Assembly (NCBI GenBank): GCA_947584375.1
Contig: CANPWL010000014.1
Span: forward strand, 1-48,555
Reading direction: 5' to 3'
DNA from: an uncultured Clostridia bacterium
GTDB lineage: Bacteria; Bacillota; Clostridia; Oscillospirales; Ruminococcaceae
Length of the DNA stretch: 48,555 nt
Each line of letters starts with the position of its first letter. Within the stretch, counting starts at the first letter, position 1. Position numbers and translations under genes: made by a program. The notes under the pieces are model-generated. The model was not told where the DNA came from. It worked only from the letters and a program-made list of their open reading frames with translations, and did no database searches. Below are positions 1 through 48,555 of this stretch, one piece after another.

Positions 1-49
1 GACCAAAAGAAATATTTGCAAATGCTCCGATTCTTTTAATAACAATAAA

Positions 50-78
50 GCCTCATTTTAGTTATGAGGCTCTTTTTT
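50..78 (+). terminator. Rho-independent terminator of an upstream unit
   Basis: A perfect 7-bp stem (GCCTCAT/ATGAGGC) with a 7-nt loop is followed by a run of six T. It must end a transcript that enters from left of the window. In frame 1 an open frame closes with TAA at 37-39, just before the stem, so the first 39 bases may be the tail of that gene; too little is present to identify it. Confidence 0.8.
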
Positions 79-91
79 ATTTTTAATGTTA

Positions 92-123
92 AAATAAAAA
101 AAGAGAGTGCGTTAACACCCTCT
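92..123 (-). terminator. Rho-independent terminator of the small basic peptide gene
   Basis: Read on the minus strand, AGAGGGTG pairs with CACTCTCT (8 bp, one G-U pair) around a 6-nt loop and runs into a T-rich tract. It lies 8 nt past the stop codon of the 25-residue ORF at 132-209, which supports that ORF being a separately transcribed gene. Confidence 0.8.
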
Positions 124-131
124 TTTGCACA

Positions 132-209
132 TCAACGATGGCGTTTGTAAACTCGAACTCTCGTTTGAGTTGTAACTCTAATTCTGACTTTCGCCCTAAT
201 TTTAGCCAC
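132..209 (-). CDS. Tiny arginine/valine-rich peptide (25 aa)
   Basis: A 25-codon frame starts with GTG at 209 and stops at 132. A full AAGGAGG ribosome site lies 8 nt upstream (218-224), a consensus promoter lies further upstream (290-318) and a terminator follows. The peptide is very basic (Arg, Lys, Val, Thr, with no acidic residue) and alternates charged and hydrophobic residues, which suggests a beta-strand or nucleic-acid-binding peptide. It has no transmembrane stretch. I do not recognise a family. It could be a regulatory or antimicrobial-like peptide, or a leader product. Its existence as a gene is well supported by the signals; its function is unknown. Confidence 0.6.
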   Translation of the reverse strand: MAKIRAKVRIRVTTQTRVRVYKRHR

Positions 210-227
210 GCCAATCGCCTCCTTCCC

Positions 228-243
228 TGACAGTTTTCTGTCA
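228..243 (-). promoter_or_regulatory. Leader hairpin next to the ribosome site of the basic peptide
   Basis: TGACAG pairs perfectly with CTGTCA around a four-base loop. In the minus-strand mRNA the hairpin ends 3 nt before the AAGGAGG ribosome site of the 25-aa ORF. It may set translation efficiency or bind a regulator. Confidence 0.45.
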
Positions 244-289
244 AGTTGTCAAACATACTAGCTGTAGTTTAGGAGAAGTGTGCTATTTT

Positions 290-318
290 ATATTACACCA
301 TTATTTGTAACTTGTCAA
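290..318 (-). promoter_or_regulatory. Consensus vegetative promoter for the basic peptide
   Basis: Minus strand TTGACA (313-318), a 17-bp spacer and TAATAT (290-295). This nearly perfect sigma-A type promoter would start transcription near 283, giving a leader of about 75 nt before the GTG start at 209. Confidence 0.75.
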
Positions 319-488
319 ATACACATCAAAAATATGATGAAAATATAATCAAGACATTGCCATAATCGCAACAAATCTACACCGTATCACATTTTTATTA
401 GTAATTAGTGAAATTATACTATCAAAAACAAAACGTCTTAGAGTGTAGTATAGTGCGTTTTAAAAGTATCTAGGAGGTATCCAATTAT

Positions 489-719
489 ATGAGCAGTGAA
501 ATAAAAGAAAATAAAGAAGCAACAAAGCCTATCACTTTATTAAGAGAGGATTTAATCTCTGCTATAGCAAAGGCGATAAATGAATCCAAACTTCCTGCAT
601 TTGTAGTTGAGGGTGTGCTGAAGGATTTCATTAACGAAGTACATATTGCTAGTCAAAGGCAGTTGGATGCGGATAGGAGAAAGTGGAATGAAGTATTGAC
701 GAGACATAAAAACGCTTAA
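489..719 (+). CDS. Small hypothetical protein of mobile elements (76 aa)
   Basis: The ATG at 489 follows a strong AGGAGGT site (472-478). The 76-residue product is soluble and helical, with a hydrophobic core segment (SKLPAFVVEGVLKDF, about residues 33-47) and a charged C-terminal helix rich in Gln, Asp and Arg. Small proteins of this look are common in integrated elements and prophages of Clostridia, but I cannot name a function. It lies on the same strand as the integrase module and is separated from the next gene by a promoter-bearing gap. There is no signal peptide or membrane segment. Confidence 0.75.
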   Translation: MSSEIKENKEATKPITLLREDLISAIAKAINESKLPAFVVEGVLKDFINEVHIASQRQLDADRRKWNEVLTRHKNA

Positions 720-851
720 TAATTAAACTGTCTGTTCTTGTCGTAACAATTCACTTGACAAATAATAATATTAATGTATAATAATTATAGAACATATGTT
801 TTCAATTTTGGCAGATATATGGTACTAAATAACTTTTTTTGTCTAAAAAGC

Positions 852-880
852 TTGACATTTATTAAAACGTCTGATAGAAT
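852..880 (+). promoter_or_regulatory. Promoter for the CxxC/two-TM gene pair
   Basis: TTGACA (852-857), 17-bp spacer, TAGAAT (875-880). The predicted start near 887 is only 8 nt before the TTG at 895, which argues that translation begins instead at the ATG at 922 behind AAGGAG. Confidence 0.7.
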
Positions 881-921
881 GGTGGTGAAATAAATTGTAC
901 AAATTAAGGAGAATAATTGCA

Positions 922-1089
922 ATGTTTGTAAAAATTTTTAGTCCATCTCGTAAAGGTATGTATTCTGCGTGTAAATCTTGTGTTTACAAAAGAAACCAAG
1001 AAAAAAAGTTACCCAAGACATCAATATTAGCAACTGCAACTTATGAAAGAAAATTTAAAAGTGAGAGAGATAACTATGAAGAAGAGTAA
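922..1089 (+). CDS. CxxC microprotein (55 aa)
   Basis: The frame stays open from a TTG at 895, but I choose the ATG at 922 because AAGGAG (906-911) lies 10 nt before it and the promoter start is too close to 895. The product is 55 residues, basic, with one CKSC motif near residues 16-19, a Lys/Arg-rich middle and an acidic tail. A single CxxC could bind metal only as a dimer or with a partner. Its 3' end overlaps the next gene by 14 bp, so the two are probably translationally coupled and act together. No family recognised. Confidence 0.6.
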   Translation: MFVKIFSPSRKGMYSACKSCVYKRNQEKKLPKTSILATATYERKFKSERDNYEEE

Positions 1090-2167
1090 TAGTATAGGTT
1101 CAACCAATAAAAAAGAAAATTCCATTGGGATGATTTGGATAATTATAACGATTATGTTATCTATACTTCCATTTCTCTTTTCAACACTTCTTACATATTT
1201 CGGGGAAAATTGGAATTTAATTAAAGTCACACAAAATAAAAATGGTGTAACAAGTAGAGGTTTGTCTAGTTGGGGCATATTTGTAACATTAGCTATGGTT
1301 ATTATCATTTGTATTTTAACTTTTTATGTCAAACACAAAGAGTTTCATAGTGACAAATACAATAAGCAATTAGAAATTAAAGAAGGAGGATACAATTTAT
1401 TTGATATGGTACTTAATGCAGTTGGTCAAATATGTAAGCGTAAATATAGTCGACAAATGAAAACCATTGTGGACATTAAACAAAATGGAAAAAAACCTCC
1501 CAAAATATATACCAAACCTTGCGACCAATTAGAAGAAATTCTCTCAGAATTATGCAATTGTATTACATATGTTTTATCTGAACAAAGCAGAAGATTTAAT
1601 CGTAATGATATTTATGCTAGTATTGCTTATAACTTTCCTTTGGAAAATCCAAATGTTTGGCAATGGTCTAATGTTAAAAATGAACAGGGTTTATCAATTG
1701 ATAAACTTACTGAAAATAATACAACATTTTCCTATTTAATGAAAAATGCTACTGAAAAATCTCCATCTGTTTTTTTTAATAGTAAACAAGAAGCCTATGA
1801 AAAGGGTTGTTATCAACCAGATGAGTGTGACAAATATGATACAAATCATAAATTAAAAGGTTCAATTGCCTGTTTTAAAATCAATTTAAAAAGGTTAGAT
1901 AAAACTTATATTACTGCGGTACTAGGAATATCATCATATGAAAAACAATTTGTCGATGTTTCAAATAAAGTTAAAGAGCAAGAAAAAATTAATCAACAAA
2001 TTGAAAATATTTATAAGAATATAGAAAATGTAATTGTTGCAGAATTATCAGAACGTATTAAAATTGAATTATGTAACTATTATTTGCAGTATCTTTTGAA
2101 AAAATGGAAGCAAACACATTCTAAAAACTTTGTAACAAAACCTGATAAATCATATATTACATTATGA
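1076..2167 (+). CDS. Two-TM membrane protein with cytosolic sensor-like domain
   Basis: I start at the ATG at 1076 (GAGAGA site just upstream, 14-bp overlap with the previous gene); an in-frame ATG at 1043 has no ribosome site. The 363-residue protein has two hydrophobic helices near its N-terminus (about residues 19-42 and 66-86) and a cytosolic part of about 260 residues. In the latter, a helical stretch with several Cys precedes an alpha/beta region containing GSIACFKINL and ITAVLGISS, which resembles a GAF-type sensor fold, and then a coiled-coil helix. The layout matches membrane sensor/effector proteins often carried as cargo by integrative elements. That reading is inference; no catalytic motif is visible. 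A terminator follows directly. Confidence 0.65.
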   Translation: MKKSNSIGSTNKKENSIGMIWIIITIMLSILPFLFSTLLTYFGENWNLIKVTQNKNGVTSRGLSSWGIFVTLAMVIIICILTFYVKHKEFHSDKYNKQLEIKEGGYNLFDMVLNAVGQICKRKYSRQMKTIVDIKQNGKKPPKIYTKPCDQLEEILSELCNCITYVLSEQSRRFNRNDIYASIAYNFPLENPNVWQWSNVKNEQGLSIDKLTENNTTFSYLMKNATEKSPSVFFNSKQEAYEKGCYQPDECDKYDTNHKLKGSIACFKINLKRLDKTYITAVLGISSYEKQFVDVSNKVKEQEKINQQIENIYKNIENVIVAELSERIKIELCNYYLQYLLKKWKQTHSKNFVTKPDKSYITL

Positions 2168-2177
2168 TAATATTTAT

Positions 2178-2210
2178 GTGGGCAGTATTCAAATACTACC
2201 CACTTTTATT
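2178..2210 (+). terminator. Terminator after the two-TM protein gene
   Basis: GTGGG-c-AGTAT pairs with ATACT-a-CCCAC around a short loop, followed by TTTTATT, 10 nt after the stop codon. It closes the CxxC/two-TM transcription unit. Confidence 0.75.
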
Positions 2211-2556
2211 ATGCAACAACTAGAAATAAGAAAAGGATAATTGAATTATGATTAGCTAATAAAACAAAAAAAGAATAAATCATTATTTTTATATTGAACT
2301 GTAGTTTCATACTGCACGTTTTTAAAACATCAATGCCGATCCGAATATGCAATAAATATTATAGTTAACAATGATGACAAACTTTTTAATACTAAAATAG
2401 CTATTCTGCAAGGGGGGGCGACTGTTGGGTAAAAAAGATTCTGATATAGAGCAAATTTAAATTTAGGAAATCATTTTTTACGATACGTTAATACAATTTT
2501 TGAGATGAATTTGGACTGTTTGCGAGAGTAGCCCTTTATTATATATTGGAGGAAAA
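2211..2556 (+). other. Gap between cargo and excisionase, with possible 11-codon ORF
   Basis: A 346-bp AT-rich stretch without a convincing gene. At 2411-2419 a G-rich ribosome-like site (AAGGGGGGG) precedes a TTG at 2425 and an 11-codon frame ending at 2460. It could be a leader peptide for xis or a remnant of a deleted element gene. Nothing else stands out. Confidence 0.3.
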
Positions 2557-2763
2557 ATGGAAAATACAATGAACGTTCCGCTATGGGAAAAATATACATT
2601 ATCTATTGAAGAAGCGGCTGAATACTTTAGAATAGGAATAAACAAGCTTCGCAATCTTGCAAATGAAAATAAAGATGCCGATTGGATTTTATGGAACTCC
2701 AATCGGGCACAAATTAAAAGAAAGAAATTTGAGGATTTTATAGATTCAGTAAACTATATATAA
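2557..2763 (+). CDS. xis: Excisionase, Tn916 Xis type
   Basis: The 68-residue product has the layout of Tn916/Tn1549-family excisionases: an N-terminal [18 protein letters not shown] segment, the winged-helix DNA-binding domain ([10 protein letters not shown]), and the terminal [11 protein letters not shown] helix. Xis binds the element ends and directs the integrase toward excision. The ATG at 2557 follows TATTGGAGG. It is placed directly before int, as usual, with the int promoter and a hairpin between them. The family call is confident by sequence resemblance; activity is inferred. Confidence 0.9.
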
Positions 2764-2779
2764 AATTACACCACAATAC

Positions 2780-2809
2780 TTGAAAAAAAGAGCAAATATA
2801 TGCTATAAT
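2780..2809 (+). promoter_or_regulatory. Promoter and hairpin between xis and int
   Basis: TTGAAA (2780-2785), 18-bp spacer and an extended minus-10 TGC-TATAAT (2801-2809) give int its own start near 2816. The same stretch contains an inverted repeat (GAGCAAA near 2790, TTTGCTC near 2826-2832) followed by TTTT. It could therefore also attenuate read-through from xis into int. Confidence 0.6.
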
Positions 2810-2866
2810 AAAAATGCTTTAGCGTTTGCTCTTTTCATGTGGTTGGACAGGAGGCTGTTAAAATAC

Positions 2867-4126
2867 ATGGAAAAGCGAAAAGATAATAAAGGTAGAATTC
2901 TCCGCGATGGAGAATATCAAAAATCAGATGGGAGGTATGAATTCCGTTATCTTAACCATAAAGGTGAATTAAAAAGCGTATATAGCTGGAGGTTGGTTGA
3001 AACTGATAAAACGCCCAAAGGAAAACGCAAAACAGATTCCTTGCGTGAAATAGAAAAGACAATCAAGCGTGATTTAGAAGACGGCATAATTGTTCAAAAA
3101 AAGCTAACGCTCAATAAATTCTGGGAAGATTATATCGCACAGAAAAGGGAGTTAAAACAGTCAACAGCAACCAACTATAAGTATATGTACAAGAAATATG
3201 TGAAAAATGTGATTGGAGACATGAATATTACAACAATCAAGTACAGTACGATGAAGAAATTTTTCAATGAGCTCATTCGTGATAAAGGATTTAAGCCAAA
3301 CAGCGTAGAAATTATCTACACTATATTGCATCCTATTTTTACCGTTGCTGCGAGAGATGGCTACATTCGTACCAATCCCACAGATGGTATTATCGCTGAA
3401 CTGAAAAAGAGCCATGATTGGGAAAAACAGAAGCGACACGCATTAACCAAGACGCAACAGGCATTATTTATTGATTATGTTGCCTCACATGAAGCCTACA
3501 GTCATTGGCTGACCCTGTTTACGACTTTATTGGGTACAGGCTGTAGAATCGGTGAAATGCTGGGGCTAAGATGGCAGGATGTTGATTGGCAAAACAATGT
3601 TATAAACATTAATCATAATCTAATTTATCGTGTACAAGATAGCGGAAAGTGTGAATTTCACATTACAACACCGAAAACAAAAAATGGTGTGCGTGAGATT
3701 CCGATGTTTGAAGATGTCAAAAAGGCATTAAAGAAAGAACGCTTGAATCAAATGCATAACGGCTTTTGTAGAGATGAAATAGATGGTTATTCTGGATTCA
3801 TCTGGCAGAATCGCTACGGTCAAGTCCAAAATCCGCATTGTGTAAACAGAGCGATTGCACGGATTATTCGTGACTGCAACGCCGAAGAAACTGAGAAGGC
3901 AAAAAAGGAAAATAGAGAACCGCAGTTGTTGCCACATTTCTCTGTCCATCATCTCAGACATACATTCTGCACAAGACTATGCGAAAATGAAAGCGACTTA
4001 AAGTTAATCCAAGAGATTATGGGACATGCAGATATAACAACAACGATGGATGTATATAACGAGTCTAATACAGACCGTAAGAAAGCGAGCTTTGCAAGAC
4101 TTGAAGGGGTTATGAAAATCAGTTGA
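2867..4126 (+). CDS. int: Tyrosine recombinase/integrase, Tn916 family
   Basis: The frame is open from 2780, but the ATG at 2867 has AGGAGG upstream (2849-2854), starts with the family-typical MEKRKDNKGRIL, and lies downstream of the int promoter. The 419-residue protein has the N-terminal arm-binding domain (DGRYEFRYL), a SAM-like core-binding domain (about 80-160) and a C-terminal catalytic domain with the conserved set: Arg in TGCRIGEMLGL, HHLRHTFCT, GHADITTT, and the Tyr nucleophile in MDVYNES. It catalyses site-specific integration and excision of the element. The gene points toward a nearby element end. No relaxase, coupling protein or transfer gene is seen in the window. Confidence 0.93.
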   Translation: MEKRKDNKGRILRDGEYQKSDGRYEFRYLNHKGELKSVYSWRLVETDKTPKGKRKTDSLREIEKTIKRDLEDGIIVQKKLTLNKFWEDYIAQKRELKQSTATNYKYMYKKYVKNVIGDMNITTIKYSTMKKFFNELIRDKGFKPNSVEIIYTILHPIFTVAARDGYIRTNPTDGIIAELKKSHDWEKQKRHALTKTQQALFIDYVASHEAYSHWLTLFTTLLGTGCRIGEMLGLRWQDVDWQNNVININHNLIYRVQDSGKCEFHITTPKTKNGVREIPMFEDVKKALKKERLNQMHNGFCRDEIDGYSGFIWQNRYGQVQNPHCVNRAIARIIRDCNAEETEKAKKENREPQLLPHFSVHHLRHTFCTRLCENESDLKLIQEIMGHADITTTMDVYNESNTDRKKASFARLEGVMKIS

Positions 4127-4152
4127 TAGCAAGAATTACAGATTGAAAATCC

Positions 4153-4181
4153 TACCACTAATTTACCACGAAATTTACCAC
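4153..4181 (+). repeat. Three TACCAC direct repeats after int
   Basis: TACCAC occurs at 4153, 4164 and 4176, i.e. at 11-12 bp steps on one face of the helix, starting 27 bp after the int stop codon. Closely phased direct repeats beside an integrase gene are typical of integrase arm-type binding sites. This suggests the element end lies just to the right, but I could not find a matching core repeat on the left. Confidence 0.5.
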
Positions 4182-4363
4182 ATTTGACCGTAGAGATACG
4201 TCGAGATACGGTAACATTCGTAGAGTAAAAAGTACGTGAAATGGCTTGTTATCGGGCTAAAAGCCCCTACTTTGAGAGTTTGTAAATGCCCTAGAAACAC
4301 TTCCCGACGATGAAGCCGTTAAATTAAGCAATGTGTCAATAATCACATAATTTCAAAGCGTGA

Positions 4364-4396
4364 ATGGGCGATTCCCTTTCGGGGTCGCCCATTTTT
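4364..4396. terminator. Strong bidirectional-looking terminator
   Basis: ATGGGCGA pairs with TCGCCCAT, with an inner CCC/GGG extension, followed by TTTTT on the plus strand. It insulates the element from the acetyltransferase genes to the right. Confidence 0.8.
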
Positions 4397-4426
4397 AGAA
4401 AAGACAAATCAACAAATCGGCATATA

Positions 4427-4461
4427 TTGAGATGTTAGAGAAAACACAAAACATTGATTTG
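4427..4461 (+). repeat. 35-bp direct repeat, copy 1
   Basis: This stretch matches 4967-5001 at 33 of 35 positions, exactly 540 bp apart, and weaker similarity continues about 20 bp upstream. It forms the leader of the first GNAT gene; the second copy forms the leader of the TfoX-N gene. It contains an ATG in the first gene's frame that lacks a ribosome site. Confidence 0.85.
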
Positions 4462-4470
4462 CTGGAGGTA

Positions 4471-4947
4471 ATGTTGGACTATACAATCAGGGAAATAACA
4501 GAGGAAGAATATAGCATACTTGAAGATTTTCTATATGAGGCTATTTTTGTGCCAGAAGGGATGCCTGCGCCTTCCAAATCCATTATCAAACAACCGGAGT
4601 TACAAGTATATATCTCCGACTTTGGAAAGCAAAAGGACGATATAGGATTATTTGCAGAAGTGGGTGACAAAGTTGTCGGCGCCGTTTGGGTACGCATTAT
4701 GGACGATTACGGACATATTGATAACGATACACCATCCCTTGCCATTTCCTTATTTAAGGAATATCGCGGCTTTGGTATAGGAACTTCTTTGATGAAAGAA
4801 ATACTCCGTGTTTTGAAAATCAGAGGATACAAGCAAGCGTCACTTGCTGTTCAAAAAGAAAATTATGCGGTAAAAATGTATCAGAAAACAGGATTTGAAA
4901 TTGTAGATGAAAACGAGGAAGAATATATTATGCTTTGTCGTTTGTAA
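4471..4947 (+). CDS. GNAT family N-acetyltransferase
   Basis: This acetyl-CoA-dependent acyltransferase of unknown substrate shows the GNAT core: strand VGDKVVGAVWVR, then the acetyl-CoA P-loop motif YRGFGIGTSLM (Q/RxxGxG/A form), and the C-terminal AVKMYQKTGFEIV. I start at the ATG at 4471 (MLDYTIREI) because GGAGG (4464-4468) lies just before it; the TTG at 4474 is equally possible. The ATG at 4432 lies in the duplicated leader and has no ribosome site. Length (about 158 aa) is normal. First of five small enzymes on one strand. Confidence 0.85.
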   Translation: MLDYTIREITEEEYSILEDFLYEAIFVPEGMPAPSKSIIKQPELQVYISDFGKQKDDIGLFAEVGDKVVGAVWVRIMDDYGHIDNDTPSLAISLFKEYRGFGIGTSLMKEILRVLKIRGYKQASLAVQKENYAVKMYQKTGFEIVDENEEEYIMLCRL

Positions 4948-4966
4948 TACTACAAATTCGCGTTTG

Positions 4967-5001
4967 TTGAAATGTTAGAGAAAAAACAAAACATTGATTT
5001 G
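4967..5001 (+). repeat. 35-bp direct repeat, copy 2
   Basis: Second copy of the leader repeat (33/35 identical to 4427-4461), here directly before the GAGGTGG ribosome site of the TfoX-N gene. The first GNAT gene is thus bracketed by the two copies. Confidence 0.85.
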
Positions 5002-5011
5002 AGGTGGAATA

Positions 5012-5329
5012 ATGGCATCGAGTAAAGAGTATTTAGAGTTTATTTTAGGACAGTTATCCGAATTGGATGAAATTACATATCGGTCTATGATGGGAGAATT
5101 TATCATCTATTACCGTGGTAAAATCATAGGCGGTATCTATGATGACAGACTGCTTGTAAAACCAATAAAAGCAGCAATCAGCTATATGCCAACAGCTCGA
5201 TATGAATTACCCTATGAGGGAGCAAAAGAGATGTTGTTGGTAGACGAAGTTGACAACAATGAATATCTGAAGGGATTAATCCTCGCTATATATGATGAGT
5301 TACCAAGTCCAAAACCTAAAAAGAAGTAA
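5012..5329 (+). CDS. TfoX N-terminal domain protein
   Basis: The 105-residue protein matches the TfoX_N family: LGQLSELDEITYRSMMGEF, YYRGKIIGGIYDDRLLVKPI, and ALPYEGAKEMLLVDEV-like segments (here LPYEGAKEMLLVDEV). TfoX/Sxy regulates competence in Proteobacteria, but the free N-terminal domain in Firmicutes has no settled role. The ATG at 5012 follows GAGGTGG with good spacing. Residues 1-95 make up the domain; the tail is Lys/Pro-rich. It sits 27 bp before the next GNAT gene and is probably cotranscribed. Confidence 0.85.
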   Translation: MASSKEYLEFILGQLSELDEITYRSMMGEFIIYYRGKIIGGIYDDRLLVKPIKAAISYMPTARYELPYEGAKEMLLVDEVDNNEYLKGLILAIYDELPSPKPKKK

Positions 5330-5355
5330 AAACAGGATCATCGGAGGACTTTGAT

Positions 5356-5880
5356 ATGAATAAAGAGCCGATTATTGAAACAGACAGGTTGATTTTACGT
5401 CCTATAACGCTTGATGACGCAGAAGCTTGTTTCAGTTGGAACAGTGATGAGAGAGTTACGAAGTATATGTCTTATTCTACATATACCAATATCAGCCAAA
5501 CTATTGATTGGATAAAGTCAACTCTTGTGAACGAAAATGAATGGTATTGGGCATTTGTTCTGAAAAAGGAAAATAAAGTAATCGGAACAGGGAGCATAGG
5601 TCCAAATGCCCAAATGAAAGACTATTGGGGTATCGGATATAATCTTCATTATGATTATTGGCATAAGGGATATTGCACTGAAGCTATGAAAGCCATTATT
5701 GATTTTGCTCATAAAAAACTTGGTGTAAAAAAGATATGTTCAGATCATGCAATAGATAATCCACGTTCGGGTAAGGTTATGGAAAAGTGCGGTCTAAAAT
5801 TCGACCATTACGGAGAATACACAAAACATGACGGCAGCCAGACTTTTAAAGCAAAATTTTATAAAATGGAATTAGAGTAA
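5356..5880 (+). CDS. GNAT acetyltransferase, RimJ/RimL-like
   Basis: The 174-residue enzyme opens with ETDRLILRPITLDDA, the hallmark of RimJ/RimL-type N-acetyltransferases, followed by strands around VIGTGSIG and YWGIGYNLHYDYWHKGY. The acetyl-CoA loop and helix are in HKGYCTEAMKAIIDF and the C-terminal asparagine/strand region in NPRSGKVMEKCGLKF. Family members acetylate protein N-termini or small molecules; the substrate here is unknown. The start ATG has CGGAGGA upstream. It is the third gene of the acetyltransferase/methyltransferase cluster. Confidence 0.9.
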   Translation: MNKEPIIETDRLILRPITLDDAEACFSWNSDERVTKYMSYSTYTNISQTIDWIKSTLVNENEWYWAFVLKKENKVIGTGSIGPNAQMKDYWGIGYNLHYDYWHKGYCTEAMKAIIDFAHKKLGVKKICSDHAIDNPRSGKVMEKCGLKFDHYGEYTKHDGSQTFKAKFYKMELE

Positions 5881-5947
5881 AGGTAAATAGGTGTATCTAG
5901 GGTTTTGTAATAGAATATAGACTAATGAAATTTGCGGAGGTAACACT

Positions 5948-6637
5948 ATGTCAGAAAACCTACCACCTTGGGAATTGCTTTCCAAACATATGATATGGAA
6001 ACAGCTTGGCAGTATACATAATAAAAAAATACTGGATTTCGGAAGCGGTAATGGAGTTACTGCAAGTTTTTATGCAAGGGATAATGAGGTAATCGCCATT
6101 GAGCCGTCAGAAGAAATTTTAGTAAACAGAGTTTGTGATAATGATTATAACCAGATAACAGGTAGTACAAAAGAATTAAAACAATTCGGAAATGGGTCTT
6201 TTGACGTAATTCTTTGCCACAATGTATTAGAGTATGCAGAGGACAGGGAATTTATCGTCAATGAGTTTTACCGTCTGCTAAAACCGAATGGACTGCTTTC
6301 TGTTGTAAAGCACAACCGCACGGGCAGGGTAATGCAAATGGTGGTTTTGCTTAATAATTTTGAAAATGCTAATAGCCTTCTTGACGGAAAGGACGGAAAC
6401 GCGCAAAAATATGGTACAATCCATTATTATGAGAATACCGACCTGACAAAATGGTGCAAGGATTTTTCTGTATCTAAGGTGTATGGTATAAGAACGTTTT
6501 GGGATTTACAGCAAAATCAAGAAATTCAAAATGACGCTGACTGGCAGAAAAAGATGCTGCAAATTGAAATGCGTGTGCAGGACATTGATGAGTACAAAAA
6601 TATTGCTTTCTTCAATCATTTATTGTTAACTAAATAA
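5948..6637 (+). CDS. Class I SAM-dependent methyltransferase
   Basis: The 229-residue protein has a Rossmann-like methyltransferase domain: motif I LDFGSGNG at residues 29-36, an acidic strand end in VIAIEPS (SAM ribose), motif IV in FDVILCHNVLEYA, and the post-motif EFYRLLKPNGLLSVV. The pattern is that of the Methyltransf_11/SmtA-CmoM group, where substrates range from tRNA to small molecules; none can be assigned. The ATG at 5948 follows GCGGAGG. Gaps of 67 bp before and 89 bp after leave room for separate promoters. Confidence 0.88.
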   Translation: MSENLPPWELLSKHMIWKQLGSIHNKKILDFGSGNGVTASFYARDNEVIAIEPSEEILVNRVCDNDYNQITGSTKELKQFGNGSFDVILCHNVLEYAEDREFIVNEFYRLLKPNGLLSVVKHNRTGRVMQMVVLLNNFENANSLLDGKDGNAQKYGTIHYYENTDLTKWCKDFSVSKVYGIRTFWDLQQNQEIQNDADWQKKMLQIEMRVQDIDEYKNIAFFNHLLLTK

Positions 6638-6662
6638 CGGTGGATTGACTTTAACAAAGACG

Positions 6663-6691
6663 TTGATTTTATTAATCGTTAGTGATATTAT
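6663..6691 (+). promoter_or_regulatory. Promoter for the last GNAT gene
   Basis: TTGATT (6663-6668), 17-bp spacer and TATTAT (6686-6691) preceded by TGA, i.e. an extended minus-10. The following gene is therefore likely transcribed alone as well as by read-through. Confidence 0.6.
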
Positions 6692-6726
6692 ATAGCTGAG
6701 CTAAAACTTTATAAGGCGGTTAAAAA

Positions 6727-7170
6727 GTGGAACTGGAAGTAAAACATTTTAAAGAACTGACAACTGAAGAACTTTTTGATATATACAAGCTGCGGTCAGA
6801 GGTATTTATAATAGAGCAGAACTGTGCCTGTCCTGATGTTGATGATGCAGATAAAGTAGCCTATCATGTTTATTTTAAGGACGAAAACGGTATACTGGCA
6901 TATTTGCGGGTACTTCCACAGGGTATTAAGTTTGACGAGGCTTCAATCGGCAGAGTTATTGCTGTTAAACGCCGATGTGGATTGGGCAGTAAAATCTTAT
7001 CAGAGGGAATTCAAGTTGCAAAGGAAAAATTTGATGCAGATGCTATTTGCATAGAAGCACAGGTATATGTTAAAAGCCTTTATGAAAAAATGGGATTTGT
7101 ACAGATTTCTGACGAATTTTTGGAGGATGATATACCTCATATCAAAATGATACTTAAATTATCTAAATAA
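6727..7170 (+). CDS. GNAT acetyltransferase, ElaA-like
   Basis: A 147-residue GNAT protein beginning with GTG at 6727 behind AAGGCGG. The N-terminal ELFDIYKLRSEVFIIEQNC is typical of the ElaA branch. The strand AYLRVLP precedes the acetyl-CoA motif RVIAVKRRCGLGSKI, and the C-terminal SLYEKMGFV completes the fold. ElaA-like enzymes have no firmly known substrate. The gene ends the cluster; a strong terminator follows at 7247-7287. Confidence 0.88.
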   Translation: MELEVKHFKELTTEELFDIYKLRSEVFIIEQNCACPDVDDADKVAYHVYFKDENGILAYLRVLPQGIKFDEASIGRVIAVKRRCGLGSKILSEGIQVAKEKFDADAICIEAQVYVKSLYEKMGFVQISDEFLEDDIPHIKMILKLSK

Positions 7171-7246
7171 TCTTTAATTTGAAAAGTATAAATTTATTAC
7201 TTAGGTTTAAGAATCACTTAAAATTTATTTGATGAATTACCTGCAT

Positions 7247-7287
7247 AAAACAAATATCCCCCGGCTGAACCGGGGGATATTTGTTTT
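7247..7287. terminator. Bidirectional terminator, very long stem
   Basis: An 18-bp perfect stem (AAAACAAATATCCCCCGG with its complement) around a 5-nt loop. A/T tracts on both sides serve the plus-strand GNAT gene and the convergent minus-strand ECF gene. Confidence 0.92.
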
Positions 7288-7311
7288 ATTGGGACTTTTC
7301 ATTTACCTGTT

Positions 7312-7836
7312 TTAAAACTTCAGCTTATTTTTTAACTTAGCAGAGTCAAATGCAATGCCTAAAACAATAAAGATCACTGCACTTCCCACCGCTTGAAAAA
7401 TATTGCCCGGAATTGTCGCAAGCTGAGCCTTAAAGCCTCCCCACAGGATAACGGCAGTAAAATAATACCCGAAAACGGTTATTAATCCCGAAAGAATAGC
7501 CGCAATGACTGAACGCACATTTATAATTTTTTGACTGTTTTTTGCAATAATATATATCACAAGAGAGTTTAAGACCTTTATAACAAATGTAGGAATAATG
7601 TATGCAGGAGAGCCTGACAATAAATCTGATAATCCCCCGCCTATTCCCCCTGCGATCATACCGCAAGGAAACGGAAGAAGCATACTGGAAAGATAAAGTA
7701 GCGAATCTCCAATATGAATATATCCACCATTTGTGGTATTTATGTGGAGCATTGTCAATACGCAAATAAGTGCGGCAAAAAGTCCCGTAAACACAATAAT
7801 ACGAAGTTTAAAATCAAATTTTTTGTTCATTATCAT
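7312..7836 (-). CDS. ECF transporter S component, TIGR04002-like
   Basis: A 174-residue integral membrane protein with about five to six hydrophobic helices. The segment GGYIHIGDSLLYLSSMLLP, followed by GMIAGGIGGGLSDLLSG, is the signature of ECF-type substrate-binding subunits. Such S components capture a vitamin or similar micronutrient and use a shared energizing module (EcfA/EcfA'/EcfT), which is not encoded nearby; the substrate is unknown. The start is ATG with GGAAAGG 5 nt upstream on the minus strand. A promoter lies at 7903-7932; I see no recognised riboswitch in the short leader. Confidence 0.85.
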   Translation of the reverse strand: MIMNKKFDFKLRIIVFTGLFAALICVLTMLHINTTNGGYIHIGDSLLYLSSMLLPFPCGMIAGGIGGGLSDLLSGSPAYIIPTFVIKVLNSLVIYIIAKNSQKIINVRSVIAAILSGLITVFGYYFTAVILWGGFKAQLATIPGNIFQAVGSAVIFIVLGIAFDSAKLKNKLKF

Positions 7837-7902
7837 AACGACCTTTCCTTTTTTGGTAATATAATTTTATCTTTTTTTATTCCGCATTGCAAATTTATAT
7901 TT

Positions 7903-7932
7903 ATTATAAAAAATAATAGACAAATTGTGCAA
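7903..7932 (-). promoter_or_regulatory. Probable promoter of the ECF gene
   Basis: Minus strand TTGCAC (7927-7932), 18-bp spacer, TATAAT (7903-7908). The leader would be about 60 nt. Confidence 0.45.
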
Positions 7933-8278
7933 ACTCACCATATTATAAAGGATTTTTTTCTGTTTCTTATGCAAAATTTATAATGATTTTGCACGTAAAA
8001 TGCTTAACCTATTTTGAAAGTATGCAAAAGCAATGATTTTTATTTGAAAATATCAGCTGTGTTTGTTTAAATAGTAGAATAAAATTTAGGAACTATGATT
8101 ACCTGTTTAAGAACACTGTATTTTTAAAAACAGGGAATTTAATTTAATGTATTGTTTTCCAAATAATGATTATATTATTGTCGAAAAAACCAGTATGATT
8201 ATTTTATTTTAGTAATTTTGCATAAAATACATATAATAAAATTGTAGAATTATCTAACACTAAAATATTGTCAGGCAG
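7933..8278. other. AT-rich gap before mraZ
   Basis: This 346-bp stretch between the divergent ECF gene and the mraZ promoter holds no supported gene, repeat or RNA that I can recognise. It is highly AT-rich. Confidence 0.5.
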
Positions 8279-8307
8279 TTGAAATTCTTAAATTATTAGT
8301 GTATAAT
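8279..8307 (+). promoter_or_regulatory. mraZ (dcw cluster) promoter
   Basis: TTGAAA (8279-8284), 17-bp spacer, TATAAT (8302-8307). Transcription would start near 8314, directly at the MraZ operator, giving a leader of about 170 nt. Confidence 0.75.
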
Positions 8308-8315
8308 ATTTTTGA

Positions 8316-8339
8316 GTGGAAAATGGTGCGAAAAAGTGG
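8316..8339 (+). promoter_or_regulatory. MraZ operator, three GTGN boxes
   Basis: GTGG at 8316, GTGC at 8326 and GTGG at 8336 are spaced exactly 10 bp apart just after the minus-10. MraZ is known to repress its own operon by binding clustered GTG-type boxes near this promoter. Position and spacing fit that model closely. Confidence 0.75.
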
Positions 8340-8355
8340 CGGTCAATCCCTAAAT

Positions 8356-8410
8356 GTTGAAAACCTTGTTGAAACCGTTGAAAACTTCTGTTTTTGAATG
8401 AGTTTTCAAC
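8356..8410 (+). repeat. GTTGAAAAC repeats in the mraZ leader
   Basis: GTTGAAAAC occurs at 8356 and 8377, a variant GTTGAAACC at 8368, and the inverted copy GTTTTCAAC at 8402-8410. The last direct copy and the inverted copy can form a 9-bp hairpin with a 16-nt loop in the leader RNA. The function is unknown: a second operator or an mRNA structure are both possible. Confidence 0.55.
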
Positions 8411-8486
8411 ATGGTCAAAAGATAATGAATCTAAATTGTATTAAAAAGCGTCATTCCGCTTGATATTCTTTTGGGAGGTGAACAGT

Positions 8487-8918
8487 TTGCCGATAAGTAT
8501 GCTTAAAGGGACATATTTTCAGTCTATGGATACAAAGGGAAGAATGAGTTTTCCAACAAAGCTCAGAGAAGTAATCGGCGAAAGGTTCATCATAACAAGA
8601 GGAATTGACGGCTGTCTATTCGTTTATTCACTTGAAGATTTTGAAGTAATGGCAGAAAAGATAAGTGCGCTTCCTATGGGAAAAGGAAAGGGTATTCAAA
8701 GACATTTTATGGCTTGGGCAAGTGAGGTTGAAACAGACAAGCAGGGCAGAATACTTATTCCGCAAAGCTTGAGAGAGCTAGCAAACCTTACAAAAGAGAT
8801 CGTCGTGGCAGGAGTTTCCTCCAGAGCTGAGATCTGGGACAGAAAAGCATGGGAAAAGGCAGACGAAAGCTATGATGATGATAAGTTTGTTACAGAGCTT
8901 GAAGAGCTTGACTTTTAG
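8487..8918 (+). CDS. mraZ: MraZ, transcriptional regulator of the dcw cluster
   Basis: Start chosen at TTG 8487, which GGGAGGTG precedes by 7 nt; this gives 143 residues, the usual MraZ length, while the open frame from 8460 would not. Two tandem SpoVT/AbrB-like beta domains are visible: the first has YFQSMDTKGRMSFPTKLRE, the second has VETDKQGRILIPQSLRELA. MraZ forms rings that bind GTG boxes at its own promoter and represses the division genes. The operator at 8316-8339 fits autoregulation. It is the first gene of the cluster, 27 bp before rsmH. Confidence 0.95.
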   Translation: MPISMLKGTYFQSMDTKGRMSFPTKLREVIGERFIITRGIDGCLFVYSLEDFEVMAEKISALPMGKGKGIQRHFMAWASEVETDKQGRILIPQSLRELANLTKEIVVAGVSSRAEIWDRKAWEKADESYDDDKFVTELEELDF

Positions 8919-8945
8919 TCTTTAGTTATGAGAGATGGTGGCTGA

Positions 8946-9866
8946 GTGGAATTTTCACACATATCAGTATTATTAAATGAGTGTATTGAAGGGCTTAGCA
9001 TTAAACCAAACGGCATATATGTTGATGGAACCACAGGCGGTGCAGGACATTCAATAGAAATTGCAAAAAGACTGGATAAAGGCAGACTTATTGCAATTGA
9101 CCGTGACCCCACAGCGGTAGAGGTCGCCAGCAAGCGACTTAAAGAGTATAACGCGTCAGTTGTAAAGGCAAACTATTCTGAGATTGATGAGGTTTTAAAA
9201 AACCTTTCAATAGATAAAGTCGACGGGATCCTTTTGGATTTAGGAGTTTCGTCGCATCAATTAGATAAAGCTGAGCGAGGATTTTCTTATCATAACGATG
9301 CCCCGCTTGATATGAGAATGAGCTGCGAAGGCTTTTCGGCAAGAGATGTGGTTAACACATACTCATATGATGAGCTTTCAAGAATCTTGTTTGAATACGG
9401 CGAGGAAAAGTTTGCAAGAAGTATTGCATCAGCTATTGTTAGAACAAGAGAAACAAAACCCATTGAAACCACTCTGGAGTTGGCAGAAATAATAAAAACG
9501 TCAGTTCCCCAGAGGGTAAGGCGGGAAAAAAACCCCTGTAAAAAGACCTTTCAGGCGATAAGGATCGAGGTAAATGCAGAACTTGAACATCTGAGTATTG
9601 CACTTGACAAGACTTTTGACGCATTAAAAAGCGGAGGAAGACTTTGCATTATTTCGTTTCATTCACTTGAAGACAGACTCGTTAAGCAAAGGTTTTCAAG
9701 CTTTTGCAAAGGGTGTATATGTCCGCCGGATTTTCCGCAATGTGTATGCGGAAGAAAACCGAGAGGCAGACTTGTGAACAGAAAACCTATATTAGCTTCA
9801 CAAGACGAACTTGAGGTTAATAACAGAAGCCGCAGCGCTAAACTTCGTATTATAGAGAAAATATAG
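8946..9866 (+). CDS. rsmH: 16S rRNA m4C1402 methyltransferase RsmH (MraW)
   Basis: The enzyme N4-methylates C1402 in the ribosomal P site using S-adenosylmethionine. The start is GTG at 8946. Motif I VDGTTGGAGHS lies at residues 26-36, followed by IDRDP, ILLDLGVSSHQLD, the GFSY and PLDMRM segments, ISFHSLEDRLVKQ, and a Cys-rich stretch (CKGCICPPDF) near the C-terminus, all diagnostic. The length of 306 aa is normal. It follows mraZ directly as in most bacteria; the ftsL-like gene comes after a 229-bp A-rich gap. Confidence 0.97.
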   Translation: MEFSHISVLLNECIEGLSIKPNGIYVDGTTGGAGHSIEIAKRLDKGRLIAIDRDPTAVEVASKRLKEYNASVVKANYSEIDEVLKNLSIDKVDGILLDLGVSSHQLDKAERGFSYHNDAPLDMRMSCEGFSARDVVNTYSYDELSRILFEYGEEKFARSIASAIVRTRETKPIETTLELAEIIKTSVPQRVRREKNPCKKTFQAIRIEVNAELEHLSIALDKTFDALKSGGRLCIISFHSLEDRLVKQRFSSFCKGCICPPDFPQCVCGRKPRGRLVNRKPILASQDELEVNNRSRSAKLRIIEKI

Positions 9867-10095
9867 ATTAATACGTCGGTTGGGCTTTTGAAAGCAACAG
9901 AATAAAAGAACTAAAAACAAAAAGACAGGGTACGGCAAAATGTAAATAGCGACTAATAAAAAAGCTATTGAAAACAAAAGAAAGAGACAAAACAAAACAA
10001 AGGCTTAAATAAAAAATAAGCCTTAAAGCGACAAAGTAGAAAAGACTGAGGACAAAAGAAAGAGAAAAATACGCCAAGAATGAGGTGCAGAACCA
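9867..10095 (+). other. Purine/A-rich untranslated stretch before ftsL
   Basis: On the plus strand this 229-bp gap is strikingly A-rich and nearly T-free over long runs. It holds an 8-bp hairpin (AAGGCTTA at 10000-10007 with TAAGCCTT at 10017-10024) lacking a T-run, and ends in the GAGGTG site of the next gene. No ORF is supported. Confidence 0.45.
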
Positions 10096-10572
10096 GTGGC
10101 AAATATTAATAATCTTGCTTATGATTATGCGGCTTATGACTCAGACGAAAGCAATTTGCCGAAGCCCAAAATAAAACACAAAAGAAATCTAAAGCTTCTG
10201 CCAAAAGCAGCGTTTGCCATGAAATGCACCATCTTAGGGTTTATAGGTTTAGCGTTGCTATGCTCATTTGTATTCGGACAGGTTGAGCTTAGCGAAGTTT
10301 ATTCGGAACAATCTGACTTAACCGCCGAGCTTGTAAAGCTTCAGGATGAAAACTTAAGTCTTGAATCTGAACTTGAATCAAGAACGGGTCTTACTCAGGT
10401 TGAGGAATATGCAGAAAACAATCTAGGTCTTCAAAAGCTTGATAAATCTCAAATTGAGTATGTTGAAGTCGAAAATGAAAGTGTGGCCGAGGTTGTTGAA
10501 ACCGAAGATGATAATATTTTTGTGTCTATTAAAAAATGGTTAAAAAGTGTTTTGGAATACTTTGGGGCATAA
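10096..10572 (+). CDS. ftsL: FtsL/DivIC-like septum formation protein
   Basis: A 158-residue bitopic membrane protein with GTG start behind GAGGTG. It has a basic cytoplasmic tail of about 40 residues, one transmembrane helix (about 41-61), and an extracellular coiled coil (about 63-98, heptads of Leu/Glu). Next comes the FtsL-type motif VEEYAENNLGLQKLDKSQIE near 102-121 and an acidic tail. FtsL-family proteins join DivIB/FtsQ and DivIC to activate septal synthases at the divisome. Position between rsmH and the PBP gene supports FtsL; sequence alone cannot exclude DivIC. Confidence 0.82.
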   Translation: MANINNLAYDYAAYDSDESNLPKPKIKHKRNLKLLPKAAFAMKCTILGFIGLALLCSFVFGQVELSEVYSEQSDLTAELVKLQDENLSLESELESRTGLTQVEEYAENNLGLQKLDKSQIEYVEVENESVAEVVETEDDNIFVSIKKWLKSVLEYFGA

Positions 10573-10592
10573 TGAATAGGATATTATTAGTT

Positions 10593-10642
10593 AAAAAGTT
10601 AAGCTTATACTTCTTGGCGGAAGTTTTAAACTTAGCTTTTTT
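10593..10642 (+). terminator. Terminator-like hairpin inside the dcw cluster
   Basis: A long imperfect inverted repeat (AAAAAGTTAAG at its 5' side, ACTTC/GAAGT around a 6-nt loop at the tip) ends in TTTTTT. It lies in the 180-bp gap between ftsL and the PBP gene and may partly end the mraZ-rsmH-ftsL transcript. A weak promoter (TTGTAC, 17 bp, TATTTT at 10641-10669) follows. Confidence 0.5.
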
Positions 10643-10752
10643 GTACTTATATGGAGTATTAAATATTTTAGGATAACAGATAAAATAACAACGACTTATG
10701 TCATAGATTTTAATATGCCTATTAAATAAACGGCAACGGAGGAAGGCTCATT

Positions 10753-12990
10753 ATGGACGAAAGACCTACGGGACTTATGAAGCGAAGACTTAATATCTGG
10801 ATAGCTTTAGGAATTCTTGTTTTTATGATCTGGATACTTATAAATATGTTTCAGATATCTGTTAAAGAATCAGATAGATATCAAAAGCTTGCCTCATCTC
10901 AACAACTTCAGAGTACAATAGTTACGGCAAACCGCGGCTCAATATACGACAGTAATATGCAGGCGCTTGCAAGAAGTGCGTCTGTTTATACTGTTTACGT
11001 TGATCCTCAAATGCTTAAAGATTATTTATCCGAGGATAATCCAAAGGCTGATATAAGTCAGATAACACAAAAACTTTCAGACATATTGGAAATCAGTCAA
11101 AAAAAGATCTTAAAGCTTTGTCAGCAGAATAATATGTATCAAATCATTAAGAAAAATGTTGAGAAAACAATTGCTGATAAAATTATAGCATATAAAACGG
11201 AAATAGGTCTTGACGCTATTGGGCTCACGCCGACTACCAAAAGATTTTATCCGCAGAATGAGCTTGCCTCAAATGTGATAGGCCACCTTCATTACGACGG
11301 ATACGGAATATACGGACTGGAACAGTATTACGATGAATATTTGGCAGGAGTTGACGGAAGAGTTGTAACTGCAAAAGCTGCCGACGGCACTGAAATACCT
11401 TACAGATATAAGCAGAATTATGACGCACAGGATGGAAATTCCCTTGTTCTTAATATCGATGTTAATATTCAGTATTATCTTGAAAAGGCGCTTAAAGAGG
11501 CAGTAGCTACAAATATGCCTACGGACAGAGCCTGCGGAATTATTATGAACCCAAAGACCGGCGCTGTAATCGCTATGGCGACAAACCCCAGCTATAATCC
11601 TAATAATCCTGCCGAAATAACCGATGAAGATACTGTAAAGAAGCTTTCTAAACTTTCTGAAAAGAGTAAAAAATACGCAAAAACGCAGTCGGATGCATGG
11701 GCACTGCAATGGAAAAACAAAGCTATTTCAGAACTTTATTTCCCCGGCTCGGTATTTAAAGTCGTAACCGGTTCGTCTGCACTTGACGCAGGAGCGATAA
11801 ATCTAAAACAAACTTTCTCCTGCAATACTAAAATTCAGGTAGAGGACAGAACCTTTCACTGCTGGTCATTTACAAGCCATGGTTCGCAGGACTTTGCAAC
11901 GGCAATGGTACATTCCTGCAACCCTGCGTTTATACAGATAGGTCAGGCGCTTGGTGCAGAAAAGTTTTATAAATATTTTAAAGCATTCGGATTTACTGAA
12001 CTTACCGGTATAGATCTTCCTTCAGAATCAGAAAGTATTCATGTTACCAATGATACTTTAGGCATAGTAGAATTGGCTTCAAGCTCATTCGGACAGACCA
12101 ATAAGGTCACACCTATCCAGATGATTACCGCATATTCAGCAGTTGTAAACGGCGGATATCTGATGACTCCTCAGGTCGTTGATAAGATAATTGATTCATC
12201 CGGAAACTTAGTTAAAGATATTACTCCGATAAAAAAAAGACAGGTCATTTCAGAGGAAACATCAAAATCAATGAGAAAAGTTTTGGAGAATGTAGTAAAC
12301 ACCGAACAAGGCTCGAACGCTTACATAAAAGGATACCGCATAGGAGGAAAATCCGGAACATCTCAGAAAATTGACGAGGACATATCAGGAAATACATATG
12401 TAGCGTCTTACTGTGCCTTTTATCCTGCTGACGATCCTGAACTGATCATGCTTGTTATGGTTGACCATCCTACCGGCGGCAACTATTACGGAAGTCTGGT
12501 TGCAGCTCCGGTATGTGTTCAGGTTCTTAATGATGTACTCCCCTATTTGGGATACTTCCCTGAATATACAAAAGATGAAATGGAGAAGGTTCCTGTTTCA
12601 ATACCTAATTTACTTGAAACTAAATTATCAGACGCTAAAAAAACAATTAAAGGCTTGGGACTTAAATACGAGGTAGTAGGTAAAGGTAAATCAGTTGTGG
12701 CTCAGGTTCCCGCAAGCGGTTCAATGCAGCACAATGGAACAATCTATCTTTATACCGAAAGCAACTATAAGGCAAAAACAGTATCTGTTCCGAGTCTAAA
12801 AGGTCTTACTGTCAGCGAGGCGGAAAGCAGACTTGAAGATGTAGGTCTTAACCTTAATGCTCAGGGAAATGCCGTTGATGAGTATGGGGCGATTGCAGGA
12901 ACAGATCAGAACTATAAGTCAGGAACCGAAGTTCCCGTTGGAACAATTGTATCTGTTACATTTGCCGTTGAAAAGGCAGGCTCGCAGTAA
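10753..12990 (+). CDS. spoVD: Class B penicillin-binding protein, SpoVD/PbpB type
   Basis: This transpeptidase cross-links peptidoglycan during division or spore cortex formation. It has an N-terminal membrane anchor (about residues 15-35), a PBP dimerisation domain opening with ANRGSIYD, and the transpeptidase domain with all three motifs: S333-V-F-K336, S388-C-N390 and K533-S-G-T536. Two PASTA domains (about 615-672 and 677-740) follow. At 745 aa with PASTA repeats it resembles SpoVD and PBP2X more than a plain FtsI; which septum it serves cannot be told from sequence. ATG start with ACGGAGGA upstream. It precedes murE by 193 bp. Confidence 0.93.
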   Translation: MDERPTGLMKRRLNIWIALGILVFMIWILINMFQISVKESDRYQKLASSQQLQSTIVTANRGSIYDSNMQALARSASVYTVYVDPQMLKDYLSEDNPKADISQITQKLSDILEISQKKILKLCQQNNMYQIIKKNVEKTIADKIIAYKTEIGLDAIGLTPTTKRFYPQNELASNVIGHLHYDGYGIYGLEQYYDEYLAGVDGRVVTAKAADGTEIPYRYKQNYDAQDGNSLVLNIDVNIQYYLEKALKEAVATNMPTDRACGIIMNPKTGAVIAMATNPSYNPNNPAEITDEDTVKKLSKLSEKSKKYAKTQSDAWALQWKNKAISELYFPGSVFKVVTGSSALDAGAINLKQTFSCNTKIQVEDRTFHCWSFTSHGSQDFATAMVHSCNPAFIQIGQALGAEKFYKYFKAFGFTELTGIDLPSESESIHVTNDTLGIVELASSSFGQTNKVTPIQMITAYSAVVNGGYLMTPQVVDKIIDSSGNLVKDITPIKKRQVISEETSKSMRKVLENVVNTEQGSNAYIKGYRIGGKSGTSQKIDEDISGNTYVASYCAFYPADDPELIMLVMVDHPTGGNYYGSLVAAPVCVQVLNDVLPYLGYFPEYTKDEMEKVPVSIPNLLETKLSDAKKTIKGLGLKYEVVGKGKSVVAQVPASGSMQHNGTIYLYTESNYKAKTVSVPSLKGLTVSEAESRLEDVGLNLNAQGNAVDEYGAIAGTDQNYKSGTEVPVGTIVSVTFAVEKAGSQ

Positions 12991-13183
12991 CTATACGACT
13001 TATGCTGTTTTACATAATACATTGTTATTATTGTTTAAAATTCAAATCAACCGGCATAAAGGTTTTTGTGATATTCTAACCACCTTATCTGCAAAAATAT
13101 TTCGGCTATTTTAACAGGACAGTAATAATTCAATTAAAGAACATGAAAGGAGACCTTTGCAACGGAAAGGCAGGATAATTAAT

Positions 13184-14620
13184 ATGAAACTATATGAATT
13201 AATTGACGGATTAGCAGAAACGACCCTTGAAAATATTGAAATTACAGATATAACATCTGATGACAGAAAAGATTTAAAAAAAGGTGCAATGTTTGTATGC
13301 ATTAAAGGGAAAATATTTGACGGACATAGTGTTGCCGGACAAATGCTTAAAAAGGGTGCTTCCTGTGTTGTTGTTCAAAAAGATTTGGGATTGAAAAATC
13401 AAATTATAGTTCCTAATACCAGAGAAATTTATCCGTCATTATGTGCCAGGTGGTTTTCAAATCCGCAGGATAAGTTAAAACTTATAGGCGTTACCGGAAC
13501 GAACGGAAAAACAACAATAACAACAGTAATCAAAAAAGTTTTTACAGAGCTTGGCGTAAAAGCAGGGCTTATAGGTACTTGTCAGAATGAAATAGGAGAT
13601 AAGATTCTTCATACTGAAAGAACTACTCCTGAACCATTTGATCTATATGAGCTTTTAGCACAAATGGCAGAAGAAAAGTGCGAATATGTAATAATGGAAG
13701 TTTCTTCGCAGGCTCTTGAACAAAAGAGAATAGGACCTCTGCATTTTGATATTGCATTGTTTACCAATCTTACTCAAGACCATTTAGATGACCACGGTGA
13801 TATGGATAATTACTACAAAGCCAAGAAATTACTTTTCTCAATGTGCGATAAAGCACTAATAAATATCGATGGCAAAAGAGGAAAACAATATTTAAGTGAA
13901 ATTAAATGCGAAAAGTATTCCTTCTCTACAACTGAGAAAGCCGATTTTAATGCTTATGATATAAAACTCTCCGCAAGCGGTGTCGAATACAGCTTCAGCG
14001 GCAGCGGAGAGTCGTTACCGGTCAAATTCAATATGTTGGGACAATTTAATGTATCAAATTCTCTGGCAGTTATCTCGTGTCTGATTATGCTTGGATATGG
14101 TGCAGATGAGGTTATAAGGGCTATTAATAAAACCTCCGGTGTACGAGGACGGGCAGAGGTAGTTCCGACAGGAAGGGATTTTACTGTTATTTGTGACTAT
14201 GCTCACACCCCTGACGCTATTGAAAACATACTCAAAGCTATAAAAAGCTGTTCTAAAGGCAGAGTGGTTTGTCTGTTTGGCTGCGGGGGAAACAGAGATA
14301 AGATAAAACGTCCGCTTATGGCAAGAGCGGCTGCCAAGTATGCTGATTTTCTCATAGTTACATCGGATAATCCCAGAGACGAAAATCCTGATGATATCAT
14401 TAAAGATATTCTGGCAGGACTTGAAGGAATGGATGTTCCTTATGTTACGATTACCGACAGAATTGATGCTATTCATTGGGCGGTCAAAAATGCACAAAAG
14501 AATGATACTATTGTTCTCGCAGGAAAAGGACACGAGGATTATCAAATACTTAAAAACGGAGTTAAAATACACCTTGATGAAAGAGAAATAATAGCGGAAG
14601 CTTTAAAAGAACTTAATTAA
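13184..14620 (+). CDS. murE: UDP-MurNAc-tripeptide synthetase MurE (meso-DAP adding)
   Basis: This cytoplasmic ligase adds the third stem residue to UDP-MurNAc-L-Ala-D-Glu. The ATP loop GVTGTNGKTT lies at residues 102-111; TTPEP and EVSSQALEQKRI mark the substrate domain; D395-N-P-R398 is the signature of meso-diaminopimelate-adding enzymes, so the wall is predicted to be meso-DAP type. I start at ATG 13184 (MKLYELIDG), matching the family N-terminus. A TTG at 13157 behind AAAGGAG is an alternative that adds 9 residues. It is followed by murF. Confidence 0.95.
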   Translation: MKLYELIDGLAETTLENIEITDITSDDRKDLKKGAMFVCIKGKIFDGHSVAGQMLKKGASCVVVQKDLGLKNQIIVPNTREIYPSLCARWFSNPQDKLKLIGVTGTNGKTTITTVIKKVFTELGVKAGLIGTCQNEIGDKILHTERTTPEPFDLYELLAQMAEEKCEYVIMEVSSQALEQKRIGPLHFDIALFTNLTQDHLDDHGDMDNYYKAKKLLFSMCDKALINIDGKRGKQYLSEIKCEKYSFSTTEKADFNAYDIKLSASGVEYSFSGSGESLPVKFNMLGQFNVSNSLAVISCLIMLGYGADEVIRAINKTSGVRGRAEVVPTGRDFTVICDYAHTPDAIENILKAIKSCSKGRVVCLFGCGGNRDKIKRPLMARAAAKYADFLIVTSDNPRDENPDDIIKDILAGLEGMDVPYVTITDRIDAIHWAVKNAQKNDTIVLAGKGHEDYQILKNGVKIHLDEREIIAEALKELN

Positions 14621-14683
14621 ATTTATTCAAAATGGTAACATAAAATCAATTACATTATAGATATAGGAAAAGGTAAAAATATT

Positions 14684-16042
14684 ATGGAAAAGCTATTGTT
14701 AAGCGAAATAGTGACAGCAGTGCGGGGAAGCTTTGGCTATCCAAGTAATATTGAAGTTACATCAATATCAACAGATACCAGAACAATTGAAAAGGGAGCA
14801 GTATTTGTTGCACTTAAAGGAAATAATTTTGACGGACATGATTATGCTGCAAAAGCAATGGAACTTGGAGCTGTTGCAGTTGTAGCAGAACGTGCAATAG
14901 AAGGCGCTAAATGCATAATAGTTGATTCTACACATCTGGCTCTGCTGGATATTGCAAGCTATTACAGAGATAAATTTAATATTAAGCTTGTCGGCATAAC
15001 AGGAAGTGTGGGAAAAACAACTACTAAGGAATTTGTATCACTGGTTATGTCAAAGAAATTTAATACGTTGAAAACCATAAAAAATTTTAATAATGAGATA
15101 GGACTTCCTATGACATTATTTGATCTTACAAACAAACATGAAGCTGCAGTTATAGAAATGGGAATGTCTAATCTCGGTGAAATTTCACGTCTTTCGCAAA
15201 CTGCTAAGCCTGATTTGTGCGTAATAACAAATATTGGATTTTCTCATATAGAAAATTTGGGTTCTCAAAAAAATATATTAAAAGCTAAGATGGAGATCCT
15301 CGACGGCGCTGATGAAAACGCTCCTCTGATTTTGTCAAAGGATGATAAGTTTTTAAAAGATGTTAAAGTCAGGGCAGACAGAAAGAAAATTTTCTATTCA
15401 ATATCTGATACATCTGCTGATGTTTATGCAAGTGATATAATAACCAGAGACGATAAGATAGAGTTTAATATTAACAGCGACGGCAATACTTATAAGGCAA
15501 AAATCAACTTTCTTGGCGAACATAATATTAAAAATGCTCTTGCCGCTTTCTGTGTAGGACGTGAATACCGGATCAGTCCTGAATCTATGATTGAGGCAAT
15601 AAGCGAGTATATTCCCGAAGGAATACGCCAAACAATAAGCGATATAAACGGAGTTAAAATAATAGCCGACTGCTATAACTCCAGTCCTGATTCCGCAAAA
15701 TCGGCGCTTCATACTCTTTCGCAGATCAATACAACAGGAAAAAAGATTGCAGTTTTAGGAGATATGTTGGAACTCGGAAAAATGTCAAATGAACTTCACA
15801 GATCGGTTGGAGAAGCTGTTTGCGAAGAAAATATTGATTTGCTTTTATGCCTTGGCGACATGTCTGATTACTACATTAAAGGAGCTCTAAAAAAAGGTTT
15901 TGATATAAATAATACTAAAGTATTTACTTCAAAGGATGAAATTGCCGAATATCTTAAATCAACAATGACAGAAGGCGACGCAATTTTATTCAAAGCAAGC
16001 CGCGGAATGAAATTTGAGGAGATAATTGAGAAAATAAAATAA
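14684..16042 (+). CDS. murF: UDP-MurNAc-tripeptide:D-Ala-D-Ala ligase MurF
   Basis: MurF completes the pentapeptide precursor by adding D-Ala-D-Ala. Domain 1 (residues 1-100) has the MurF form STDTRTIEKGAVFVALKG; the ATP loop GITGSVGKTTT lies at 104-114; EMGMSNLGEI, the asparagine-rich HNIKNALAAF segment and the C-terminal DCYNSSPDS and LGDMLELG motifs follow. The 452-aa length is typical. The gene lies 63 bp after murE. mraY and murD, which usually follow murF, are missing here. Confidence 0.96.
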   Translation: MEKLLLSEIVTAVRGSFGYPSNIEVTSISTDTRTIEKGAVFVALKGNNFDGHDYAAKAMELGAVAVVAERAIEGAKCIIVDSTHLALLDIASYYRDKFNIKLVGITGSVGKTTTKEFVSLVMSKKFNTLKTIKNFNNEIGLPMTLFDLTNKHEAAVIEMGMSNLGEISRLSQTAKPDLCVITNIGFSHIENLGSQKNILKAKMEILDGADENAPLILSKDDKFLKDVKVRADRKKIFYSISDTSADVYASDIITRDDKIEFNINSDGNTYKAKINFLGEHNIKNALAAFCVGREYRISPESMIEAISEYIPEGIRQTISDINGVKIIADCYNSSPDSAKSALHTLSQINTTGKKIAVLGDMLELGKMSNELHRSVGEAVCEENIDLLLCLGDMSDYYIKGALKKGFDINNTKVFTSKDEIAEYLKSTMTEGDAILFKASRGMKFEEIIEKIK

Positions 16043-16073
16043 TCACATTTAAGCTGAGAAAGGAGAAAGAATA

Positions 16074-17300
16074 TTGCCTGTTAATTCCGAAAATCTGAAC
16101 GGCAGCAGTTTTAAACAGAAAAGATATAATCCCACTGAAACGCCCGTATCAGTTACCAGAAAAAAATGGAATATCCAATGGATAAAAACAGATATGGATA
16201 AACCTTTTTTAATAATAGTGATAACCCTGCTTGTTTTCGGAGTTGTAATGATGTTCTCTGCGAGCTACGCTTGGGGACTTCATGATTATGGAGACGGCTA
16301 TTATTACGCAAAAAAACAGATAATAGCAGCTGTTGCCGGAATTGTGGTTATGTATTTTGTTACGCATCTGGATTATCATATGTATCAGAATACAAAGCTT
16401 GCTTATCTCTTTTTTATATTTACTTGGGTGCTTAACCTGTTTACTGCCTTTAAAGGACGTGAAGTTGCAGGGGCAAGACGATGGATAACTATTGGTATTG
16501 AATTTCAGCCATCTGAACTTTTAAAGGTTGCAATCATAATCATATTTGCATATATAATTTCAATGAATTATACAAAATTTACTAAAAAATGGACGTACAG
16601 TATTGTTCCTTTTGCAATAATTATTGCGCTTTGTGCAATGACCTTGGTTTTACAAAGACATATGTCCGGCGTTTTGATTATAGGAATGATAGGTCTTTCA
16701 CTTATGTTTGCAGGAGGAGTTCCGAGAAAAAACTTTTGGGCATTTGTGGGGGTATGTGCAGGAGCAGGAATTATGCTTTTGCTTTTCAGATCAATAATCA
16801 ACGGAGATTTAGGATACATTTCAGACCGTATACAGTCATGGAGAGATCCGTCGTCTGATATAAAGAACTCTACATATCAAACGTGGCAATCGCTGTTAGC
16901 CATCGGTTCTGGAGGAATTTTCGGTCTTGGCTTTGGCGAATCAAAGCAAAAATTTTTATATTTATCCGAATCTCAGAACGACTTTGTATTTTCAATAATT
17001 TGTGAGGAACTTGGATTGATCGGAGCAATTATAGTTATGCTCTTATTTGCACTGTTCGTATTCAGAGGATTTTATATTGCGGCTAATTCTCCCGATAAGT
17101 TTGGAATGATTCTTTCAGCAGGAATTACAATTCAAATCGGATTACAGGCACTTTTAAATATCGCCGTTGCTACAAATTCTTTCCCGAACACGGGAATTTC
17201 GCTTCCGTTTTTCAGTTACGGAGGAACGGCGCTGATGATTCAGCTTATTGAAATGGGAATGGTGCTTTCCGTTTCGAGACAGTCTAAAACTATGGAATAG
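16074..17300 (+). CDS. ftsW: SEDS glycosyltransferase FtsW/SpoVE
   Basis: A lipid II polymerase of the SEDS family, partner of the class B PBP encoded two genes upstream of murF. The 408-residue protein has a basic cytoplasmic tail and about ten transmembrane helices. Diagnostic stretches include VAGARRWITIGIEFQPSELLK, LAIGSGGIFGLGFGESKQKF, SESQNDFVFSIICEELGLIG (the catalytic loop region) and SLPFFSYGGTALMIQL. The start is TTG at 16074 behind GAAAGGAG. In Clostridia the copy in this cluster may serve division (FtsW) or sporulation (SpoVE); sequence cannot decide. Confidence 0.93.
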   Translation: MPVNSENLNGSSFKQKRYNPTETPVSVTRKKWNIQWIKTDMDKPFLIIVITLLVFGVVMMFSASYAWGLHDYGDGYYYAKKQIIAAVAGIVVMYFVTHLDYHMYQNTKLAYLFFIFTWVLNLFTAFKGREVAGARRWITIGIEFQPSELLKVAIIIIFAYIISMNYTKFTKKWTYSIVPFAIIIALCAMTLVLQRHMSGVLIIGMIGLSLMFAGGVPRKNFWAFVGVCAGAGIMLLLFRSIINGDLGYISDRIQSWRDPSSDIKNSTYQTWQSLLAIGSGGIFGLGFGESKQKFLYLSESQNDFVFSIICEELGLIGAIIVMLLFALFVFRGFYIAANSPDKFGMILSAGITIQIGLQALLNIAVATNSFPNTGISLPFFSYGGTALMIQLIEMGMVLSVSRQSKTME

Positions 17301-17355
17301 GTAAAGTATTTTATAGGGTAATTATATACAAAAAATACAGTAGGAGGAAATGCTC

Positions 17356-17385
17356 ATGAACGGGCATAGTAAAATTTATGCTTAG
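17356..17385 (+). CDS. Nine-codon leader ORF overlapping murG start
   Basis: The only strong ribosome site here, AGGAGG at 17342-17347, is 8 nt before the ATG at 17356. That ATG opens a 9-codon frame (MNGHSKIYA) ending with TAG at 17383-17385. The murG ATG at 17378 lies inside it, in another frame, and has no ribosome site of its own. This geometry predicts translation of murG by termination-reinitiation. Confidence 0.5.
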   Translation: MNGHSKIYA

Positions 17386-18529
17386 GATATTATTAGCAGG
17401 AGGCGGAACAGCCGGTCATGTAAATCCTGCACTGGCAATTGCAGAAATAATAAAGGATAAACATCCCGATACACAATTTTGCTTTGCCGGAACTCCCGAT
17501 GGACTGGAAGCGTCTATTATTCCAAAGGAAGGATACGAGTTCAAGTCTATTAAGATAAAAGGATTTCAAAGAAAAATAAGTCTTGAAAATATCAAAAGAA
17601 ATTTAAAGGCAGTAAGCTACCTGGCAATGTCAGGTCATAGGTCAAAGCAGATAATAAAAGAATTTGACCCTGATATTGTCATAGGAACAGGCGGATATGT
17701 TTCCGGTCCTATTGTAAGAATGGCAGCTAAGATGGGTATTAAAACTGCGATCCATGAGGCTAATGCATTTCCGGGCGTTACTACAAAAATATTATCTAAG
17801 TATGTTGACAAGATCATGCTTACCGTTAAGGAGACAGAAAAGTATTTGGAAAACCGTGTAAAATGTGCAGTAACAGGACTTCCTGTCAGAAAGGGCTTTG
17901 GAGGAATATCAAAGCAGCAGGCAAGAGAAAAGTTAGGGCTGCCTAAAGATGAGATTTGCATTTTGTCTACCGGGGGAAGCCTTGGTGCAAAAGTAATAAA
18001 TGAAGCTGTTGCCAAGCTTTTTAAGTGGTATCAGGAAAACAATATAAAAATCAACCACATACATTCTTACGGAAAATATCAGGGATATAAGGATTATCCC
18101 GAAACTTTAAAAGCTGAAGGCATTGATCTGAACGATAAAAGAATCAGACTTTCAGAATATGTTGATATGCCTGTGTGTATGGCTGCGGCGGATCTTGTTA
18201 TAAGTCGCTGCGGAGCAAACTCACTTACCGAGCTTGAAGCTATCGGAAGAGGTTCAATACTTATTCCGTCGCCTAATGTAGCTGAAAATCATCAGTATTA
18301 TAATGGTATGGTACTCGATAAGGCAGGGGCAGGTATTTGTATTGAGCAAAAGGACTTTTCTGCCGAGTGGCTTATAGAAAAGATAAATGACTTTTATACA
18401 AACAAAGAAAAGCTTGAAATTCTTTCTGAAAATGCTAAAAAGCTTTATATAAGCGATACCCCTGAACGGGTATACGGAGTTTTATCCCCTCTTATTGCAA
18501 GTGTTATAATTAAGTCATCCTCAAAATAG
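17378..18529 (+). CDS. murG: MurG, lipid II-forming GlcNAc transferase
   Basis: This peripheral membrane GT-B enzyme transfers GlcNAc from UDP-GlcNAc to lipid I. The N-terminal LAGGGTAGHVNPALA, IGTGGYVSGP and HEANAFPG loops and the C-terminal UDP-binding stretch ISRCGANSLTELEAIGRGS with NVAENHQYYNG are diagnostic. The 383-aa length is slightly long but normal. The start at 17378 gives the family-typical MLRILLAGGG. Translation is probably coupled to the overlapping leader ORF. Follows ftsW by 77 bp and precedes murA. Confidence 0.96.
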   Translation: MLRILLAGGGTAGHVNPALAIAEIIKDKHPDTQFCFAGTPDGLEASIIPKEGYEFKSIKIKGFQRKISLENIKRNLKAVSYLAMSGHRSKQIIKEFDPDIVIGTGGYVSGPIVRMAAKMGIKTAIHEANAFPGVTTKILSKYVDKIMLTVKETEKYLENRVKCAVTGLPVRKGFGGISKQQAREKLGLPKDEICILSTGGSLGAKVINEAVAKLFKWYQENNIKINHIHSYGKYQGYKDYPETLKAEGIDLNDKRIRLSEYVDMPVCMAAADLVISRCGANSLTELEAIGRGSILIPSPNVAENHQYYNGMVLDKAGAGICIEQKDFSAEWLIEKINDFYTNKEKLEILSENAKKLYISDTPERVYGVLSPLIASVIIKSSSK

Positions 18530-18621
18530 ATAAAAAACATCAGCCTTAAAAACAGTAACTCTCTTTTAGGCGTTTGCATAATATGTGTTAAGCGAATTTG
18601 TTAGAAAAGGAGAGAAGCTTT

Positions 18622-19875
18622 ATGCAAAGGCTGGTTATTGAGGGCGAAAATAAACTTACAGGCGAGCTTGTTTGCCATGGAGCGAAAAATGCAGCTCTGC
18701 CCTTGCTTGCAGGATGCGTTTTAGCAAAAGGTGAAACAGTTTTACATAATTGCCCTAGACTGAGCGATGTCTTTGCGGCGTGTAGAATTTTATCATGCTT
18801 AGGTTGTAACTGCAAACGTGAAGCGGACAGTGTTTTAGTCAACACAGACGGACTCCTTCATTTCGATGTTCCGGATGATTTAATGAGAGAAATGCGTTCG
18901 TCAATTGTTTTTCTTGGAGCAATTTTAGGAAGACTTGGAAAATGCAAGCTTTCCTTTCCCGGAGGATGTGAGCTTGGTCCGCGTCCTATTGATATGCATA
19001 TTTCTGCACTCAAGAAAATGGGTGTTCAAATAAATGAAGAACACGGCATTTTAGACTGCTCTGTTCCGAACGGTTTAATAGGAACTAATATTACATTTTC
19101 TTTTCCGTCGGTAGGCGCTACTGAAAATGTCATTCTTGCCGCCGCTACCGCTAAAGGAACAACTGTTATACATAACGCAGCTCGTGAGCCTGAAATTAAT
19201 GATTTAGCAAGCTTTCTAAATTGCTGCGGAGCAAAAATAGCAAATGCCGGAGAAAGCACAATAGTTATCGAGGGTGTTAAGGAGCTTCACGGGTGTGAAT
19301 ATACCGTTATGCCGGACAGAATCGTTACGGCAACATATATGTCTGCTGCGGCAATAACAGGCGGAGAACTGAATATCACCAAAGTTAGAACAAGCGATAT
19401 AGAGGCTGTTATTCCTGTTTTTGAGCAGATGGGATGCTCTGTATACACCTACAACGATAACATTTATATTAACGCAAGACACGGACTGAAGGCTGTCAAA
19501 ACAATAAGGACTATGCCGTATCCCGGATTTCCCACCGATGCACAAGCTACAACTATGGCAGCTCTTTGCAAAGCTCAAGGAACAAGTGTTATTGTAGAAA
19601 ATATATTTGAGAACAGATACCGTCAGGTTGATGAACTTATAAGAATGGGAGCCAGAATAAAAACTGAGGGCAAGGTAGCTATTATTGATGGAGTAAAGCG
19701 TCTTTTCGGTGCAAATGTTAAGGCAACCGATTTAAGAGGCGGAGCTGCTCTTGTTATTTTAGCTCTTGCAGCCGAAGGAAAGACTGAAATAAGCGATATA
19801 CATCTGATTGACAGAGGTTATGAGATGATTGAGAAAAGTCTTTCATCTGTCGGTGCAAAAATTAAAAGAGTATAA
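18622..19875 (+). CDS. murA: UDP-GlcNAc 1-carboxyvinyltransferase MurA
   Basis: MurA catalyses the first committed step of peptidoglycan synthesis, adding enolpyruvate from PEP to UDP-GlcNAc. ATG 18622 follows AAAGGAGAG and gives 417 residues, the usual length; the open frame from TTG 18598 is less likely. The KNAALPLLA segment carries the conserved Lys-Asn pair. The catalytic cysteine C116 is present in PGGCELGPRPID, so the target site of fosfomycin is intact. RHGLKAVKTIRTMPYPGFPT and LRGGAALVILAL complete the signature. Confidence 0.96.
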   Translation: MQRLVIEGENKLTGELVCHGAKNAALPLLAGCVLAKGETVLHNCPRLSDVFAACRILSCLGCNCKREADSVLVNTDGLLHFDVPDDLMREMRSSIVFLGAILGRLGKCKLSFPGGCELGPRPIDMHISALKKMGVQINEEHGILDCSVPNGLIGTNITFSFPSVGATENVILAAATAKGTTVIHNAAREPEINDLASFLNCCGAKIANAGESTIVIEGVKELHGCEYTVMPDRIVTATYMSAAAITGGELNITKVRTSDIEAVIPVFEQMGCSVYTYNDNIYINARHGLKAVKTIRTMPYPGFPTDAQATTMAALCKAQGTSVIVENIFENRYRQVDELIRMGARIKTEGKVAIIDGVKRLFGANVKATDLRGGAALVILALAAEGKTEISDIHLIDRGYEMIEKSLSSVGAKIKRV

Positions 19876-19940
19876 AAAACAGAAATATTTACGGGTTTTG
19901 TGCTTTTTACAGTTTATGCTATTAATGCAAAAACATCGAG

Positions 19941-19975
19941 AGGAGGTATGTTCCCTAAGGAACATAGCTGAAAAA
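19941..19975 (+). promoter_or_regulatory. Ribosome site separated from divIB start by a perfect hairpin
   Basis: AGGAGG (19941-19946) is followed at once by TATGTTCC-ctaa-GGAACATA (19947-19966, 8-bp perfect stem), then 9 nt, then the ATG at 19976. Unfolded, the spacing is 29 nt and too long. Folded, the hairpin brings the ribosome site to an effective 9 nt from the start codon. Confidence 0.6.
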
Positions 19976-20800
19976 ATGAAGGATATAGAAAAAACAAATC
20001 TGTCAGATGAGCAATATAGAATTATCAATGGCGAAAAGGTTATTGTGTCCAGAAGAAAACGAAGAAGAAATATGTCACTTTACTATTTCATTGTTGTTGT
20101 CTTTGTAATTATGGCACTCATCTTTTTGTCATTGACTGTATTCTTTAATATTAAAAAAACAGATATTTCAGGAACAGATTTGTATACTGATGAACAGATC
20201 ATTCAAATAGCAGGAATATCAAATAAAGATAACCTTTTCAGGATTGATACAGACCAAATGAAGTCGGACATTCTGAGTTCATTTCCCTATCTTGAGGATA
20301 TTACTATAAAAAGAAAACTGCCGTCCACATTGCAGTTTACCGCCGTACAAGCTGTTCCGATGGCCAATATTCAAAACAAGGACGGTACCTTCTGCGTTAT
20401 AAGCACTACGGGAAGGATTGTGGAAACAGGTGTGCTTGAAAAAAAACAAGGCTTGGTCACAGTAACGGGAATGGACTTAAAGGTAAAGGATTTAGGAAAA
20501 ACCTATGAAGATAAAGACGGTATGAAATCGACAATTCTCAATCAAATGCTGAGTGAGATAAATACTCTGGGAATGACAAAATTGAACACAATAAACCTAA
20601 AAGACAGAACCAATATTAAAATGAAATATGATAACAGGCTTGATATAGAGATAGGCAGTTCGGTTGATTTAGGCTTTAAAATAAGATACGTTGAAGCGGT
20701 CATTGATAAGCTTTCAGAAACATATCAAGGAACTCTTATATATCACAATGCGACAAGCGGACTTTCGGCAATACCGAAAACGGCTGAAGCGACGTCTTAG
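19976..20800 (+). CDS. divIB: DivIB/FtsQ division protein
   Basis: A bitopic divisome protein of 274 residues from ATG 19976. It has an acidic then Lys/Arg-rich cytoplasmic tail, one transmembrane helix (about 35-57), a POTRA domain (about 59-128, FNIKKTDISGTDLYTDEQI through LPSTLQF), and a beta domain (about 130-265). FtsQ/DivIB links FtsL and DivIC and controls septal synthesis. Longer in-frame starts back to 19829 would overlap murA and have no ribosome site. It lies 101 bp after murA; start selection depends on the structured ribosome site described separately. Confidence 0.88.
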   Translation: MKDIEKTNLSDEQYRIINGEKVIVSRRKRRRNMSLYYFIVVVFVIMALIFLSLTVFFNIKKTDISGTDLYTDEQIIQIAGISNKDNLFRIDTDQMKSDILSSFPYLEDITIKRKLPSTLQFTAVQAVPMANIQNKDGTFCVISTTGRIVETGVLEKKQGLVTVTGMDLKVKDLGKTYEDKDGMKSTILNQMLSEINTLGMTKLNTINLKDRTNIKMKYDNRLDIEIGSSVDLGFKIRYVEAVIDKLSETYQGTLIYHNATSGLSAIPKTAEATS

Positions 20801-20855
20801 GGGAATTAAAATATAGTTAATATAAAGAATTTTGGGTAAATAAAGAGGGATTGTT

Positions 20856-21416
20856 TTGTTTTTTCATGCTTCACAGACGCCGAACATTAAAGTTTTAATC
20901 CCACGCATTTCAAATCACGGTAAACCGCTTATTTATTTCACGCAAAAGAGGGAAAATGCATTAGTTTATTTAAGCAACGCAGTTGAGAAGTATTGCAAAG
21001 AAGCAGGTATTAAAATCAAAACGCATATAAAAACTTGGGCAAGCTACGGGTTTAATAAGGACGGTATTTTAGAGTTAGATGAGTATTATCCAAACGCAAC
21101 TGAGGATACTTATAAAGGTATATCAGGCTTTATTTATTCTGCTGAAAAAATAGGTGATCATCAGAAAATGACAGATATACCTTTTGCTGTTACTTGTGAA
21201 AACCCTGTGACCGTTGAGAATTGCGAATTTATATCCGACTCATATGAAGCTGTTTTGGAGTCTGCTCAACGAGGAGAGATTATTTTAAATAGGTTTGAAG
21301 AAAATAGTTTGGCTAAATTAGAATGGATAAGAAAAATAATCACAGATGAATATAATAATTCCATCTCCAGTCCCGAATACCGTATGTTTCTAAAAGCTAA
21401 GTTTGATTTTATATAG
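20856..21416 (+). CDS. Conserved hypothetical protein, possibly ADP-ribosyltransferase-like fold
   Basis: A soluble protein of 186 residues beginning with TTG at 20856 behind GAGGGA. The opening FHASQTPNIKVLIPR and the YFTQKRENALVYL segment, with further Tyr-rich strands and a late Glu-rich helix, recall proteins of the ADP-ribosyltransferase-like fold, in which an N-terminal His and a downstream Tyr/Ser strand line an NAD site. This is inference from short motifs; activity is unproven. It lies between divIB and the ftsZ promoter, an unusual place, 55 bp after divIB, and may be cotranscribed with the cluster. Confidence 0.65.
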   Translation: MFFHASQTPNIKVLIPRISNHGKPLIYFTQKRENALVYLSNAVEKYCKEAGIKIKTHIKTWASYGFNKDGILELDEYYPNATEDTYKGISGFIYSAEKIGDHQKMTDIPFAVTCENPVTVENCEFISDSYEAVLESAQRGEIILNRFEENSLAKLEWIRKIITDEYNNSISSPEYRMFLKAKFDFI

Positions 21417-21515
21417 AATAATAGTAGAATAAATTTACATGGTATTAATTAAGATAAAAACAAAGAAATTAATTACATTACAGAAATAACATACCAAAAT
21501 TATACGTTTTTTCGT

Positions 21516-21545
21516 GTGTTTTTTGCAAAAACATTAAAAAAACAC
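21516..21545 (+). repeat. Inverted repeat upstream of ftsZ promoter
   Basis: GTGTTTTTT (21516-21524) and its exact complement AAAAAACAC (21537-21545) abut the minus-35 box of the ftsZ promoter. It could be an operator or a remnant terminator; no T-run follows on the plus strand. Confidence 0.4.
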
Positions 21546-21574
21546 TTGCCAAGAGGGATAAAATGTGTTAGAAT
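21546..21574 (+). promoter_or_regulatory. ftsZ promoter
   Basis: TTGCCA (21546-21551), 17-bp spacer, TAGAAT (21569-21574) preceded by TGT, an extended minus-10. ftsZ can thus be expressed apart from the rest of the cluster. Confidence 0.65.
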
Positions 21575-21640
21575 ACTAACGTATAGTAGTATGTGATTAT
21601 GAATTAATATGCTATAAAAATTAAGTAGGAGGACTTTATA

Positions 21641-22723
21641 ATGAGTTTTTCAATTAGCTCAGAGGATGTTTTTGGTGCTAAGATAAAAGTAATCGGCGTC
21701 GGCGGCGGCGGCGGTAACGCTTTGAATTGTATCGCACAAGAGGGCTTATCAGGCAATGTGGATTACATAGCTGTAAATACAGACGTTCAGGCTTTGCAGA
21801 GATCTAAGGCTACTGAAAAAATTCAGATAGGCTCAAAGCTGACACGTGGACTCGGTGCAGGCGGAAAGCCTGAGGTTGGCGAAGCTTCAGCTCAGGAAAG
21901 CAAAGAAGAAATCGCAGACGCTATTAAAGACGCTAATATGGTATTCATTACTGCCGGAATGGGCGGCGGAACAGGAACAGGCGCTGCTCCTGTTGTGGCT
22001 GAAATCGCTCAGGAACTTGGAATTTTAACAGTTGCTGTTGTTACAAAGCCTTTTGCTTTTGAAGGAGCAAAGAAAATGCAGCAGGCTGAAAAGGGAATTG
22101 ATGAACTTTTATCGAATGTTGACTCACTTATTGTTATTCCTAACCAAAAGCTTTTAACAGGCGAACAAAGACTTACAATGCGTGAATCGTTCTCACTTGC
22201 TGATAATATATTAAAAACCGGTGTAATGTCTATTGCTGACTTAATTCTTAGAAACGGATTTATGAATGTTGACTTTGCTGATGTTACAACTATTATGAAA
22301 GACGCCGGTCTTGCTCATATTGCTATCGGTTCAGGAACAGGCAAAGACAAGGCTCAGGAGGCAGCTAAGCAGGTTATTTCCAGTCCGCTTCTTGAAACAT
22401 CGATCAGCGGTGCAAGAAGACTTCTTGTAAACATTGTTATGTCTGAAGATATTGTTACATCTGATATGGACGAGCTTACACAAATTATAACTCAGGCCGT
22501 TGATCCGGATGCTATAATCATTTTCGGTGCGGATTACAGTTCTGAAATAACAGATACTATTGATGTTACTGTTATTGCTACTGACTTTGCTGACGTAAAG
22601 AAATCCTCAAAGGATGACGCTTTGTCTTCACTTAGTTCTGAGGCTATGGCAAAGGCAGGAGTTAAAGCTCCTGACAATCCAAATTACTATGATGATATAT
22701 TTAACATCATTAAAAACAAGTAA
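21641..22723 (+). CDS. ftsZ: Cell division GTPase FtsZ
   Basis: FtsZ polymerises into the Z ring and recruits the divisome. The nucleotide-binding GVGGGGGNA segment, the tubulin signature GGGTGTGAAPVVAEIA, the VDSLIVIPNQKLL loop and the T7 region (NVDFADVTTIMKDAG) are all present. The 360-aa length implies a short linker. The C-terminal peptide NYYDDIFNIIKNK differs from the usual DIPxFLR form but keeps an acidic-hydrophobic-basic pattern. Start ATG with AGGAGGA. ftsA is not adjacent; a terminator follows at 22738. Confidence 0.98.
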   Translation: MSFSISSEDVFGAKIKVIGVGGGGGNALNCIAQEGLSGNVDYIAVNTDVQALQRSKATEKIQIGSKLTRGLGAGGKPEVGEASAQESKEEIADAIKDANMVFITAGMGGGTGTGAAPVVAEIAQELGILTVAVVTKPFAFEGAKKMQQAEKGIDELLSNVDSLIVIPNQKLLTGEQRLTMRESFSLADNILKTGVMSIADLILRNGFMNVDFADVTTIMKDAGLAHIAIGSGTGKDKAQEAAKQVISSPLLETSISGARRLLVNIVMSEDIVTSDMDELTQIITQAVDPDAIIIFGADYSSEITDTIDVTVIATDFADVKKSSKDDALSSLSSEAMAKAGVKAPDNPNYYDDIFNIIKNK

Positions 22724-22737
22724 TTAATTAACTTTAT

Positions 22738-22767
22738 GCACCTTACTTTTATGTAAGGTGCTTTTAT
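22738..22767 (+). terminator. ftsZ terminator
   Basis: GCACCTTAC pairs with GTAAGGTGC (9 bp, 6-nt loop), then TTTTATTTT. It ends the ftsZ transcript. Confidence 0.9.
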
Positions 22768-22803
22768 TTTCTTTGTTTATTGTTTAGGAAATGGTGATCT
22801 AAC

Positions 22804-23361
22804 ATGGCTGAAATAAAAAAAGTGTTATCAAGCGAGCTTAAAGCACGTTCAGGCGAATTCAGATGCGGAGATAAAATACTTCTGTCAGGCACAGTATATA
22901 CAGCACGTGACGCTGCACATAAAAGATTTAATACACTTCTTGACGAAGGAAAGGAACTCCCTATCCCGATCAAAGGCTCTGTTATATACTATGCAGGTCC
23001 AACTCCGGCACCTGAGGGTAAGCCCATAGGTTCTTGCGGTCCTACAACCTCTGGAAGAATGGATCGGTTTGCACCACGACTCTTGGATCTGGGTCTTGGA
23101 GGAATGATAGGAAAAGGCGAACGAAATATTGATGTGAGAGACGCTATTGTAAGAAACAAAGCACTTTATCTATGTTCAATCGGCGGAGCAGGTGCGCTTG
23201 CATATAAATGTATAAAATCATGTGAGGTCGTGGCTTTCGACGATTTGGGATGCGAATCAGTGAAAAAGCTCAATGTGGAGAACTTCCCGCTTGTTGTAGC
23301 AGATGACGTCTACGGCGGTGATATCTTTCACATCGGCAGACAGAAGTTTTGCTCTCTGTAA
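22804..23361 (+). CDS. Fe-S hydro-lyase beta subunit (fumarase/tartrate dehydratase type)
   Basis: This is the beta subunit (swivelling domain) of a class I iron-sulphur fumarate hydratase or L(+)-tartrate dehydratase. GDKILLSGTVYTARDAAHKR, YYAGPTPAPEGKPIGSCGPTTSGRMD and GMIGKGER are diagnostic, the last two lining the substrate site. The 185-aa length fits a stand-alone beta subunit. The catalytic 4Fe-4S cluster is carried by the alpha subunit, which is not found next to it on either side, so it must be encoded elsewhere or be lost. Flanked by terminator and the sigma factor promoter. Confidence 0.9.
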   Translation: MAEIKKVLSSELKARSGEFRCGDKILLSGTVYTARDAAHKRFNTLLDEGKELPIPIKGSVIYYAGPTPAPEGKPIGSCGPTTSGRMDRFAPRLLDLGLGGMIGKGERNIDVRDAIVRNKALYLCSIGGAGALAYKCIKSCEVVAFDDLGCESVKKLNVENFPLVVADDVYGGDIFHIGRQKFCSL

Positions 23362-23436
23362 GTAAACATTCAAATCTATTTATGAAATTATTGTAAAAAT
23401 TATTTATCTATTTATTAACCGATTTTTTAAAAATGC

Positions 23437-23465
23437 TTGACAAAAAATAAAAACAATGCTATTAT
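23437..23465 (+). promoter_or_regulatory. Promoter of the sigma factor gene
   Basis: TTGACA (23437-23442), 17-bp spacer, TATTAT (23460-23465) preceded by TGC: a strong vegetative-type extended promoter. Confidence 0.75.
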
Positions 23466-23501
23466 ATACATAAGCATAGCAAAGTGAACGGTGGGGTCAA
23501 A

Positions 23502-24098
23502 GTGAAAGACGCTCAAAAGCTTGATTATACAAAGTTAAATGATAAAGAGTTAGTTAGTCTTTCAACGAATGATAAAAACGCAGTTTCCGAGCTTGTGCTT
23601 AGATATATTTTTATAATTGAATATAAGGCTAAAGCATATGGGAATACACCTGATGAAGTTGCCGACCTTTCACAGGAAGGTCTTATCGGACTTATCAAGG
23701 CGATTCAGACTTTTGACAAATCAAAGGGGATAAAGTTTTCAACCTATGCCAATACTTGTATTACCAACAGAATGATTTCAAGTATTTCAAAAATGAATAA
23801 GATAAGCTTTAACGAGGCTTTGAGCGATAATTTAGAAACATACTCCGAAACGGGAAATGATTTTAACAGCTATAAAAGCCCCGAAAACATTATTCTTGAA
23901 CAAGAAAAATATAAGGAGTTTATTTCACAAATTTCTTATTCACTCACTAAGCTGGAGTGGACTGTTTTTAATCTTTATTTAGAAGAAAAAACATATGGGC
24001 AAATAGCAAATGAACTTTCGCTTTCGCAAAAAGCAGTAGACAACGCTATGCAAAGGGTTAGAAAAAAGTTAAAATCAGTTATTAATAATAAAAACTAA
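23502..24098 (+). CDS. RNA polymerase sigma factor, SigH-like
   Basis: A sigma-70 family factor without region 1. Region 2 is clear (DVADLSQEGLIGLIKAI-type core binding, here ADLSQEGLIGLIKAIQTFD and FSTYANTCITNRMIS for minus-10 recognition), and region 4 has a helix-turn-helix (YGQIANELSLSQKAVDNAM). Length and architecture resemble SigH (Spo0H), the early sporulation and stationary-phase factor of Firmicutes. GTG 23502 is preferred because GGTGGGG lies just upstream; GTG 23484 is the alternative. The exact paralogue is inferred, not proven. Confidence 0.82.
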   Translation: MKDAQKLDYTKLNDKELVSLSTNDKNAVSELVLRYIFIIEYKAKAYGNTPDEVADLSQEGLIGLIKAIQTFDKSKGIKFSTYANTCITNRMISSISKMNKISFNEALSDNLETYSETGNDFNSYKSPENIILEQEKYKEFISQISYSLTKLEWTVFNLYLEEKTYGQIANELSLSQKAVDNAMQRVRKKLKSVINNKN

Positions 24099-24123
24099 TA
24101 AACCTTAGGTTTACTAATTAATA

Positions 24124-24206
24124 TGGCCGAATAGCTTAATATCAGAGCGTTGTTTATGCGGCAATCATATTCAAAGGTGTCGGTGTAAGTCCGACAAGGC
24201 ACACAA
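24124..24206 (+). ncRNA. Degenerate tRNA-like structure
   Basis: The stretch can be drawn as a tRNA. The D-arm pairs GCTT/GAGC. A weak anticodon stem GTTGT/GCAAT closes a 7-nt loop. A perfect T-arm stem (TGTCGG/CCGACA, 24178-24196) has a 7-nt loop TGTAAGT. Invariant bases fail: the T-loop lacks TTC, the acceptor stem pairs at only three of seven positions, and position 37 is a pyrimidine. It is likely a decayed tRNA or a tRNA-like leader element of the next gene. Confidence 0.35.
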
Positions 24207-24232
24207 AATTTAGCGTAAGCGAGGGAAAAATT

Positions 24233-24511
24233 ATGTTTGAAGACAAAACATTAGTTTGCAAAGAATGTGGAGAAGAATTCATATTCACAGCAGGCGAGCA
24301 GGAGTTCTATGCAGAAAAAGGCTTTGAGAATGAACCTCAAAGATGCAAGTCTTGCAGAGATGCAAGAAAGAAAGCTGCAAGAGAAAACAGAGAAATGTAC
24401 ACTGCAACTTGTGCATCGTGCGGCGGAGAAGCTAGAATTCCTTTCCAGCCCAGCGAGGATCGCCCTGTATATTGCAGCGAATGCTTTGCAAAAATGAAGG
24501 AAGCAGAATAA
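24233..24511 (+). CDS. Zinc-ribbon protein, CxxC-x17-CxxC type
   Basis: A 92-residue protein with two zinc ribbons. The N-terminal one has CKEC and CKSC (about residues 11-14 and 39-42), the C-terminal one is the exact CxxC-x17-CxxC pattern (CASC to CSEC). A basic helix (ARKKAARENRE) joins them. Small proteins of this type are common in Clostridia and are presumed nucleic-acid or ribosome associated; no function is established. ATG 24233 follows GAGGG. The tRNA-like sequence lies directly upstream in the same leader. Confidence 0.88.
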   Translation: MFEDKTLVCKECGEEFIFTAGEQEFYAEKGFENEPQRCKSCRDARKKAARENREMYTATCASCGGEARIPFQPSEDRPVYCSECFAKMKEAE

Positions 24512-24540
24512 TCTTATATATTATCGTGATTCTTTCTAAA

Positions 24541-24570
24541 GGCACTGCCGTTTTTCGGCGGTGTCTTTTT
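24541..24570 (+). terminator. Terminator of the zinc-ribbon gene
   Basis: GGCACTGCCG pairs with CGGCGGTGTC (10 bp with G-U pairs, TTTTT loop), followed by TTTTT. Confidence 0.88.
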
Positions 24571-24691
24571 GTTATATAAATACTTGATTATATTATCTTA
24601 TTTATTAAAACAAAAAACATCTCTTTTCCTTGCTCTTATTGCAAAGCATTTTATAGAATTTTCAATTTTTGTATCAAGTGGTTGAGCATAA

Positions 24692-24720
24692 ACAAATAAA
24701 GCCAAGCAAAAGCTTGGCTT
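24692..24720 (-). terminator. Terminator of tex
   Basis: Minus strand AAGCCAAGC-TTTT-GCTTGGCTT, then a T-rich tail, 7 nt past the tex stop codon. Confidence 0.88.
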
Positions 24721-24726
24721 CTATCC

Positions 24727-26922
24727 TTAATTCAACCCCTTCATGGTAAGTGAAATTCTCTTTTTCTTTTCATCAACCGAAAGAACCTTTACCTTTACTA
24801 TTTCACCGACCTTGACCACCTCAAGCGGGTGCTTGATATACTTGCTGCAAATCTGTGAAATGTGAACAAGACCGTCCTCGTGGACGCCTATATCTACGAA
24901 CACACCAAAGTCGATAACATTTCTTACTGTTCCGACAAGCTCCATACCCTCTTTTAAGTCTTTAAGCTCCATAACATCTCCGCTTCTCATAAGCGGTGCG
25001 GGAAGCTCATCACGAGGGTCTCTGCCCGGCTTGCCGAGCTCGGAGACTATATCTTCAAGCGTAGGAATACCGATTCCGATTTCGCTTGACAGTTTGGCAA
25101 TTCCCATCTCGTTAATCTTATCATTTACGCTTTCTATGTTGCTAGGTTTGAAATCGAACAAATCAAAACCGCACTTCTCCAAAAGTACTTTAGTAGCGTC
25201 ATAACTTTCAGGGTGGACGGATGTGTTATCAAGAGGGTTTTCACCGTTTGCAACACGCAAAAAACCTGCGCACTGCTCATAAGCTTTAGCTCCAAGCTTT
25301 GATACCTTTAAAAGCTCTTTGCGGGATTTGAATGCACCGTTTTCCTCACGGTATTTTACTATATTTTTGGCAATCGACGAGTTTATTCCCGAAATATATG
25401 ACAATAACGGCTGAGAGGCTGTATTCAAATCAACACCAACAGAGTTTACGCAATCCTCAACAACACCGCCTAAAGCCTCGCTCATTCTCTTTGGAGGCAT
25501 ATCGTGTTGGTACTGCCCTACTCCTATTGCTTTAGGGTCGATTTTAACAAGCTCCGCTAACGGGTCCTGAAGTCTTCTTGCTATTGATACTGCACTTCTT
25601 AATGATACGTCATATTCAGGAAATTCCTCAGCTGCAAGCTTTGATGCAGAATAAACAGACGCTCCTGCCTCAGAAACTACCATATATGAAACCTTTTGAG
25701 GTATCTCCTTAATAAGCTCTGCGACAAACGCCTCGCTTTCACGTGAAGCTGTTCCGTTGCCGATTGCAATTGTTGTTACACCGTGCTTTGCAATAAGAGC
25801 CGAAAGCTTTTTCTTTGCCTCCTCTGTTTTGTTCTGCGGAGGGGTGGGATATACCACAGTTGTTTCCAAGACCTTGCCTGTATCGTCAACGACCGCTATT
25901 TTACAGCCTGTTCTGTAAGCAGGGTCAAGACCTAATGTAACACTGTTTTTTACAGGAGGCTGCATAAGGAGTTGCCTTAAATTCGATGAGAAAACCTTTA
26001 TTGCTCCCTCGTCAGCGTTTTCGGTAAGCTCTGCTCTTATTTCACGTTCAATTGAGGGATAAATAAGTCTTTTATAGCTGTCGTCGCAAGCTGCGCCAAC
26101 ATAAGCCGCACAAGTGCTGTCATTTATAACATACTTGCTCCTGCATGCTCTTTCTCCAGCACCTTCATTTATTGTAACGCTAACCTTTAAAAAGCCCTCT
26201 TTCTCACCCCTGTCAATTGCAAGAATACGGTGACCTGTGATTTTTGAAACAGATTCGCAGAAATCGTAATAATTTTCATATACGCTTTCGGCGTTTTCAT
26301 CGGCGGCTTTGGAGGTTATCTTTCCTATCTGCATAAACATATTTCTGATGTATTTTCTCAGCACAGCATTGTCGGATACGTCCTCAGCAATAATATCCAT
26401 AGCACCGTTTAAAGCTTCATCTATATCACAGACGAGCATTTCTCTGGCTTTTTTATCATCCCCTGCTTCATTAATTGCGTCAATTGAAGAAACAAACCGT
26501 TCTGCTTCGGCTTTCGGGTCAGTATCGGGATTTTGTTCAAGAAGTATTTCAGCCAGCGGCTCAAGTCCCTTCGCTCTTGCAACAGACGCTCTTGTTTTTC
26601 TCTTTTGCTTAAACGGTCTGTAAATGTCCTCAACCTCAACCAGAGTTTTTGCAGCCTCAATTGCAGATTCTATTTCATCGGTCATCTTTTCCTGCTCGGT
26701 AATTGACGAACGAATCTCTTCTTTTCTCTTCACAAGATTTCTCAGATATGTAAGACGATCGAAAATTTCTCTTAAGATCTGGTCGTCAAGCGAGCCGGTC
26801 ATTTCCTTCCTATATCTTGCGATAAACGGTATTGTTTTGTCATCATCGATAAGCTCAACTGTATTGTTGATTTGTTCCTGCCTTAAACCGAACTCCTCGG
26901 CAAGGGTTTTTAAAATGTCCAT
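24727..26922 (-). CDS. tex: Tex-family S1 RNA-binding protein
   Basis: Tex is a conserved nucleic-acid-binding protein linked to transcription and stress tolerance. Domains in order: helical N-terminus (FGLRQEQINNTVELIDDDKTIPFIARYRKE), a YqgF-like domain (LGLDPAYRTGCKIAVVD, about 335-460), helix-hairpin-helix repeats (VDLNTASQPLLSYISGI, about 495-560), and a C-terminal S1 domain (VGTVRNVIDFGVFVDIGV, about 657-728). The 731-aa length is normal. ATG start behind AGAGGTAACC on the minus strand; it has its own promoter and terminator, so it is monocistronic. Confidence 0.96.
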   Translation of the reverse strand: MDILKTLAEEFGLRQEQINNTVELIDDDKTIPFIARYRKEMTGSLDDQILREIFDRLTYLRNLVKRKEEIRSSITEQEKMTDEIESAIEAAKTLVEVEDIYRPFKQKRKTRASVARAKGLEPLAEILLEQNPDTDPKAEAERFVSSIDAINEAGDDKKAREMLVCDIDEALNGAMDIIAEDVSDNAVLRKYIRNMFMQIGKITSKAADENAESVYENYYDFCESVSKITGHRILAIDRGEKEGFLKVSVTINEGAGERACRSKYVINDSTCAAYVGAACDDSYKRLIYPSIEREIRAELTENADEGAIKVFSSNLRQLLMQPPVKNSVTLGLDPAYRTGCKIAVVDDTGKVLETTVVYPTPPQNKTEEAKKKLSALIAKHGVTTIAIGNGTASRESEAFVAELIKEIPQKVSYMVVSEAGASVYSASKLAAEEFPEYDVSLRSAVSIARRLQDPLAELVKIDPKAIGVGQYQHDMPPKRMSEALGGVVEDCVNSVGVDLNTASQPLLSYISGINSSIAKNIVKYREENGAFKSRKELLKVSKLGAKAYEQCAGFLRVANGENPLDNTSVHPESYDATKVLLEKCGFDLFDFKPSNIESVNDKINEMGIAKLSSEIGIGIPTLEDIVSELGKPGRDPRDELPAPLMRSGDVMELKDLKEGMELVGTVRNVIDFGVFVDIGVHEDGLVHISQICSKYIKHPLEVVKVGEIVKVKVLSVDEKKKRISLTMKGLN

Positions 26923-26955
26923 AAGGTTACCTCTTTTTACATATTTATATATTTA

Positions 26956-26984
26956 ATTTTAACACAATAAACAAGTTTTCACAA
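26956..26984 (-). promoter_or_regulatory. tex promoter
   Basis: Minus strand TTGTGA (26979-26984), 17-bp spacer, TAAAAT (26956-26961) preceded by TGT (extended minus-10). Confidence 0.55.
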
Positions 26985-27002
26985 GTCGATTTTACATGGA
27001 TG

Positions 27003-27031
27003 TTGCATTTTTTTAATTAATGTTATATACT
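27003..27031 (+). promoter_or_regulatory. Promoter of the patatin gene
   Basis: TTGCAT (27003-27008), 17-bp spacer, TATACT (27026-27031). Divergent from the tex promoter. Confidence 0.5.
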
Positions 27032-27085
27032 TTAATTAAATATTTTTATTAATGGAGAAATTCTCCTCAAAGAAAGCTGATAAAT

Positions 27086-27937
27086 ATGAAGATAGGTTTG
27101 ATTCTGGAAGGCGGAGCAAGCAGAACGGTTTTTTCCTGCGGAGTTATGGACGTTTTACTTGCGAATAACATAATTACCGATATGGTTATAGGAACTTCAG
27201 CAGGTATTGCATTCGGAGTTTCTTATGCGTCATTGCAAAGGGAGAGAAATTTACATCTTGCGTCAGAATATATGGGTGATAAAAGATATATGGGTATACG
27301 ACATCTTTTTAACCGAAAAAATAAAAGCTACTACAATATGCAGTTTGTCTACGACGATGTACCTAATATTCATCTTCCATTTGACTGGAATGCATTTCAG
27401 AATTTTAAAGGCGATGTTATTGGTGTTTGCACTAATGTTCAAACAGGCAAAGCAGAGTACCTTCCCGTTTCAAGAACAGACAAAACTTTACCTGTTTTAA
27501 GGGCAAGCTGTGCGCTTCCTATATTATTTCCTTTCATCAGCATTGATGGAAAGGATTATCTGGACGGAGGAATTTCAGATTCTATACCTTATAAGTATGC
27601 TTTAGAACAAGGCTGCGATAAAGCTATTGTTGTGCTTACCCGTGAAAGAGGCTATGTAAAGCATACAGGGAAAAGCGTTAAGCTGGCGGAAAAGCTATAC
27701 AAAAAATATCCCGAACTTGTTAAGGCACTAGATTCAAGAGCCGATAATTACAACAATCAGATCAAAGAATTAAGAGCTCTTGAGCGTGACGGCAAGGTAT
27801 TTGTGATTGAGCCTGTAACCACAATGGGAGTTAAAAGAACAGAGGGAAATCCGAATAAGCTTTTACCATTGTACTATCACGGAGTAAGTGTAACCGAAGA
27901 TAATATAAATGCCTTAAAAAGCTACTTAAATGTGTAA
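27086..27937 (+). CDS. Patatin-like phospholipase
   Basis: A lipid acyl hydrolase of the patatin family with a Ser-Asp dyad. The oxyanion-hole loop is LEGGASRTVFSCG near residues 7-19, the nucleophile S38 is in GTSAG, and the catalytic D160 is in DGGISDSIP. The 283-residue length and the KTLPVLRASCALPILFPF segment match the bacterial subgroup that contains E. coli YjjU. No signal peptide, so it acts inside the cell; the substrate is unknown. It lies 20 bp before a metallophosphoesterase gene and is probably cotranscribed with it. Confidence 0.92.
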   Translation: MKIGLILEGGASRTVFSCGVMDVLLANNIITDMVIGTSAGIAFGVSYASLQRERNLHLASEYMGDKRYMGIRHLFNRKNKSYYNMQFVYDDVPNIHLPFDWNAFQNFKGDVIGVCTNVQTGKAEYLPVSRTDKTLPVLRASCALPILFPFISIDGKDYLDGGISDSIPYKYALEQGCDKAIVVLTRERGYVKHTGKSVKLAEKLYKKYPELVKALDSRADNYNNQIKELRALERDGKVFVIEPVTTMGVKRTEGNPNKLLPLYYHGVSVTEDNINALKSYLNV

Positions 27938-27957
27938 TTGCTTAGAAAGGATATAAT

Positions 27958-28785
27958 ATGATTGCCAAAATTATAATCGGTATAATTATTTCAGCTTTGA
28001 TAATATTTATGATTATTGAAAATAAACTGTATGATACTACAAAAATCGAAATTAAATCAAAAGGCTTGCCTGACAGTTTTGACGGAGTTAAAATTGCACA
28101 TCTTTCCGATTTGCATCTAAAAACTTCTCATAAGTTTGACTATAAAATTATTTCAATAACTCGTGAGCTTGAACCTGATTATATTTTTCTCACGGGCGAC
28201 CTCATTACAAGAAATCAGACCGAATTAAAAAAGCAAAAGGATTTTGTAAAGTATTTAAGTGAAATCGCCCCTGTGTATTTCGTTTTCGGCAATCACGAAA
28301 ACGACGCTGACGATGAAGTTCAAAAAGAGCTTTTGAATTTTCCGTTTACAGTTTTAAATAACAAAAGCATAAGTCTTGAACGAGGCGAAAACAGCATTTC
28401 CCTTTCAGGTGTAAATATTGAACCTAAATACTATATGGGTGAAAGCTTTGACTATAAGAATATTCCTTATTTGAACGCAGAAAAACTTACAAAACTTATT
28501 GGCGAGAAAAATCACGGTTTTAACATTCTTCTCTCCCACAATCCTAAGTTTTTAAATTCCTATTCCGAGTGGGGCGCTGATTTAGTTTTTTCGGGACACG
28601 TTCACGGCGGTTCAGTCAGGCTTTTTGGCAAGGGCTTATTGTCGCCTGAAAGAAAATTTTTTCCTCCGTTTACAGAAGGTGTTTATAAATGCGGCGAAAC
28701 ACGGATGGTGGTTTCAAGAGGGCTGGGAAAATTCAGGCTATTCAATCATAAGGAAATTATACTTTGTACTTTAAAACAGGAATAA
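27958..28785 (+). CDS. Membrane-anchored metallophosphoesterase, YkuE/YaeI-like
   Basis: A 275-residue calcineurin-type phosphoesterase with an N-terminal membrane helix (about 1-20) that leaves the catalytic domain outside. The metal ligands are in SDLHL, GDLITRN, GNHEND, LLSHNP and SGHVHGGSVR, the complete set. Members such as YkuE and YaeI are thought to act at the envelope; YaeI acts on lipid A precursors in Proteobacteria, which cannot apply to a monoderm, so the substrate is open. Starts 20 bp after the patatin gene behind AAAGGAT. Confidence 0.9.
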   Translation: MIAKIIIGIIISALIIFMIIENKLYDTTKIEIKSKGLPDSFDGVKIAHLSDLHLKTSHKFDYKIISITRELEPDYIFLTGDLITRNQTELKKQKDFVKYLSEIAPVYFVFGNHENDADDEVQKELLNFPFTVLNNKSISLERGENSISLSGVNIEPKYYMGESFDYKNIPYLNAEKLTKLIGEKNHGFNILLSHNPKFLNSYSEWGADLVFSGHVHGGSVRLFGKGLLSPERKFFPPFTEGVYKCGETRMVVSRGLGKFRLFNHKEIILCTLKQE

Positions 28786-28878
28786 ACTTTGCTATATGAA
28801 AGGCATCATCGGTCAACCATCGTAGGTTAGCTTTTTAGTATCGTTACAAGTTAATATAAATATAAATGAATATAAAAA

Positions 28879-28907
28879 AATCCGGATATCGAGATGGTAT
28901 CCGGATT
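28879..28907. terminator. Bidirectional terminator
   Basis: AATCCGGATA and TATCCGGATT (10-bp perfect stem, 9-nt loop) with A and T tracts on each side. It lies between the convergent phosphoesterase and XRE genes and just touches the stop codon of the latter. Confidence 0.85.
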
Positions 28908-29130
28908 AATTTTGTGTATTGTCTTTTTTTGAAAATTCCTTTCCTGTTATAAGAAAGTCTATTGACTTGTTAAAGTAGAGAGACATTTTCACAAGCATAT
29001 CAAGGCTTGGCTCACGTCTGCCGTTTTCGTAGTGGGAAAGGGCTTCGCGAGTGATGTTTAAATCAAAAGCCACCTGCTGTTGGCTTAAATGACGAGCTTT
29101 TCTTACAAGCCGTAGTCCCTGCATACACAT
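28906..29130 (-). CDS. XRE-family helix-turn-helix regulator
   Basis: A 74-residue DNA-binding protein with one Cro/C1-type domain: RKARHLSQQQVAFDLNITREALSHYENGRREPSLDMLVKM contains the full five-helix layout, with QQQVAFDL and TREALSHYE as the helix-turn-helix. No sensor domain is present. It is transcribed away from a lipoprotein gene, and the shared 146-bp region holds several palindromes that are likely its operators. It probably represses the lipoprotein gene and perhaps itself. Confidence 0.9.
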   Translation of the reverse strand: MCMQGLRLVRKARHLSQQQVAFDLNITREALSHYENGRREPSLDMLVKMSLYFNKSIDFLITGKEFSKKDNTQN

Positions 29131-29179
29131 AACCGTTTCTCCGTTAACTTACATTTTTCAAACTTTTTTAAAAATCCCC

Positions 29180-29208
29180 TTGACATTATTGTAACATTCT
29201 GTTACACT
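29180..29208 (+). promoter_or_regulatory. Lipoprotein gene promoter
   Basis: TTGACA (29180-29185), 17-bp spacer, TACACT (29203-29208). A palindromic operator covers the spacer and minus-10, so binding there would block RNA polymerase. Confidence 0.75.
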
Positions 29209-29254
29209 ATTTATGTTACGTTTTGTAACAATTTATAAGTTTACAATATTGTAA
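29190..29254. promoter_or_regulatory. Operator cluster for the XRE regulator
   Basis: Inverted repeat 1 is TGTAACA-ttc-TGTTACA (29190-29206). Inverted repeat 2 is TGTTAC-gttt-TGTAACA, opposite polarity (29214-29230). Together they make four half sites spaced 10, 14 and 10 bp. A third palindrome TTACAATATTGTAA lies at 29241-29254. The first overlaps the promoter. Confidence 0.7.
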
Positions 29255-29276
29255 GTTAATTCTAGGAGGAAGTTGT

Positions 29277-30149
29277 ATGAAACACAAAAGAATATTATCA
29301 TTGATATCAGCAGCAGTAGTGGCGTTGTCATTAGTTGCGTGTACAAAACCATCAAAAAATCAGTCAGGCTCAAAAGAAAGTTCAGCTAAAAGCGACGAAA
29401 TATCAATGAAAGATATTGATTGGTCTATTGATTCAAATGTTATTGACGGAGAGCGTTATGTTTTAATGAATTATACAAATAACTCACCTTTTGTTATATG
29501 TGGGCTTGAGATTTCGTTTACAGAAAAGGATAATATTACTGATGAAGAGAAAGAAAAATATTATTCTGAGGTTGCAAAAGCATTTGATTTAAGCAATGAA
29601 GATTTGGCTAAGACAAAAGAGGAAAAAATTGCTATGAACGCTAAAACCGAAAAAATCGCAGCTGTTGGCGAATCGGTTTCTAATATTTACTGTTATTATT
29701 ACAGCGGTTCTTATAGGGTTAAGGACATAAATCATTATAATTTAGTAACACCGGATATTGCGACAATACGATACATAAACGGTGAAAGGATATACACTGT
29801 TAATTATGACTTTATATCAGACAAATATAATATAGACGATGAAACTGTTAAAGCATATCAGTGGTCAACTACTGATTTAGGTAATCACATTCCTAAACCC
29901 GATGTTTATGTGGTTGAATCTTATGACGTAGACGATGAGAGTAATTTTAATTTCCATGCATATGGAATGTCTTTAGATCAGTTCAACGCTTATGTTGAAG
30001 AATGTAAAAAGCAAGGATATACCGTCAATGCGAGCAGTTCTGAAGGTGATTATTCTGCTGATAACAAAGATAAGTATCATATAGATCTCTACTACTTTAA
30101 AGGGGATAATAAAATGAGTGGTTCTATTGATGCTCCGGAGAAAAAATAA
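29277..30149 (+). CDS. Putative lipoprotein of unknown function
   Basis: A 290-residue exported protein. Its signal peptide ends in a lipobox (LSLVAC, Cys at residue 22), so it should be anchored to the outer face of the membrane. A Ser/Lys-rich linker follows, then a domain rich in Tyr, Asp and Glu, with VLMNYTNNSPFVICGLEISF resembling a beta-sandwich strand pair. No enzyme motif is seen. AGGAGGA precedes the ATG. Strong operators upstream suggest tight control by the divergent XRE protein. A protein-fragment remnant follows in another frame. Confidence 0.82.
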   Translation: MKHKRILSLISAAVVALSLVACTKPSKNQSGSKESSAKSDEISMKDIDWSIDSNVIDGERYVLMNYTNNSPFVICGLEISFTEKDNITDEEKEKYYSEVAKAFDLSNEDLAKTKEEKIAMNAKTEKIAAVGESVSNIYCYYYSGSYRVKDINHYNLVTPDIATIRYINGERIYTVNYDFISDKYNIDDETVKAYQWSTTDLGNHIPKPDVYVVESYDVDDESNFNFHAYGMSLDQFNAYVEECKKQGYTVNASSSEGDYSADNKDKYHIDLYYFKGDNKMSGSIDAPEKK

Positions 30150-30156
30150 TTAAAAA

Positions 30157-30294
30157 GATACGGCTTTTATCTCAGATGGCGGCAATAAATTCTTAAATCA
30201 AAAGTATTTTGTCAAAGTCAGAGCATATAAGAAAGCAAACGGCAATACATATTACGGCAAATGGAGCAAGGCTGTTAAGAAAAAGGTAAAATAA
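30157..30294 (+). pseudogene. Fragment of a fibronectin-III-like surface protein
   Basis: A 45-codon frame without start codon or ribosome site encodes a tail such as KYFVKVRAYKKANGNTYYGKW followed by SKAVKKKVK and stop. This is the typical end of Fn3-type repeats in clostridial surface proteins. It directly follows the lipoprotein stop codon and precedes a terminator, so it is probably the remnant of a larger gene deleted or overwritten here. Confidence 0.7.
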
Positions 30295-30300
30295 ATATCA

Positions 30301-30339
30301 AAAGCGTTCAGGTCAATAAAACGACCCGAACGCTTTTTT
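30301..30339 (+). terminator. Terminator after the lipoprotein unit
   Basis: AAAGCGTTC-a-GGTC pairs with GACC-c-GAACGCTTT, followed by TTTTC. Likely the original terminator of the truncated surface protein gene. Confidence 0.88.
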
Positions 30340-30404
30340 CGTTGTATAAGCATTAACATTAAATTGAGTTTACGCATACTATAAAATATGATTTAATAAT
30401 CATT

Positions 30405-30929
30405 TCACCTAAATGAACTGAAATTTAAAACATCACTTTTATTTGGTGATTTTATCAAATCAACGTGAGAGCACATAATGCCTGCATCGGTAATATCTAT
30501 AAAAGCATAGCTTGGAGGATTACCGTCACGAGGCTGAGAAGCACTGCCCGGATTAAGCATATGGACGCCCTCTGTATAAGTGTAGTACCTGCAATGGGTA
30601 TGACCGAAACATAAAATATGAGCGTAATTTTCCTTGGCAAGATAAAATAGATTATCGGTTGAGTATTTAGCGTTATATCTGTGACCGTGAGTGTATATAA
30701 TTTTAATGTTTTTATATGAGTATGTTCCGATCAATGGAGAATCGTCCAAAAAATCGCAGTTTCCTTTAACGCTTAAAATCTTTTTATTTGGATAAAGCTT
30801 TCTTATTTGTCTAAGTTCCCTTTCCCCGTCGCCAAGAAAAATAAAAGTAGAAACATCTTGATTTTTTTCAAAAATTTCTTTCATAACACGGAAGTTACCA
30901 TGTGTATCAGAAAAAACAATTATCCTCAA
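30405..30929 (-). CDS. Metallophosphoesterase, YfcE/MJ0936 type
   Basis: A small cytoplasmic phosphodiesterase-type enzyme. Metal-binding motifs: SDTHGN, GDGERE, GNCDF, YTHGHRY and GHTHCR, then the family end NPGSASQPRDG. I place the start at TTG 30929 because the AAAGGAGG site lies 8 nt upstream on the minus strand; an open frame from 30950 would place that site inside the gene. About 174 residues, normal for the family. Substrate unknown. Usually next to rdgB/rph in related bacteria; here it stands alone. Confidence 0.9.
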   Translation of the reverse strand: MRIIVFSDTHGNFRVMKEIFEKNQDVSTFIFLGDGERELRQIRKLYPNKKILSVKGNCDFLDDSPLIGTYSYKNIKIIYTHGHRYNAKYSTDNLFYLAKENYAHILCFGHTHCRYYTYTEGVHMLNPGSASQPRDGNPPSYAFIDITDAGIMCSHVDLIKSPNKSDVLNFSSFR

Positions 30930-31067
30930 TGGGCAATCCTCCTTTGACAATATTATTGGTCTATTTTTTACAATTATATCATAATAATTATTGAATTACA
31001 TTAAATATCTTTTAATTAATAGTATTATTGATGAAAGATTTTATACTAAAGTTAGCAGAAAGGCACA

Positions 31068-31313
31068 GTGATTAATATGAAAATGAATAAAAATCAATAT
31101 AACGGACTCTTAAACCTTGCAAGCAAAAAGCTTGGTACAACGCCTGAGGCGCTTCAGGCACAGATTGAGGGAGGCAAATTTGATAAAGCACTTGCAAGTA
31201 TGAATCCTACCGACAGTAAAAGGCTAAAAGAAGCGCTATCCAATCCAAAGGTTGCAGAAAAAATACTTTCAACACCGCAGGCTCAGGAGATCTATAAAAA
31301 GCTGACGAAGTAA
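31068..31313 (+). CDS. Small conserved helical protein (81 aa), first of a trio
   Basis: An 81-residue all-helical soluble protein: NKNQYNGLLNLASKKLGTTP, then Gly/Asp linkers, DSKRLKEALSNPKVAEKIL and STPQAQEIYKKL. The repeated pattern of short helices separated by NP/TP caps is seen in small Clostridia proteins of unknown function. GTG 31068 has AAAGG 4 nt upstream; ATG 31077 is an alternative. It begins a three-gene run (to 32342) that ends at a terminator, with 41 bp to the next start. Confidence 0.75.
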   Translation: MINMKMNKNQYNGLLNLASKKLGTTPEALQAQIEGGKFDKALASMNPTDSKRLKEALSNPKVAEKILSTPQAQEIYKKLTK

Positions 31314-31354
31314 ATTAAAATTTCAGTAAAAATTCAATGTTCGGAGGCGATAAA

Positions 31355-31900
31355 ATGGATGAGCTTATGCAAAAAATACAGAGTGTATTAAGTGATGAGG
31401 AAAGTATGAATCAGATCCGCCAGCTTGCGTCAATGTTCGGTGGAAGTAATAACGATAACACATCTGATACTCAAAATCCGCCTTCAACTCAGCAGAATAA
31501 TTCATCTGATACTCAGTCATCAGAATCTGAAATAAATATGAATGATATTTCAAAACTTCTGGCGTCCTTAGGCGGAGATAACAGTCAGACAAATAATAAC
31601 GCTCAGGCGAATGTCAGCCAAAACAATCAGTCTAATATACTTAATCCGCCGAACTCAAACCAGCAAAACTCTGACCAATTGCCGTTTGATATTGGAAAGA
31701 TTATGACGCTGGGCAGTATAATTTCAAATGCTTCAAAGGCTGATAAGAATACAGAACTTCTTCTTGCCTTAAAGCCTCATCTGAAAGAGGAAAAGCAAAA
31801 CAAAGTCGATAAAGTTATCAAGATATTCAAACTGATTTCAATTTGGCCTGCCATCAAAGATAGCGGATTATTAGGGGGTGACCTGTTTGGCATCCTATAA
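31355..31900 (+). CDS. Asn/Gln/Ser-rich linker protein, second of the trio
   Basis: 181 residues from ATG 31355, which has CGGAGG 7 nt upstream (the frame is open from 31337). An N-terminal helix (MDELMQKIQSVLSDEESMNQI and on, about 1-26) is followed by about 80 residues of low-complexity Asn, Gln and Ser. A C-terminal helical domain (about 112-181) is rich in Leu and Lys and ends in the hydrophobic SGLLGGDLFGIL. No signal peptide. The flexible linker between two helical parts suggests a scaffold or coat-type role. Function unknown. It overlaps the third gene by 14 bp, implying coupled translation. Confidence 0.75.
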   Translation: MDELMQKIQSVLSDEESMNQIRQLASMFGGSNNDNTSDTQNPPSTQQNNSSDTQSSESEINMNDISKLLASLGGDNSQTNNNAQANVSQNNQSNILNPPNSNQQNSDQLPFDIGKIMTLGSIISNASKADKNTELLLALKPHLKEEKQNKVDKVIKIFKLISIWPAIKDSGLLGGDLFGIL

Positions 31901-32342
31901 TGTTGACAGAGATTTTGACGTAATGCGGCAGGAAGCAATTGAACGGGTCCGCTCAATGCAAAGACGTTCAAGAGAAATTGTTACACCGCCAAACAATCAG
32001 CATACCGGTAATCATGTACAGAATACCGAACCAACGCCTGTTATTCCAAATCCAGAGGTGAATGAAACTATTAATGAAAATGAAAACAAAAACGCATCTA
32101 ATAATAATGGTAATGCCCAAAATTCAGGAATAAATAACAATCAGACAGGAGCTATTGCAAATATACTGGGAAGTCTTTTCCCGAAAGGCGGCGGACAAAC
32201 TAAAAAAGGCCCGCTTAGTGAACTTCTCGACGGTTTTAATATAAGCGAGGAAAATGCCCTAATAGGCATTTTGATATATATTCTTGCAAAAAACGGCGCA
32301 GATGTAAAGCTGCTTTTGGGACTTGGGTATCTGCTGTTATAA
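31887..32342 (+). CDS. Asn-rich protein with hydrophobic C-terminus, third of the trio
   Basis: 151 residues from TTG 31887, 6 nt after AGGGGGTG. The N-terminus is charged and helical (YNVDRDFDVMRQEAIERVRS). The middle is a Pro/Asn/Glu-rich disordered stretch. The C-terminal domain (about 100-151) reads as two amphipathic to hydrophobic helices (ENALIGILIYILAKNG and VKLLLGLGYLLL). It shares the layout helix, disordered linker, hydrophobic end with its upstream neighbour, so the two may be distant paralogues or partners at a membrane. Function unknown. Confidence 0.72.
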   Translation: MASYNVDRDFDVMRQEAIERVRSMQRRSREIVTPPNNQHTGNHVQNTEPTPVIPNPEVNETINENENKNASNNNGNAQNSGINNNQTGAIANILGSLFPKGGGQTKKGPLSELLDGFNISEENALIGILIYILAKNGADVKLLLGLGYLLL

Positions 32343-32379
32343 AACATTGCATATTAACTTAATAAAAATAATTAATATA

Positions 32380-32423
32380 AAAGCACCGTACGGATTTTGA
32401 ACCGCTGCGATGCTTGTTTTTTT
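32380..32423 (+). terminator. Terminator of the small-protein trio
   Basis: AAGCA-c-CG with CGG/CCG inside pairs, with bulges, to GCG-a-TGCTT, followed by GTTTTTTTC. Confidence 0.65.
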
Positions 32424-32532
32424 CTTTTATATCGGTATGTATAATTTTTCAAATATAGCTTAGCTATTATAATTGCACTGACCTTTTGACAAAAAACTAA
32501 AACAACAACTATGCTTTTACAAAAATAACAGA

Positions 32533-33066
32533 TTATTTGCAGTAATTTTCTATATAGTTATCAATGCAGCTCTGAATTATTTTTTTGGCTTTGTGTTTAC
32601 CGTCTACTTCTTCTATTGCGGTGTCTTTACCCTCGAGAGTTTTATAAACAGAGAAAAAGTGTGACATCTCGTCAAATATATGCTTAGGAAGTTCCTTAAT
32701 GTCATCATAGCAATTATACATAGGATCATTAAACGGTATAGCAATTATTTTTTCGTCAGAAGAACCGCTGTCAATCATTTTAATAACTCCTATCGGAAAG
32801 CAGTTCACGAGAGAAAGAGGCTGAAGTGTTTCCGAACATAAAACCAATACATCCAGAGGGTCGCCGTCCGCTGCATAAGTTCTGGGTATAAATCCGTAAT
32901 TTGCAGGATAATGAGTTGATGTATACAAAATTCTATCCATCATCAAAAGTCCGGTTTCCTTATCAAGCTCGTATTTTATTTTTGAGCCTTTAGGAATTTC
33001 TATAACTGCCATAAATTTGTCCTGAGAAATTTTTTTAGGAGAAATATCGTGCCATATATTTGCCAT
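32533..33066 (-). CDS. ppa: Inorganic pyrophosphatase, family I
   Basis: A soluble family I enzyme that hydrolyses pyrophosphate and drives biosynthesis. Diagnostic stretch: HYPANYGFIPRTYAADGDPLD with the three Mg-binding Asp region DGDPLDVLVL, plus EIPKGSKIKYELDKETG at the N-terminus. ATG 33066 is preferred (AGAGAGG 9 nt upstream on the minus strand) over the ATG at 33075. 177 residues, typical. It lies 22 bp downstream of an unknown gene on the same strand and is likely cotranscribed with it. Confidence 0.95.
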   Translation of the reverse strand: MANIWHDISPKKISQDKFMAVIEIPKGSKIKYELDKETGLLMMDRILYTSTHYPANYGFIPRTYAADGDPLDVLVLCSETLQPLSLVNCFPIGVIKMIDSGSSDEKIIAIPFNDPMYNCYDDIKELPKHIFDEMSHFFSVYKTLEGKDTAIEEVDGKHKAKKIIQSCIDNYIENYCK

Positions 33067-33097
33067 AATCAACATCCTCTCTTTTCTATTATAAAAA

Positions 33098-33712
33098 TTA
33101 ATCTTCTTCTATTACATCACAAAGCGTCAGCCCGACTTCCTTTAGGTTTTCAATCATATCGAATACTGTTTCGCCGTTAAGTTCTACCAAAACTCTGTCA
33201 GAAGGATTATCCTCTGAGATCAAACTGTCCAAAGAAACATATTGATCCTTTTTGCATTCAGGTATATTTTCCTGCTTTAGAATATCTTCAAAGGAAGATA
33301 TTCCGTTTTCACTGTAAAACATAATGCTTTGAAACGGCTTAACATAAATTTCAGTTTCAGTTTCAAGGGAACAAAAACCAAAGTTTGTCACACCATCGTT
33401 TATAAGCAGATCCCCATACCTTTTCAAAATTGCATAAGCTACATCATGCGTAACTTCAAGATTATAAAGCTGCATATGCAGTCCGCTTTTACCGGCTTTA
33501 GCAAGCTCAGCCTCCTGAACATCGGTGCATGGGACTTCAAGAAAAAAATAAGGTTTCTTTATCAGCTTTACAGCCTTTTTAATCGTAGCCTTTATCTTAT
33601 CTGCACTGAGTACACAATTTATCTCATTGTCACTTGTCCTGATATAAGATGATTTTACCTTTTCAGTCCCGGAAATAATCAATCCTTCAATAATCTTAAA
33701 ACTTTCTTGCAT
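33098..33712 (-). CDS. Hypothetical protein upstream of ppa (204 aa)
   Basis: A 204-residue soluble alpha/beta protein with no signal peptide or TM helix. Visible features: a hydrophobic strand IIEGLIISGT, an aromatic strand PYFFLEVPCT, a TNFGFCSLETETEIYVKPFQ beta region, and an acidic C-terminus. I do not recognise the family. AAAGGG precedes the ATG. Its only clue is the position directly before pyrophosphatase in a two-gene unit. Confidence 0.7.
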   Translation of the reverse strand: MQESFKIIEGLIISGTEKVKSSYIRTSDNEINCVLSADKIKATIKKAVKLIKKPYFFLEVPCTDVQEAELAKAGKSGLHMQLYNLEVTHDVAYAILKRYGDLLINDGVTNFGFCSLETETEIYVKPFQSIMFYSENGISSFEDILKQENIPECKKDQYVSLDSLISEDNPSDRVLVELNGETVFDMIENLKEVGLTLCDVIEED

Positions 33713-33872
33713 ATTTCGACCCTTTCTGTTATACTGTTTTTAACAAATAAATAATAGCGTTAATCCGAATATGTAAAATTCACAGCTGATTTTGCATAGA
33801 TAATTCAGGGTGCAAGCGTCCTGATTATTTAACTAAACCTTATTTTTTGCCCTAAAAACAAAAATTAATATA

Positions 33873-33894
33873 TCAGTCCAAACAAACGGACTGA
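33873..33894. repeat. Short inverted repeat in the gap before the small TM gene
   Basis: TCAGTCC and GGACTGA form a 7-bp hairpin with an 8-nt loop. No T-run follows, so it is more likely an operator or leader structure than a terminator. The surrounding 265-bp gap (33713-33977) holds no other gene. Confidence 0.35.
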
Positions 33895-33977
33895 AAAACC
33901 GGTAAACTTTAATTACGGTAAATGTTTAAACTTTAACTGTAATGAATTTTGTTTAACAATAAGGTTTGGTGATTTTT

Positions 33978-34154
33978 ATGATTAGTGCTTTAATGTTTTT
34001 GATATTGGCTGTTTTAGGTATTGCAGCTATGGGATGCGTATATTACTTATGTGAAATTGATACGTCATTTGAGAATGATAATAAAAGACAAATCACAGTT
34101 ATTTCAAACAGAGCCTCAAATGACAACAAGAATAACGGAAATGACGTTGCATAA
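33978..34154 (+). CDS. Small single-pass membrane protein (58 aa)
   Basis: ATG 33978 lies 6 nt after GGTG. The product has one N-terminal transmembrane helix (about 2-28, with a Cys in CVYYLCEID at its end) and a polar tail rich in Asn and Lys. No family recognised. It precedes rmuC on the same strand, separated by a promoter. Confidence 0.55.
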   Translation: MISALMFLILAVLGIAAMGCVYYLCEIDTSFENDNKRQITVISNRASNDNKNNGNDVA

Positions 34155-34175
34155 ATTCCTGCTGTATACTTTAAA

Positions 34176-34204
34176 TTGCAAATATATTATATATGTTATA
34201 TTAT
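34176..34204 (+). promoter_or_regulatory. rmuC promoter
   Basis: TTGCAA (34176-34181), 17-bp spacer, TATTAT (34199-34204); predicted start only a few bases before the AAGGAG ribosome site, giving a very short leader. Confidence 0.55.
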
Positions 34205-34229
34205 TTAAAGTCAAGGAGAAATGGAAACT

Positions 34230-35564
34230 ATGCTTGAAATGATTCTATTTTGTACAATTATTTTATTGTTGTTGATTCTTATAATTACAGCGTTAGTATT
34301 GCATAAAAAAGTGAACTCAAACAATAATGAAGAAAGCATCCGCCAAATAAAGAGCGATATTGAAAATGAGCTTTCTGTTTTTAGACAGGAAATTAATCGA
34401 ACAACAAGCGATTCCATTAAGAATTTAGGAGAAATGGTATCGCAGAATCAAAAGAATTTGAATAATACAGTTACCGAAAAGCTTTCTGTACTAGATAAAA
34501 ATTTAGCAGACAAACAGGAAAATTTACAAAAATCTGTTACATATTCTCTTTCCCATCAGGAGGAAAGGTTTAAAACCTTTTCTGTCGAAAATGAGCAAAA
34601 ACTTGATAATATCAGAACAACCGTTGAAAAAAGACTCAGCTCACTTCAGGATGAGAATTCAAAGAAACTTGACGAGATGCGTCAGGTTGTTGACGAAAAA
34701 CTCCAGAAAACCTTGGACGAGCGTATAACTCAGTCATTTAAGTCGGTAAATGATAATTTGCAGCAGGTTTACAAAAGCGTAGGTGAAATGCAAACGCTTG
34801 CCACCGGGGTAGGCGATTTGAAAAAAGTTCTTACAAATGTCAAGAGCAGAGGAATTTTGGGCGAAATACAGCTAGGTTCAATCTTGTCTGAAATACTTGC
34901 TCCTGAGCAATACGATGAAAATGTTGAGATAAAAAAGGGCAGCGGAAAGCGTGTTGAATTTGCCGTTAAACTCCCTGCCGACGACGATAAAACAGTATAT
35001 CTTCCTATTGACTCTAAATTTCCGGGCGACAGTTATACAAATCTTGTTGATGCCTATGAAAGCGGCTCTAAGGATGAAATTAACGCTGCTGTTAAAGTAT
35101 TGCTGACAACAGTTAAAAATGAGGCAAAGGACATAAATCAAAAATATATTTGTCCTCCTTATTCGACTGATTTCGGTATTCTGTTCGTACCTTTTGAGGG
35201 GCTTTACGCTGAGCTTGTAAACAGAGGAATGGTTGAAGAACTTCAGCGAAACTATAAAGTTAATCTTGCAGGTCCAAGTACAATGGCGGCGCTGCTTAAC
35301 AGTCTTCAGATGGGATTTAAAACTCTTGCTATACAAAAAAGGAGCAGCGAGGTATGGGATGTTCTCGGTGCAGTTAAAACTGAGTTTGGCAAGTTTGAGG
35401 ACGTCATTAAAAAAACGCAGAATAGTCTGAATCTAGCGTCACGGCAGCTTGACGACTTAGTGGGCGTCCGCACAAGAGCAATAAACAGAAAGCTAAGAAG
35501 CGTAACAACACTAGAAGCAAACGACGCAAAAGCAAATCAGCTTCTTGATATGGATACTGAATGA
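34230..35564 (+). CDS. rmuC: RmuC-family DNA recombination protein
   Basis: RmuC limits recombination at inverted repeats; its C-terminal domain is related to restriction-type nucleases. It has an N-terminal membrane helix (about 4-25), a long coiled coil (about 35-190), and the RmuC domain: GVGDLKKVLTNVKSRGILGE, LPIDSKFPGDSY, VPFEGLYAELV and LAGPSTMAALLNSLQMGF, all diagnostic. ATG 34230 is 11 nt after AAGGAG; ATG 34221 is only 2 nt after it and less likely. Length of about 444 aa is normal. Monocistronic with its own terminator. Confidence 0.94.
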   Translation: MLEMILFCTIILLLLILIITALVLHKKVNSNNNEESIRQIKSDIENELSVFRQEINRTTSDSIKNLGEMVSQNQKNLNNTVTEKLSVLDKNLADKQENLQKSVTYSLSHQEERFKTFSVENEQKLDNIRTTVEKRLSSLQDENSKKLDEMRQVVDEKLQKTLDERITQSFKSVNDNLQQVYKSVGEMQTLATGVGDLKKVLTNVKSRGILGEIQLGSILSEILAPEQYDENVEIKKGSGKRVEFAVKLPADDDKTVYLPIDSKFPGDSYTNLVDAYESGSKDEINAAVKVLLTTVKNEAKDINQKYICPPYSTDFGILFVPFEGLYAELVNRGMVEELQRNYKVNLAGPSTMAALLNSLQMGFKTLAIQKRSSEVWDVLGAVKTEFGKFEDVIKKTQNSLNLASRQLDDLVGVRTRAINRKLRSVTTLEANDAKANQLLDMDTE

Positions 35565-35570
35565 TAAATT

Positions 35571-35605
35571 AAACTCTCAAATTAACTAGTTTGAGAGTTT
35601 TTGTA
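35571..35605 (+). terminator. rmuC terminator
   Basis: AAACTCTCAAA pairs with TTTGAGAGTTT (11-bp stem, 8-nt loop) followed by TTG and T-rich sequence. Confidence 0.9.
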
Positions 35606-35685
35606 TTGATTAAATCTGAAGTGTTTGATATAATAAATTTGAAAAGTTAATTTTGATAAGTTCGGCAATGGGAGGAACAATATTA

Positions 35686-37263
35686 ATGAAGAAACAAAAA
35701 AAAGACACAATGAAAGCGAGTTTAAGAAAAAAACTAAGCTTTTTATTTTCACGTAAAATAACTGTTATTATTCTTTTGTTTATTCAATTTGGATTTGTTG
35801 CGCTTGCCTTTCTGAGTTTGTATGAACAGTTTATATATATATATATAGGCTTGACTATTCTTGCGATCGTATTGGTAGGTTATATAGCAAGTTCAAATGA
35901 AAATGCAGGATATAAGGTCGCATGGCTTGTTCCGTTCGTGGTATTCCCCGGTTTTATGGCTTTGGTTTACGTCTTTTTGAAAACACAGATATCAAGACAC
36001 TTTTTCAAAAAGACTGTACAGAAAAAAATTATTGAAACGGAAAAATATTTAATTAACAATGAGAAAATAAACAGAGATATTATTGATAAAGAAGATAAAT
36101 CCTTTGCAAGGCTGTCGAATTATATTGCGGACTTCGGAAAGTTTCCAACATATAAAAATACAACAGCAGAATATTTTAAATGCGGTGAGGAACAATTTGA
36201 AGTGCTTCTTGAAGAGCTTCGTAAAGCAAATCATTTTATTTTTATTGAGTATTTTATTGTTGAGTTGGGTGTAATGTGGAACCAGATCCTTGATATACTC
36301 AAAGAAAAGGCTGATAAAGGCGTTGACGTAAGGGTTATGTATGACGGAGTAGGAGCGCAGACTATACTTCCGGGGAAATATGATGAAACACTCAGATACT
36401 ACGGTATAAAATGCAAGGTATTCAATCCGTTCGTGCCGTTTCTTACCAGTGTACAAAACAACCGCGACCACAGAAAAATTATTGTTATCGATGGCCATAC
36501 TGCTTTTACGGGAGGAACAAACTTAGCAGATGAATATATTAATAAGAAGGTCAAATACGGATACTGGAAGGACTCCGCTGTTATGTTGAAGGGAGACGCA
36601 GTATGGAGCTTTACTATGATGTTCTTTCAAATGTGGGAGCTTGATGAAAAAAAATCTGCAAATTATGAGGAATATGCGCCTAATAAATATCATGCGGATA
36701 ACTTTAACAGCGACGGATATGTTATTCCATACAGCGACTCTCCTCTTGACAATGAAACCGTCGGAAAGATGGTTTATCTTGACATAATTAACAAAGCTAC
36801 TGATTATATATATTTTACAGCTCCTTATTTGATTTTAGACGGTGAAATTACAACTGCTTTAGGTTATGCCGCAAAAAGCGGAATAGATGTAAGAATTGTT
36901 GTTCCGGGAATATCGGATAAATGGTATGTTCAAAAGATTTCAAACTGTTATTATAAAGAACTTTTGGAGCAGGGAGTAAAGTTCTATCGTTATAATCCGG
37001 GTTTTGTACACACTAAGGACTGTGTTTCCGATGATAAAATAGCTACTGTGGGAACTGTCAATCTTGATTACAGGAGCTTGTATCTTCATTTTGAGGACGG
37101 AACTGTTTTTTATAAAAACAGAGTAGTATCAAGCGTGAAAAATGATATAATAGATATGATCAACAATGATTGTACTGAAATAACAATCAGAGAAATGGAC
37201 AAGCGAAATGTATTTGATAAAATTTTCAGCGGTATATTAAAAATTTTCGGACCGTTGCTGTAA
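35686..37263 (+). CDS. cls: Cardiolipin synthase
   Basis: This phospholipase D-superfamily enzyme condenses phosphatidylglycerol to cardiolipin in the membrane. It has an N-terminal hydrophobic region with about three helices (roughly 20-95), then two HKD motifs: HRKIIVIDGHTAFTGGTN and HTKDCVSDDKIATVGT, both complete. ATG 35686 follows GGGAGG by 10 nt; the frame opens earlier at 35653 but that site would lie inside it. A (TA)8 tract at 35832-35847 codes for the second membrane helix. 525 residues, normal. Confidence 0.94.
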   Translation: MKKQKKDTMKASLRKKLSFLFSRKITVIILLFIQFGFVALAFLSLYEQFIYIYIGLTILAIVLVGYIASSNENAGYKVAWLVPFVVFPGFMALVYVFLKTQISRHFFKKTVQKKIIETEKYLINNEKINRDIIDKEDKSFARLSNYIADFGKFPTYKNTTAEYFKCGEEQFEVLLEELRKANHFIFIEYFIVELGVMWNQILDILKEKADKGVDVRVMYDGVGAQTILPGKYDETLRYYGIKCKVFNPFVPFLTSVQNNRDHRKIIVIDGHTAFTGGTNLADEYINKKVKYGYWKDSAVMLKGDAVWSFTMMFFQMWELDEKKSANYEEYAPNKYHADNFNSDGYVIPYSDSPLDNETVGKMVYLDIINKATDYIYFTAPYLILDGEITTALGYAAKSGIDVRIVVPGISDKWYVQKISNCYYKELLEQGVKFYRYNPGFVHTKDCVSDDKIATVGTVNLDYRSLYLHFEDGTVFYKNRVVSSVKNDIIDMINNDCTEITIREMDKRNVFDKIFSGILKIFGPLL

Positions 37264-37284
37264 TTTAAAAAGATAAACAACTAA

Positions 37285-37314
37285 TAAAGGGAGCAGAATG
37301 TTTCTGTTCCCTTT
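37285..37314. terminator. Bidirectional terminator between cls and glgP
   Basis: TAAAGGGA-g-CAGAA pairs with TTCTG-t-TCCCTTTA, with A/T tracts on both sides. Confidence 0.85.
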
Positions 37315-37322
37315 AAATTATC

Positions 37323-39695
37323 TTATTTATCAAAGCCACTGACCTTTTCTATTTTCCATATGTTTTCTGCATAATCCTTTATTGTTCGATCTGAACTGAA
37401 TTTCCCAGCATTGCACATATTAAGCCAGCATTTTTTATAAAATGCTCTTTGGTCATTATAATCCCTGTTCACCTTAAGTTTAGCTTTTACATAGCTTTCA
37501 AGATCGCCGAGAAGATAATAGTTATCAGGAGTATGCCAGCTTGCCCCGTCCATAAGTGAAAAATACAACTCGCGAAATATACCTGTATTTCCATCTGAAA
37601 AGGTTCCGTCAATAAGAGTATTAACAACTCGGTTGATTTTATCATCTTTTTCCTTTATTTCACGAGGATTATAGTCTGGCATTATTTTTGAAAGTTCCTC
37701 CACTTTTGCGCCGAAGATATAATTGTTTTCCTCTCCTGCTTCTCTGACTATCTCAATATTTGCTCCGTCGTATGTTCCGAGAGTTACCGTACCATTGAGC
37801 ATAAATTTCATATTTCCCGTTCCCGAAGCCTCTGTGCCCGCTGTTGATATCTGCTCAGAAACATCGCTACCTGCAACCAGCTTTTCAGCATAGGAAACAT
37901 TATAGTTAGAAATAAATACAACAGATATTAAATCTTTTGTCTGCTTATCAGAATTAACAAGCCTGCCGACCTCATTTATAAATTTGATTATTCCTTTAGC
38001 TCTCGCATAACCCGGAGCTGACTTTGCTCCGAAAATAAATGTAGTCGGTGTGAAATCGGATATACTTCCGTCCTTTATTCCAAAATAGATATATAAAATA
38101 GAAAATGCATTCAAAAGCTGACGTTTATATTCGTGAAGTCTTTTTATTTGAGTATCAAAAATAGTATCAGGATTAACTTCAATTCCGTCACGAGATTTTA
38201 TAAATTTAGCCAGTTCTGATTTTTTAGTCTTTTTGATATTAATAAATCTGTCCAAAACAGAATTGTCATCTGCATACCGTTCAAGCTCATGGAGTTTATC
38301 TAAATCAGTTACCCAATCGTCGCCGCCAAGAAGTTCCGTTATAAGTTTGCTAAGCTCTTTGTTGCACAGTGCAAGCCATCTTCGCTGAGTAATCCCGTTT
38401 GTCTTATTCTGAAAACGCTCGGGATAAAGCTTATACCAATCCTTTAAAACATCGTCTTTCAGGATCTGTGTGTGAATCTCTGCAACTCCGTTTGTATAGC
38501 TTGAACAGAAAATCGCAAGATTTGCCATATGAACAGTTCCATCGATAATCGGTTTCATCATACTGACTTTATCCTTTGAAAGTCCCGTGTTATAAGCTTC
38601 TTTAATAAACTGCTCATTTAATAAAAGTATTATTCTATATACATCTGGAATTATATCATCAATAAGCTCAACGCTCCACTTTTCCAATGCCTCTGACATA
38701 ATGGTGTGGTTTGTATAGTTGAATACCTTTTGAGCAATTTTATAACCCTCATCAAAGCTTAATCCTTCGTTTAATAACTGCCTGATAAGTTCTGGGATTG
38801 AAATTACGGGGTGAGTGTCATTAAGCTGAATTGTGACCTTGTCAGCTAAATTTTCAAGCGTACCATAATTTTTTTTATGACGTCTTAGTATGTCAGATAT
38901 AGATGCACTTGTAAAGAAATACTGCTGCTTAAGCCTTAAAACCTTTCCCTCGTATGTATTGTCATTTGGATATAAAACTCTTGAAATGTCCTCGGCATAG
39001 ATTTTTTCAAGGCTTGCCTGTTCATAATTTCCGCTGTCAAAAAGCGCAAAGTCAAATTCATCCATCGGTTCTGACTGCCAGAGACGCAGTGTGCCTATAT
39101 GCTTTGTACCGTACGCTATTATCGGCATATCATAAGGCACAGCTTTAACAGTTTGATTTTTAAACTTAACAAGCTGTGTATCAGTTTCACACCTCTTTGA
39201 CCACGGATCGCCGTATTTTGTCCAGTTATCTGCGGTTTCAGTCTGGAATCCGTCCTTTATTTCTTGCTTGAACAAACCGTATTTATATCTTATTCCGTAA
39301 CCATCCAAAGGAAGATCTAATGTCGCGGCGGAATCCATAAAGCAGGCGGCAAGCCTTCCCAGACCGCCGTTTCCAAGCGCTGCGTCTTCAATATCTTCAA
39401 GTGATGCAAGAGAACAGCCTGTTTCTTTGAGTGCAGCCTCAACCTCATCAGTTATTCCCAAATTAAGCAGATTATTATATATTGCTCGTCCTACCAAAAA
39501 CTCAGCAGAGAAATAACAAGCCTTTCTTGTGTTGTCATGAGATCGAATACTTCTTTCCCAGTCTTTTGAAATCATATTCATAATTACGCAGGATAAGCTT
39601 TCGTGAATTTGCTGAGGAGACGCGTCCTTTGGCTGTACTTTATATTTCGTCATCAGATCTTTTTTAAATTCTTCTAAAAATTTTTCTTTTTCCAC
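37323..39695 (-). CDS. glgP: Glycogen/maltodextrin phosphorylase
   Basis: A PLP-dependent GT35 phosphorylase that releases glucose-1-phosphate from alpha-1,4-glucans. The PLP-lysine region TEASGTGNMKFMLNG is followed by LGTYDGANIEIVREAGEEN. The N-terminal ACYFSAEFLVGRAI and LGNGGLGRLAACFMDS, and NGITQRRWL, are diagnostic. 790 aa. GTG start behind AAGGGA. It follows malQ by 25 bp on the minus strand, forming an alpha-glucan degradation operon. Confidence 0.97.
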   Translation of the reverse strand: MEKEKFLEEFKKDLMTKYKVQPKDASPQQIHESLSCVIMNMISKDWERSIRSHDNTRKACYFSAEFLVGRAIYNNLLNLGITDEVEAALKETGCSLASLEDIEDAALGNGGLGRLAACFMDSAATLDLPLDGYGIRYKYGLFKQEIKDGFQTETADNWTKYGDPWSKRCETDTQLVKFKNQTVKAVPYDMPIIAYGTKHIGTLRLWQSEPMDEFDFALFDSGNYEQASLEKIYAEDISRVLYPNDNTYEGKVLRLKQQYFFTSASISDILRRHKKNYGTLENLADKVTIQLNDTHPVISIPELIRQLLNEGLSFDEGYKIAQKVFNYTNHTIMSEALEKWSVELIDDIIPDVYRIILLLNEQFIKEAYNTGLSKDKVSMMKPIIDGTVHMANLAIFCSSYTNGVAEIHTQILKDDVLKDWYKLYPERFQNKTNGITQRRWLALCNKELSKLITELLGGDDWVTDLDKLHELERYADDNSVLDRFINIKKTKKSELAKFIKSRDGIEVNPDTIFDTQIKRLHEYKRQLLNAFSILYIYFGIKDGSISDFTPTTFIFGAKSAPGYARAKGIIKFINEVGRLVNSDKQTKDLISVVFISNYNVSYAEKLVAGSDVSEQISTAGTEASGTGNMKFMLNGTVTLGTYDGANIEIVREAGEENNYIFGAKVEELSKIMPDYNPREIKEKDDKINRVVNTLIDGTFSDGNTGIFRELYFSLMDGASWHTPDNYYLLGDLESYVKAKLKVNRDYNDQRAFYKKCWLNMCNAGKFSSDRTIKDYAENIWKIEKVSGFDK

Positions 39696-39720
39696 TTAAT
39701 TCAGTTCCCTTCAAATAAAA

Positions 39721-41205
39721 TTACCTTCCGCACAGTGTTGTTAAATTTGCAATTTTTTTCTGCAGTTCAGGTGTAAAATCGCTTTTAACCGCTCTCCAAC
39801 GCCAGTTGTTACCCACCGTTGAAGGAATGTTCATTCTTGCTTCACTGCCTAAATCAAGGAAGTCCTGCATCTGTGCTATTGCTGTATTGGCTATTGACGT
39901 CCATGCAAGGCGGATTACTGCCCAAGGGAGATCTTTTTTTCGCTTAACTCCGAGATAATCCATAGCAAAGCGGATAGTATTTTTGTTTTCTAAGTAAGTC
40001 CAGCCTTTTAAGGTCTCATTGTCATGAGTTCCCGTATAAACAAAACAATTTTGATTTTTATAATTCTGAGGAAGATACATACTGTCTGCACCCGGTTCAA
40101 ATGCAAATTGAAGCACTTTCATTCCGGGATAGCCTGACTGCTTAAGAAGTTTTTTAACGGAAGATGTTATAAATCCCAAGTCTTCAGCTATTATATTAAC
40201 TTTTCCGAGTTTTTCTTTTACCGCTTTAAACAAATCATTCTTAGGACCTTCTTCCCAGTGCCCTCCAATAGCGTCTTTGTCACCGTACGGGATTGAAAAA
40301 TAGCTGTCAAATCCTCTGAAGTGGTCTATTCTGATGACATCATAAGTATTTTTAGCAGTTTCTATACGGTCGATCCACCATAAATAGCCGTTCTTTTTCA
40401 TCAGCTCCCAATTATAAAGGGGGTTTCCCCAAAGCTGACCCAGAGGGGTAAATATATCGGGCGGACAGCCTGCTACACTGATCGGCAATAAGTTCTTATC
40501 AAGCTCAAAAAGTTTAGGGGAACACCATACATCAACACTGTCATAAGCAACATAAATAGGTATATCCCCAATAATTTCAATGCCGTTTTTGTTCGCATAG
40601 TTCTTAATATTAAACCATTGTTCATAAAATTTATATTGTGTAAATTTCCAAAAGCCTATATCGTCCTTGTATTTATCTTTTGCTTGCTTAACAGCAGATT
40701 TATCACGCTTAACAAGCAACGGATCCCACTCTATCCATGATTTACCGCCATAAGCATCCTTTAATGACATAAACAGCGCATAATCACTGAGCCAATAATC
40801 ATTTTTCTTAACATAGTTGTCATACGATTTTGGAATATTTTTTTTAAATTCATCATAAGCCTTTCTCAAAACTTTAAAATTAAATTTATACAGCTTATCA
40901 TAATCAACATATCGTTCATCATCACACCATTTTATGTTTTTATAATCAGTTTCCCTCAAAAGGTTTTCATCCTTAAGAGATTCAAAGTCTATAAAATAAG
41001 GATTTCCTGCGTGAATGGAAAATGACTGATAAGGAGAGTCGCCGTAGCTAGTCGGAGAAAGGGGTAAAATCTGCCAGTATTTCTGCTTACAGCCTACTAA
41101 ATAATCAACAAAATCATATGCCTCTTTGCCAAATTTCCCTATTCCATATTCAGAAGGAAGACTGGATATATGCATTAAAATACCGCTTTTTCGTTTTCTG
41201 CTCAT
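39721..41205 (-). CDS. malQ: 4-alpha-glucanotransferase MalQ
   Basis: The GH77 enzyme transfers maltodextrin segments, feeding longer chains to the phosphorylase encoded next. Motifs: SSLPSEYGIGKFGKEAYDF, LPLSPTSYGDSPYQSFS, GDIPIYVAYDSVDVW, nucleophile Asp in IRIDHFRGF, acid Glu in AEDLGF, and GTHDNETLKGW. The 494-aa length is typical of the bacterial type. ATG start behind AAGGAGT on the minus strand. It is the first gene of the malQ-glgP operon, with a promoter at 41260-41288. Confidence 0.97.
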   Translation of the reverse strand: MSRKRKSGILMHISSLPSEYGIGKFGKEAYDFVDYLVGCKQKYWQILPLSPTSYGDSPYQSFSIHAGNPYFIDFESLKDENLLRETDYKNIKWCDDERYVDYDKLYKFNFKVLRKAYDEFKKNIPKSYDNYVKKNDYWLSDYALFMSLKDAYGGKSWIEWDPLLVKRDKSAVKQAKDKYKDDIGFWKFTQYKFYEQWFNIKNYANKNGIEIIGDIPIYVAYDSVDVWCSPKLFELDKNLLPISVAGCPPDIFTPLGQLWGNPLYNWELMKKNGYLWWIDRIETAKNTYDVIRIDHFRGFDSYFSIPYGDKDAIGGHWEEGPKNDLFKAVKEKLGKVNIIAEDLGFITSSVKKLLKQSGYPGMKVLQFAFEPGADSMYLPQNYKNQNCFVYTGTHDNETLKGWTYLENKNTIRFAMDYLGVKRKKDLPWAVIRLAWTSIANTAIAQMQDFLDLGSEARMNIPSTVGNNWRWRAVKSDFTPELQKKIANLTTLCGR

Positions 41206-41259
41206 ATTTATACTCCTTAAACCTTACCAAAAGGGTCAGTTAATATCGAAATTATTTAC

Positions 41260-41288
41260 AGTATACCATAATTATCACCATTTGTCAC
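41260..41288 (-). promoter_or_regulatory. malQ-glgP promoter
   Basis: Minus strand GTGACA (41283-41288), 17-bp spacer, TATACT (41260-41265) preceded by TGG, an extended minus-10. Leader of about 50 nt. Confidence 0.65.
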
Positions 41289-41476
41289 GATTTAAAAGAA
41301 ATAAATGCATAGAATATATTATTACATAATCACTAATTGAATTGCGATAAATATATTATAAACGCTTAACTGAAATTCTATGTGCTTTTAGCAGATGTTG
41401 ACTTTTAATCATATAGAAAGCTATTGCAAGTAATATATTAAGAAAACTCGATAAAATTTGGGGTTCCTTTTTTATT

Positions 41477-41631
41477 TTAGTGAGACTTTTTGTATTTTGA
41501 AACGCTAGTAAAAACAGAGGGCGTTTATAGCCAGTATAAATCACAAAATATGTCGTTATATACAATTATTACAACATAATTTGTGCAAAAATACAAAGAT
41601 TAACAATATACTTGTATTTTACTTTACTTTC
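41477..41631 (+). repeat. 155-bp intergenic module, copy 1
   Basis: This stretch aligns without gaps to 44734-44888, with about 17 mismatches by my count (near 89% identity); the right two thirds are best conserved. It contains AATATAC-tt-GTATTTT, an imperfect form of the inverted repeat that is exact in copy 2. It ends about 95 bp before the secreted protein gene at 41726. The rest of the gap (41289-41476 and 41632-41725) shows nothing else I can name. Confidence 0.85.
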
Positions 41632-41725
41632 AAATTATTCTATGTTACTATGTATTTACAGTTGCTGTACCATTCATTCTAACAGATGTGCATATATTAA
41701 ATCCAACACAGTATGAATAATAATT

Positions 41726-42166
41726 ATGACAAACATTAGAAAAACAATTTTAAAAATGGTTGCCATTTTAATGGCAGCAACAACAATAGCAACCACAGGA
41801 ATCATTAGTGCAGGGGCATATGCTACTTACGGCAGTTCGTCAACTGCGGCTGCAAGTAAAAGCGGTTACAATATTTTTAAATATGGTGTTTCAAAACATT
41901 CGAACACCGAAATAATCAATTTTTCAGGAAAAAGCCGTTTTGTAATACCCCAAGTTATGGTTTTCAAAGCAAACGCAAACGGTAAATACAATGTAGTAGA
42001 TTATAGTAAATCTGGTGGTGTAATAGTAAAAAAAGGTTATGGTGAAGGTGTTGAAGTACCTCAATCATCCGGTTACAGAAGATACTGGCATAGAGGCGTT
42101 TTAAATAATACTACTTCATATAGCTCCGGACCTTATTATATATATGATTTTAACAAATATTTTTAA
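41726..42166 (+). CDS. Secreted small protein, possibly bacteriocin-like
   Basis: A 146-residue exported protein with a clear signal peptide (Lys-rich start, hydrophobic core to about 28, cleavage near AGAYA at 30-34). The mature part of about 112 residues is rich in Ser, Gly, Tyr and Asn, has no Cys, and ends in an aromatic stretch (YYIYDFNKYF). A small secreted protein followed by large FtsX-type membrane proteins recalls the lactococcin 972-type bacteriocin layout, but I see no firm sequence match to that family. No clear ribosome site precedes the ATG. Start confidence is therefore moderate. Confidence 0.7.
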   Translation: MTNIRKTILKMVAILMAATTIATTGIISAGAYATYGSSSTAAASKSGYNIFKYGVSKHSNTEIINFSGKSRFVIPQVMVFKANANGKYNVVDYSKSGGVIVKKGYGEGVEVPQSSGYRRYWHRGVLNNTTSYSSGPYYIYDFNKYF

Positions 42167-42179
42167 AGTAGGGATATAA

Positions 42180-43433
42180 ATGATTCTACTGAGCAATTTA
42201 AAACAATTTGCAACAAAAAACAGACTGATTTTCAGTCTGTTTTTGTTGTGCCAGATTTCAGCTGTATTAATTCTGTTTTTCTCAATGGGAGTTTATCAAA
42301 ACTACAATGAAAGCAAAATGCAAAATCAAAAGCAGCCTGAAGGTTTATTTGATGAAAGAACCGGCGAGGAATATGACAAAGATGACCCAAGCTATTTATT
42401 ATATCAACTATCTTATGAAAATTCAAAAGATAAACCATTAAAAGCAGGAACAGTAAAAGCATTTTATAGAGATCTATTAAATTTTATACCTAATAAATTA
42501 GACGGTTTTGGTACAAATTGTACATTTGATTTAGATGCTATTTTTGATGAAAATAAAGTTGATGCTATGCAAACATATATAAATTTTGGATATCAACTAA
42601 AAAACGGAGAAATAAATTGTACGGACGAATATGAAAATTTAAAAGCAGATGGTTGGTGGAAAAGCGGTAGGTATTTTACCAAAGAAGAATATATTAGCAA
42701 TAAAAAGGTTTGCGTAGCTGATATACAATCTATTAATGAAAATCCATTATTTGACGGAATGCTAAAATATAACAAAAAGAAAAAGAAATATTATTTAACA
42801 ACAAATAATACAAAATATGAGGTTATCGGGGAGTTTCAAAATCTTGGTTGCATTGATATTCCTTTTGAAGCTGTTGATGATAATTTTTATGTGTTTGATT
42901 CATTAACATTTAAGCTTAATACACCATTGACAAAAAATGAATTTGCAAAAATCAAGCAGTTATATTTAAAATATTTTTCAGACAGGCAGGTTGAACTGCC
43001 TGAGATAGCTGTTTCAGACGCAGAACAGGTGAGATTTTACAATACAAATTTGATTATTGCAATAGTTGTAGCTATATTGGTATCAATAAACCTGATACTT
43101 TTATTCAAATATATTTTAATGACGAGACGGAAAGAGCTTGCAATTTTAAGAATTACAGGTGCAACTGTAAATAAAGTCAGAAGACTATATATTCTTGAAA
43201 CAATGATAATATCAATCATTTTATTCATATTCAGTGCTTGTTTTTTTGATGTTTTTATTAAAGATATTGTTTTATCCCATTATGAATATGCCTACGTTGT
43301 ATACAGTCTTAAAAATTATTGTATAACATTTTTGCTGTATATTTTAGTAATATACATAATACTTAATGTTCTGATTTACAGACATATTAAAAAGACCCCT
43401 ATTTCACTATTAAAGGGTGGTGAAATAATATGA
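42180..43433 (+). CDS. FtsX-like permease A
   Basis: A 417-residue membrane protein with the MacB/FtsX layout: one N-terminal helix (about 17-37), an extracellular domain of roughly 240 residues rich in Asn, Asp and Lys, then three helices (about 288-310, 338-360, 378-400). The cytoplasmic loop RRKELAILRITGATVNKVRR is the FtsX-type coupling motif that contacts an ABC ATPase. It starts 13 bp after the secreted protein gene. No ATPase gene lies in this unit. It overlaps the next gene by 4 bp (ATGA). Confidence 0.85.
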   Translation: MILLSNLKQFATKNRLIFSLFLLCQISAVLILFFSMGVYQNYNESKMQNQKQPEGLFDERTGEEYDKDDPSYLLYQLSYENSKDKPLKAGTVKAFYRDLLNFIPNKLDGFGTNCTFDLDAIFDENKVDAMQTYINFGYQLKNGEINCTDEYENLKADGWWKSGRYFTKEEYISNKKVCVADIQSINENPLFDGMLKYNKKKKKYYLTTNNTKYEVIGEFQNLGCIDIPFEAVDDNFYVFDSLTFKLNTPLTKNEFAKIKQLYLKYFSDRQVELPEIAVSDAEQVRFYNTNLIIAIVVAILVSINLILLFKYILMTRRKELAILRITGATVNKVRRLYILETMIISIILFIFSACFFDVFIKDIVLSHYEYAYVVYSLKNYCITFLLYILVIYIILNVLIYRHIKKTPISLLKGGEII

Positions 43434-44677
43434 TTTTCAAATTAAGTTTTAAAGAAATAAGAAAAAACAAAATCTATACTTTTTTTAACTTAATACAACT
43501 GATACTAGTTATGTTTTTGATTGTATTGTTAGTTTCGTCCTTGCAGTCGACACTGAAATATTATATACCTATGAAGGATATACTTACATCAAAAGGCTTT
43601 ATGGCAAATTTATTTATAAACAATGAAGGTCAGGTTATCTTAAATGACCAACTATACTCACTTTCAGATAAGATTGATAAAGTATACTCAACCGGTCAGG
43701 AGTTTTTTGAGATAAAAAACTCAACCGGCAGATTAGAAGACAGCAACTGTTTAACTGCTATCACTATTGATAAGGCAATAATTAACGCTCACAAACCGTT
43801 AATGAAAAGTGGAAAATGGTTAAGCGATATAACCTTAAGCGATAACAAAAATGAGATTTATGCAGTCATAACAAAAAACAAATTAGGTTACACAACCGGA
43901 AGTGTTATTAATACAACTTATTCAGATAAGAATGAAAATGAAAAACCCATAACCATAAAAATAGTTGGTGAAATTGAGGACGGAGAAAATCTATTTTACC
44001 AGTCTAACACAGCAGTTGCAAGTGATGAAAAGCTAAATACAGATTTTGAAACAATCTCTGCACAATTTTATCCATACAATTCATCTGATGAAGAGGAGCC
44101 TTATCTTGTCATTACTAAAAATGAGCTTGATGATAAGAATTATCAAACATGGACTGCCGGAACATCATTTATAACCTTTGATAGTGACACGACAAAAGAA
44201 GAACTGTCAGATGCTAAGACAAAGCTATCACAATACGGTCAGGTATATAGTCTTGAAACTGTAAACAAAAAAAGTCTTCAAGAAGCAAAGGATCAGGCTT
44301 TCACTATTGTTCCAATGATTATTTCAATTCTGATTTTTCTTGCGATTTCATCAATCTGCTTAACAGCTATAAACACTAAAAAGCAACTCAGAAGCTATGG
44401 TATACTCTATATATGCGGTTCACGTTGGAAACAATGCGCACTAATAAGCGTATGCTCAACATTTATCATCACACTCTTTGCAGTAATTCTCACAGGTATA
44501 GTAATCTTTTTAGCAGACTATTTTGGACTTTTAAAAGGAACCGTAATAACCATTGGAAAATGGCAATTGATTTCCTGCTTCGCCGTACTTTTGTTTAATT
44601 TCATAATATCTCTGATAATGCCGTTTACGATTATCGGCAGAACAAGCCCTAGAGAAATCATAAAAAATAATGAATAA
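43430..44677 (+). CDS. FtsX-like permease B
   Basis: A 415-residue partner of the previous gene with the same layout: N-terminal helix (about 18-40), extracellular domain (about 45-285), three C-terminal helices (about 288-310, 335-360, 375-400). The loop KKQLRSYGILYICGSRWKQC is the FtsX coupling motif. Start and stop codons overlap (ATGA), so the two permeases are translationally coupled and probably form a heterodimer. They would need an ATPase encoded elsewhere, or may work in a signalling or immunity role. Terminator follows. Confidence 0.85.
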   Translation: MIFKLSFKEIRKNKIYTFFNLIQLILVMFLIVLLVSSLQSTLKYYIPMKDILTSKGFMANLFINNEGQVILNDQLYSLSDKIDKVYSTGQEFFEIKNSTGRLEDSNCLTAITIDKAIINAHKPLMKSGKWLSDITLSDNKNEIYAVITKNKLGYTTGSVINTTYSDKNENEKPITIKIVGEIEDGENLFYQSNTAVASDEKLNTDFETISAQFYPYNSSDEEEPYLVITKNELDDKNYQTWTAGTSFITFDSDTTKEELSDAKTKLSQYGQVYSLETVNKKSLQEAKDQAFTIVPMIISILIFLAISSICLTAINTKKQLRSYGILYICGSRWKQCALISVCSTFIITLFAVILTGIVIFLADYFGLLKGTVITIGKWQLISCFAVLLFNFIISLIMPFTIIGRTSPREIIKNNE

Positions 44678-44687
44678 TATAGTTTAA

Positions 44688-44716
44688 AAAACAGATGTGT
44701 AACAGCATCTGTTTTT
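44688..44716 (+). terminator. Terminator of the secreted protein/permease unit
   Basis: AAAACAGATG pairs with CATCTGTTTT (10 bp, 8-nt loop), then T. The repeat module starts right after it. Confidence 0.88.
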
Positions 44717-44717
44717 C

Positions 44718-44888
44718 TATAAACTTTAATAAATTAGTGAGACTTTTTTTATTTTAAAACGCTATTATAAGTAGAAAGTAATTATAGCCAGTATAAATTA
44801 CAAAATATGTTATTATATACAATTATTACAACATAATTTGTGCAAATATACAAAGTTTAACAATATACTTGTATATTACTTTACTTTC
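44718..44888 (+). repeat. 155-bp intergenic module, copy 2 (with extra left part)
   Basis: Positions 44734-44888 match copy 1 along 155 bp. The left extension 44718-44733 matches copy 3 only. The right part holds an exact inverted repeat AATATAC-tt-GTATATT at 44862-44877, a candidate operator. It leads into the promoter and hairpin of the subtilase-fusion gene. Confidence 0.85.
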
Positions 44889-44901
44889 CATGATTTCCAT
44901 T

Positions 44902-44933
44902 TTATAATAGAATTACAATCTATTCTATTATAA
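44902..44933 (+). promoter_or_regulatory. 12-bp perfect hairpin over promoter/leader of the subtilase gene
   Basis: TTATAATAGAAT (44902-44913) and its exact complement ATTCTATTATAA (44922-44933) flank an 8-nt loop. The left arm contains TATAAT (44903-44908) with a weak TTACTT 16 bp upstream; the right arm abuts the AAAGGATG ribosome site. It could be an operator across the promoter or an mRNA switch. Confidence 0.6.
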
Positions 44934-44947
44934 AAGGATGTTTTAAA

Positions 44948-47152
44948 ATGAAAAAAGTAATTAGTGTTATCTTATGTATGGTAATTAGTATTTCTGTTTT
45001 TGCACAAAGTGCAACGTCTGCAGATGAATCTGCTTTTTCAGATGATAAAGAAACTTACATAGTTTTGACCGAAACAGAAAAGGACGGTAAAGAAATTATA
45101 TCCGATTATGACGGCGAAGCCCTTTACAGTAATGAAGCAGTTAGCTGTGAACTTACAGAGCGTCAGGCTGATAAGTTGGAAAGCCAGCCCGGTGTATTAG
45201 CTGTGAGTGAAGACATTATACTTACTGGTACAGGAAAGAAATCAAAGAATAAAAAACAAATAAAAAGCGATGCTCCAAAGCAGTGGAATCTAGACGCCAT
45301 AGGTGTTAATGAATCTGATATTAAATCATCAGATGTAAAAATTGAAGTACTCGACAGTGGTGTTTCTTATACTGATGATATTAATATTCAAAGTAATATA
45401 AACCTTATTCCAGGTGAAGAAGAAGTAAGCATTATGTTTGAGGACGCAAATGGTCATGGAACAGGTATAGCAGGACTGATTGGTGCAAAGGATAACAATG
45501 ATGGAATAAAGGGAGTTTTCCCTAACGCAGAAATATATTCTGTTAAAGCGTTAGATGAAAATCTTAAATCTCCTTTAAGCAGAATAGTTGAGGGTATCTA
45601 TTGGGGAATTGAAAACGATATGGATATTATTAATATGAGCTTTGGTACAAGTATAGATACAGATGTTCTTCACGAGGCTGTTAAAGCGGCGGCAGATGCA
45701 GGAATTATTCTTATTGCCGCAGCAGGAAATACTGAGCATCAGGAAGTAAATTATCCAGCAGCATATAATGAAGTAATGGCAGTAGGTTCAATAAATGCAG
45801 AGGGTGAGCTTGCAGAGCTAACATCAACAGGTACACAACTGGAGTTGCTTGCACCAGGCGAACAGGTTTATACTACAGGATTGTTTTATGGTACAATAGG
45901 AGTAAGCGGAACCAGTATAGCAACGGCACAGGTTACAGGAACAGCAGCACTGCTTAAAGCTAAAGACAAAACCAAATCCGCAAGCTTCATAAGAGGACTT
46001 TTAAACGCGTCATCAAAAGAGGTTGAAGGAACAGGTGCAGGACTTATTGATTATAATTACGCTCTTGATATTTATGATGAATATGCAAAAAACTACATAA
46101 AGGATAAAGACATTGACAATGAATTCGAAAACACAGAAGAAATACCTGATTATTCCGATGATGCAGACGTAGTTGTTGAGGGTTTGTGGATGGCTGATAC
46201 AAAGTTAACAGATATATATAGTTCGGGTCATGGCAAAATTGTTAAAGATGCTGCCAGTAACTCAGGCATTACTCAAAAAAATATTGACTATATGGCAAGA
46301 ACAGCCAATTTAGCTGATAAAGGGGATGGTAGTAAAACGGGTGCGCAATATTATCATACTATAAAAGCTTTTCATGGAAAAGGAAATTATGTAGCCAGTT
46401 TAAAATATTTATGGAAATATGCAAATCTAATTGGTCAAGGAAAAACTCTTGCACAAGCAAAAAGTACGGCTAAAGATGCTGTGGATAAATCAAAAGCTAA
46501 ACCTGATGAAAAGCATGAAATAAAACTTGGCATCAATTCAGCTGAGTATATGCTTAAAGATCAAACTACATATTATAATAGTAAAAACATTAAATTAACT
46601 AGCACAAATAAAAAGTTTTTGGTTATGGGTTTTATAATGCATTTAATTGGTGACATCTATGCCCATGTGACTATTGTACCTATGTATACGTTGAATAAAG
46701 TACCAGGAGAAAACAGACATTATAAAGTTGCTAAATTCTCTGATGATCCTGACGGTGAGGAATCAAGATTTGGTATGGATGAATTTGTTGCTACTAAATA
46801 TTTTTATGAATTAAGAAACTCATATAAAGATACTGAAGCATTTAATAATAGAATTAAGGAAATTGCTAAGCATGCAGAAAAGGAAGTTAAAAAAAATGAG
46901 ATAGATTGGGGCTGTTTATACAGAGCAACTGAGCTTCAAGCATTAACATTCAGAAAAATAAAATATTTTATGATTAATAATTCAAACGCTAAATACGAGG
47001 ACAATCCACGATTTTGTCCGGAAAGATACAGAGCCGCAAAAAATGTTGCAAAAACCTATTTGAATAATTATACGCAGGCATTCAGCAATATTCTGATAAG
47101 TAAAGGAAATGTTAAACTTAATGAATTTAATGATTACAAAGCAAGAATATAG
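44948..47152 (+). CDS. Subtilase fused to a zinc-dependent phospholipase C-like domain
   Basis: A secreted 734-residue protein. Signal peptide about 1-25; an I9-type propeptide (about 36-92); S8 peptidase domain (about 110-375) with D136 (LDSGV), H170 (NGHGTG), oxyanion N261 (AAGNT) and S323 (SGTS), all intact. After an acidic linker (about 380-410) comes a helical domain of about 320 residues with SGHGKIVKDAA (H428), YYHTIKAFH (H470, H476) and MHLIGDIYAH, i.e. H565-x3-D569-x3-H573. The last is the zinc motif of the phospholipase C/S1-P1 nuclease fold. The second-domain call is inference from motifs. Repeat module and hairpin lie upstream; an LRR gene follows by 11 bp. Confidence 0.82.
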   Translation: MKKVISVILCMVISISVFAQSATSADESAFSDDKETYIVLTETEKDGKEIISDYDGEALYSNEAVSCELTERQADKLESQPGVLAVSEDIILTGTGKKSKNKKQIKSDAPKQWNLDAIGVNESDIKSSDVKIEVLDSGVSYTDDINIQSNINLIPGEEEVSIMFEDANGHGTGIAGLIGAKDNNDGIKGVFPNAEIYSVKALDENLKSPLSRIVEGIYWGIENDMDIINMSFGTSIDTDVLHEAVKAAADAGIILIAAAGNTEHQEVNYPAAYNEVMAVGSINAEGELAELTSTGTQLELLAPGEQVYTTGLFYGTIGVSGTSIATAQVTGTAALLKAKDKTKSASFIRGLLNASSKEVEGTGAGLIDYNYALDIYDEYAKNYIKDKDIDNEFENTEEIPDYSDDADVVVEGLWMADTKLTDIYSSGHGKIVKDAASNSGITQKNIDYMARTANLADKGDGSKTGAQYYHTIKAFHGKGNYVASLKYLWKYANLIGQGKTLAQAKSTAKDAVDKSKAKPDEKHEIKLGINSAEYMLKDQTTYYNSKNIKLTSTNKKFLVMGFIMHLIGDIYAHVTIVPMYTLNKVPGENRHYKVAKFSDDPDGEESRFGMDEFVATKYFYELRNSYKDTEAFNNRIKEIAKHAEKEVKKNEIDWGCLYRATELQALTFRKIKYFMINNSNAKYEDNPRFCPERYRAAKNVAKTYLNNYTQAFSNILISKGNVKLNEFNDYKARI

Positions 47153-47163
47153 GAGGAGTAATA

Positions 47164-48342
47164 ATGAAAAAGCTACTAACAACCATAATAAGCATAACTA
47201 TTTTAATGTCAATAATGATAAGTCCTGCTTCAGCAGAATTAAAAGACGGTTATAAAGATTATGGTAGTTACAGAGATAAATTCAAATATGAAGATGTAGG
47301 AGATTTCAGATATATATATAGATATGGAGGAAAAAGTTTAGAGGTCTTATATAAAAAGAGAAGTTCAAAGCAAGAAATAAAACGTATAGAGTTCCCGGCA
47401 GAACACAATGGAAAACAAGTTGATGTAATAGGATTTACAAATGATAATCATGACGAAAATTTAAAAGTAAATACTATTTTTATACCAAAAACCATTGATG
47501 TATTTAGCATAAGTTGTGTTTATGATCCTTTTGATGATGAAAGTGGTGAGAGATTAGTAAGTGTTAAAAATATAGAAGTAGATAAGGATAATCCTTACCT
47601 ATGCTCAAAAGACGGTGTTTTGTATTCAAAGGATATGAAGATATTGTATTTATACCCTAACAGGAACAATATGACAGTTTACAAAATGCCGAATACTATC
47701 GAAGATACTTTCTCTTATATGCTTTTATTTAAAAGAAATAATCTTAGAAAGGTTTATCTTTCAGATAATTTAAAAAAAATAGATTTATCTTCTCTGCAAA
47801 ATTGCAAAAATCTTGAGTATGTATATATTGGAACAAATACTAAAGAAATAGGAGAATCAGCTTTTTGCTCTGATGAAAAATTAAAGACAGTTAAAATAAA
47901 ATCAAAAAAGTTAAAAACCATTGGTGAGTCATCATTTAATGGGTGTTCATCATTAAAAAATATTAATATACCATCAACTCTAAAAATAATTGAAGGCTCT
48001 GCATTTCGTGATTGCAAGTCTTTAAAGAAAATAAAATTACCAAAAAATTTAAAGAAAATAGGTAGTTTTGCATTTATGGATTGTAAAAAGTTATCAAAAG
48101 TTATAATAAGCAATACGAATAAAGCACCTGAAATTAAAAATAAAGTATATTGTTATTATAATTATAAAAAAAATAAAAAAGTATATCAAAAGACCTTTTC
48201 CGGCACCAAGAAAGGCATAAAATTTCATGTCAAAAACAAAAAAGTTGCAAAGAGCCTAAAAAAACAGCTAAAAGGCAGTGGAGTTAAAAATGCAAAAATT
48301 TTGATAGGTAAAAAGGTAGTTTATCAGAATATAAATGGGTAG
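47164..48342 (+). CDS. Secreted leucine-rich repeat protein, BspA (LRR_5) type
   Basis: A 392-residue exported protein with a signal peptide (about 1-24, cleavage after PASA). The middle holds BspA-like repeats of about 23 residues, e.g. IGESAFCSDEKLKTVKI, IGESSFNGCSSLKNINIP and IEGSAFRDCKSLKKIKLP, with the LRR_5 pattern I-x3-AF-x2-C-x-L. The C-terminus is very Lys-rich. No LPxTG or dockerin is seen, so it is secreted or held by charge. AGGAGGA lies 5-8 nt before the ATG; the gene starts 11 bp after the subtilase fusion and is cotranscribed. Such repeats usually bind proteins or glycans. Confidence 0.9.
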   Translation: MKKLLTTIISITILMSIMISPASAELKDGYKDYGSYRDKFKYEDVGDFRYIYRYGGKSLEVLYKKRSSKQEIKRIEFPAEHNGKQVDVIGFTNDNHDENLKVNTIFIPKTIDVFSISCVYDPFDDESGERLVSVKNIEVDKDNPYLCSKDGVLYSKDMKILYLYPNRNNMTVYKMPNTIEDTFSYMLLFKRNNLRKVYLSDNLKKIDLSSLQNCKNLEYVYIGTNTKEIGESAFCSDEKLKTVKIKSKKLKTIGESSFNGCSSLKNINIPSTLKIIEGSAFRDCKSLKKIKLPKNLKKIGSFAFMDCKKLSKVIISNTNKAPEIKNKVYCYYNYKKNKKVYQKTFSGTKKGIKFHVKNKKVAKSLKKQLKGSGVKNAKILIGKKVVYQNING

Positions 48343-48347
48343 CGTTA

Positions 48348-48377
48348 AAGCAGGTACAGAAATGTGCCTGCTTTTTT
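48348..48377 (+). terminator. Terminator of the subtilase-LRR unit
   Basis: AAGCAGGTAC pairs with GTGCCTGCTT (10 bp with one G-U pair, 6-nt loop) followed by TTTT. Confidence 0.9.
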
Positions 48378-48437
48378 ATAAACTTTAATAAATTAGTGAG
48401 ACTTTTTGTATTTTGAAACGCTAGTATAAGCAGAAAG
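48377..48437 (+). repeat. 155-bp intergenic module, copy 3 (truncated)
   Basis: Matches the left part of copy 2 (44718 onward), including TAAACTTTAATAAATTAGTG, and then diverges after about 60 bp, losing the conserved right part with the inverted repeat. Like copy 2, it begins immediately after a terminator. Confidence 0.8.
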
Positions 48438-48555
48438 AGTTATTTAGGTAAATTAATTGAGAAATAATATTCAGGAGATGACTAACTATTAAAAGTCAAG
48501 TACTTTTAAAAATTTTTTAAGAAATTGAAAACAGACGCACTAAAACAAGCCCTAT
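48438..48555. other. Right edge of window, no gene seen
   Basis: AT-rich sequence with a short hairpin (TTAAAAGT/ACTTTTAA near 48489-48510). A CAGGAG-like site near 48471 leads only to a four-codon frame. Any gene served by module copy 3 would lie beyond the window. Confidence 0.35.

Follow-up and report, generated by a model that had tools for sequence, protein, structure and literature searches.

A secreted subtilase fused to a phospholipase C/S1-P1-type domain in gut Clostridia: a candidate zymogen that may carry its own activator

Zinc enzymes of the phospholipase C (PLC) type need a free N-terminal tryptophan, and the question raised by the gene described here is why it carries a whole protease in front of a domain of this type, with the protease part ending at just that residue. 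The window, i.e. the whole stretch of DNA that was analysed, is one entire contig of 48555 bases (G000:C14) in a genome of 1.72 Mb and 38 contigs. The protein encoded by the gene consists, in order, of a signal peptide, an I9-type prodomain, an S8 protease, an acidic linker and an all-helical C-terminal domain (Table 1). The statement of the earlier note that an S8 protease and a downstream domain with the motif H-x3-D-x3-H lie in one open reading frame is borne out by the 734-residue frame, by Pfam and by the motif residues. The most economical reading, to which we give a probability of about 0.6, takes the protein for a zymogen that activates itself. Its protease would be a built-in maturase that cuts at L413/W414, ahead of Trp414, and frees the amino group of this residue for the metal site. 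It is noted that the fusion itself is real and conserved while the mechanism is suggestive.

Table 1. Positions in the window of the fusion gene, its parts and the adjacent elements
Feature	Position	Strand	Basis
Fusion gene, 734 aa	44948..47152	+	ORF without internal stop
I9-type prodomain, residues 27-91	45026..45220	+	Pfam 19.8 bits, cut-off 21.2
Peptidase S8 domain, residues 128-358	45329..46021	+	Pfam; motif residues D136, H170, S323
Acidic linker, residues 379-413	46082..46186	+	12 D/E in 35 residues; pLDDT <50 in full-length model
W414 codon, proposed mature N-terminus and putative metal ligand	46187..46189	+	homology border, invariance
PLC/S1-P1-type all-helical domain, residues 414-734	46187..47149	+	Pfam, alignment, predicted structure
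H565-x3-D569-x3-H573, in helix 552-573	46640..46666	+	alignment, predicted structure
Secreted BspA-type LRR protein, 392 aa	47164..48342	+	starts 11 nt past the fusion stop; Pfam
Intergenic repeat upstream of the fusion, 194 nt	44724..44917	+	83% identical to 41467-41660

The comparison set consists of 12 fused and 11 unfused genes, from which L035, L036, L038, L039 and L040 were left out as duplicates (being the genes of L019, L024, L022, L023 and L027, respectively) and L042, L044, L046 and L004/L028/L032 as truncated or fragmentary. Within the genus, the fusion is present in 4 of 15 genomes (G000, G304, G074 and G164) and six unfused copies are present in five genomes (G074, G298, G301, G302 and G303), with G074 being the only one of these five to have both kinds. 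Of the 15 loci that came from scanning named genomes, four are fusions (L034, L037, L047 and L035, of which L035 duplicates L019); several loci lie on contigs named Lapin, taken as rabbit, and others come from wild mouse and rumen. A first scan of this kind, using the window domain alone, gave matches in none of 43 stretches. Profile searches gave matches in 4 of 396 family, 3 of 394 order and 3 of 391 class genomes, where the three draws overlap and the window's own genome is part of each; they added the fusions L056 and L057 (one genome), L058 and L059 (another genome) and L060, as well as one unfused gene, L061. The fusion is rare in these draws, but it is present across several families and is thus not an accident of assembly. 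With the protease module as query, 197 family genomes at E<=1e-40 gave PLC fusions, all in the window's own genome or in two genomes of the genus, and one further match, a distant subtilase without PLC (34%). Among the matches listed for ordinary genes of the zinc-dependent PLC family PF00882, which occurs in 55 of 148 class genomes, there is no S8 fusion, the frames having 156-357 residues except three of 874-958 residues, where the domain is N-terminal and S8 is absent. A search for carriage of the fusion by phages or plasmids gave no match at E<=0.01.

The protease part raises little doubt. Peptidase_S8 (PF00082) scores far over its cut-off (E 5.5e-45, 154.3 versus 21.8 bits), the catalytic Asp, His and Ser motifs DSG, GHG and GTS are present in all 12 fusions, and, among PDB sequences, the propeptide-bearing subtilisin E entry 3whi_A matches best (residues 35-356, E 6.2e-44). 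The I9 match is slightly below cut-off, and residues 31-90 of the prodomain are predicted with a pLDDT of 84-90 per ten-residue block in the full-length model, which is weak overall (pLDDT 60, pTM 0.44; residues 378-420 below 50). The protease was thus rightly described before as intact and with a propeptide. The fusion shares the I9 and S8 domains and the catalytic motifs with subtilases of the subtilisin E type, from which it differs in that, by homology, a zinc-enzyme domain is added at the C-terminus after the acidic linker. In two fusions, L047 (855-3326) and L060 (954-3446), the S8 domain starts at residues 85 and 69, respectively, leaving scant space for an I9 prodomain, so that, judged from sequence, their protease may be controlled differently.

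In the C-terminal domain, all of the 23 relatives aligned share W414, H428, D457, H476, H565, D569 and H573, which is more than expected by chance. They stand in the same order as the PLC ligands, which we take to be W1, H14, D55, H69, H118, D122 and H128, followed by H142 and E146. The motif H-x3-D-x3-H noticed in the earlier note is therefore real (H565, D569 and H573), and of the further ligands proposed there, H428 and H476 hold while H470 is variable; the set as first listed was incomplete, with the invariant D457 having been overlooked. The spacing in zinc-dependent PLC is presumably H-x3-D-x5-H, where the present domain has H-x3-D-x3-H, and the alignment of relatives has no invariant His-x3-Glu after H573 that would be a counterpart of H142/E146, the invariant residue downstream being D685. 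The match of PF00882 (Zn_dep_PLPC) to the window protein is weak (E 0.024 at full length; for the domain alone, E 0.0049 and 17.3 bits, below the gathering cut-off of 26.8). In the 14-member alignment A3 that was the input for the structure model and that includes the window domain and L042, 10 of 14 members match PF00882 at E<=0.1 (best 1.5e-6), and the relative L024 is over the cut-off (28.0 versus 26.8 bits).

The predicted structure gives a mixed picture. In a second look with a structural aligner, alpha-toxin PLCs take the top rows, with residue 1 placed onto residue 1. The unrelated fold which the earlier note had named as the outcome speaking against it did not come about, but Foldseek alone gave no significant match of the domain model against the PDB. 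A profile search of the PDB sequences with the C-terminal domain gave nothing, and HHalign against two PF00882 groups gave probabilities of just 5.4 and 4.3%. Together, the seven invariant residues, L024 and the alpha-toxin rows give moderate support to a zinc-site layout of the PLC/S1-P1 type and to membership of the domain in the zinc phospholipase C/S1-P1 nuclease superfamily. The label 'lipase' is not established, because SmNuc1, an S1/P1-type nuclease, takes rows 5-8 of the same alignment, over model residues 1 to 298. Enzymes of the S1-P1 type have the same fold as PLC and have an N-terminal Trp in common with it. The same self-activating design might thus end in an S1-P1-type enzyme, be it a nuclease or a phosphatase, instead of a phospholipase, as would also fit with the absence from the domain of the last two, PLC-specific ligands; we regard this variant as rather unlikely, but as the strongest of the alternatives.

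We now return to the zymogen reading and to the junction on which it turns. The acidic linker ends with V-E-G-L directly before Trp414, and it is at this same Trp that the homology of the fused and unfused kinds begins: within the genus, fused and unfused proteins are alignable from the Trp onward and the sequences ahead of it differ. In the unfused genus proteins, the domain is preceded by a signal peptide and an acidic pro-region, and the residues just ahead of the Trp are I-[SAT]-P-M in six of six. In the 12 fusions the residues ahead of the Trp follow the pattern [V/I/A]-x-[G/A]-x-W, with V, I, L, Y or F at P5, V (10), I (1) or A (1) at P4, G (11) or A (1) at P2, and L (5), S (2), R (2), M (1), Q (1) or C (1) at P1. 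In the PC-PLC of Listeria, according to PMC10576769, the main chain of W1 binds metal, one added residue ahead of W1 abolishes the activity, and the propeptide is removed by a separate protease, Mpl. The earlier idea that self-cleavage would supply the free N-terminus of the zinc site is therefore supported at the level of sequence and analogy, by the homology shared from W414 on and by the effect of the extra residue in Listeria (PMC10576769). The proposed cut in the acidic linker 'near 410' can be made more precise: as the likely N-terminal Trp is residue 414, the cut is expected at L413/W414.

It could be argued that no cut occurs at the Trp, the protease staying attached to, and working alongside, a domain for hydrolysis or binding and V-x-G-x-W being structural, and it is true that V-x-G-x-W is found in the unfused L045 and L048 too and that P1 is varied. 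This is hard to reconcile with the unfused genus copies, which have the same Trp and His after quite different pre-sequences, with the acidic and predicted disordered nature of the linker, and with the loss of activity of Listeria PC-PLC noted above (PMC10576769), and we consider it improbable. The two-headed toxin suggested in the earlier note is not borne out, a maturase being the more likely role of the protease, and is kept as a rival only. A role of the fused protease as a general maturase of the unfused copies was also considered and is rejected, because in G298, G301, G302 and G303 nothing matches the protease part at E<=1e-10.

Based on the zymogen reading, the following pathway can be proposed. 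After export by the signal peptide, the I9 prodomain would fold and restrain the S8 protease, which would then free itself, as in subtilases with an I9 prodomain, where the prodomain folds and restrains the protease and the latter releases itself. The protease would then cut, intra- or intermolecularly, at [hydrophobic]-V-x-G-x ahead of Trp414. The freed amino terminus of Trp414 would complete the zinc centre with H428, D457, H476, H565, D569 and H573, and the completed centre would switch on a phosphoester hydrolase of the PLC/S1-P1 type, with membrane phospholipids being its most likely substrate. Compared with the unfused relatives, the protease-plus-linker unit would take the place of their short pro-region.

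The four genus fusions indicate that the same residue may be a border of another kind. Their protease domains are 93-97% identical, and their PLC domains are 29-35% identical in five pairs and 55% in L020-L021. In five of the six pairs the main blastn block (84-89%) stops where the Trp codon ends (offset 0 or +1 bases), the exception being L020-L021, where the DNA similarity continues past it (81%); from this, the PLC domains appear to have been exchanged behind a conserved protease module. Many pairs of a fused and an unfused gene share their upstream DNA through the signal peptide (87% in L021-L025, for example). Where two residues are identical, they also have the same codon at a fraction of 0.64-0.79 in the protease part (chance 0.43-0.44) and of 0.47-0.61 in the PLC part (chance 0.52-0.54). 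For L019-L020 and L019-L021 the sharing falls across the Trp from 0.78 to 0.53, down to chance level (p about 5e-6); the contrast has p 3e-5 for L020-L021 and 0.004 for window-L020, and is not significant for window-L021 (p 0.08) and window-L019 (p 0.22). The protease part has a GC content of 0.37-0.41, compared with 0.30-0.33 for the PLC part. The tree of the PLC domain is of low resolution, with 10 of its 20 inner branches open and the positions of long-branched rows unsure. On this tree the fused label takes five changes, at least two of them forced by well supported branches; 14 of 500 label shuffles are equally low in changes, and a single origin of the label occurs in 0% of 200 bootstrap trees.

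With PLC domains exchanged behind the protease-linker unit, the module border would be the future N-terminus, and a single protease module could activate whichever PLC-type domain comes in, as the cut would in every case fall ahead of the domain's Trp. The wider proposal is then of an exchangeable family of self-activating hydrolases, where recombination border, maturation cut and metal ligand coincide and a whole protease is the propeptide of a zinc enzyme; we offer it tentatively, at a little less than even odds. That the C-terminal domain instead diverged fast in place under selection while the protease was constrained is the least likely alternative. The weak codon contrast in the pairs involving the window protein, the open branches of the tree and patches of 53-60 nt with 75-83% identity that recur within the PLC part of some pairs speak for it; the fall of codon sharing to chance level in L019-L020 and L019-L021 and the repeated label changes with no single origin in the bootstraps speak against it.

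It is useful to compare the fusion with known systems. Like zinc-dependent PLC (PF00882; Bacillus, Listeria and Clostridium PC-PLC), its domain has Trp, His, Asp, His, His-x3-Asp and His in the same order and is predicted to be helical, with alpha-toxin PLCs as the best structural rows. It differs in having a protease in front where PLC has a short propeptide, in its H-x3-D-x3-H without an H142/E146 counterpart, and in that the window protein is below the PF00882 cut-off. Proenzymes cut ahead of W1 are known for the PLC family (PMC10576769). A survey of polymorphic toxins (PMC3482391) lists subtilisin among the processing proteases, with S8 occurring together with Ntox32, and gives HxxxDxxxH for Tox-HET-C, which it relates to PLC and S1-P1. 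As in these toxins (PMC3482391), a peptidase stands ahead of an exchangeable C-terminal enzyme in the fusion, and a conserved N-terminal part is combined with what appears to be an exchanged C-terminal domain, with the codon test being mixed for the window pairs. By contrast, the paired C-terminal domains of the fusion all belong to a single family, the adjacent gene encodes a secreted LRR protein and not a known immunity protein, and any toxin activity of the fusion is hypothetical. Among the open-access matches listed, a scope with most subscription journals outside it, there is no paper on an S8-PLC fusion. The fusion may be an enzyme carrying its own activator in some gut Clostridia. If this is true, zymogen activation is bundled into one exchangeable gene, the free-N-terminus rule becomes directly testable, and attention is drawn to a so far unstudied set of enzymes that Clostridia of the gut and rumen secrete.

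All 10 genus copies, fused or unfused, are directly followed by a gene for a secreted protein of the LRR type. Seven of these neighbours (window, L019, L020, L021, L022, L024 and L026) have Pfam LRR over cut-off, and those of L023 and L025 under it; the neighbour of L027 has no Pfam LRR, the DNA of L027 aligning through with L022. Outside the genus, where the scan left out L045, L048 and L061, the next gene has LRR over cut-off for L037, L042, L058, L059 and L060, fn3 over and LRR under cut-off for L056, fn3 under cut-off for L041, Big_2 for L047, and no Pfam domain for L034 and L057. In L043 (5599-7683) a PLC-like domain and an LRR region are in one protein, with an intervening Ig-like domain under cut-off, which suggests a functional tie to the LRR genes beside the other copies. 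LRR genes match in all 15 genus genomes, with 24 matches in the own genome, and at L103 (4915-6042) an LRR gene stands without the PLC gene that accompanies it at the corresponding site of G074 (L023), which counts against a special role of the neighbour. Our guess is that the neighbour is probably a binding or targeting partner of the hydrolase; it may also be an inhibitor. At L044 (6034-6441) the PLC gene is reduced to its 3' part next to an LRR gene, and at L019 (9691-13038) three tandem LRR genes follow the fusion and share, at the 3' end of each, a stretch of 101 nt with 94-96% identity.

Upstream of the fusion, 41726-44677 encodes a small secreted protein of 146 residues and then two overlapping permease-like genes, one for an FtsX-like permease. 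The 146-residue protein has no Pfam or NCBIfam family over cut-off, and the idea that its gene at 41726 is lactococcin-972-like is unsupported by either. The copy of the intergenic repeat at 41467-41660 precedes this gene, and the first part of the 194-nt repeat recurs after the LRR gene at 48368-48437 (70 nt, 91%). Two further LRR loci of the window's genome, L102 (4236-4305) and L103 (about 4797-4895), carry the repeat as well, making shared regulation or a recombination substrate possible roles of the element.
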